Assembly (NCBI GenBank): GCA_016215155.1
Contig: JACRLQ010000055.1
Span: 1 to 34,883, forward strand
Reading direction: 5' to 3'
DNA: 34,883 nucleotides
DNA from: Nitrospirota bacterium
GTDB taxonomy: Bacteria; Nitrospirota; Thermodesulfovibrionia; Thermodesulfovibrionales; UBA6898
Shown here: in pieces, positions 1 to 34,883 of the stretch
Position numbering within the stretch: position 1 is the first letter of the stretch
Layout: each line of letters opens with the position of its first letter
Translations under genes and position numbers: made by a program
The notes under the pieces: generated by a model
The model's input: only the letters and a program-made list of their open reading frames with translations
Told to the model about the DNA's origin: nothing
Databases searched by the model: none

Positions 1-185
1 CCTCACCCAAGGTATTTATACTGAAATTTTCCTGTTTACATATTCTCGCTCATCCCATATAATCAGTCAGGGTTTCAGAAACACTTTCGTTTTCTCATGT
101 GATTATTATGAATTCGAGGCGATACTATACGGACGGCGGATATTTTGATATAGTAGCCAGCAGTCTAATACATGTTGGAGAAAAT

Positions 186-698
186 ATGAATAAAATATTT
201 ACACCTAAATTTATAGCGAGCATCCTTTTACAAGTTGTTCTCTTGGGCGGCGTCGTCTTCTTCATCCAAAAATATTTCGAAAACAAATGGGCACCACTAA
301 CTGCCGAAGAAACTTTGAGACGGGAGAATTTTCTGAATGCTAAGAGAGACACATACTTCCAAGCAATTGATATACTTAACAGAGCACTTGCCAATAGTGA
401 ATTTACTGAGAACGGAAAACCGGCCGACCTCTCGCATAGAAATAGAGGTGGCAAATATCCTACTGAATTAGAAGTAAACTCTTGCTTTTCTAAATTGTGC
501 ATATATTCAAGCAATAAAGAAATTCTGAAAACGTATCGTAAATTGTTCGATACAAGTGACAAACAATTAAAACCTATACTTGAAATGGGTAATTTCATTA
601 ATCTTCTTCGCAAGGATTTGGGTTACGAAAATGTCATAGTTGACCCATATCAAAATGAATACCAATTCATCCAAATCCGCAGAAAATATATTCCTTGA
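186..698 (+). CDS. Hypothetical single-pass membrane protein
   Basis: Not recognised. It encodes 170 residues starting at the ATG at 186, chosen because GGAG at 177-180 lies five bases upstream; an in-frame ATG at 99 has no such site. Residues about 10-29 form one hydrophobic segment (rich in I, L, V and F) and the rest is polar, charged and probably helical, so it is likely an inner-membrane anchored protein with a soluble domain. It has only two cysteines and no catalytic motif I can name. The gene is clearly more AT-rich than the genes from 1.8 kb onward, which suggests recent acquisition. No partner gene is adjacent. Confidence is good that it is coding and low for any role. Confidence 0.6.
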   Translation: MNKIFTPKFIASILLQVVLLGGVVFFIQKYFENKWAPLTAEETLRRENFLNAKRDTYFQAIDILNRALANSEFTENGKPADLSHRNRGGKYPTELEVNSCFSKLCIYSSNKEILKTYRKLFDTSDKQLKPILEMGNFINLLRKDLGYENVIVDPYQNEYQFIQIRRKYIP

Positions 699-727
699 TT
701 GCGCTTCAGATACTGCTGGCGCCTCCC

Positions 728-915
728 TCAGACCTTCGACACCTTCACCCTCCACTGCTCCGGCCCTTCCTCAAGATACTCCCAGCCGAAAAGGCCTTCC
801 CTCTCATGCAGGAACTGATAATAAAGCGGTTTGGGGATGGCAATTCGTCAAAGGTGCTGAATATAAGAGGGTGCCTCTCCCTTGGTGCGATAGCTGTGAC
901 ATTTAGCTCTTTCAT
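728..915 (-). pseudogene. Remnant of a DUF2249 domain gene (internal deletion and frameshift)
   Basis: On the minus strand the ATG at 915 follows a GGGAGG site and reads MKELNVTAIAPRERHPLIFS, then TFDEL, in one frame. After about base 840 the similarity continues two bases out of frame as IPKPLYYQFLHEREGLFGWE followed by YLEEGPEQWRVKVSKV and a stop at 728-730. PRERHP..IF..FD.L and PKPLYYQ...WEYLEEGPE.WRV are the two halves of the DUF2249 domain. The middle part with the NDHDP motif (about 14 residues) is missing. The gene therefore looks broken by a deletion that also shifted the frame. DUF2249 proteins are usually small cytoplasmic proteins in anaerobic or nitrogen-oxide gene sets; the function is not settled. 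An FNR-like palindrome lies upstream. Confidence 0.7.
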
Positions 916-998
916 GGTCTGCCTCCCTATGATTAAAGTCTTCTTTTCGCCATATTAGCGATGACTCCGTCTATAGTCTAGCCCTTCCTGCCGCCTTC

Positions 999-1020
999 GG
1001 ATATGATACAGGTCATATCC
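999..1020. promoter_or_regulatory. 22-bp palindrome, FNR/CRP-family-like operator
   Basis: Perfect 8-bp arms GGATATGA and TCATATCC are separated by 6 bp. The core is TGAT-ACAG-GTCA, which has the TGA-N6-TCA spacing of FNR/CRP-family sites. It sits between the divergent DUF2249 remnant (start 915) and the zinc-ribbon gene (start 1086), so it could serve either. A related site is found at 23295. Which regulator binds is not known from the sequence. Confidence 0.5.
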
Positions 1021-1085
1021 TGATAATATCTTATCGCATAAACTAAAAGTAGTAACACAGCCTGATCATAGACGAGGTCCATCAC

Positions 1086-1241
1086 ATGTTAGCATGCCCA
1101 TTTTGCGAAAAAGAGCTTTCAGTCCGGACCACCGGGGGGTGGCAGTGCCAATGCGGAGAGCTTATCCCCTTTGGGCTGGAGACGGACTCGAATGAGAACT
1201 GCGCGAACTGTCCGGTCAGGAACTGCCCCAGACGCGTCTAG
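1086..1241 (+). CDS. Small zinc-ribbon-like protein (51 aa)
   Basis: A short gene of 51 residues starting MLACPFCEKELSVRTTGGWQ and ending at the TAG at 1239-1241. Cysteines are arranged as CPFC (4, 7), CQC (21, 23) and CxxCxxxxC near the C terminus (39, 42, 47), the pattern of a zinc ribbon or a small metal-binding knuckle. GAGG at 1074-1077 gives a usable ribosome site eight bases before the ATG. It probably acts in the cytoplasm; no signal peptide or membrane segment is present. It is preceded by the palindrome at 999-1020, so it may share redox-dependent control. It could also be a short ferredoxin-like or rubredoxin-like protein, but the spacing does not match either well. Confidence 0.6.
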   Translation: MLACPFCEKELSVRTTGGWQCQCGELIPFGLETDSNENCANCPVRNCPRRV

Positions 1242-1272
1242 CCCATCCATTCCCCATTCCTTACGAATTGGC

Positions 1273-1278
1273 TATAAT
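1273..1278 (+). promoter_or_regulatory. Possible -10 element TATAAT for the DUF1456 gene
   Basis: A perfect TATAAT lies 30 bases before the ATG at 1309. No good -35 hexamer is visible 16-18 bases upstream, so the site is only tentative. Confidence 0.35.
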
Positions 1279-1308
1279 AGCTTAAGGCGAATTAATGAGG
1301 AGCTTATA

Positions 1309-1779
1309 ATGACAAAGAATGACATAATCCGAAGGGTCAGGTATGCCCTGGACATAAACGATCCGACCATGATCGAAATCTTCAGACTTGCCGGACATGA
1401 GATTGATCAATCAGCCCTGACCAATCTCCTTAAGAAAGAAACCGACGAAGGCTATGTCGAGTGCGATGACAGGGTCATGGGATATTTTCTCGACGGGTTG
1501 ATCCTTCATAAAAGGGGCAGAAGGGAAACTGGCCCTGAAAAGGAGAACAAACCTGCTTCGCGCCTGACCAATAACGCCATACTGAAAAAACTGAGGATCG
1601 CCCTGGAACTGAAAGAAGAAGACATGGTGGCGGTTTTGAATCTGGCGGATACCGTCATATCAAAATCCGAGCTTTCGGCCCTGTTCAGGAAAGAAGGCCA
1701 CAGAAACTATAAGGAATGCGGGGACCAGTTTCTGAGAAATTTTTTAAAAGGCCTTACCATCCGCTATAGGGGCCTATAG
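1309..1779 (+). CDS. yehS: DUF1456 family protein (YehS-like)
   Basis: The 156-residue protein from the ATG at 1309 matches the length of E. coli YehS. GAGGAG at 1297-1302 fixes the start; an in-frame extension back to 1171 overlaps the preceding gene. Two tandem copies of a roughly 65-residue helical domain are seen. Repeat 1 (about 1-66) starts MTKNDIIRRVRYALDINDP and repeat 2 (about 84-150) starts LTNNAILKKLRIALELKEED. Each ends in a conserved YxECxDxxxxxFLxGL-type segment. The family is cytoplasmic and widespread, with no firmly established biochemical role. It is convergent with the sulfotransferase gene, 44 bases away. Confidence 0.85.
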   Translation: MTKNDIIRRVRYALDINDPTMIEIFRLAGHEIDQSALTNLLKKETDEGYVECDDRVMGYFLDGLILHKRGRRETGPEKENKPASRLTNNAILKKLRIALELKEEDMVAVLNLADTVISKSELSALFRKEGHRNYKECGDQFLRNFLKGLTIRYRGL

Positions 1780-1823
1780 ATCAAACGGACATTGCCGCCT
1801 GGTCGACTCAGGCCGCCGTGGCC

Positions 1824-2924
1824 TCACGCCTCTTTTTTGAACTCTTCAGGAAAGGCGCGATAGAAGAATTCATAGTCGGCCCGGACCTGAGCTTCAGTAA
1901 GGCCGAACCTCTCAAGGTCATATCTGTGGCCGCTTTTGTAGGACTTCTGCGCCTCTGAAGTCAGCCGGATCTCTTCCGCCAGGTTACTGTCCACGGGCTC
2001 CCCGATAAAATTCATGATTTCGTTCGTCATGCCTTCGAAATCCGACATCAGACGCGAATAGGGCACCACCATCAGGTTTCTCCTTTCGACCCTGCCGGTC
2101 TGAAGGTCGTCCACCATGCGCTCCGAAAGCGCCCTAAGCGCTGCGCAGATCCGTCTTATATAGCGGTCCCGTTTCTCTTTGGGGAGACTCCAGAAGCCGA
2201 ACCTCCTGTCAAGCACCCCTGTTACCAGACTAAGCGTTGACGGTATGGTCAAAAGAGGGTCCCGCACACAGAACAGGACCCTGGCCTCGGGAAACCGTAA
2301 AAGAAACCCGGGGAGATCGGCGCTCAGGGAGAAGAACTTCGAGACTATCCGCCTGCCCCCTGTGGCGGCGAGACACCTGCCCCAGATCGCCCTGAGCCAC
2401 CTCGCGTCACGGTCGTGTTTGCCCCGGGCCTTGGGGTCCATGTCAGCCAGCCGGTCGGCCTCATCCCAGGCCAGAAAATAACAGTAGTGGAGAAGGCCGT
2501 CAAAAAAGCGCAGAAAAAGCGCCCCGTCCTCGGTCTCGACCGAATCGAGGGACGTAGGGTGAGGCCCCTCCATATGATGTCTGACCGGGCTTAGTCTGTC
2601 GATCAGACCTTTAACGGGGCGCAGCAATGCCGCGATGGTCGGGGAGGGAAAGAGCATGCGCCAGACGGTCATGCCCGAGCCTACCCCATGATCACAGAGG
2701 AACCTCTGAAGAAAGGTCGTTCCGCTCCTGGGGTTCCCAAGCACCACCACCGGCGAGCTTATGGCATATCTCCGGATCGAAGGGAAGAACAGGTGATCAA
2801 GCGCCATGCCCGCAAGCACCGACAGCCGGATGAACGAAAATGCCACGAATGTCCCGAGCGGGGACAGTCTTTGGCCGAAGGTGCCGGCCACTACCCTGTA
2901 TGCCTCAAGAAAGCGCCTTATCAA
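1824..2924 (-). CDS. Sulfotransferase family protein
   Basis: Likely a PAPS-dependent sulfotransferase of the Sulfotransfer family. The 5'-phosphosulfate-binding loop reads VLGNPRSGTTFLQRFL (about residues 61-76) and the 3'-phosphate-binding segment reads LFCVRDPLLTIPST (about 217-230, with R221 and S229). The open frame runs far upstream inside the ketosynthase gene. I chose a TTG at 2924, four bases after that gene's stop, giving 366 residues; a GTG at 2891 is the alternative. A hydrophobic stretch near residues 23-47 precedes the P-loop-like motif and may attach it to the membrane. It is probably co-transcribed with the FabH-like gene, which suggests that a lipid or ketide product is sulfated. 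The acceptor cannot be read from sequence. Confidence 0.8.
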   Translation of the reverse strand: MIRRFLEAYRVVAGTFGQRLSPLGTFVAFSFIRLSVLAGMALDHLFFPSIRRYAISSPVVVLGNPRSGTTFLQRFLCDHGVGSGMTVWRMLFPSPTIAALLRPVKGLIDRLSPVRHHMEGPHPTSLDSVETEDGALFLRFFDGLLHYCYFLAWDEADRLADMDPKARGKHDRDARWLRAIWGRCLAATGGRRIVSKFFSLSADLPGFLLRFPEARVLFCVRDPLLTIPSTLSLVTGVLDRRFGFWSLPKEKRDRYIRRICAALRALSERMVDDLQTGRVERRNLMVVPYSRLMSDFEGMTNEIMNFIGEPVDSNLAEEIRLTSEAQKSYKSGHRYDLERFGLTEAQVRADYEFFYRAFPEEFKKEA

Positions 2925-2928
2925 GGCC

Positions 2929-3897
2929 TTACCAGCGAAGCACCGCGGCCCCGATAGAAAGCCCGGCCCCGGTCCCGACAAGCAGAACGAGGTCGCCGCG
3001 GTCGACCTTGCCCTGTTTTTCCGAGATCGCAAGGGCCATCGGGATCGACGCGGCAACACAATTGCCGTACTCCCCGATGATCCTCGCGACCTTTGACTTC
3101 TCGGCCCCGTATTTGGCCGCTGAATCCAGCGCGGGACCGGATGCCTGGTGAGGCACGATGAGGGCCAGGTCTTCCCTGGTAACGCAGGCCTCCCCGAATA
3201 CTTCGTCAAGCAGGCCCTGCATATGTTTCCGGGCCAGCCGGTATACGCCCGGGCCGTCCATTTGAAACAGATTGTCCTCGTCCGTGGTCGCGGGATCGAG
3301 CGGGTGTCTCCTCAGACCTCCCCCCCTGACCTCCGTCAGGTGCGCGCCCTCCGGCCAGGTCTTCATCCGCCATGACAGAAGCCCGCTTTTTTGCCCCTCG
3401 GGGGTCGGCTCGATGATGGCAGCGGCAGCGCCGTCGCCAAACAGCGCGGCGCTCTCCGGGCGACTGAAATTCCTCGAACGGGTAGCAACCTCGGCAGAGA
3501 CAATCAAGACACGTTTAGCCATGCCTGAAGAGACCGCGCCGGCTGCGGTCTGAAGCGCCGCGAGAAAGGAAAGACATGTGGCATGCACAGAGTAGCAAGT
3601 CACCCCTTTTAGACCCAATTCGTTCTGTATGAACACAGACGTGTCAGGTATAAACTGCCGCGGTGTCGTAGAGGCGTTTAAGATCAGGTCGGGCGGCGGT
3701 CCGGCGCCGATCGCCTCCCTCGCGGCCTTCGCGGCCATGACCTCAACCGGCTCACGCGAAACGTGGCGTGTCTCGACCCCTGTGCGGGAAATGATCCACT
3801 CCGCGCTGCGGCCGATAAGCGGACCCAACTGGCCCGCAGTCTCAATTTCAGGAGGGACATAGAGCCCCATGCTCGATATTTTTATTCCTACATTCAC
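2929..3897 (-). CDS. 3-oxoacyl-ACP synthase III (FabH-like ketosynthase)
   Basis: A thiolase-fold condensing enzyme of 322 residues, the usual FabH length, when started at the GTG at 3897 (MNVGIKISSMGLYVPPE). An ATG at 4014 would add 39 residues not typical of the family. The triad is intact: C108 in HATCLSF, H250 in VPHQASG and N279 in GEYGNC. GDGAAAAII near 154 and the C-terminal VGTGAGLSIGAAV are family motifs. FabH condenses an acyl-CoA with malonyl-ACP; relatives make beta-lactones, olefins or specialised lipids. No ACP, malonyltransferase or reductase gene is adjacent. With the sulfotransferase immediately downstream, a dedicated lipid or secondary-metabolite step is more likely than housekeeping fatty acid initiation. 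Confidence 0.85.
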   Translation of the reverse strand: MNVGIKISSMGLYVPPEIETAGQLGPLIGRSAEWIISRTGVETRHVSREPVEVMAAKAAREAIGAGPPPDLILNASTTPRQFIPDTSVFIQNELGLKGVTCYSVHATCLSFLAALQTAAGAVSSGMAKRVLIVSAEVATRSRNFSRPESAALFGDGAAAAIIEPTPEGQKSGLLSWRMKTWPEGAHLTEVRGGGLRRHPLDPATTDEDNLFQMDGPGVYRLARKHMQGLLDEVFGEACVTREDLALIVPHQASGPALDSAAKYGAEKSKVARIIGEYGNCVAASIPMALAISEKQGKVDRGDLVLLVGTGAGLSIGAAVLRW

Positions 3898-4046
3898 TAT
3901 TTCATAACCTTCACCGGCACTTACTTTTTCAGCATGGAAAAGAATATCATGCGGCCATGTAATTATCAATTTTACGCCCCGGTTCAGGGGGACCCTCTTG
4001 ACTAAGTCGCCCATATAGGTTAGGATGGGCTGAACAACGGGACTGC

Positions 4047-6206
4047 ATGGAAAACAGAACTCATAGGCTGCGACTGATAATTCGGGATTTTTTTACGAGC
4101 GGGATGTACGACAGATGCGACCCCGCGGTCCTTTACAAGTTCATGATGCTGAACCTGGTCCTGATGATCGGGACCCCCTTTGTCCTGGGTTTCGGCCTCT
4201 TCGATATATACCGCGGCATCCAACCTCTCGGCTACTTCATTACGACCGCCGGGTTTTCTCTGATAGCCTGTTTTTATTTTCTCAGAAAGACGAAAAACTA
4301 TACGCTTGCCGGCTACTTCCTCGTTTTCCTTCTCTTTTGGATGTTTCTCTATCTGCTTGCAACCGGAGGAAGCGGCAATTCCGGAATTCTCTGGTATTAC
4401 TCGTTCCCGCCGATCGTGCTCTTTCTCCTTGGCTTCAGAAGGGGCTCGGCGGTCGTATTCGCGTCACTTCTTGTCTCAGGGGTAATTCTTTATTGGCCGG
4501 GGACCCCTTACCTCTCAGCGACATATTCGGCCGATATCAAACTCAGATTTATTCCAAGCGTGGTAGTCCTGTGGTTTATAACCTCTCTTTTTGAACATAT
4601 CATGACTGCGGCGCTGAAGATAGAGATAAAAAACAACGAATTGAAGGGGACTATCGAAAACCTGAGGAAGGCGGAGGACGCCCTGTCCAAATCGCACGCC
4701 AACCTTCAGACCATCATCGACAATATCGACGCGGTTGTCTATGTCTCTGACATGCAAACATATGAGGTCCTGCTGATCAACAAGTATGTACGTGATATGC
4801 TCGGCGATATCGAGGGCAAGACCTGCTGGCAGACCATGCAGAAAGGTCAGGCCGGCCCCTGCGGTTTCTGTTCGAACGGCAAACTTGTCGGCACGGATGA
4901 CAAGCTTCTTGAGGCCCATAGCTGGACCGTCCAGAACACCCTGAACCACAGGTGGTATGAATGCCGCGACAAGGCGATAAGATGGATGGACGGCCGTCTG
5001 GTGCGAATAGAGATCGCCACCGACATTACAGAGCGCAAAAACCTCGAAGAACAGCTGAGGCACGCCCAAAAAATGGAGGCGGTGGGCATACTTGCCGGAG
5101 GGGTCGCCCATGAGTTCAACAATATACTGACTACCATTAAGGGATCCGCATATATAATAGAGAAAAAATTGTCGGATGATCCCTCTCTAAACAAATACTC
5201 CAGGCAGATTACAGAGTCAATCAATAAGGCGAGCAGCCTTGCCCAGGGACTTCTCGCATTCAGCAGAAAGCAGGCGATAGCCCTCAGACCCCATAACCTG
5301 AACAATATCGTCCTGAGGGTCGAGCCCCTTATTCGCGAGCTTATTGGCGAAGATATCCTGTTGAGCATGGATCTGGGCGACAGGGTCCCGGCCATTATGG
5401 CCGACGGCGGGCAGATAGAACAGGTCCTAATAAACCTGGCGGCAAACGCGAAGGACGCGATGCAGAAAGGGGGCCGGCTCGACATCAGGACGGACGTGGT
5501 CGAGATAACCGAGGCATTCCTGAAAGAACGCGCCTTCGGCGCTCCCGGGAAATACGCCATGGTCCTTGTATCCGACACCGGAACAGGCATGACCGACGAT
5601 ATAAAAGACAAGATTTTTCAGCCGTTTTTTACTACAAAAGAGTTAGGCAAGGGAACGGGACTCGGGCTGTCGATAGTGTATGGAATAATAAGACAGCACA
5701 ACGGGTTTATTGATGTTGAAACCGGGTCCGATGAGGGGACGACATTCAGAATATACATCCCGGCCGTGGAATCGGCTGTTGACGAGCCGTCCGTGCAGTC
5801 CCGGCCCGATGTCGCCGGCGGCAGGGAGACGGTCCTTCTGGCCGAAGACGACGAGGACGCAAGGAAAATAATGTCTGAGGTGCTCAGGTTTGAAGGCTAT
5901 ACAGTCCTCGACGCAATAGACGGAACTGATGCCATCAGGGTATTGCTCGAAAACAAAGACAGAATAGACCTAGCCCTGCTGGATGTCAGGATGCCCAATA
6001 AAGACGGAACAAAGGTATACGACGAGATCAAGACACGTTTCCCTCATATCAGAACGCTCTTTATGAGCGGTTATACGGCTGATGTAATAGAAAGCAGTGA
6101 ATTCAGCAGATTAGGATTAAATTTTATTTCAAAATCCGCCACCCCGGAGGAAATTCTCTTTAAAATACGGGAAATTCTTGACGGACCAAAAGAGGGGGCC
6201 GGGTAA
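4047..6206 (+). CDS. Hybrid sensor histidine kinase with PAS and receiver domains
   Basis: A 719-residue inner-membrane signalling protein. Residues about 32-185 hold five or six hydrophobic helices forming a membrane sensor. A short coiled coil (190-220) leads to a PAS domain (about 218-330) with a CGFC pair at 272-275 that could bind metal or sense redox. The HisKA H-box GGVAHEFNNILT has the phospho-acceptor H355. The ATPase domain shows N-box QVLINLAANAKDAM (459-472), SDTGTGM and GTGLGLSIV. A C-terminal receiver (about 594-715) has acidic pair D601/D602, phospho-acceptor D646 in LLDVRMP and K694 in FISKSA. No DNA-binding output domain is present and no separate regulator gene is adjacent, so it likely passes phosphate to a distant partner. 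It is divergent from the ketosynthase gene. Confidence 0.92.
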   Translation: MENRTHRLRLIIRDFFTSGMYDRCDPAVLYKFMMLNLVLMIGTPFVLGFGLFDIYRGIQPLGYFITTAGFSLIACFYFLRKTKNYTLAGYFLVFLLFWMFLYLLATGGSGNSGILWYYSFPPIVLFLLGFRRGSAVVFASLLVSGVILYWPGTPYLSATYSADIKLRFIPSVVVLWFITSLFEHIMTAALKIEIKNNELKGTIENLRKAEDALSKSHANLQTIIDNIDAVVYVSDMQTYEVLLINKYVRDMLGDIEGKTCWQTMQKGQAGPCGFCSNGKLVGTDDKLLEAHSWTVQNTLNHRWYECRDKAIRWMDGRLVRIEIATDITERKNLEEQLRHAQKMEAVGILAGGVAHEFNNILTTIKGSAYIIEKKLSDDPSLNKYSRQITESINKASSLAQGLLAFSRKQAIALRPHNLNNIVLRVEPLIRELIGEDILLSMDLGDRVPAIMADGGQIEQVLINLAANAKDAMQKGGRLDIRTDVVEITEAFLKERAFGAPGKYAMVLVSDTGTGMTDDIKDKIFQPFFTTKELGKGTGLGLSIVYGIIRQHNGFIDVETGSDEGTTFRIYIPAVESAVDEPSVQSRPDVAGGRETVLLAEDDEDARKIMSEVLRFEGYTVLDAIDGTDAIRVLLENKDRIDLALLDVRMPNKDGTKVYDEIKTRFPHIRTLFMSGYTADVIESSEFSRLGLNFISKSATPEEILFKIREILDGPKEGAG

Positions 6207-6244
6207 AGAAGTGACTGCGAATAATCGGAGCGGCGCCGTCGTCT

Positions 6245-8059
6245 TTACATGTCCACCTTTGTAAGCACCCCGTGGAGCTTTTTGGGCGGGAATTTGTAAA
6301 ATTTGATAAACGGCGGGGTAAGCCGCTTGATCACCGCGAACATCTTCCATATGATGTTCTTCGTCGAGATGTCTTCGAGGCCGTAAAAAACGACCCTTTC
6401 CTCAATCCCCGCCTCTCGCAGGATCTCTTCGACATCGATGACCTCCAGATATCCCATCTGGATCTCGAAGACCCGAAGCCCGGGGGCAAGATCGGCAAGG
6501 AAAAACCCGGTGACGCCGTACGGGTCGTCCCTCTTGATAATCGATATGAATATATTGTCATCATATATTATCCCGTGAAAAAACATCGTCTGGGTGACAT
6601 AAAACGGTATAAGGGCCACATCCTTCAGGAGATACAGCACGCTGCCGTCGATCCGCGAGGAGGTCGAGTAGACCCTCCTGAACTTAAGGATGAACGACTC
6701 AAGCGGCATGAAGTCCATCATCCTGTAGAGCTTTTTCTGTCCCTCGGTATAGAGGAATATGGTGCATAAAGGAACGGAAGCGAGGATTAAAGACCAGTAA
6801 CCGCCGTGCGGGATTTTATAGAAGTTCGAGCCGAGATACATAAGGTCAATGAAGGTAACGACCACGGAGATCGCCGCAAACATCGGCTTTTTCTTCTGAT
6901 AGAAGATCCATATCATCATAAACCCGGTCAGGGTCATCGTCCCAGTGACGGCAAGACCGTAGGCCGCGGCCAGGCTGCTCGAAGCCCGGAACTCAAGCAT
7001 GATAAAAAGGACCGCCGCCAGGAGCGCCCAGTTCACCGACCCTATATATATCTGGGACCGCCGCTCGTGGGAGGTGTAATCCACCTTGAACATAGGCATA
7101 ACGCGAGTCGTGATGCCCTGGTAGACTATCGAGAACATCCCGCTTATCATCGCCTGGGAGGCGATGATGGTCGCCATGATGGAAAGAAGAAGAAACGGCA
7201 CATAAATCATTCCGGCGTAATGAAAGACCATCTCAAAAAGGATGTTCTTTGCGCCCGGATGCATCAGCAGGAAGGCCCCCTGCCCCAGGTAGTTTAAGAC
7301 CAGGGCGACGAAGACACCGGCCCATGCCTGCCTGATCGGCTTTGCTCCAAGGTGCCCCATATCGGCGTAGAGGGCCTCTCCTCCGGTGGCGCAGAGGATT
7401 ATCTCACCGAGGGCGATAAAGCCCTTCATCCCGTTATGCGCAAGGAACTGCAATCCATAATATGGGTTCAACGCCTTCATGACCTGGGGGACCTCCATAA
7501 TTGCCGTGACCCCAAACCCTATCAAAGAGGTAAACCATATGATCATCAAAGGTCCGAATGCGCCCGCGACCTTTTCCGTGCCCCTGCTCTGGATCATAAA
7601 CAGCAGGATCGCGATTACCATCGAGACAATCACTATGACCGTCTTGGGCAGATTTTCCAGCCCGGGGATAAGGACCGCCCCCTCGACCGCACTCAGGATA
7701 CTGATGGCGGGTGTTATTACCCCGTCGCCCATCAGAAGCGATACCCCGACAAACGAGAGTATGGAAACTACAATAATTTTCTTTTTTGACTTAAGGCCGG
7801 AAGACAGAATCTCCTTAAGCACGATAGTGCCGCCCTCGCCCCGCCGGCTCAGGTTCATCGCTATCCAGGCATACTGTATCGTCACGAGCGTCAGGAGGGT
7901 CCATACGATGAGCGACAGCACACCTATGACGTTGTCCGCGGTCGGCTTTAAAATAAGAAAAACAACGGTAAGCGTATATATGGGGCTCGTCCCAATGTCG
8001 CCGAATACCAGCCCCAGGGACTTCAATATCCCCTGAAATGTCGTCTGTTTGTCCTGCAT
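6245..8059 (-). CDS. kup: Kup/HAK/KT potassium transporter
   Basis: A 604-residue inner-membrane K+ uptake protein. The N-terminal signature GDIGTSPIY (20-28) is diagnostic for the Kup family. About twelve membrane helices follow up to roughly residue 450, then a cytoplasmic C-terminal domain of about 150 residues. The ATG at 8059 is preceded by AGGAAGGG, a good ribosome site, so I prefer it to an in-frame ATG at 8125. Length and helix layout agree with family members of 600-640 residues. It works as a K+/H+ symporter in characterised relatives. It is divergent from the LOG-family gene across 141 bases and convergent with the sensor kinase with only 38 bases between. Confidence 0.93.
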   Translation of the reverse strand: MQDKQTTFQGILKSLGLVFGDIGTSPIYTLTVVFLILKPTADNVIGVLSLIVWTLLTLVTIQYAWIAMNLSRRGEGGTIVLKEILSSGLKSKKKIIVVSILSFVGVSLLMGDGVITPAISILSAVEGAVLIPGLENLPKTVIVIVSMVIAILLFMIQSRGTEKVAGAFGPLMIIWFTSLIGFGVTAIMEVPQVMKALNPYYGLQFLAHNGMKGFIALGEIILCATGGEALYADMGHLGAKPIRQAWAGVFVALVLNYLGQGAFLLMHPGAKNILFEMVFHYAGMIYVPFLLLSIMATIIASQAMISGMFSIVYQGITTRVMPMFKVDYTSHERRSQIYIGSVNWALLAAVLFIMLEFRASSSLAAAYGLAVTGTMTLTGFMMIWIFYQKKKPMFAAISVVVTFIDLMYLGSNFYKIPHGGYWSLILASVPLCTIFLYTEGQKKLYRMMDFMPLESFILKFRRVYSTSSRIDGSVLYLLKDVALIPFYVTQTMFFHGIIYDDNIFISIIKRDDPYGVTGFFLADLAPGLRVFEIQMGYLEVIDVEEILREAGIEERVVFYGLEDISTKNIIWKMFAVIKRLTPPFIKFYKFPPKKLHGVLTKVDM

Positions 8060-8200
8060 ACCCTTCCTGACTTGCCTCGTATTTATAAAAGAATATATTT
8101 TATACCTCCCCCACGGACTAAACAAGTGAAATCATGGGCCGTGTCAAAATCATCTTCCCGTTTCTTGACAAAGAAACGACCCCCTGCTAGATTAGACCCC

Positions 8201-9238
8201 ATGGAACTGCATTTCACCAGGAAAAACAGCAACATCGACGACGAGATAGACCGGCTTATGCGCGATGCCGGAGGCGTAAGGCACCCTGAAATCGTAAGGG
8301 AGATGATCCTTGCCGCCCTCAAGGCCGGACAGGAAGACCATAACATGGCGGACATGAAACTCATGAATACAACGCTTAAGGAGATGAGGTTCACCGCGAA
8401 GATATTCGGCCCTTATGCCGGCACAAGGAAGGTGACCGTCTTCGGCTCTGCCAGGACCCTCCCTGATGAACCCGTCTATTCCATGGCCAAGGACCTGGGG
8501 GCGAGGCTTGCCGCCTCGGGCTACATGGTGATCACCGGCGCCGGCGGCGGCATCATGAGGGCGGTAAACGAAGGGGCCGGTCCCGAACATTCCTTCGGCG
8601 TCAATATCAGGCTTCCTTTCGAGCAGAACCCAAACCCGGTCTTGAAGGGAAACCCAAGGCTTATCACCTATAAATATTTTTTCAACCGCAAAGTGGCCTT
8701 CATAAAGGAGTGTGACGCGGTGGCGCTCTTCCCCGGAGGTTTCGGCACCCTGGATGAGGCGATGGAGACCCTGACGCTTCTTCAGACGGGGAAGAGGGAC
8801 CCGCTGCCGCTCATCCTTGTGGATGAACCGGGGGGAGAGTACTGGGCGAAATGGCTCCGTTTTTTCGAGGATGAACTTTTAAATGAGGGCTATATCGTCA
8901 AATCCGACTTCAACCTCTTCGAGAGGGTCGATACCGTCGCCGCGGCGGTCGAGAGAATAAACAGGTTTTACCGCCGCTATCACAGTTTGAGATACGTGGA
9001 CCAGAGGCTCGTGCTCCGGCTTAACTCGGCCATAGGCGCTGAAGACATCTCAGGGCTCAATGACCGCTTCAGGGACATTCTGACCCCGGGCGGGGCGGTC
9101 TGCGCCTCCTGCTCACTGCCCGAGGAGCAGGATGAAAAAGACTTTCCCTCCCTGCCCAGGCTGGTGGTGGATTTCAACAGGAAGGATTTCGGAAGGCTCA
9201 GAAAACTGATCGACGAAATCAACGGCACCGGCGCCTGA
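8201..9238 (+). CDS. LOG family (TIGR00730-type) protein
   Basis: Residues about 70-265 form a lysine-decarboxylase-like Rossmann domain with the two signature motifs of the LOG family: GAGGGIMRAVNEGA (113-126) and PGGFGTLDE (178-186). Characterised members hydrolyse nucleoside 5'-monophosphates such as cytokinin riboside 5'-monophosphate, releasing the base and ribose 5-phosphate; many bacterial members act on AMP. This protein (345 residues from the ATG at 8201) has about 65 N-terminal and 80 C-terminal extra residues beyond the core, as in the larger bacterial PpnN-like members. No strong ribosome site precedes the ATG. The open frame extends upstream to 8072, but that region lacks family similarity. 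It is cytoplasmic and stands alone. Confidence 0.87.
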   Translation: MELHFTRKNSNIDDEIDRLMRDAGGVRHPEIVREMILAALKAGQEDHNMADMKLMNTTLKEMRFTAKIFGPYAGTRKVTVFGSARTLPDEPVYSMAKDLGARLAASGYMVITGAGGGIMRAVNEGAGPEHSFGVNIRLPFEQNPNPVLKGNPRLITYKYFFNRKVAFIKECDAVALFPGGFGTLDEAMETLTLLQTGKRDPLPLILVDEPGGEYWAKWLRFFEDELLNEGYIVKSDFNLFERVDTVAAAVERINRFYRRYHSLRYVDQRLVLRLNSAIGAEDISGLNDRFRDILTPGGAVCASCSLPEEQDEKDFPSLPRLVVDFNRKDFGRLRKLIDEINGTGA

Positions 9239-9336
9239 CGGTAAACAGTCTCTTGTCTTGTTCTTCATTGCGGCAGTCCGTGGGCCTGAAGCCGGACGTT
9301 TTCGGTGTTCGTCTCAGGCTTTCATGAGCGACAGGC

Positions 9337-10875
9337 TCAAAAGAAGATAATCCCCTTGTCTATTGCGATATGCTCATTCCAATTCGGCCCCCTGTCTTTA
9401 AAGTCCGACCTGTAATGCGCCCCTACACTCCCTTTTCTCATATCAGCGGCCTCTATGATTATCCTCGCCAGTGTAAGCATATTCTTCAGTTCAAGTTCAT
9501 GCCGCCGGCAGTAGTCCTCATTTAGGATATGGTTATGGACGCGGAGCGCCCGCCTCGCCTCGTCAAGCGAGTTGGCGCACCTGATTATGCCTACCTTTTC
9601 CCACATGATCTTCCTCAGGGACCTCCTTATCTCCTCGCTGTCGGGGATCGATCCGGAGGCAGGGTCGTAGCAGGCCGATTTTGACGGAGAGATCACGGTG
9701 TTTCTGGCCGCGCTCCCTGCCCTTGCCCCATATACAAACCCCTCGAGCAGGCTGTTCGATGCGAGCCTGTTCGCCCCATGGACACCGGTGCAGGCAACCT
9801 CTCCGGCGGCATAAAGGCCTTTGATGCTGGTTTTTCCATCGAGGTCCGTCTTTACCCCGCCCATGATATAGTGCGCGGCCGGGGAGACCGGGATAAGATC
9901 GGATGTGATATCGACGTCATAGCGGAGGCAGGTCGCGTATATGGCCGGAAAGCGTTTCTTTACGAAATCCTTGTCCATATGGCGGAGGTCAAGGTAGACA
10001 TGCCTGCTGTCGGTCCTGACCATCTCCGAAATTATCGCCCGGGACACGATATCGCGGGGGGCAAGTTCCGCCATCGGGTGATAGCGTTCCATGAACCTCT
10101 CCCCGTTTATATTACGGAGCACAGCCCCTTCGCCCCTCATCGATTCAGAAAGGAGAAACTGCGGGGCCGTAGGCGAGTAGAGGCTCGTGGGATGGAACTG
10201 CACAAATTCCATATCTTCAAGCAGCGCCCCGGCGCGGAAGGCTATCGACATGCCGTCGCCAGTCGCCACCATAGGGTTCGTTGTCCTCGAAAAGAGCTGG
10301 CCGGCCCCGCCCGTCGTAAGGATCGTCGCCTTCGCCAGGAGGGCGATGACCTCCCCGTCCTTCACCACGTATGCGCCATGGCACTCGGAGTCTTTAATAA
10401 TCAGGTCCATCGTAATAGCGAAGGGATATTTCCTGACGGACTTCAAAGACAGGACCTTTTTAAGCAGGACCCTTTCGAGTTCCTTGCCTGTTGAGTCTCC
10501 CCGGGCATGGAGTATCCTCCTGCGTGAGTGGGCGGCCTCAAGCGTCAGGGACAGCTTCATCCCCTCGCGGTCAAACTCCGCCCCCCAGGAGATCAATTCC
10601 TTTATCCTCTCCGAACCCTCTTCGACGAGAACTTTCACCGCCTCTTCCCGGCATAGACCGTCGCCGGCCTTAAGCGTGTCCTCAAGGTGGATGCCGACGG
10701 TGTCTTCATCGCTCATGACCGCCGCAATCCCGCCCTGGGCGTATTCGGTGCTGCTTTCGTTGGGTTTGTCCTTTGTCACGACCAGCACGCCGCCATAGGG
10801 CGCAAGTTCAATCGCGGCCCTAAGTCCGGCCACGCCGCTCCCTATTATCAGAAAGTCGACTTCCTCTGTCTTCAT
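9337..10875 (-). CDS. nadB: L-aspartate oxidase
   Basis: A flavoprotein of 512 residues that oxidises L-aspartate to iminoaspartate, the first step of de novo NAD synthesis; fumarate can replace oxygen as electron acceptor in anaerobes. The FAD-binding dinucleotide motif IIGSGVAGLRAA lies at 10-21. EYAQGGIAA, HSRRRILHARGDSTG, QFHPT, GEGAVLRN and GANRLASNSLLEG are characteristic of NadB and separate it from succinate dehydrogenase. The ATG at 10875 places the flavin motif at the usual distance; an in-frame extension to 10992 would run into the panC gene. No nadA or nadC is in view. It is divergent from panC across 79 bases, so NAD and CoA precursor genes share one promoter region. Confidence 0.95.
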   Translation of the reverse strand: MKTEEVDFLIIGSGVAGLRAAIELAPYGGVLVVTKDKPNESSTEYAQGGIAAVMSDEDTVGIHLEDTLKAGDGLCREEAVKVLVEEGSERIKELISWGAEFDREGMKLSLTLEAAHSRRRILHARGDSTGKELERVLLKKVLSLKSVRKYPFAITMDLIIKDSECHGAYVVKDGEVIALLAKATILTTGGAGQLFSRTTNPMVATGDGMSIAFRAGALLEDMEFVQFHPTSLYSPTAPQFLLSESMRGEGAVLRNINGERFMERYHPMAELAPRDIVSRAIISEMVRTDSRHVYLDLRHMDKDFVKKRFPAIYATCLRYDVDITSDLIPVSPAAHYIMGGVKTDLDGKTSIKGLYAAGEVACTGVHGANRLASNSLLEGFVYGARAGSAARNTVISPSKSACYDPASGSIPDSEEIRRSLRKIMWEKVGIIRCANSLDEARRALRVHNHILNEDYCRRHELELKNMLTLARIIIEAADMRKGSVGAHYRSDFKDRGPNWNEHIAIDKGIIFF

Positions 10876-10954
10876 ACAGCAAGAATACAGTAGAGTCAGG
10901 AGGAAATCAAGCATGCCGGCTGTGATAGAATATCCGGACAAAGGAGAAGACACC

Positions 10955-11812
10955 ATGGAGCTTATACGGATACCGCGCATAATGCAGGACACCTGCAGGA
11001 AGCACCTTCAGAAGGGACGGTCTATCGGTTTTGTGCCTACGATGGGGGCGCTGCATGACGGCCACTTGAGCCTCATAAGGCGCGCCAAGTCCGAAAACGA
11101 CATAGTTGTCGCGAGCATTTTTGTAAACCCTCTCCAGTTCGGGCCGTCCGAAGACTTCGCCTCATACCCGCGCGTTATCGACGAAGATACCATAAAGCTC
11201 AGAGAACTCGGCATCGACGTGATATTTATTCCGGACAATAGTCTTATGTATCCGCCGGGCTTTTCGACATATATTGATGCCGGCCCGGTCTCCGAAAAAC
11301 TCTGCGGGCAGTTCAGGCCCGGCCATTTCAGGGGGGTCGCGACCGTCGTGGCGAAACTCCTGAACCTGATCAGCCCTACCCGGGCGTATTTCGGCAGGAA
11401 GGATTTTCAGCAGACCGTCGTCATTCGAAGGATGACAAGGGACCTCGATATCAACACCGAGATTGTCGTCTGCCCTACGATAAGAGAGGAAGACGGCCTG
11501 GCGATGAGTTCCAGAAACCGGTATCTGTCGGCCGGGGAACGCGCGGCCGCGACGGTTTTATTCAGGGCGATGTCGACGGTATCAGACGGGCTTCAGGCAG
11601 GCGGCACATCAATCAGCGAACTGAAAAAAAACCTGATCAGCGAAATCAGCAAAGAGGGCCTTATCACGTCGATTGACTACGCGTCCATCTATAATCCCGA
11701 GACTCTTGAGGAGATTAAGGAGAGCGGTCAGCTCAAAGAGGTGCTGGTAGCGGTGGCCGTCAGAATGGGCAAGACGCGGCTGATAGATAATCTCATTGTG
11801 AATCTGACCTGA
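10955..11812 (+). CDS. panC: Pantothenate synthetase
   Basis: ATP-dependent ligase joining pantoate and beta-alanine to form pantothenate (coenzyme A pathway). The 285-residue length is normal. PTMGALHDGHLSLI near residues 29-42 contains the HIGH-like ATP motif, and FGRKDFQQ, SSRNRYLS and GQFRPGHFRGV are conserved active-site segments. The ATG at 10955 is preceded by AAGGAGAA at 10941-10948; an ATG at 10913 would add fourteen unconserved residues. It is a cytoplasmic single gene with no panB or panD adjacent. Confidence 0.96.
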   Translation: MELIRIPRIMQDTCRKHLQKGRSIGFVPTMGALHDGHLSLIRRAKSENDIVVASIFVNPLQFGPSEDFASYPRVIDEDTIKLRELGIDVIFIPDNSLMYPPGFSTYIDAGPVSEKLCGQFRPGHFRGVATVVAKLLNLISPTRAYFGRKDFQQTVVIRRMTRDLDINTEIVVCPTIREEDGLAMSSRNRYLSAGERAAATVLFRAMSTVSDGLQAGGTSISELKKNLISEISKEGLITSIDYASIYNPETLEEIKESGQLKEVLVAVAVRMGKTRLIDNLIVNLT

Positions 11813-11928
11813 CACTTTATCGAAAGCCTGCTGTATCTGTTCAAGACTTGCGCTTATATACAATACCTGTCCATGATTGGAATATCCATGCACAATCTTC
11901 GCGTGTACGGCGGGGGAAAGTAAAGGAC

Positions 11929-12077
11929 TTAACAGGCTGTTGAAAAACTCTTGTTTTGTCAGTTAGAGCCGTCATACTCGCGAAGGCGGGTATCCAAACT
12001 CCTTAAAACCAATGGATTCCCGTCTGCACGGGAATGACGCGAAAACATCTGAAAACACTTTTTCAACAGCCTGTTAA
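11929..12077. mobile_element. MITE-like element with 19-bp terminal inverted repeats
   Basis: The 149-bp segment is bounded by perfect 19-bp inverted repeats: TTAACAGGCTGTTGAAAAA at 11929-11947 and its complement at 12059-12077. Inside are two hairpins facing outward: GTCAT-ACTCGC-GAAG-GCGGGT-ATCC and GGATTCCCG..CGGGAATGAC. The TTAA at each border is palindromic and could be a target duplication. There is no coding capacity. A second, partial copy (49 of 53 bases identical) is at 34587-34639. Confidence 0.75.
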
Positions 12078-12080
12078 GGG

Positions 12081-12109
12081 TTGACAGGTATACAGTAAGC
12101 ACCTATACT
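12081..12109 (+). promoter_or_regulatory. Near-consensus sigma-70 promoter
   Basis: TTGACA (12081-12086) and TATACT (12104-12109) are separated by exactly 17 bases. Transcription would start near 12116, about 36 bases before the ATG at 12152. The promoter begins three bases after the repeat element ends, so insertion of that element defines its upstream context. Confidence 0.7.
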
Positions 12110-12151
12110 TTATGAAATCGGGAAAACCGAAAATCCAAATTGGAGGAAGAA

Positions 12152-12607
12152 ATGAAAGCGGGAAAAATCAGACGTAATATTTTGTTATCAGCTTTAGGGA
12201 TTACTTGTCTGTTTTTCAGTTTAAGTCCGGCAGCTCAGGCGTCCGTATATATTGGAGAGTTATGTTGGCAATCAAATTTGGATGACACAATTTATAGATT
12301 TGCGATTAATGATATGGGGAATTATCATTACCTCATCAACGGCAAGTCAACATCGGCAAATGGTTTATTAATGCCAATCAGTGGAAGTGCTGAACTTGCC
12401 TTAGGCGCCGGTGGCGTAGTTTTGGCCATGTCGTTCGGTGGAGGGTCATTCGGACCATCCGGGACGCAAACATATACACTGAACTGGACAATTGACGGGG
12501 ACACCGGAGACGGGGCAGGTATGGGCAGTTTGACACGCACCAACAACCAGGGGCAAACCAGCAATTTTTTAATTGAGGATTCACTGAACTTTATTGCATG
12601 TCCATAA
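12152..12607 (+). CDS. Secreted hypothetical protein
   Basis: Not recognised. From the ATG at 12152, with GGAGGA at 12142-12147, it encodes 151 residues. Residues 1-31 look like a signal peptide: a basic start (MKAGKIRRN), a hydrophobic core and a cleavage-like AQA-S. The mature part is rich in G, S, T and N and predicted beta-rich, with GGGSFGPSGTQTYTLNW and NGQ-type turns. It has two cysteines, one near each end. It is likely periplasmic or secreted. The gene is more AT-rich than the housekeeping neighbours and has its own strong promoter, next to a repeat element and a toxin-antitoxin pair, which fits an accessory patch. Confidence 0.7.
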   Translation: MKAGKIRRNILLSALGITCLFFSLSPAAQASVYIGELCWQSNLDDTIYRFAINDMGNYHYLINGKSTSANGLLMPISGSAELALGAGGVVLAMSFGGGSFGPSGTQTYTLNWTIDGDTGDGAGMGSLTRTNNQGQTSNFLIEDSLNFIACP

Positions 12608-12756
12608 TGGGGCAGAGACATCGCCCATAAGGATGAGTCGAAAGGCTTGCTGAGAAATTATCCGCGGGTTAATTTCATAAGAGATTTTTATGGGCCGCTT
12701 TCAAAGGTAATACTACGCAAACATGAAGGATGGTCGTTGGATTACCGCAATTGATG

Positions 12757-13149
12757 TCAGAGTAATTTCACCGGAAGATGTTTTTTATAATATTCAAAAT
12801 CTCTATCGGTCGTAAAAATAATGAGATTTTCAATGTTTGCTGCGGCACAGATCAGAAAATCTATTGTCGACCCCTGAATTCCCTTCTTTCGGCATATATT
12901 GCTGAATTCAGCGGCTTTTATAAAATGTCTGCTTTCAAGGGGAATGTCTTCAAACGCGGAGAATATATCTTTTAATCTGTTGAATTGCGAGATATCGGAT
13001 ATCCCGGAGAGGAGTTCCTGCCGGATAGGCCCGATCATAACGACTTTGCCTTCTTTTATAAGTTCTGTAATTTTATCTGTTATTTTCAGGTCTGGAGACT
13101 TGTGTCTGAGGACTGCCGACCAGACACATGTGTCGACGAGGACTTTCAT
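12757..13149 (-). CDS. vapC: PIN-domain toxin, VapC type
   Basis: A 130-residue PIN-domain ribonuclease. The acidic active-site residues expected for VapC are present: D6 in LVDTCVW, E45 in RQELLSG, D97 in STIDFLICAAA, and D115 or D117 in TTDRDF. Relatives cleave tRNA or rRNA when freed from antitoxin. The start ATG overlaps the stop region of the upstream antitoxin gene by four bases (ATGA), the usual translational coupling of such pairs. It is located in the cytoplasm. The RNA target cannot be told from sequence. Confidence 0.9.
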   Translation of the reverse strand: MKVLVDTCVWSAVLRHKSPDLKITDKITELIKEGKVVMIGPIRQELLSGISDISQFNRLKDIFSAFEDIPLESRHFIKAAEFSNICRKKGIQGSTIDFLICAAANIENLIIFTTDRDFEYYKKHLPVKLL

Positions 13150-13343
13150 CTCGTTCTTGCTTTTTTATAGTCGTAGTTTTTATCGAAGTCGATCTTCCCT
13201 AACATGTCGAGGACTTCAATCTGTTTTTTCCTCGCAATGTATTCTTTTAGCGCGGTTGTTACAGCGTCTTTTTTTGTCTTGTGTCGCCCCACCTTCTGCG
13301 CCTGAGAAATCAGGCTGTCATCCAATGCCAGATTGGTTGCCAT
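13146..13343 (-). CDS. vapB: Antitoxin, VapB type
   Basis: A 65-residue protein starting MATNLALDDSLISQAQKVGR, with GGAGG eight bases before the ATG; an in-frame start at 13364 would add seven unconserved residues. The N-terminal half resembles the ribbon-helix-helix antitoxins of the DUF2191/VapB kind (short strand, then helices with KTKKDAVTTALKEYI), which bind the operator as dimers. The basic and acidic C terminus (DFDKNYDYKKARTR) is the expected toxin-wrapping tail. It lies directly upstream of vapC with a four-base overlap and downstream of an inverted-repeat operator candidate at 13372-13385. Confidence 0.88.
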   Translation of the reverse strand: MATNLALDDSLISQAQKVGRHKTKKDAVTTALKEYIARKKQIEVLDMLGKIDFDKNYDYKKARTR

Positions 13344-13358
13344 GCTACACCTCCTTCT

Positions 13359-13385
13359 ACACAATATATTAACACAATCTTGTGT
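13359..13385. promoter_or_regulatory. Likely VapBC operator
   Basis: ACACAA-TC-TTGTGT at 13372-13385 is a perfect 6-2-6 inverted repeat, and one more ACACAA half-site is at 13359-13364, thirteen bases away. The sites lie 16-42 bases upstream of the antitoxin start, where autoregulatory RHH antitoxins bind. Confidence 0.55.
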
Positions 13386-13401
13386 GTAAGAAAACGGCCT
13401 G

Positions 13402-15270
13402 TCAGTTCTTTTTATACAAATCCCTGACAGTAGGAAAGAGGTTCATGTCCGTATGCGGCAAAAAAAGGGCCGACATATATTCGTCCATAAATCCCCGGGA
13501 GACGGAAAGCTCGACGTAGGTCATCCTGCCGGCTATTTCTTCAGCCTCTTTTCTCATCTTCGCCGACATAAGGCAGAGATAAGCCCCGGCGATAGAGGTA
13601 TTCCCGATAAAGGAGAACTTCTCCTTCGGCAGGTCCGGCAGCATGCCTATCATGATCGCCTTGTCGACATTGAGGTAGTTCCCGAAGCCGCCCGCGATAT
13701 AGATGCGGTCAACGATATCCAGCGACAGGCCTACCTCCTTCAGAAGCACCGACACCCCGGCATAGATAGCGGCCTTGGCGCGCATCACGTTTTCGATGTC
13801 GACCTCGGTCAGGACGATGTCCTTTATCTCTCCCCGGTAGAGGATATATTCCGGCCCTTCATCCCCTGATATGATCCTGTCCGTCTTTAAGTCTTTCATG
13901 AATTTACCGCGCTGGTCTATGACGCCTGAGAAAAACAACTCTGAGATGGCGTCGATCATGCCCGATCCGCATATGCCCGTGGGCACTGAGTCTCCTATGA
14001 CGCCAAGCGCCGGCTCGAACGTAACAGGGTCGATCTTTACGGACTCTACGGCGCCCTCCGTCGCCCGCATGCCATGCCTGATGCCGCTTCCTTCGAAGCA
14101 CGGCCCGGCCGAGCACGCGGCCGTCATGAGCCATTCGTTGTTGCCGACGGCTATCTCACCGTTAGTGCCGATATCCATAAAGAGCGAGATCTCGGGGTTT
14201 AAGTGAAGCCGGGAGGCCAGCACCCCTGCCACTATGTCCCCGCCGACGTAACTGCCGACGCACGGGACCGTATATACGGGCGCCTGGGGATGGATCTTTA
14301 TCCCCGCGTTGCCGGCCGACCAGACGGGATATGAGTTTAATGTCGGGACATAGGGCTCCTCCCTGATAGAGGATGGGTCGAACCCCCAGAAAAGCTGGGA
14401 CATCGTCGTATTGCCGGAGATTACGACAGAGTCTATCTCATTGCTGTTAATGTCATGCCTTTCCATCATCGGCGACAGGATAACGTTTATATCATTGACG
14501 ACAGTTGTCCTTAGTTCATCCAGTCCGCCGCCTTCTGTAGCGTGGACTATCCGCGTGATCACGTCGTCGCCGAAACGCATCTGGGAATTATAGGTCATCC
14601 CCACATCCACCAGTCTTCCGTCGGAGTAGTTCACGAGATAGACCACGACAGTTGTAGTGCCTATGTCAATTGCCAGCCCGTAACGGTCGATCTTGTCGGC
14701 AGGTACGATCGCCACCGCGCTCAGGTCTTCGGTATAATCGAGGTTGATCTTCCAGTTAAGTGTCCTCAGTGACGAGGCCAGGCCCAATAAAAACCCGTGA
14801 GGGAACCTCATGCCGGCGAGGCCTTTTTCTGAAAGCGCAAGTTTCAGCCTCTCCAGGTCGCTCGCATGGTCATCGATGGTAGGTGGCGTGATCTCAAGGT
14901 AGACCCTTCTTACGGCAGGCTCCAGTCCGGCCTCGACAGAGTGAAGAAAATTCCGGATGTCTTTTGACTTCGAGATCGCTATCTTGTCCCCTATGACAAG
15001 CTTCGACTCCTCCGGGATCTCTATCACCATGTCGCTTTCAGGGAATGTCATGCAGGCAAGCAGGATATTCGAGTCTATCTCTTCTTTTTTGAGTTTCCCC
15101 GAGGACTCGACCCTCGCGTCGCCTTCGAGCCTCCTTACGCGGCATTTGCCGCATAAGCCCTTGCCGCCGCAAGACGCGACAAGATATATCCCGTTGTCCT
15201 TGAGCGTCTTATAAAGACTCTCCTTCGGCGCCGCCTTTATCGTCTTTCCGTTTACGATCCTGATTTCCAT
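13402..15270 (-). CDS. DUF4445 [2Fe-2S]/ASKHA ATPase (RACE-type corrinoid activator)
   Basis: A 622-residue protein with an N-terminal plant-type [2Fe-2S] ferredoxin domain (C34, C40, C43 and C73 in CGGKGLCGKC...LLAC) and, after a linker, an actin-like ATPase domain of the DUF4445 family. The phosphate-1 loop AIDIGTTTVVVYLV is near 200-213, and FMDIGTNGE and IAGGFGN are further signatures. Characterised members reductively reactivate Co(II) corrinoid proteins of methyltransferase or Wood-Ljungdahl systems using ATP. No corrinoid protein or methyltransferase gene is present here, so its client lies elsewhere. Two close ATGs (15279 and 15270) are possible; neither has a strong ribosome site, and the second matches the usual protein start better. 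Confidence 0.88.
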   Translation of the reverse strand: MEIRIVNGKTIKAAPKESLYKTLKDNGIYLVASCGGKGLCGKCRVRRLEGDARVESSGKLKKEEIDSNILLACMTFPESDMVIEIPEESKLVIGDKIAISKSKDIRNFLHSVEAGLEPAVRRVYLEITPPTIDDHASDLERLKLALSEKGLAGMRFPHGFLLGLASSLRTLNWKINLDYTEDLSAVAIVPADKIDRYGLAIDIGTTTVVVYLVNYSDGRLVDVGMTYNSQMRFGDDVITRIVHATEGGGLDELRTTVVNDINVILSPMMERHDINSNEIDSVVISGNTTMSQLFWGFDPSSIREEPYVPTLNSYPVWSAGNAGIKIHPQAPVYTVPCVGSYVGGDIVAGVLASRLHLNPEISLFMDIGTNGEIAVGNNEWLMTAACSAGPCFEGSGIRHGMRATEGAVESVKIDPVTFEPALGVIGDSVPTGICGSGMIDAISELFFSGVIDQRGKFMKDLKTDRIISGDEGPEYILYRGEIKDIVLTEVDIENVMRAKAAIYAGVSVLLKEVGLSLDIVDRIYIAGGFGNYLNVDKAIMIGMLPDLPKEKFSFIGNTSIAGAYLCLMSAKMRKEAEEIAGRMTYVELSVSRGFMDEYMSALFLPHTDMNLFPTVRDLYKKN

Positions 15271-15384
15271 ATTTAACATTTTATTTGTTTCGGGCGGTCA
15301 AAAGCAAGACAGTTAGGGACGATAATTCAGGCGCGTGCCGGCACGGATTTACTTGAGGCTAAAAACATTGTAATATTACTTCAT

Positions 15385-15498
15385 ATGGAAACAGAACGCT
15401 TCTCGCAGAAAATCAGCTTCCTCCGGTCCGGCTGGTGGATAATCCATACCGCCGGGATAGCCGCCGTATATGCCCTGGGCAGCTTCCTCTGGAGGTGA
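15385..15498 (+). CDS. Tiny GWWxxH membrane peptide 1 (37 aa)
   Basis: Not a known family to me. The reading frame METERFSQKISFLRSGWWII continues HTAGIAAVYALGSFLWR and stops at 15498. A polar N terminus with a basic residue precedes one hydrophobic helix (about 17-35), so it should be a single-pass inner-membrane peptide. Its core FLRSGWWIIHTAGIA matches the next small frame (RYKPGWWLLHAAAVA) at the same relative place: GWW, two aliphatic residues, H, any residue, A. Such similarity between two adjacent short frames argues that both are translated. GGAGG inside its last codons serves as ribosome site for the next frame. It lacks an obvious ribosome site of its own. Confidence 0.5.
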   Translation: METERFSQKISFLRSGWWIIHTAGIAAVYALGSFLWR

Positions 15499-15499
15499 C

Positions 15500-15604
15500 A
15501 TGCTCAGGCACTTTATGAGATATAAACCAGGGTGGTGGCTCCTGCATGCAGCCGCGGTCGCCCTGACGTTTTATATGGGGCATGCAATCAGCTTCAGGTT
15601 TTGA
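15500..15604 (+). CDS. Tiny GWWxxH membrane peptide 2 (34 aa)
   Basis: A 34-residue frame, MLRHFMRYKPGWWLLHAAAV followed by ALTFYMGHAISFRF, starting one base after the stop of peptide 1, with GGAGG at 15491-15495. Basic residues (R3, R7, K9) lie before one hydrophobic helix (11-30), giving an N-in single-pass orientation. GWW at 11-13 and H16 match peptide 1; a further H28 sits at the far end of the helix. The conserved Trp pair and His inside the membrane suggest a cofactor, metal or protein contact rather than a mere anchor. It is the second gene of an apparent operon running to 17524. Confidence 0.55.
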   Translation: MLRHFMRYKPGWWLLHAAAVALTFYMGHAISFRF

Positions 15605-15612
15605 GCACGACC

Positions 15613-16053
15613 ATGAAGAAAAACAGCCTGCTCGCGGCATTGTTCCTCCTTGCGGCATCTGGACTGATGCTGCACTACAGGATCCATAACTTCATGGTCC
15701 CCGACAGACTCCTCCCGAGCGTTTTAGTCTTCGATGGATCAAAGTTTCTCGCCAGCCTTCTGCCTGCGATCGATGTCGTTGTGGTCACCTCGCTTTTCAT
15801 GTCCCGAAGGACCGCGGCGTACGGTTATCTCCTGAACGGCCTTATCGTGATCTACGGCACGCTCCTGATGGGGCACTACAGCATCGCGGAAATGGTGACA
15901 AGAGGGGTCCCGATTGAGAAGATGGTCCTGAAATCAACCATTCCCGACATCGGCATCGCCTGGGGCGATTTCTTCGTAGGCAAGGCGCTTTATGATCACT
16001 ATATGAAGCCGGTAAAGCTGTCCGCGCCTGAAGAAGAGTCTGCCAGGGAATGA
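15613..16053 (+). CDS. Multi-pass inner-membrane protein of the GWWxxH cassette
   Basis: Not recognised. It encodes 146 residues from the ATG at 15613, eight bases after peptide 2. Three clear hydrophobic segments are seen (about 4-20, 42-63 and 70-93), with a weaker one near 108-125. Possible functional residues include H21, H25, H94 (GHYS) and H129. The C terminus is charged (EEESARE) and probably cytoplasmic. The gene sits between the two tiny membrane peptides and an outer-membrane barrel gene with a His-rich start, suggesting an envelope complex, perhaps for metal or small-molecule handling. This role is inferred from context only. Confidence 0.7.
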   Translation: MKKNSLLAALFLLAASGLMLHYRIHNFMVPDRLLPSVLVFDGSKFLASLLPAIDVVVVTSLFMSRRTAAYGYLLNGLIVIYGTLLMGHYSIAEMVTRGVPIEKMVLKSTIPDIGIAWGDFFVGKALYDHYMKPVKLSAPEEESARE

Positions 16054-16140
16054 TAGACCGGGAAACCCTGCGCCGGTCAGGCATCGGCGATAAATATAGT
16101 GGAACATAATGATACGGCATATCCATAAAAAGGAGAGGTC

Positions 16141-17190
16141 ATGAAAAAAATAATGTTGCCGCTTATTGCTCTTACAGTCGTATTGTTTCTTCAATCTGAG
16201 GCGGGGGCCCACCATGCCGCAGTGGGTATGGCCACCGGAGAGGCAGGGCCTATCAAGACGATCTCGGCATCCACGATGAAACAGGGCAGCTTCGGATTTG
16301 ATGTCCAGGCCGAATATATCGACCTCAAAAGGTTTTCCGATGCAGAGCTCCTGAGGTTCGCGGAGGCCGGCGCCGACACGCACAGCATCGATTCCGTCAG
16401 GCATCTGTTTTTAAGTTTTGGTTATGGGCTGACCAACGACCTTACCCTCGGATTTAAACTGCCTTACGTATCGCTCAGGAATATACGGGCCTCCCACGCG
16501 GAGACCCCTGACGAGGTGCATAACCACGGGAATTCAAACGGCATGGGCGACCTTTCGGTCGTCGCGCGTTACCGTTTCATCAGAAACGGTGATATGAGGT
16601 TTGAATCTTCGGTGATCGGGGGAATAAAGGTCCCGACAGGCAAAACAACAGTCAACGATTCAGAGGGCGAGCGGCTCGAGGCAGAGCACCAGCCGGGGTC
16701 AGGCTCCTGGGACCCTATAATAGGGCTGGCCGCGACAAAAAGAACCGGGGCCGTATCTCTGGATGCGAACATTCTCTATATTTTTTCTACAAAGGGTTCA
16801 CAGGAGACCGACCTTGGCGATACACTCAATTTAAATGCGGCCGTGTCCTGGCGGGCCGTTAAAAAAGACGTGGCTGTTGACCTTGTTTTAGAGGCCAACG
16901 GGCAGTGGAAACAGAAACTGAAGATCGGCGGGGTCGAGGACCCTAACAGCGGGGAGACGGTCCTGTTTTTGTCTCCCGGCCTCAGGCTGGGGTTTAAGAA
17001 TAATATTATGGCATATATATCCGCCGGGTTCCCGGTTGTCCAGGACCTAAACGGAATACAGACCAAGACCAGGACTATGTTTCATGTCGCTAGCCTTTGC
17101 AGGCGTGGCCTTTGGGGAAACCGGGGTCCCGGCCGGCCAAAAAACAAAATTTACGAAACACTTCACGGAGACATATTTTGCGATCACTGA
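16141..17190 (+). CDS. Outer-membrane transporter-like beta-barrel (C terminus altered)
   Basis: From the ATG at 16141, with GGAGAGG just upstream, it encodes 349 residues. Residues 1-23 form a signal peptide ending AGA, followed by HHAAVGMATGE. The mature part has alternating strand segments, LTNDLTLGFKLPYV, NSNGMGDLSVVARYRF and LFLSPGLRLGF, typical of the MetA-pathway/transporter-type outer-membrane barrels (PF13557-like). HASHAETPDEVHNHGNSNG-type His-rich loops suggest metal contact. After GIQTKTRTMFHV (near 305) the sequence no longer looks like a final beta strand: it becomes SLCRRGLWGNRGPGRPKNK, in a region that also codes for the next gene in another frame. The natural C-terminal strand is probably lost by a deletion or frameshift. 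Confidence 0.72.
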   Translation: MKKIMLPLIALTVVLFLQSEAGAHHAAVGMATGEAGPIKTISASTMKQGSFGFDVQAEYIDLKRFSDAELLRFAEAGADTHSIDSVRHLFLSFGYGLTNDLTLGFKLPYVSLRNIRASHAETPDEVHNHGNSNGMGDLSVVARYRFIRNGDMRFESSVIGGIKVPTGKTTVNDSEGERLEAEHQPGSGSWDPIIGLAATKRTGAVSLDANILYIFSTKGSQETDLGDTLNLNAAVSWRAVKKDVAVDLVLEANGQWKQKLKIGGVEDPNSGETVLFLSPGLRLGFKNNIMAYISAGFPVVQDLNGIQTKTRTMFHVASLCRRGLWGNRGPGRPKNKIYETLHGDIFCDH

Positions 17191-17524
17191 AAAGGCGGAG
17201 TTCAGCATCGAGGTCCTCCCTGATGAAAAAGAATACAGGATCGGGAAAAATGTAATCGGCATCGTTGTCCATGACAAGCGTGACCAGGACGTGGAGGGGG
17301 CTGAGATCAATATCACTGACGACAAAAGCCGAAAGTTCCCTGTCAAAGACAAGGGCGACGGACTTTATACCGTTTCAGACCTGGATATTAAAAGAGAAGG
17401 GCACTGGAAACTTGTAATCCGGATTAATAAAAAGTCGCTCTCTGATGAGGCGGTCTTTGTCTTCCCTCCAGTGTCGAAAAAGTTCCTTCCCCCCGGCAGC
17501 TACGATCCGGAAGGACTGAAGTGA
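17084..17524 (+). CDS. FixH/YtkA-like secreted beta-domain protein (N terminus possibly truncated)
   Basis: The frame encodes 146 residues. Residues about 30-135 read as an Ig-like beta domain: FSIEVLPDEKEYRIGKNVIG, VVHDKRDQDVEGAEINI, KDKGDGLYTVSDLDI, GHWKLVIRI, a pattern of YtkA/FixH-like periplasmic domains often found beside metal-transport genes. The first residues MSLAFAGVAFGETG look like the second half of a signal peptide, without the basic start. The frame is closed by a stop 36 bases upstream. The 107-base overlap with the barrel gene is far longer than a normal operon overlap. A deletion that joined the end of the barrel gene to the signal peptide region is the simplest explanation; a sequencing error is possible. 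Confidence 0.65.
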   Translation: MSLAFAGVAFGETGVPAGQKTKFTKHFTETYFAITEKAEFSIEVLPDEKEYRIGKNVIGIVVHDKRDQDVEGAEINITDDKSRKFPVKDKGDGLYTVSDLDIKREGHWKLVIRINKKSLSDEAVFVFPPVSKKFLPPGSYDPEGLK

Positions 17525-17544
17525 CAGGTTGAATTATTACCTGT
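17524..17544. terminator. Hairpin between convergent genes
   Basis: ACAGGT (17524-17529) and ACCTGT (17539-17544) can pair around a 9-base AT-rich loop between two convergent stop codons. There is no long T-run, so termination is only suggested. Confidence 0.3.
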
Positions 17545-18526
17545 TATATTGAATATTGTACTGCTTCTGAAGTTCCGGGTCCCGGCCTATGTCCTTTATC
17601 GCGCCGGACTGGGCATCGACTTCGAAATAAAACCCGACCGTCCTTTCGCCTTCCATGGCGGTATAGCTGACGAAGTATTTCTGCTCATCGACCTTCTTTG
17701 ACTGCCAGCCCACGATTTTAAACCTGGCGGCATTGTCGCCGGCCCATTTGTTCACGATGGAATCCACAGGGGTCCTCTTAAAAAGCACGTCGGACCTCTT
17801 TACGATCTCTACCGCCTTTTCCTCCGTCATATCATAATATGGGGGCCCTGAAGCCGGGGGCGGCGGAGCTGATGCGGTTGCCTGGACAGTCTCCGCGGAC
17901 TGACCTGCCTGAGGCGTGCCCTCGACTGATGATGTCTGCGGGGGAGTTTGCCCCCCCGGTGTATCGGCCACCGGAGCTCTCTGCGCAGCCTGCTCTTTCG
18001 GGGTACCCGGCCCTGATCTGAAAATAAAAAACAGGGCAAGCGCGACAATGAGCACGCCGCCTGCCGCCAGAAGGAGCCGGACCTTTCCTGTCGAACGGTT
18101 GTTTGGAGTTTCAGCGGGAGGGGTCGGTGAGTGCTTCTTTGTCGCCGCTGCCATGGACACCGTTTTATTGCTGCCGGCCTTATTCTCCTGTGCTTGAGGG
18201 GCGGGCATCCCGGCCTCCGCCGGCTTTACGTCCTCAGCGTGTGCGTCGTCCGGGGCGGGAAGGTCCCCCGGCACAGACTTCACCTCGTTTTCAGGCTCGA
18301 CACGGGATGCCTCCGTATCGGCCATCGAAGTTTGTTGCACAGGGGTCTGCGATTCATCAACGACTGACTGGTCCTCCGGGGGAGTCTCCGGGGCCTCCTC
18401 CGCGGGCTTTCGCTTAAAGACAAGGACCGCACCGCATTTGCCGCATTTAATCCTGGTCTGCCCGGGTTTTAACTTCTCATCCGGGAAGACAAGCTTTATC
18501 TTACATTTAGGACAGGTTATTTTCAT
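17537..18526 (-). CDS. Zinc-ribbon (MJ0042-type) membrane protein
   Basis: A 329-residue protein. The N terminus has a CPKC..CGKCG zinc ribbon (C5, C8, C28, C31) of the MJ0042/zinc-ribbon type, followed by a long Pro, Ala and Glu-rich low-complexity linker (about 40-147). One membrane helix (about 149-170, LLLAAGGVLIVALALFFIFR) follows, then a second Pro/Ala linker. The C-terminal 95 residues form a compact domain (YYDMTEEKAVEIVKR to the end) with KYFVSYTAMEGERTVGFYFE, probably periplasmic and PepSY- or lipocalin-like in its strand pattern. I do not recognise the last domain. The layout, zinc ribbon inside and sensor or binding domain outside, occurs in uncharacterised delta-proteobacterial and Nitrospirota proteins. 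The gene lies 43 bases downstream of the next one and may be co-transcribed with it. Confidence 0.78.
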   Translation of the reverse strand: MKITCPKCKIKLVFPDEKLKPGQTRIKCGKCGAVLVFKRKPAEEAPETPPEDQSVVDESQTPVQQTSMADTEASRVEPENEVKSVPGDLPAPDDAHAEDVKPAEAGMPAPQAQENKAGSNKTVSMAAATKKHSPTPPAETPNNRSTGKVRLLLAAGGVLIVALALFFIFRSGPGTPKEQAAQRAPVADTPGGQTPPQTSSVEGTPQAGQSAETVQATASAPPPPASGPPYYDMTEEKAVEIVKRSDVLFKRTPVDSIVNKWAGDNAARFKIVGWQSKKVDEQKYFVSYTAMEGERTVGFYFEVDAQSGAIKDIGRDPELQKQYNIQYNR

Positions 18527-18569
18527 TTTGCCACTGACGATCTCTGACTATTTTATCACAAGAGCCGCC

Positions 18570-19757
18570 TTACCCGAAGAAATCATGGTCAGGCAGGGCA
18601 TACAGTTTACGGATATACGACCCGAGGGTCTCCGGAAGGTACCTCCCCCAGACCTTTATTGGGACCTCCTCAAGGCGGTCGCGCGGGCTGAAGCCGACCG
18701 CAAACAGGAACTCGACAAGGAATTCCACGTTCATCGGTATGTAGCCCTTGTAATATTTATTGTCCCTCTGCGCAATTATCCTCTCTTCGTGGATGCTGCT
18801 TCCGAGTTCTGATTCGACAAGGTCAGGGAATGTAGTCAGGATGACCTCGATGCTGATCCTGGGCTCGGCGTCCTTCAGTAACGGCTCCAGCCCGCGGCCC
18901 AGGTCTTCAGCGGGAATTCCCCGGTCCTTATACCTTTCCCAGGCCTTCTCGTCCTTGTATCTTCTGCATACATGCTCCGCGTCCCAGGCAACCTCGAAGA
19001 TCATGTTGGTGGCCCTGAAGTTGCCGCTGAACTGCTCCTGTTCGAGCACCTTTATGTCCTTAGCCGCGCGCGCCATCGTGGTAAACTTCTGCTGGGTATC
19101 ATCGTCGGCGACGATCTTTAAGGCCCCGACATCCTGGATCATAAGGGCATTCCTGTCGAACTCTATTGTGCCGTCTCGGAACCTGCCGGCGATGACCTCC
19201 TCCGCGGCTATGAATTCTTTTGCCATCTCCTCGGGAGGCGTCATGAACTGCTCAAGGGGGACGCCGGACTGCTCTGCCCGCGCCAGGGCCATCTGCCGGG
19301 CATGGTCGAGCACGTTCCCGAAGATCCAGTCGGCAATGCGGCGGTTCGCCTTTTCCGCAATCCTCTTGGGACGCTTCACGCGGTAAGATCCGAGCAGATG
19401 CCCCTTTTCATCGAGTAATACGGAGGCGTTAATCGGCGTTTCCCTGTAATAGTAATCCGGGTTTTCGAGATACCTGCTCAGGAGTGAGGCCACCCTCGGA
19501 GTGGTCTCCCTGCTGTCACGGCAGAGGAGGTCCCTCAACTCCCCCTTGAAACGTATCTTCTCCTGCTTGATGCCGGCGGGGTATATCATCTCAAGGAGCC
19601 TCCTGCTCAGGACGTCGAGCGTCTCCCTGACGATATATACATCGCAGATCAGGATCTCGGTAAGTGAACGGACATCCTCCGGCTCAGCGCGGCCGCTGAA
19701 CCAGCGCTCCGCAATGCGGAACAGTCTGTCCCTGTGCGCAAACGACGTAAGAAACAT
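18570..19757 (-). CDS. Uncharacterised 395-aa protein, possible divergent RelA/SpoT-like fold
   Basis: No confident family. The protein is soluble, with no signal peptide or membrane helix. Several segments appear in the order of RelA/SpoT nucleotidyltransferase motifs: RVKRPKRIAEK (126-136) resembles the basic substrate loop, IQDVGALKIV (207-216) the D-x-x-G-x-R-I metal strand, EQFSGNFRATNMIFEV (241-256) the NGYRSLH strand, and ISIEVILTTFPDLVESELGS (301-320) followed by H323 the EIQIRT...AE...H helix. Extra segments of about 50 and 40 residues lie between them, and NGYRSLH is poorly kept. The resemblance is therefore a hypothesis. The N-terminal 110 residues are helical. The ATG at 19757 lacks a clear ribosome site. 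It sits between a lipoprotein gene and a zinc-ribbon membrane protein gene on the same strand. Confidence 0.75.
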   Translation of the reverse strand: MFLTSFAHRDRLFRIAERWFSGRAEPEDVRSLTEILICDVYIVRETLDVLSRRLLEMIYPAGIKQEKIRFKGELRDLLCRDSRETTPRVASLLSRYLENPDYYYRETPINASVLLDEKGHLLGSYRVKRPKRIAEKANRRIADWIFGNVLDHARQMALARAEQSGVPLEQFMTPPEEMAKEFIAAEEVIAGRFRDGTIEFDRNALMIQDVGALKIVADDDTQQKFTTMARAAKDIKVLEQEQFSGNFRATNMIFEVAWDAEHVCRRYKDEKAWERYKDRGIPAEDLGRGLEPLLKDAEPRISIEVILTTFPDLVESELGSSIHEERIIAQRDNKYYKGYIPMNVEFLVEFLFAVGFSPRDRLEEVPIKVWGRYLPETLGSYIRKLYALPDHDFFG

Positions 19758-19787
19758 TATGATGGCCCGGAGAGGTGGATGATTTTA

Positions 19788-20018
19788 TTACTTTCCGGTC
19801 CCATCCGGGGCTGACTGAATCGCTGAAAGGCGGCTCGCCGCCTCTTTCGCCTCAGGGGAATCTGGATACTTCGCTACGATTTCCCGGTATAGCTCGACCG
19901 CATGGGCCCTGTTATTCTGGAGTTCCTCGAACTTGGCGGTGCCCATAAGCTCTGACGCCCTGTTTGAGCAGGCCGCAAGGGCCAAAAGAAGGACTGCAAC
20001 TACGGCAATTCTATTCAT
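19788..20018 (-). CDS. Small lipoprotein with TPR-like helices
   Basis: A 76-residue protein starting MNRIAVVAVLLLALAACSNR. The lipobox LAAC places the lipidated cysteine at position 17, so it is exported and anchored in the envelope. The rest (ELQNNRAHAVELYREIVAKY, PDSPEAKEAASRLSAI) is one or one and a half TPR-like repeats, as in outer-membrane assembly lipoproteins, but much shorter. GGAGG eight bases upstream fixes the start. An inverted repeat lies in the promoter region. It is followed 30 bases later by the 395-residue gene, likely in one transcript. Confidence 0.82.
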   Translation of the reverse strand: MNRIAVVAVLLLALAACSNRASELMGTAKFEELQNNRAHAVELYREIVAKYPDSPEAKEAASRLSAIQSAPDGTGK

Positions 20019-20047
20019 ACGGCCTCCTGTATAGTTGACCTATAATT

Positions 20048-20071
20048 CCATGAATGGTCATGGGGCGTCAA
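20048..20071 (-). promoter_or_regulatory. Possible promoter with an inverted repeat for the lipoprotein gene
   Basis: On the minus strand TTGACG (20071-20066) can act as -35, with AATTAT about 18 bases downstream. Between them lies CCATGA-N4-TCATGG (20048-20063 on plus), a 6-4-6 inverted repeat placed where a repressor would block RNA polymerase. Confidence 0.3.
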
Positions 20072-20191
20072 GCAGGCAATGCTGCGTTACACTCTCTTTA
20101 AAGGGTTCCTCTACCCCAACATGCGACAAATCTGAAACTTCCGGGGTCGGGGCACTATCAACGGAAAGGGGTTAGGCTGAAATATTAGCGT

Positions 20192-20211
20192 GCCTGCTTG
20201 AAACTGCAGGC
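20192..20211. terminator. Hairpin downstream of the CPA2 antiporter gene
   Basis: GCCTGC and GCAGGC pair perfectly around an 8-base loop, 22 bases past the minus-strand stop at 20233. No T-run follows, so its terminator role is uncertain. Confidence 0.3.
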
Positions 20212-20232
20212 GGCGACATGCCGCGCTGAAAA

Positions 20233-22239
20233 CTATAACACAGGAGGACAGCTGCCCATATCATCCCTCATGCACTGCATGGCTTTTGCTATCTGCTGCT
20301 GGGTCCCGGTGAATAGAACCACATCACCTTCCTGAAAAACAAAACCAGGGCTTGGATTCGCGTACACTTCACCTTCTCTTTTTACACCAATGACCGTAGA
20401 GCCCGTTCGGCTGCGGATTTTCATCTCTGTAATACTCCTGCCTATCAGCGGGGAGTCCTTGTCGATTCGCTGGCCCTGAAATTCTATATCAGTAATGATG
20501 TCCGTATGCTCAAAAAGCTTTTTCTTCGGCAAATGCACGCTTCGAAGTGCACGGTAGTTGTCAGCCCTGATTGAGCTGGTAACCTCCAGTATCTCATCCG
20601 GGGGCACAAGATACCGTTCAAGAACGCGGGAGAATATCTCAATGGATGTCTCAAACTCTTCCGGAATTACCTCATCCGCGCCAAGCGCTTTTAGCTCATC
20701 TACCTCCGTAAGATATCTGGTCCTGGCTATGATAAATAACTGGGGGGCAATTGACCTGGCAATTGATACAGTCCTTCGTGTTGATATCGCGTCGGAAATC
20801 GCAATAACAAGAAGCCTTGCCTTTTCAATTCCAAGCTTATGGAGTAGTTCCAGACTTGTACCGTCACCGTAATATATGGGCTCGCCTTTATTTTTCATCT
20901 CGCTTACGGTATTGCCGTTCATTTCAAGGATGGCATATGGGATTTCTGAACCCTTCAGCACCCTTGCCAAATTTCTGCCGTTAAGACCAAAACCGATAAT
21001 AATGACATGCCCATGTTTTCTTACTGCATGAGGCATATGGACGGAAGCCTCGTGAATCCTGGCCGCCCGGGCGAGAAGACCCCGGGAGGTTACCCATACC
21101 GAAATTTCGGATGAATATTTTAGCGCGAAAGGCGCCATAACCATTGTTATTACTGAGGATGAAAGGAACAACTGATAAATATTTTCATCTATAATATGAA
21201 GAGACTTCCCTGTCAACGCAAGGACGAAGGAAAACTCGCCTATTTGTGCAAGCGTTAATCCTCCCTGTAATGAGGCCCTGGTGGGGGTCCCGATAACAAT
21301 CGCAGCGAGTGAAGCGGAAGCGGTTTTAACGGTGACGATCGTTATGACCGCCAATGCGGCCACAGGGGCATGAGACAACAGGTAATTAATGTCCATCAGC
21401 ATCCCGATTGATACAAAAAAAAGCCCCATAAAGGTTTCCTTGAATGGAACAATATCGGAAATAGCCTGATACGCATATTCCGACTCGGAAATAATGAGGC
21501 CGGCAAGGAAAGCCCCAAGTGCAAGTGATAACCCGAATTTTGATGTCAGGGCGGCTATCCCGAGACAAAAGAGCATTATAGTCGTAATAAACAATTCTCT
21601 GTTTCTGGTTCTGACAACCTGATGTAAAACCAGAGGAACAATCCACTTCGCCCCGACCAAAACCGTAATAACAATTATCGCCGCCTTCAGCACATCCAGG
21701 CCAATCGCAGGAATGTCAATCCCTGAACCGCTAAGAGCCGGAGCAAGCAACATAAAAGGGACCACGCACAAATCCTGAAAGATCAGTACACCTACTACAT
21801 ATCTCCCATAGGGACTGTCCAATTCACCTCTCTCGGAAATTATTTTTAAAACTATGGCCGTACTGCTCAACGCCACCAGAAATCCTAAAAAAATGGACTG
21901 TTTTGTGTTGGCAGTCCAAAGCAGCGCTAGGAGCGTGGTAAGCCCCCCAGTAAGAAAAACCTGCAATGTCCCCCCTCCAATGACTGCGCGTTTCATTTTT
22001 ATAAGCTTAGACAGCGAGAACTCGATACCGATTGCGAATAGAAGTAACACCACTCCAATTTCGGCCATAGTTTCGATTTCACGGGTATCATTAACAAAGG
22101 CCAGCCCGTTGGGTCCTATGATGACACCGGAAATCAGGAAGCCGACAATGGAAGGAAGGTTTAGTTTTTGGAGAACAAATACCGACAATGCCGATACAAT
22201 GAGAACGATGGCTAATGAATCAATAATACCGTGTTCCAT
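20233..22239 (-). CDS. CPA2 family cation:proton antiporter with TrkA domains
   Basis: A 668-residue inner-membrane protein. Residues 1 to about 385 form a twelve-helix or thirteen-helix Na+/H+ exchanger domain of the CPA2 (KefB/YbaL) kind, including LPSIVGFLISGVIIGPNGL and LALGAFLAGLIISESEYAYQ. A TrkA-N (RCK) domain follows from about 410 with the nucleotide-binding motif HVIIIGFGLNGRNLARVLK, and a TrkA-C domain fills the last 80 residues. Relatives exchange K+ or Na+ for H+ and are gated by NAD(H) or other ligands. The ATG at 22239 is preferred to a GTG at 22254; neither has a clear ribosome site. Codon use is slightly more AT-rich than the neighbours. No kefF-type partner is adjacent. Confidence 0.92.
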   Translation of the reverse strand: MEHGIIDSLAIVLIVSALSVFVLQKLNLPSIVGFLISGVIIGPNGLAFVNDTREIETMAEIGVVLLLFAIGIEFSLSKLIKMKRAVIGGGTLQVFLTGGLTTLLALLWTANTKQSIFLGFLVALSSTAIVLKIISERGELDSPYGRYVVGVLIFQDLCVVPFMLLAPALSGSGIDIPAIGLDVLKAAIIVITVLVGAKWIVPLVLHQVVRTRNRELFITTIMLFCLGIAALTSKFGLSLALGAFLAGLIISESEYAYQAISDIVPFKETFMGLFFVSIGMLMDINYLLSHAPVAALAVITIVTVKTASASLAAIVIGTPTRASLQGGLTLAQIGEFSFVLALTGKSLHIIDENIYQLFLSSSVITMVMAPFALKYSSEISVWVTSRGLLARAARIHEASVHMPHAVRKHGHVIIIGFGLNGRNLARVLKGSEIPYAILEMNGNTVSEMKNKGEPIYYGDGTSLELLHKLGIEKARLLVIAISDAISTRRTVSIARSIAPQLFIIARTRYLTEVDELKALGADEVIPEEFETSIEIFSRVLERYLVPPDEILEVTSSIRADNYRALRSVHLPKKKLFEHTDIITDIEFQGQRIDKDSPLIGRSITEMKIRSRTGSTVIGVKREGEVYANPSPGFVFQEGDVVLFTGTQQQIAKAMQCMRDDMGSCPPVL

Positions 22240-22473
22240 GGTTAATCTTATCACGTTTTAATGACCTACAAACAATCATAAAAACGAAAGCCCCCCCAGA
22301 GATAAGGGGTTTTTTCGTGCCTAGATTCTACACGGTTATTCTGTAGAAAAATGTCCTTTTCTCTTCAATAGGTGATTCATAAGTCTTCCGGTGTACCATT
22401 TGGTGTACCAAATCGGAAAGCTTATGGTCTAAGACAAGCTAAGCAGCTGATTTATAACGGGTAGGAGAAAAAA
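22240..22473. other. Intergenic region beside tRNA-Leu with hairpin and repeated GTGTACC
   Basis: No gene is called. GCCCC and GGGG arms near 22291-22310 are followed by TTTTTT on the plus strand and could form a terminator-like hairpin. Further on, GGTGTACC occurs twice within 20 bases (22392-22410). A stretch of this kind next to a tRNA 3' end could be a decayed integrase tail, but the reading frame is interrupted. Confidence 0.4.
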
Positions 22474-22556
22474 TGGTGCCGAAGGCGGGACTCGAACCCG
22501 CATGGTTGCCCACACGCCCCTCAAACGTGCGTGTCTACCAGTTCCACCACTTCGGC
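22474..22556 (-). tRNA. tRNA-Leu (anticodon GAG)
   Basis: On the minus strand the gene begins GCCGAAGTGGTGGAACTGG and ends CTTCGGC-A-CCA, so the acceptor stem pairs over seven bases and CCA is encoded. The D-arm GGTAGACACG is typical for leucine. The anticodon stem CACGT/GCGTG encloses the loop TTGAGGG, giving anticodon GAG (codons CUC and CUU). A long variable arm (TGGGCAACCA) and the T-loop GGTTCGAGTCC confirm a class II tRNA. Confidence 0.96.
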
Positions 22557-22689
22557 ACAATGGGATGAGTAAAATATTACTACATAACCGCAGATCTTTT
22601 CAACAAATCCTGATCAGTTCCACGCCTCCGGCCGGCATCGGATAGGACCAAGGCCCGGGGCGGGGATAAAAAATACAGAAGTGCCTAAA

Positions 22690-23181
22690 TCACGCGATCT
22701 CCTGGATCTTCGGGATGAGCGGGGTCATCCCCTCGCTCAATATGTCCCCTTTGACCCCGATTACGACCTCGTTATAAGGTATTTCCTTGCCCGAGGCCTG
22801 TATGGCCTGTTTCGCGAGATATGCGAGACCGCCGCAGCACGGGACCTCCATCCTGACGACATTTACACTCTTGATATCGTTGGTCTTGAACATCTCGGTC
22901 AGTTTTTCATAATAAAACTGTGAGTCATCGAGTTTCGGGCAGGCGATGATCACCTTCTTGCCCTTTATGAACCTGCCGTGAAAGTTGGTGGCTGAAAAGG
23001 CCGTGCAGTCAGCTGCCAAAAGCAGCTCCGCCCCGTTTAGGTAAGGCGCGTTCGGCGCTATCAGCTTAAGCTGTACCGGCCAGTTCGTAAGCTCAGGCTT
23101 TGTATCAGCCGCGCCATGATCAGCCGCCTTCTTTTCCGAAAAATCTACAGCCTTTGTCCCTGGACATCCGCATCCGCTCAT
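22690..23181 (-). CDS. Cysteine-rich redox protein starting MSGCGCPG
   Basis: A 163-residue cytoplasmic protein beginning MSGCGCPGTKAVDFSEKKAA, with GGGAGGA upstream of the ATG at 23181; an in-frame ATG at 23217 lies before that site. Cysteines occur at 4 and 6, in LLAADCTAFSA, in IIACPKLDD and in MEVPCCGGLAYL. This set and the wording resemble the uncharacterised Fe-S/ferredoxin-linked proteins of strict anaerobes found beside hybrid-cluster protein or heterodisulfide reductase genes. An Fe-S cluster is likely but its type cannot be read. An FNR-like site (23295-23306) is 114 bases upstream. It is a monocistronic gene facing away from the hydrogenase operon. Confidence 0.78.
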   Translation of the reverse strand: MSGCGCPGTKAVDFSEKKAADHGAADTKPELTNWPVQLKLIAPNAPYLNGAELLLAADCTAFSATNFHGRFIKGKKVIIACPKLDDSQFYYEKLTEMFKTNDIKSVNVVRMEVPCCGGLAYLAKQAIQASGKEIPYNEVVIGVKGDILSEGMTPLIPKIQEIA

Positions 23182-23294
23182 TTTCTTTTCCTCCCTTTGT
23201 ATCCTGTTGAGCGCCACCTTCAGGCATTGGCGGTCAACGTTTATTAACGATTGTTCGTTGATTTTAGTCTAACGCATTTTATTCCTTCCTCATA

Positions 23295-23306
23295 TGATCT
23301 AAATCA
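23295..23306. promoter_or_regulatory. FNR/CRP-family-like box
   Basis: TGAT-CTAA-ATCA is a palindrome with the same half-sites and four-base centre as FNR sites (TTGAT-N4-ATCAA), and the preceding bases (ATATGAT) match the palindrome at 999-1020. It probably controls the cysteine-rich protein gene starting at 23181. Confidence 0.5.
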
Positions 23307-23376
23307 GTAATTACCTATCACGCCCCCAGAGGTGATATAATTAACAAGAGTCTCATAGCTGAGCCTGTGCTTTATC

Positions 23377-23447
23377 CGTCATGCCCGAGGACCTTGATCG
23401 GGCATCCGCGTTGTTTCAAATGGATTCCCGCCTTCGCGGGAATGACA
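23377..23447. repeat. Paired-hairpin repeat (REP/BIME-like)
   Basis: Two hairpins face outward: GTCATGCCCGA...TCGGGCATCC and ATGGATTCCCGCC..GGCGGGAAT-type pairing in GGATTCCCGCCTTCGCGGGA followed by ATGAC. GTCAT at the left and ATGAC at the right form the outer ends. The same plan occurs inside the elements at 11929 and 33276. Confidence 0.65.
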
Positions 23448-23522
23448 GCCAACAGTGCAGACTATGCAGACCATTATGAGACGCTTAATAATAAAATTAT
23501 TGTGCATACGGAGACGCATCAA

Positions 23523-23717
23523 ATGGAAGATTCCCATCCCTGCGGCGGAGAAAAGGCCCGGCTTTCGAGTATAGCCGAGGAGATAGACAGGATTTATGAG
23601 GAAGAGCTCGACAGGCTCCGTGAGGAATTGACAGGCCAGGGGATCGACATAACCTCCGGAGAGGGCCTTAAGACCTTCATACTCGCAGTACGTAAACTCA
23701 ACGAGCAGTTCAGGTAA
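23523..23717 (+). CDS. Small coiled-coil hypothetical protein
   Basis: The frame from the ATG at 23523 gives 64 residues: MEDSHPCGGEKARLSSIAEE, then a charged helix IDRIYEEELDRLREELTGQG with heptad-like spacing. It ends KLNEQFR. GGAG nine bases before the ATG is an acceptable ribosome site. No function is recognised; the size and helix could suit a small adaptor or regulatory peptide. The gene is on the same strand as the hydrogenase operon and ends 109 bases before it, but a promoter candidate lies in between. Confidence 0.55.
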   Translation: MEDSHPCGGEKARLSSIAEEIDRIYEEELDRLREELTGQGIDITSGEGLKTFILAVRKLNEQFR

Positions 23718-23764
23718 TCTTCTCTTCCCTCCGGCCCTCTTTGCCTTCCGGCAGTAGTTTTCAG

Positions 23765-23793
23765 TTGCGTATGCCTGCCTAATCATCGATAAT
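23765..23793 (+). promoter_or_regulatory. Candidate promoter of the hydrogenase operon
   Basis: TTGCGT (23765-23770) and GATAAT (23788-23793) are 17 bases apart, and the ATG of hydB is 33 bases further on. Both hexamers match the sigma-70 consensus at four or five positions. Confidence 0.4.
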
Positions 23794-23826
23794 TGTTATA
23801 TAGGCCACCCTCAAACCAGACAGCCC

Positions 23827-24870
23827 ATGATATTCAGGATCATTAAAAAAGAGGAACTTGAGAAACTTTTCGAACTGCTTGCCTCCGGCAGCCGGGTGAT
23901 AGGTCCTGTCGAGACCGGGCATGACCGGAATTCTGACCCCATATATGAATTCAGCGAGGTCTCGAATTTCAGCGAAATCAGGCTCGATCATACCATGACA
24001 AAACTGCCTGCAAAAAAATATTTCCTGCCCTATAAAGAAGACCTTGCAGCCTTCCATATGAAGGGCAGGGACTGGGACAAGAGCGTGGACTACCACTGTG
24101 ACAGTCCGTCCGTATTTTTCGGGCTCCACGCCTGCGACATAAACGCGTTCAACAGGCTCGACAAGGTCCTGCTTGGAAGCAGCTATCCCATGCCCTATTA
24201 CGCGGCAAAAAGAAAAAATATGTTTATAGTAGGGGTCGATTGTGTACCAGGGCCATACTGTTTCTGCCGTTCGATGGGGGCGGACACCGCCCTGCAAGGT
24301 TTTGACCTGTTCGTCACCGACCTGGGGAAAACCTATTTCATCGAGATACTTTCCGACACCGCCTTTAATTTCCTTAAACGGATAAAAACCTCCGAGCCGG
24401 TGGAGGCGGACCATGTCAGATACATGGATATCGTATCCAAAAAGAATATGAAGTTTGAGGCGCATGTCGATACGACCGACCTGACGAAGATCCTCGATAT
24501 GGAATTCCAGTCGGACATATGGAAATACTGGGGAGACAAATGTCTCGCTTGCGGAACATGCGCGAACGTCTGCCCTACCTGCTACTGTTACAGCGTAGAG
24601 GAGACGGTCTCTCTGGACCTCCAGAGCGCAAAAAAGACCAGACAGCTGTATTCCTGCAATATCATTGATTTTGCCGAGGTCTCGGGCGGACATAACTTCA
24701 GGCCCGAAAGACAGACCCGCCTTAAATACCGCTACTATCACAAGCACCGGGGCTTTGTCGAGGCATACGAAGACTCACTATGCGTGGGTTGCGGCCGTTG
24801 CGGTGAGGCCTGTCTTGCCGATATAACCGTGCCGAAGGTTATATCGTCGGTGCGCGGAGGGGCGGTCTGA
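23827..24870 (+). CDS. hydB: Sulfhydrogenase subunit beta, 4Fe-4S protein
   Basis: A 347-residue cytoplasmic electron-transfer subunit of a group 3b [NiFe] hydrogenase. Two 4Fe-4S ferredoxin motifs lie in the C-terminal third: CLACGTCANVCPTC (C239, C242, C245, C249) and CVGCGRCGEAC (from C319). The N-terminal region with GLHACDINAFNRLD and CVPGPYCFCRSMG is conserved in HydB/AsrA-like proteins and may hold further ligands. In Pyrococcus furiosus the homologue carries electrons between the flavin subunit and the NiFe catalytic pair. The gene is the first of a tight four-gene set; its stop lies one base before the hydG start. No strong ribosome site precedes the ATG. Confidence 0.93.
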   Translation: MIFRIIKKEELEKLFELLASGSRVIGPVETGHDRNSDPIYEFSEVSNFSEIRLDHTMTKLPAKKYFLPYKEDLAAFHMKGRDWDKSVDYHCDSPSVFFGLHACDINAFNRLDKVLLGSSYPMPYYAAKRKNMFIVGVDCVPGPYCFCRSMGADTALQGFDLFVTDLGKTYFIEILSDTAFNFLKRIKTSEPVEADHVRYMDIVSKKNMKFEAHVDTTDLTKILDMEFQSDIWKYWGDKCLACGTCANVCPTCYCYSVEETVSLDLQSAKKTRQLYSCNIIDFAEVSGGHNFRPERQTRLKYRYYHKHRGFVEAYEDSLCVGCGRCGEACLADITVPKVISSVRGGAV

Positions 24871-24871
24871 T

Positions 24872-25771
24872 ATGGAGACCAGGCTTGCTTATACCCCGAT
24901 ATCCGGAGAAAGGTCACACCGGAAGACCGACCTGGCCGCCTTTGAGTCGTCCTATAAGGCGGAGATAACGAGCATTCACAGGCTTACGGACCACGAGAAC
25001 CTCTACAGGATACAGATCGTCGACCAGCCGGAGCGTGAACGTTTTGATTTCATGCCCGGACAGTTTCTCATGCTCGAACTCCCGGGTATCGGTGAGGCCC
25101 CCTTTTCGATCTCATCCTCCCCCTCCAGAAAAGGGGATGTTGAGCTCTGTATACGAAAGGCGGGCAGCCTGACGAATTTCATGGCAAAGCTGGAGCGCGG
25201 AACATATGTGGGCATAAGGGGCCCTTTCGGCGCCGGTTTCCCCATGGAAAAGATGTATGGACAGAATGTCCTCCTGATTGCGGGGGGGCTGGGGCTGGCT
25301 GCGCTCCGGTCGCCGATATCATATGTGCAGGAAAACAGGAACCGCTTTAATAGTGTTGATATCATCTACGGCGCGAAAGTCCCTTCACAGCTGCTTTTTA
25401 CATACCAGTATGACATGTGGAGGGCGGATGATATCAGGCTCAGTATCATCGTCGAGAAGGCGGAGGCGTCATGGACCGGGAAAACAGGGCTTATCACAAA
25501 GGCCCTGGAAGACATATTCGCCATAAGCCGGGAGGAGTTTTTCCAGGACACCTATGCCATCGTCTGCGGTCCGCCGGTGATGTTCAAGTTCGTCTGCAAT
25601 ATGCTGAGGCAAAGAGACGTCCCTATGCAGAAGATGTTCGTTTCGCTTGAAAGGCGCATGCACTGCGGCATGGGGAAGTGCTGCCGCTGCAATGTGGGTT
25701 CAACATATACCTGTCTGAGCGGCCCGGTCTTTGACTACTGGACCGTGATGAACCTCAAGGAGGCGATATAA
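24872..25771 (+). CDS. hydG: Sulfhydrogenase subunit gamma, FAD/NAD(P)-binding
   Basis: A 299-residue flavoprotein of the ferredoxin-NADP reductase superfamily that exchanges electrons with NAD(P)H. The FAD-binding segment is APFSISSSPS (76-85), the nucleotide-binding loop is LLIAGGLGLAALRS (134-147) and CGPPVMFKF (232-240) closes the NAD(P) site. The C terminus carries the cysteine group MHCGMGKCCRCNVGSTYTC (C265, C270, C273, C281) for a [2Fe-2S] cluster, as in dihydroorotate dehydrogenase electron-transfer subunits. The start is one base after the hydB stop and its own stop shares one base with hydD, showing translational coupling. Confidence 0.93.
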   Translation: METRLAYTPISGERSHRKTDLAAFESSYKAEITSIHRLTDHENLYRIQIVDQPERERFDFMPGQFLMLELPGIGEAPFSISSSPSRKGDVELCIRKAGSLTNFMAKLERGTYVGIRGPFGAGFPMEKMYGQNVLLIAGGLGLAALRSPISYVQENRNRFNSVDIIYGAKVPSQLLFTYQYDMWRADDIRLSIIVEKAEASWTGKTGLITKALEDIFAISREEFFQDTYAIVCGPPVMFKFVCNMLRQRDVPMQKMFVSLERRMHCGMGKCCRCNVGSTYTCLSGPVFDYWTVMNLKEAI

Positions 25772-26571
25772 TGGCCGCCGCGCGAAGCTTCCTTGGAGTG
25801 CCTGTATATAAGCCGAGGGTCGCCTTCTTTGAGCTTTCTTCCTGTGAGGGCTGCCAGCTTCAGCTTCTGAACAATGAAGATACCCTGCCTGACTTCCTCT
25901 CCCTGGTGGAGGTGGTGAATTTCCGTGAGGCCATGACCGGCGGCACTGATGACTATGAGATCGCCTTTGTCGAGGGCAGTGTCACACGCGGGGATGAGAT
26001 CGAAAGGCTCAGGGAGGTCCGCGGAAAGGCGAAGACCCTTGTCGCGCTTGGGTCATGCGCCTGTTTCGGCGGTGTAAATCAGCTTAAAAACAGGTTCGAT
26101 CCCGACTGGGTAAAAAAAGAGGTCTATGGAGACCGCCAGGTCGAGTCTGAACGCGCAAAACCGCTTGAGGACATTGTAACGGTTGACCTCCGCATTTTAG
26201 GGTGCCCCATAAACAAGAAAGAGGTGGAAGGGATCATGGTCAATCTGGCGATAGGCAAGGAGATCAAGACGCCTAAGTACCCAGTCTGCATGGAATGCAA
26301 GGCAAACGGCAATACATGCCTGTTCGACCTCGGGGAACCCTGCCTCGGCCCGATAACCCGTGCAGGCTGTAATTCGTGCTGTCCTAACGGCAGGGCGGGA
26401 TGCTGGGGCTGCAGGGGGCCCGCGGAGGACGGCAATCTTGCCCAGATGACAGTTATAATGGAAAGGTACGGTTTTTCGAAGGAGACGATAATCGACCGGC
26501 TGGAATGCTTTGGCGGATTTTCTGATTACGCTTCTCAACTGAGAACTATTAAATTAAAAAATTCCTCCTGA
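25771..26571 (+). CDS. hydD: Sulfhydrogenase subunit delta, [NiFe] hydrogenase small subunit
   Basis: A 266-residue small subunit with cysteine ligands for three Fe-S clusters. The proximal cluster set is SCEGCQLQ (C25, C28), GSCACFGG (C96) and LGCP. The C-terminal part (CMECKANGNTC, EPCLGP, GCNSCCPNGRAGCWGCRGP) supplies the medial and distal clusters. There is no twin-arginine signal peptide, so the enzyme is cytoplasmic, as expected for group 3b. The ATG overlaps the hydG stop (TAATG). The residues and order correspond to the Pyrococcus sulfhydrogenase delta subunit. Confidence 0.93.
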   Translation: MAAARSFLGVPVYKPRVAFFELSSCEGCQLQLLNNEDTLPDFLSLVEVVNFREAMTGGTDDYEIAFVEGSVTRGDEIERLREVRGKAKTLVALGSCACFGGVNQLKNRFDPDWVKKEVYGDRQVESERAKPLEDIVTVDLRILGCPINKKEVEGIMVNLAIGKEIKTPKYPVCMECKANGNTCLFDLGEPCLGPITRAGCNSCCPNGRAGCWGCRGPAEDGNLAQMTVIMERYGFSKETIIDRLECFGGFSDYASQLRTIKLKNSS

Positions 26572-26681
26572 CCCTACTTTGGCACCAACAGTAGGCGCTT
26601 TAAGCGAAGAGGGGATGGGGAGATTTCTGGCGGATATACTTAATGTTTCGACACTGATGCTTAGGAGCAGACGATAACCCG

Positions 26682-27956
26682 ATGAAAATAAATTGCGATG
26701 TAAATGTCCATCACCTCACAAGGGTCGAGGGGCACGGAAATATCAGGATTACGATCAGGGACGGAAAGCTGATCGAGGCCTCCTGGGAGGTGGTCGAGAC
26801 GCCCCGTTTTTTTGAGGCGATCCTTGTCGGCAAGAAGTGGGACAACGCGCCATGGATATGCGGCCGTATCTGCGGCATATGCTCCATCGGTCATACCCTT
26901 GCGAGCATCCGCGCCATTGAGCAGGCCTTCGGCATCGTGCCTTCCAGGCAGACCCAAAGGCTCCGCCTGCTTCTAAAACATATGGAGACCCTGCAAAGCC
27001 ATATACTCCACCTTTATTTTCTGGCAGCGCCGGACTTCCTTAATGAGGGCAGTGTATTCCCGCTCATCGGGTCGCATCCCGACGTCGTCCTCCGGGCCAT
27101 GAGGCTGAAAAAACTTGCCAATGATCTCTGCGACCTCATAGGAGGAAGACGGCTCCACCCCACGACCACCGTAGTCGGAGGTTTTACTATGCTGCCCGAC
27201 AAAAAAATACTGGCCGGGTTTAAGGAAAGGCTGAGCGCCGCTGTGGATGACCTTATGGAAACCGCGCGGCTGTTTAAGACGTTTCAGATACCGGATTTCA
27301 GCAGGGAGACCGAATTTGTATCGCTTAAGGGGGTGGATGCGTATCCGTTTATCGGGGGAGATCTGATGTCATCCGACGGCGTTTTGAAAAATGAATCTCA
27401 GTACAGGCAGATGACCAATGAATATACCGTCCCGCAATCTACATCGAAGTGGTCGAGGCTCTCACGCGGTTCGTTCGCGGTCGGAGCGCTGGCGAGACTG
27501 AATAATAACTTCGGATTGCTCCATCCCATGGCCCGGGACATCGCCTCGGATTTCGGACTGGGACCCGTCAGCCATAACCCATTCATGAATAACATCGCGC
27601 AGCTGGTTGAAGCCTTCCATGTCGCGGGCGAATCCATATCCCTGATAGATGAACTGATCGATACCTGCTGGGAGGCCCCAAGGCAGCCCGTAGCCCCCAG
27701 AGAGGGCCGCGGGGTCGGGGCGGTCGAGGTCCCAAGGGGAACGCTGTACCATTGCTATGATTTCGACGAAACCGGACATATCATAAAATGTGACTGCGTA
27801 ATTCCGACAGGCCAGAACCATGCCAACATCCAGCATGACCTAAGCGCGCTTTCCGCACGCTATGCCTCCGAGGGGATGAAAGACAGAGACCTTGAGCTCC
27901 TGGCGGAGATGCTTGTGAGGTCCTATGACCCCTGCATCTCCTGTTCCGTCCATTGA
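26682..27956 (+). CDS. hydA: Sulfhydrogenase subunit alpha, [NiFe] large subunit without C-terminal extension
   Basis: The 424-residue catalytic subunit carries the Ni-Fe site. The first metal motif is RICGICSIGH (C64, C67, H71) and the second is DPCISCSVH (C418, C421). The protein stops immediately after H424. Related subunits usually continue past this His with a short peptide that a specific protease removes once nickel is inserted. Group 3b enzymes couple H2 oxidation or evolution to NAD(P), and some reduce polysulfide to H2S. The ATG at 26682 lies 110 bases after hydD, an unusually wide gap in this operon; GGAG sits about 16 bases before it. No accessory hyp genes are in the window. truA follows 20 bases later. 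Confidence 0.93.
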   Translation: MKINCDVNVHHLTRVEGHGNIRITIRDGKLIEASWEVVETPRFFEAILVGKKWDNAPWICGRICGICSIGHTLASIRAIEQAFGIVPSRQTQRLRLLLKHMETLQSHILHLYFLAAPDFLNEGSVFPLIGSHPDVVLRAMRLKKLANDLCDLIGGRRLHPTTTVVGGFTMLPDKKILAGFKERLSAAVDDLMETARLFKTFQIPDFSRETEFVSLKGVDAYPFIGGDLMSSDGVLKNESQYRQMTNEYTVPQSTSKWSRLSRGSFAVGALARLNNNFGLLHPMARDIASDFGLGPVSHNPFMNNIAQLVEAFHVAGESISLIDELIDTCWEAPRQPVAPREGRGVGAVEVPRGTLYHCYDFDETGHIIKCDCVIPTGQNHANIQHDLSALSARYASEGMKDRDLELLAEMLVRSYDPCISCSVH

Positions 27957-27976
27957 ATACGCCCGCCGCTTCGCAG

Positions 27977-28744
27977 ATGAAATATATCAGGCTGCTGATA
28001 GAGTATGACGGCACCGCCTATCACGGCTGGCAGTCCCAGAAATCAGGAGGGACGATTCAGGACATCATCTCCGGACGCCTCTCTGAAATTACCGGCGCGG
28101 AGGTCAGGCTCACCGGCGCGAGCCGCACTGACGCCGGAGTTCACGCGCTTGGGCAGGTGGCCGTGTTCGGGACGCAATCCAGCCTGGGCCCAGAGATAAT
28201 AATGAGGGCGCTGAACGCGAAACTCCCCGGAGATATACGTATCCTTGAGTCCAAACAGACGGAAGCCTCCTTTCATCCCAGGTATGGGGCTTCGAAAAAG
28301 AGCTATTTTTATCTTATCTCGACCGGGCCCCTGAAATCCGCCTTCCTACATAAATATGTCTGGGAGCAGCGGGCCGACCTCAACGTTGCGGAGATGAAGA
28401 GGGCCGCCCTTCATATTCTGGGCAGGCATGATTTTTCGTCCTTCAGGGGCTCCGGCTGCGGGGCGAAGACGACCGTCAGGACCATCCGGGCAATAGATAT
28501 TGACTGCCTTCAAAATATCTGTTTTATGACCGCATCGATAAAAGGGGAGTTCATAAAGGTCCGCATCGAGGCCGATGCGTTTCTCAGGCATATGGTACGT
28601 AACATCGTCGGGACCCTGGCCGAAGTCGGGAAGGGGAATATCACTCCCGATGAGATCAGGGAAATACTTCAGTCATGTGACAGGACCAAGGCAGGGCCTA
28701 CCGCGCCGGGCAAGGGGTTGTTTCTGGAGGAGATCACCTACTAA
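27977..28744 (+). CDS. truA: tRNA pseudouridine(38-40) synthase
   Basis: A 255-residue cytoplasmic enzyme that converts uridines 38-40 of the tRNA anticodon arm to pseudouridine. The start MKYIRLLIEYDGTAYHGWQS is standard; the catalytic aspartate is D52 in GASRTDAGVHALGQ. FSSFRGSG and FLRHMVRNIVGTL are conserved segments. It starts 20 bases after hydA and could be read from the same transcript. Its 3' end overlaps the convergent HD-hydrolase gene by eleven bases. Confidence 0.96.
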   Translation: MKYIRLLIEYDGTAYHGWQSQKSGGTIQDIISGRLSEITGAEVRLTGASRTDAGVHALGQVAVFGTQSSLGPEIIMRALNAKLPGDIRILESKQTEASFHPRYGASKKSYFYLISTGPLKSAFLHKYVWEQRADLNVAEMKRAALHILGRHDFSSFRGSGCGAKTTVRTIRAIDIDCLQNICFMTASIKGEFIKVRIEADAFLRHMVRNIVGTLAEVGKGNITPDEIREILQSCDRTKAGPTAPGKGLFLEEITY

Positions 28745-29291
28745 AGAGCGCGTGAAGTTCTTCAAACCTCCTGAGGCTTTCCGGACCGAACTTTGTTATC
28801 TCGGCCCTGATTTCATCTTCCGATTTTTCTTTATTCAACTCTCCGATATTCTTCGAGAAGAACTTGTCGGCGTAGCAGATGATCTTTTCCTCTATTGAGA
28901 TGGGCAGCATGTCCCGCCTGGGAAGCGGAAGGTTTTTGACGGTTATATCAGTTATGGAAAGCCCTGCGCCGATATGTCTTTCACATACAAGCGCGTGGTC
29001 AGGCAGCCCCTCTTTTTCCAGAAGTTCCCGTCCGAGATACCCATGGCATATATAGTGACTTTCTCCGTTACAGCCGATCCGCGGCGCATTTGTCATGAAA
29101 ATGCCGATGTCGTGGAGATATGCCGCTTCTTCGATAAATGTCAGATCAGGAGACGGGTGTTTTACCGACCCGGCTATCGCAAGGGCCTTACGGACGACCA
29201 TCGCGGCGTGTCCGGTATAGACCTCATATGAAAGCGACCCCGGTTCGTAGTACTTTCTGATTATGCCTTCAATATCGGCCTTTGCAATCAT
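28734..29291 (-). CDS. HD-domain phosphohydrolase
   Basis: A 185-residue soluble metal-dependent phosphohydrolase. The metal residues fit the HD fold: H28, H60-D61 in AAYLHDIGIF, H83 (ICHGYLG), H106 (CERHIG) and D142 (CYADKFF). Relatives hydrolyse nucleotides or phosphodiesters; the substrate is unknown. The start overlaps the stop of the upstream mscS-like gene by four bases, so the two are translationally coupled. The 3' end overlaps truA in convergent orientation. Confidence 0.85.
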   Translation of the reverse strand: MIAKADIEGIIRKYYEPGSLSYEVYTGHAAMVVRKALAIAGSVKHPSPDLTFIEEAAYLHDIGIFMTNAPRIGCNGESHYICHGYLGRELLEKEGLPDHALVCERHIGAGLSITDITVKNLPLPRRDMLPISIEEKIICYADKFFSKNIGELNKEKSEDEIRAEITKFGPESLRRFEELHALFSR

Positions 29292-30322
29292 GCCCTGCCC
29301 TGTTGAATATATACGGCCTTCTGTACATAGGGCATCGTTATCCCCTCCTGCCTGAACCTCCTTATTATCCGCTTCCTTATCTCATGCTGTGCGGTCCTCA
29401 GGTCCCCATACCCGGCCACCTGACAGACTACAGTGAAATTAAGGCCGCTTTCCCCAAACCCCGGATCGAGAAAGACCGATGGAGCGGGGTCGGTCAGAAG
29501 ATATGGCAGTTCGGACGAGGCCCCTGAGGCCTCCTCCTTCAAAATCTTTTCTATCGTGTCAGCGTCTGCCTCGTACCCGACCACAATCTGGACCTGGGCG
29601 GCAAGTCTTTTTTCGGGCAGGTTATAGTTTGTGACGATGCTCTGGGAGAGCTTGTTATTTGGTATGACGATCATGTTGTTGGAGTTCATCTTTATCCGGG
29701 TAGTCCTCCACGTAATATCTTCGACACTTCCTTCGAGCCCGCTTTCGAGCCGAATGACGTCCCCCACCCTGATCGATCTTTCGACGAGTATATGGATCCC
29801 GGCAAAGAGGTTGGACATCGTGTCCTGGAGCGCCAGCGCGACCGCGAGGCCCCCGATACCAAGGGCGGTGATAAGAGGGGCGATAGATATGCCTAAGAAA
29901 CTAAGTATTATCAGCAGCCCGATTATAAGTACGGAGCCGTAAATTATCCCATATGCAAGGCCGGTAGCAGGCATTGAGAGGCTTGAGCGCCGGATATATT
30001 CCCTGAATGTTCTGCTTCCGAGGTTTGCGGTTGCGATGGTTATCGAAAGTATCACGATAACATTTATCGATTTGCTTATATAAAAGACGTACTTGTCCGG
30101 AATATCCGACACAGCGATCCCAAGATACAGTCCTACCGCCAGACACCAGTATATTGAAGGCGTTCGGAAGACCGTGATGATTAAATCATCCGGCCGGTTT
30201 TCGCCCCTGCTGCCCCATCTGTGAAGGACCCTGAAGGCCGAAGCCCTCACGATCAAAAGTGCAACAACCGCTGAGGCAGCTATTATAACCGGAACAAACA
30301 TGCTCTTGAGGCTGCTGTCCAT
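29288..30322 (-). CDS. MscS-type mechanosensitive ion channel
   Basis: A 344-residue inner-membrane channel. Four hydrophobic segments (about 9-29, 53-75, 85-103 and 122-146) lead to the pore helix ITALGIGGLAVALALQDTMS (151-170) and NLFAGIHILVERSIRVGDVI, the most conserved MscS stretch. The beta domain (about 183-245, DITWRTTRIKMNSNNMIVIP) and the C-terminal alpha-beta domain follow. Members release solutes under hypo-osmotic stress. It precedes the HD gene with a four-base overlap. Bases upstream of the ATG at 30322 hold a hairpin repeat. Confidence 0.92.
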   Translation of the reverse strand: MDSSLKSMFVPVIIAASAVVALLIVRASAFRVLHRWGSRGENRPDDLIITVFRTPSIYWCLAVGLYLGIAVSDIPDKYVFYISKSINVIVILSITIATANLGSRTFREYIRRSSLSMPATGLAYGIIYGSVLIIGLLIILSFLGISIAPLITALGIGGLAVALALQDTMSNLFAGIHILVERSIRVGDVIRLESGLEGSVEDITWRTTRIKMNSNNMIVIPNNKLSQSIVTNYNLPEKRLAAQVQIVVGYEADADTIEKILKEEASGASSELPYLLTDPAPSVFLDPGFGESGLNFTVVCQVAGYGDLRTAQHEIRKRIIRRFRQEGITMPYVQKAVYIQQGRA

Positions 30323-30351
30323 ATGGCTTCTCCCAAAACAGAATTTATAGG

Positions 30352-30438
30352 CTCACCCTCCCCTTCATCCCCTCCCCTCAAGGGCGGGGAAATATTATCA
30401 CCCTCTCCCATTGAGGGAGAGGGCGGGGATGAGGGGGC
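30352..30438. repeat. Inverted-repeat element rich in CCCTC/GAGGG
   Basis: CCCTTCATCCCC and GGGGATGAGGGGG form the outer arms, and CCCTCTCCC-ATTGA-GGGAGAGGG (30401-30423) is a perfect nine-base hairpin inside, beside CCCCTCAAGGGCGGGG. No coding potential. A shorter relative may be present at 32295-32323. Confidence 0.6.
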
Positions 30439-30536
30439 TCTAATTATGAACTCCGTAGTATATAATTATACATGAAGTCCGTAATCTTGAAAGGGATCAG
30501 CGGTATCCCGACTCTGATCAGAAAAGGGGCCTTAAA

Positions 30537-31124
30537 TTGATTAAATACACCGGCGTAAACCATCTTGCGATGGTGACCTCCGACATGGACGGCACGATCC
30601 GTTTCTGGAGAGACCTCCTTGGAATGAGGATGATAGCGGCAATGGGAGGACCAGGTTACCGGCACTATTTCTTCGAGATCTCGGACCGGGACATGATCGC
30701 TTTTTTCGAATGGCCGGAGGCCAGGCCCGTGGAGGAAAAAGAGCACGGCAGGAAGGTGTCAGGCCCTATCGCGTTCGATCACGTATCTTTCGGCGTCGAG
30801 TCACGGGAGATGCTCTGGCAGCTCAAAAATAAAATAGATGCCGCTGGCGTCTGGGTCTCCGAGGTCATCGATCACGGCTTCATCCATTCAATCTATACCT
30901 TCGACCCAAACGGCATCCCTATAGAATTCAGCTGGAATGTCGAGGGGATCGATATTCATTCCGCCCCGATGATCAATGATTCCGTTCCTTCGGAAATTAC
31001 GCGTGAAGGGCCGGAGCCCAGGCCGGGAAAATGGCCGGGGTCTGCCGAGACATCCGACTTTCGGGACTACCGGGCCTATCCGGGACAGGGCAGCGAGTTC
31101 TTCTTCGGAAAAAACAGGAGATGA
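30537..31124 (+). CDS. VOC (glyoxalase/bleomycin resistance) family protein
   Basis: A 195-residue protein from a TTG start at 30537, chosen because AAGGGG lies eight bases upstream and the family start (IKYTGVNHLAMVTSDM) begins there. The vicinal-oxygen-chelate core shows metal ligands H in VNHLAMV, H in FDHVSFGV and E in GIPIEFSW. Family members act as glyoxalases, dioxygenases or binding proteins; the substrate is unknown. The last 50 residues are a Pro-rich, charged tail not typical of the family. The next gene starts in the stop codon region (ATGA), so the two are coupled. Confidence 0.85.
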   Translation: MIKYTGVNHLAMVTSDMDGTIRFWRDLLGMRMIAAMGGPGYRHYFFEISDRDMIAFFEWPEARPVEEKEHGRKVSGPIAFDHVSFGVESREMLWQLKNKIDAAGVWVSEVIDHGFIHSIYTFDPNGIPIEFSWNVEGIDIHSAPMINDSVPSEITREGPEPRPGKWPGSAETSDFRDYRAYPGQGSEFFFGKNRR

Positions 31125-32257
31125 TACTTTTCCTTTCGGTCTTCCTGCTTTTATACGGAGGGATGCACTGTTATTTATTTGTAAGGGCACGGGCCGCGGG
31201 CCTCATCCCTGACCTCGCCATTGTCCCTTTTGCCCTTTTTTTGCTTCTTATGATATCCGCGCCGTTTATTGTAAGATACGCCGAACGATCAAACCTCGAG
31301 GCATTCGCAAGGACGGCTGCCTGGGCCGGCTATCTCTGGCTGGGCTGGCTTTTCCTGTTCTGCTTCTTCTCGCTTGCGCACGATATCTACCGCGGGCTGC
31401 TTTATATAGCCGGTCAGGTTTTCCACCGAAATCCCGCGGATATGACACTTTCTCCATTTAACGCCTTCGTGTTTTCTCTTTTGTTGTCCCTGTCCGCGTC
31501 AGTGTATGGATATTTTGAGGCCCTGTATATCCGGACTGAACATATAAAGATCGCTACCTCAAAACTTCCTCCCGGTATCGACCGCCTGAAGATAGTCCAG
31601 ATCTCGGACCTTCATATAGGGCTGATAATCCGCGAAAAGCGTGTAAGGGAAGTGATTGAACAGGTCAAACGGGCCGGCCCTGACATACTCGTTTCGACCG
31701 GAGACCTCGTCGACGGGCAGATATGCTCGTACAACCATCTTTCTGATCTGTTTTCAGAGATAAGACCAAAATACGGGAAATACGCCATCACCGGCAACCA
31801 TGAATTCTATGTGGGGCTTAACGAGGCTAAATGCTTCATCGAAAACGCGGGGTTCATACTCCTGCGCGGGCAGAGCGTGAGCCCCGGAAATGTCATCACG
31901 ATCGCGGGGGTTGACGACCCTGCTGTAAGACAGATGAAGCTGCCCGGTACAGGCGCCGAAAAAGACCTGCTTTCAGGGCTTTCAAAGGATAGGTTCAGGC
32001 TTCTTCTTAAGCACCGTCCTCTCATTGACAATAATGCCCTCGGGCTCTTTGATCTTCAGCTCTCAGGCCATGTCCACAGGGGACAGATATTCCCCTTCAG
32101 CATACTTACATGGCTTTATTACCCTATACAATCAGGCCTGGCTGATCTCAAGGGGATGGGCTCTTTATATGTCAGCCGTGGCACCGGCACCTGGGGCCCG
32201 CCGATACGCTTTCTTTCACCCCCCGAGATAACGCTTATCGAACTGGTCAGGGAGTGA
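31121..32257 (+). CDS. Membrane-anchored calcineurin-like metallophosphoesterase
   Basis: From the ATG at 31121 it encodes 378 residues. Four hydrophobic segments (about 1-20, 32-52, 67-86 and 112-135) are followed by a catalytic domain with all metal motifs: SDLHIG (D163, H165), STGDLVDG (G194-D195), TGNHE (225-228), KHRP (H298) and SGHVHRG (316-319). This layout is that of YkuE/YaeI-like phosphoesterases; some act on UDP-sugars or lipids, others remain unassigned. An in-frame start at 31031 would overlap the VOC gene and carries no family sequence. It overlaps the VOC gene by four bases. Confidence 0.9.
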   Translation: MILFLSVFLLLYGGMHCYLFVRARAAGLIPDLAIVPFALFLLLMISAPFIVRYAERSNLEAFARTAAWAGYLWLGWLFLFCFFSLAHDIYRGLLYIAGQVFHRNPADMTLSPFNAFVFSLLLSLSASVYGYFEALYIRTEHIKIATSKLPPGIDRLKIVQISDLHIGLIIREKRVREVIEQVKRAGPDILVSTGDLVDGQICSYNHLSDLFSEIRPKYGKYAITGNHEFYVGLNEAKCFIENAGFILLRGQSVSPGNVITIAGVDDPAVRQMKLPGTGAEKDLLSGLSKDRFRLLLKHRPLIDNNALGLFDLQLSGHVHRGQIFPFSILTWLYYPIQSGLADLKGMGSLYVSRGTGTWGPPIRFLSPPEITLIELVRE

Positions 32258-32294
32258 CGGTGGACTTTGAGATTCAAAACACCGGGATTGAAGG

Positions 32295-32323
32295 TCCCTC
32301 CCCGGAGGGGCAGTGGGGTGGGT
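32295..32323. repeat. Short G/C-rich inverted repeat
   Basis: CCCTCCCCGGAGGGG followed by GGGGTGGG can fold on itself and resembles one arm of the element at 30352-30438. Non-coding. Confidence 0.35.
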
Positions 32324-32329
32324 GATTTA

Positions 32330-32354
32330 AACCCTTTACAGTAACCGAAGGGTT
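32330..32354. terminator. Hairpin between convergent genes
   Basis: AACCCTT and AAGGGTT (7-bp arms, 11-base loop) lie between the phosphoesterase stop and the rhomboid-like stop. No T-run follows on either strand, so this is only a weak terminator candidate. Confidence 0.35.
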
Positions 32355-32368
32355 CCTGACCTCACCGC

Positions 32369-33163
32369 TTATGAACTCTTTCGTATATGTTCGTGGGTCT
32401 TTAGATGTTCCATGCAATATTCGTAATCGCCCTCGCAGGAAGAGCAATATCTGAACTCAAGGGTCACATCGTCGGCCTCGGTCCTGCCGCAGGTTGTGCA
32501 TTTATGTATCGTTTTTTTGCCTGCCGGGGCAAAGGCCTTTCTCCGGTTATACGAAGACCCCCGGCGTCTTATGGTCGAAAAGATATCTCCGCCGAAAAAG
32601 AGGAAATAATTTGAGATCGAGACCACCGCGGCAATCTTGCCGGGAAGCGGGGCGGTCAGGACGGTAAATGCAATGAACGCCCAGTTAAGCCAGGCCAGGT
32701 ACTTCATCTTGACCGGGATTATGAAAAAAAGCAGGATCTCATAGTCCGGATAGATGTAGGCAAAGGCCAGAAAAAGCGACAGGTTCAGATATAGCGCTGT
32801 CGTGCCCTCGCCTGTTATGAAGGCGGCAAGGGCGGTCCCCATCACCCCGGTGAAATAAAAGACATTGAACCTGAAACTCCCCCATTCATGCTCCAGCCCC
32901 GTGCCGACCATGTAATAGAAATAAAAGATGAAGAAAATCCAAAAAAGCGAGGCGGAAGGAGGAATGAATATCCAGCTTATGAGCCTCCAGAGTTCCCCCT
33001 GCATAATAAGCCGGGGGTCGAGCGTGAGCCTGCCTATCGCCTCGCTCTGCGGCATACCGTACCGGAGCATATAGATCAGGGCGTTGATGCCTATGATATA
33101 GACCATCAGGTCCCTGATCGCGAACCGCCCGAACCTTCTTTCGAGTTTGTTAAGTATGTTCAT
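32369..33163 (-). CDS. Rhomboid-like pseudoprotease with C-terminal zinc-binding domain
   Basis: A 264-residue membrane protein. Helices and loops follow the rhomboid plan: GELWRLISWIFIPP, GTGLEHEWGSFRFNVFYFTG, then IYPDYEILLFFIIPVKMKYL. The catalytic GxSG is replaced by NLSL (127-130), and the helix that should bring the catalytic His reads ISNYFLFFGGD (183-193) with no His. It is therefore probably inactive as a protease, like derlins and iRhoms that bind clients. The last 45 residues contain C222, C225, C240, C243, C250, H253, H257 and H259, a two-zinc or B-box-like module, probably cytoplasmic. I infer a role as membrane adaptor; partner unknown. The ATG at 33163 lacks a clear ribosome site. 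Confidence 0.82.
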   Translation of the reverse strand: MNILNKLERRFGRFAIRDLMVYIIGINALIYMLRYGMPQSEAIGRLTLDPRLIMQGELWRLISWIFIPPSASLFWIFFIFYFYYMVGTGLEHEWGSFRFNVFYFTGVMGTALAAFITGEGTTALYLNLSLFLAFAYIYPDYEILLFFIIPVKMKYLAWLNWAFIAFTVLTAPLPGKIAAVVSISNYFLFFGGDIFSTIRRRGSSYNRRKAFAPAGKKTIHKCTTCGRTEADDVTLEFRYCSSCEGDYEYCMEHLKTHEHIRKSS

Positions 33164-33275
33164 TTGTCGAATATTAATAAGTTAACACAGTCCTGAAAAG
33201 CTGTCCTGACATTGCCTGTTTGCCCCCCGCCCTGCTTTATTTATAGATGGAATACTGTTATTGTAACTAAATAGA

Positions 33276-33404
33276 GTCTGTATATAAAACTCTCTTTTTC
33301 TGTTTGTCATTCCGGCAGGCCGAAGCCGGAATCCAGTGTTTTCAAAGGCTTCCGTATACCGGATCAAGTCCGGTATGACGGCAAAAGGGACTTTATACAC
33401 AGAC
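33276..33404. mobile_element. 129-bp MITE-like element with 10-bp flanking direct repeats
   Basis: Ends GTCTGTATATAAA (left) and TTTATACACAGAC (right) are imperfect inverted repeats. Immediately outside them ACTAAATAGA is present as a perfect direct repeat at 33266-33275 and 33405-33414, the mark of a 10-bp target-site duplication. The interior has two hairpins: CATTCCGGC...GCCGGAATCC and ATACCGG..CCGGTATGAC. No coding capacity. It lies 18 bases upstream of the start of the diguanylate cyclase gene. Confidence 0.75.
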
Positions 33405-33431
33405 ACTAAATAGAAATATCCGGCAGGAAAC

Positions 33432-34577
33432 ATGATTCGAAAATTTGACTCCCTCAGGTCCGTTATAGTTCTGGCGCTCATAGCCGTCGTAGCGCTTCCC
33501 GCATACACGTGCCTGTTTCTGTACCCCTCTTTTATCGGCATATTGAGCGAAAACGCGAAGGAAGACGCCTTAAGGGTGGCCTCTCATCTGTCCGGCGAGC
33601 ATACCGCGGAGCATCCCCTCCTTATGAAGGATTCCATAAGCCCTCACTTCCTTCATGAGATGGAAAACATCCAGAAAGACCTGAAGCTCGCAAAGCTCAA
33701 GGTCTTCTCCAGCTCAGGCATGATACTTTTTTCGACCGACCCAAAAGAGATCGGCGAGATAAACACGAAGCCTTATTTCCGCGATATCATCGATAAGGGC
33801 AGGACGCTCGCCACGATCGTGAAAAAATCGTCAAAGACGCTTGAAGACAAGGTGATGGACATGCATGTCGTGGAGACCTACGTACCTTTTACGAAGAATG
33901 GTAAAACGGTGGGCGCGCTCGAGATATATTACGACATCACAAAAAACAAGGAGCGGATGGACGGTCTTATATGGCAGTCGGCGGCGCTTTCCCTGCTGGT
34001 CTCTTTGGCGCTCATACTATTTCTTGCGAGGAGCTCCTTCAAGGCAGACCGGACCATGCGCGACCTTCGGAGGGCGGAGGAGGAGTTGAGGGCGCTGTCT
34101 CTTACGGATGAGCTCACCGGGCTATATAACCGCCGCGGGCTATACGTCCTGGGGGACCACCAGCTGAAGCTTGCAGTGCGGCGGAAAAAAGGGATTTACA
34201 TGCTCTACGCCGACCTCGACAACCTCAAGGAGATAAACGATTCATACGGCCATCAGGAAGGGGACAATGCCCTTATAGTCATTGCGTCCATATTGAAGGC
34301 CGCGTACCGCGAATCCGACGTGATAGCCCGCATCGGGGGCGATGAATTCGTAGCCGTCCCCCTTGGCATATCAGGAGAGGAGATAGATAAGATGATCTGC
34401 CGCCTCAAAGAGAGGATAAGCGAGCATAATACAGACCCCAAACGTAAATACGACCTCTCGCTAAGCATCGGCACAGCCTATTTCGATCCTGAAAATCCCT
34501 CTACGATAGAGGAGCTTCTGGCGGAGGGGGACATCGCCATGTACAAGGAAAAGAAGAGAAAAAAAGGCGAGGCCTGA
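33432..34577 (+). CDS. Diguanylate cyclase with periplasmic sensor domain
   Basis: A 381-residue inner-membrane enzyme making cyclic di-GMP. Membrane helices at about 11-30 and 184-200 enclose a dCache/PAS-like periplasmic sensor (IGEINTKPYFRDII, GALEIYYDITKN). After a short coiled coil (207-222) comes the GGDEF domain: LTDELTGLYNRRG (224-236), YADLDNLKEINDSYGH (259-274) and GGDEF at 302-306. The inhibitory site RxxD is present as RESD (293-296), five residues before GGDEF, so product inhibition is expected. Metal and nucleotide residues look complete, so it should be active. The 129-bp element lies in its promoter region. Confidence 0.93.
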   Translation: MIRKFDSLRSVIVLALIAVVALPAYTCLFLYPSFIGILSENAKEDALRVASHLSGEHTAEHPLLMKDSISPHFLHEMENIQKDLKLAKLKVFSSSGMILFSTDPKEIGEINTKPYFRDIIDKGRTLATIVKKSSKTLEDKVMDMHVVETYVPFTKNGKTVGALEIYYDITKNKERMDGLIWQSAALSLLVSLALILFLARSSFKADRTMRDLRRAEEELRALSLTDELTGLYNRRGLYVLGDHQLKLAVRRKKGIYMLYADLDNLKEINDSYGHQEGDNALIVIASILKAAYRESDVIARIGGDEFVAVPLGISGEEIDKMICRLKERISEHNTDPKRKYDLSLSIGTAYFDPENPSTIEELLAEGDIAMYKEKKRKKGEA

Positions 34578-34586
34578 TCCTCCCGG

Positions 34587-34639
34587 CAGCCTGTTAAAAA
34601 ACTCTCGGTTTGTCAGTTAGAGCCGTCATACTCGCGAAG
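34587..34639. repeat. Partial second copy of the 11929-12077 element, cut by IS110
   Basis: Fifty-three bases match 11933-11985 with four mismatches and no gap. Similarity ends abruptly after CTCGCGAAG, where the IS110-family element begins. The rest of the element is presumably beyond the IS, outside the window. Confidence 0.8.
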
Positions 34640-34745
34640 CCAACAGTAGACATAATGTATTAAACCTGTCCAACCTTAAGCGACGTGGATTAAGCTTAAG
34701 GGAATAAACCCAGAGGCTCAGAGCCACAATTAAGGAGGACAGCTT
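34640..34745 (+). ncRNA. IS110 left-end leader, possible bridge-RNA-type structure
   Basis: The 106 bases between the broken repeat and the transposase ATG contain a perfect 8-bp hairpin CCTTAAGC (34674-34681)/GCTTAAGG (34694-34701) with a 12-base loop, and a small GGCT-CAG-AGCC hairpin (34715-34725). In IS110-group elements a non-coding guide RNA is made from the left end. Here the region is rather short for that, so the assignment is tentative. Confidence 0.35.
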
Positions 34746-34883
34746 ATGAAAAATTATAGCAAATACGTAGGGCTTGATGTACACAAGGAAACGATAGCAG
34801 TTGGCATAGCAAAAGAGGGACGTGGGGAAGTGATTTACTACGGAGAGATACCGAATACACCTGATGCGATTAAAGCACTGGTA
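34746..34883 (+). CDS. IS110-family transposase, N-terminal 46 aa (partial)
   Basis: The frame MKNYSKYVGLDVHKETIAVG continues IAKEGRGEVIYYGEI and runs off the window. GLDVHKETIAVGIA is the first acidic segment of the RuvC-like DEDD domain of IS110 recombinases, with catalytic D11. GGAGGA at 34734-34739, six bases before the ATG, is an excellent ribosome site. The protein would catalyse excision and RNA-guided or structure-guided insertion of the element. Confidence 0.88.
   Translation, partial: MKNYSKYVGLDVHKETIAVGIAKEGRGEVIYYGEIPNTPDAIKALV

Follow-up and report, generated by a model that had tools for sequence, protein, structure and literature searches.

A cytochrome b559-like pair of membrane peptides encoded beside a four-helix membrane protein in Nitrospirota and other bacteria

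Do two adjacent reading frames of 37 and 34 codons in a Nitrospirota contig encode a pair of membrane proteins, and if so, of what kind? The first-pass annotation of the window—the whole stretch of 34,883 nucleotides that was analysed—had read them as paired paralogous micro-proteins forming a specific complex, perhaps binding a metal or a cofactor. We call the two products alpha and beta, and together with the following gene, gamma, they make up the cassette described here. The features of the locus are as follows.

13402-15279, minus strand: AcsV-like corrinoid activation/regeneration protein (E 3.5e-198)
15385..15498, plus strand: alpha peptide, 37 aa, predicted single N-in membrane helix, WWxxH, with the invariant His21 as proposed heme ligand
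15491..15498, plus strand: Shine-Dalgarno-like GGAGGTGA of beta, ahead of the beta ATG and overlapping the end of alpha
15500..15604, plus strand: beta peptide, 34 aa, predicted single N-in membrane helix, GWWxLH, with the invariant His16 as proposed second heme ligand
15613..16053, plus strand: gamma, 146 aa, four-helix membrane protein, ATG at 15613, with conserved H21, H25, N75, G76, G82, M86 and, in most sequences, H88
16141..17190, plus strand: outer-membrane barrel-type ORF, 349 aa (Phenol_MetA_deg, E 3.4e-14)
17084..17524, plus strand: YtkA-like periplasmic protein, a relative of which adjoins the cassette in locus L089 and which is absent from most other loci

Alpha translates as METERFSQKISFLRSGWWIIHTAGIAAVYALGSFLWR and beta as MLRHFMRYKPGWWLLHAAAVALTFYMGHAISFRF, each followed by a stop codon, and the single base between them, as annotated, is part of a general pattern: the alpha stop and the beta start are at most 4 nt apart in 31 of 33 loci. 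Gamma starts 8 bp 3′ of beta, and the alpha-beta-gamma run is divergent from the AcsV-like gene. The barrel-type ORF lies 88 bp downstream of gamma, and its Phenol_MetA_deg match agrees with the outer-membrane barrel that had been read there. It is possibly co-transcribed with the cassette in the window, and it is not a constant member of the cassette across loci. About 100 bp of this ORF overlap the beginning of the YtkA-like ORF, and the C-terminal residues of the former are unlike a barrel end; a frame change or an assembly indel is possible within 16141-17524. Elsewhere in the window, we observed a four-gene operon of the [NiFe] hydrogenase/sulfhydrogenase type with HydB/G/D/A-like subunits (23827-27956) and a VapC-family toxin-like PIN protein on the minus strand (12757-13149; NF047959, E 1e-26).

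Are the two short frames genes? Among 61 relatives, gamma is present in 10, and both peptides are encoded directly upstream of it in all 10. Residues W17, W18, H21, and G32 are invariant in 25 alpha sequences, as are G11, W12, W13, H16, and G27 in 25 beta sequences; in a broader set, 40/40 alphas and 40/40 betas have the histidine and, numbered from it, Trp(-4) and Gly(+11). The mean pairwise pS values of 0.78 for alpha and 0.82 for beta (36 sequences each) are near saturation, and the corresponding pN values are 0.29 and 0.25. Because synonymous differences are nearly saturated and nonsynonymous ones are few, alpha and beta are genes under strong purifying selection, and not chance frames. 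The motif is thus kept in relatives and the codon-level constraint is strong, the two points on which the first-pass annotation had made its proposal depend. Each peptide combines a basic N-terminal tail, WWxxH, and one membrane helix, as that annotation had described, and the more detailed motif that it gave needs revision: GWW is not a constant part, since the position ahead of the Trp pair varies in alpha and a few betas carry WF or WY, and the small residue placed two positions after the histidine, an alanine, fails across the family. The conserved frame is instead W(-4), H(0), an aromatic residue or Leu at +8, and G(+11).

Alpha and beta are related to each other (hhalign probability 97.7) and always co-occur, as expected of the paralogous pair that had been proposed. 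Within the phylum, the beta profile matches 26 of 395 genomes, nearly all with a nearby alpha; a weak match without the pair, in one genome (G358), is probably due to chance. With gamma as the query, 84,980 species genomes yielded 38 loci, assigned by their record titles to Nitrospirota/Thermodesulfovibrionia, Deltaproteobacteria, Thermodesulfobacteriaceae including Caldimicrobium, Rokuibacteriota, Firestonebacteria, and others. Every intact gamma locus carries alpha and beta, and in the two mid-contig loci that lack them (L098 and L107), gamma is truncated or decayed. The lineages with the cassette are Nitrospirota, Thermodesulfobacteriota, one Rokuibacteriota MAG, Firestonebacteria, and others. 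In four further groups, the cassette was found in 17/297 (a few weak matches included), 2/2, 10/45, and 4/12 genomes, and the distribution is patchy. A larger conserved operon was ruled out, as no fourth gene has a constant position near the cassette. In the Caldimicrobium MAG that holds locus L101 (G403), a second alpha-like match to PF00283 at C43:3554-3610 scores equally with the L101 copy, and a second copy of the cassette is possible there.

Which known proteins do the peptides resemble? We searched 177,635 distinct PDB sequences with the peptide profiles, listing matches with E≤10. All of the matches of six profiles (A1, A2, A4, A5, A6, and A9) are subunits of cytochrome b559, PsbE or PsbF; for the most diverse beta profile, 26 of 26 matches are PsbF, with a best E of 0.0081. 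One of the matched chains, 7ymi_F, carries a PsbY label and is a PsbF homologue. In contrast, a control profile with the columns of the post-His core permuted, which preserves the composition, WWxxH, and the tails, had zero PDB matches. Consistently, PF00283 is the top Pfam family for the deep-branching alphas (E 0.0014, 0.0029, 0.0056, 0.014, 0.017, and 0.027), and for the two sequences tried, the sole NCBIfam match is TIGR01333, cyt_b559_beta (E 0.0039 and 0.019). In whole-genome searches with PF00283, the alpha locus ranks first in 4 of 9 genomes. Against a PsbE/F profile, hhalign gives 93.9 for alpha and 88.4 for beta, as compared to 66.5 for PsbE against PsbF, and the observed scores exceed column shuffles in 200/200 cases for alpha and 197/200 for beta.

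The peptides and b559 share an ungapped register: W at -4/-3, H at 0, [IV] at +4, [FY] at +8, and G at +11. The beta of locus L134, for example, carries HIITIPFMFWLG, as compared to HSITIPALFIAG in PsbE. Basic residues precede the helix in both systems; Arg at -5 (FRWW) occurs in 4 of the 40 tabulated alphas, all deep-branching, and the others have Lys or Arg at -7 to -9. Only a few betas carry the Pro found at +5 in b559. The heme propionates of b559 are touched by an Arg at -5 in each of its subunits (Arg18/Arg19), and the redox potential is tuned by I27 of the alpha subunit (+4) and F32 of the beta subunit (+8) (PMC4709441). The likeness extends to the overall plan, with two short, single-helix, N-in proteins encoded by adjacent genes and one His per subunit near the cytoplasmic side.

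This signal belongs to the family: the window alpha matches b559 only at E 0.19, and the window beta is without a match. Because PF00283 gives only noise-level matches in the genome of the window and its close relatives, the likeness must be judged family-wide. Moreover, the curated cut-offs are missed even by the best sequences, with 18.4 bits against the 30 of PF00283 and 16.7 against the 61.15 of TIGR01333, and ten genomes tested have no match to the type II reaction-centre family PF00124, for which a cyanobacterial control was positive. For these reasons, we describe the cassette peptides, which are known here from sequence, as b559-like and not as members of the b559 family. They also differ from b559 in that alpha lacks the long lumenal tail of PsbE, and their partner is the four-helix gamma, sometimes fused to alpha, instead of D1/D2. 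Bacterial light-harvesting alpha/beta antenna peptides were rejected as relatives, as there was no antenna Pfam match, and no Photo_RC match in the ten genomes.

Could the likeness have arisen by convergence, in an unrelated small b-type cytochrome pair with bis-His ligation and the same W..H..G geometry, similar in function and separate in ancestry? The comparable stretch is only about 20 residues, all of the E-values are modest, and the partner is wholly different. However, the likeness goes beyond the shared W, W, and H: with these three kept in place, a score as high as the observed one arose in 0/100 column shuffles for alpha and 3/100 for beta, and the permuted profile matches nothing. 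The paired, adjacent genes are also common to both systems. Furthermore, PsbE and PsbF belong to one Pfam family, and they are equally dissimilar to each other. With reference sequences identical to the PDB chains, they find each other only at E 0.045–0.13 or worse, the lowest value being that of PsbF against PsbE. We regard convergence as rather unlikely, and favour a common ancestry with b559, which is unproven, with reasonable confidence.

To our knowledge, cytochrome b559 is otherwise found only in the water-splitting photosystem of plants and cyanobacteria. In the open-access literature that we surveyed, we found no account of b559 homologues outside oxygenic phototrophs and no prior description of the cassette. 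A 2024 survey of small membrane proteins mentions b559 beta in cyanobacteria only, and extra photosystem II subunits of the b559 kind are described as absent from anoxygenic type II reaction centres (PMC4773611).

How are the three products arranged? In nine loci (L113, L114, L118, L132, L134, L135, L136, L138, and L139), gamma and alpha are fused, with alpha as the C-terminal fifth helix and a separate beta gene downstream, and the same fusion is probably present in L115, L121, and L137. The genes are separate and in the order gamma, alpha, beta in four Firestonebacteria loci (L105, L130, L131, and L133). The fusion found in several genomes makes it very probable that the three products belong to one complex, and very likely that alpha is bound to gamma in it. 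The N-terminal tail is more basic than the C-terminal tail in 40/40 alphas and 38/40 betas, the other two betas being tied. Given the four helices of gamma and its basic loop at residues 63–67, the fusion also fits a cytoplasmic N-terminus of alpha. From the charge bias and the fusion, we infer that alpha and beta are both N-in. With this topology, the two histidines would each be some five residues deep in the membrane, counted from the cytoplasmic face, and would belong to parallel helices, as one shared heme requires. On the strength of these sequence features—an invariant membrane histidine in each peptide, at the same depth, and the match to the b559 heterodimer—bis-His heme binding by alpha and beta is highly probable. 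The cofactor-binding complex that the first-pass annotation had put forward is supported to this extent, and the resemblance to cytochrome b559, the third subunit, the alpha-gamma fusions, and the spread across phyla go beyond it.

Gamma is the multi-pass membrane protein that had been recognised downstream of the peptides. AlphaFold2 models it with helices 3–24, 42–62, 68–97, and 101–131 and a small hairpin at 28–40 (pLDDT 91). All of 47 sequences have H21, H25, N75, G76, G82, and M86, and 44 of them have H88. Because of the topology, the His residues would lie toward the periplasmic side, where they are candidates for binding a second heme, a metal, or a substrate. No known fold could be assigned to gamma: Foldseek returned no match at E≤0.001, VIA-align returned generic four-helix bundles only, and the search against PDB sequences gave only short CD3-zeta helix look-alikes. 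Among the Pfam matches of 34 gammas, no b561 model is listed, and only weak matches to MauE and DUF4405 occur. The MauE/DoxD-like family (PF07291) also consists of four-helix proteins and is weakly matched by 17 of the 34, with a best E of 0.00058; however, the window gamma scores 13.5 bits against a gathering threshold of 27, no mau genes were seen, and the invariant pattern of HxxxH, NG, and MxH is peculiar to the gamma family. This distant likeness weakly hints at a redox or quinone role.

What do the neighbouring genes suggest? Of 74 loci, 19 (some 13 of them independent) have a gene for SOD, superoxide reductase, rubrerythrin/ferritin, or a flavodiiron protein on the cassette strand and no more than about 3 kb away, as compared to only 2 loci for the farther flanks, an excess that is overstated because the seeds for the neighbour count came from the same loci. 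The window has no oxygen-defence neighbour. In some loci, such as L164 and L082, c-type cytochrome genes are near the cassette. In locus L103 (4645-6881), the cassette lies between a molybdopterin oxidoreductase gene, immediately upstream, and, immediately downstream, the gene of a desulfoferrodoxin-like protein that has an apparent Tat-type signal. The pattern suggests a setting of oxygen or superoxide defence in many lineages. It is in line with proposals that b559, which is essential to photosystem II while its exact function is still unclear, acts as a quinol oxidase and a superoxide oxidase/reductase (PMC4709441), and also with superoxide oxidase (SOO, CybB, of the cytochrome b561 type), a four-helix superoxide:quinone oxidoreductase (PMC11869295). 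Like SOO, the cassette would be a minimal inner-membrane helical bundle that moves electrons between a periplasmic site and the cytoplasmic face, in many loci in an oxygen-defence setting. However, SOO is one four-helix chain with two hemes of its own, while the proposed heme site of the cassette is on two extra helices. A role in oxygen or superoxide chemistry specifically is a tentative suggestion.

In a second account, the histidines of alpha and beta would bind a Cu, Zn, or Fe ion and the HxxxH/MxH residues of gamma would form a metal site for transport or loading. The His pair of gamma at i, i+4 and M86-x-H88 do form a metal-like pattern, CopC and what looks like a CopD-like membrane protein are encoded near the L089 cassette, and YtkA-like proteins are encoded near both this cassette and that of the window. 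However, the single His with its flanking Trp and the Gly at +11 match the heme-binding b559 and no metal-transport motif, and copper-type neighbours occur in few loci, with redox-defence genes elsewhere. We consider metal handling improbable. It is very improbable that the peptides are CydX-like stability factors that serve gamma in structure or assembly, with the conserved His used for packing and not for a cofactor: small single-helix subunits do often stabilise bigger membrane proteins, and some genomes have alpha and gamma in one chain, but a scaffold would need no such His in both peptides, and here it is kept in every tabulated sequence of both, across phyla, at matching depth and in the b559 register.

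The reading that we consider probable is a b559-like alpha-beta heme protein outside photosynthesis, docked on gamma and acting as a single-electron carrier across the inner membrane. In this mechanism, the alpha and beta helices would run in parallel from cytoplasmic N-termini, and H21 of alpha and H16 of beta would be the two ligands of one heme b close to the cytoplasmic face, with the basic residues just ahead of the helices holding its propionates. The dimer would dock on gamma, whose HxxxH (H21 and H25), M86, and H88 would form a second site near the periplasmic face. The cassette could then serve as a one-electron route through the membrane, linking the quinone pool or the cytoplasm with a periplasmic partner. 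Quinone and superoxide or oxygen are speculative as its substrates.

A b559-like heterodimer in non-photosynthetic bacteria would allow the chemistry of b559 to be tested in a simpler setting, without a photosystem, and would add to several uncultured phyla a minimal membrane cytochrome, partly small enough to escape gene callers. The cassette would also provide a candidate source for a photosystem II subunit. It is conceivable, though we hold this doubtfully, that anaerobes employ a widespread two-helix cytochrome, unconnected with photosynthesis, together with a four-helix partner for defence against oxygen or superoxide, and that b559 descends from it or has a common ancestor with it. If so, photosystem II would have taken over a protective redox module that already existed, and the disputed activities of b559, as a quinol oxidase and on superoxide, would go back to its original function.
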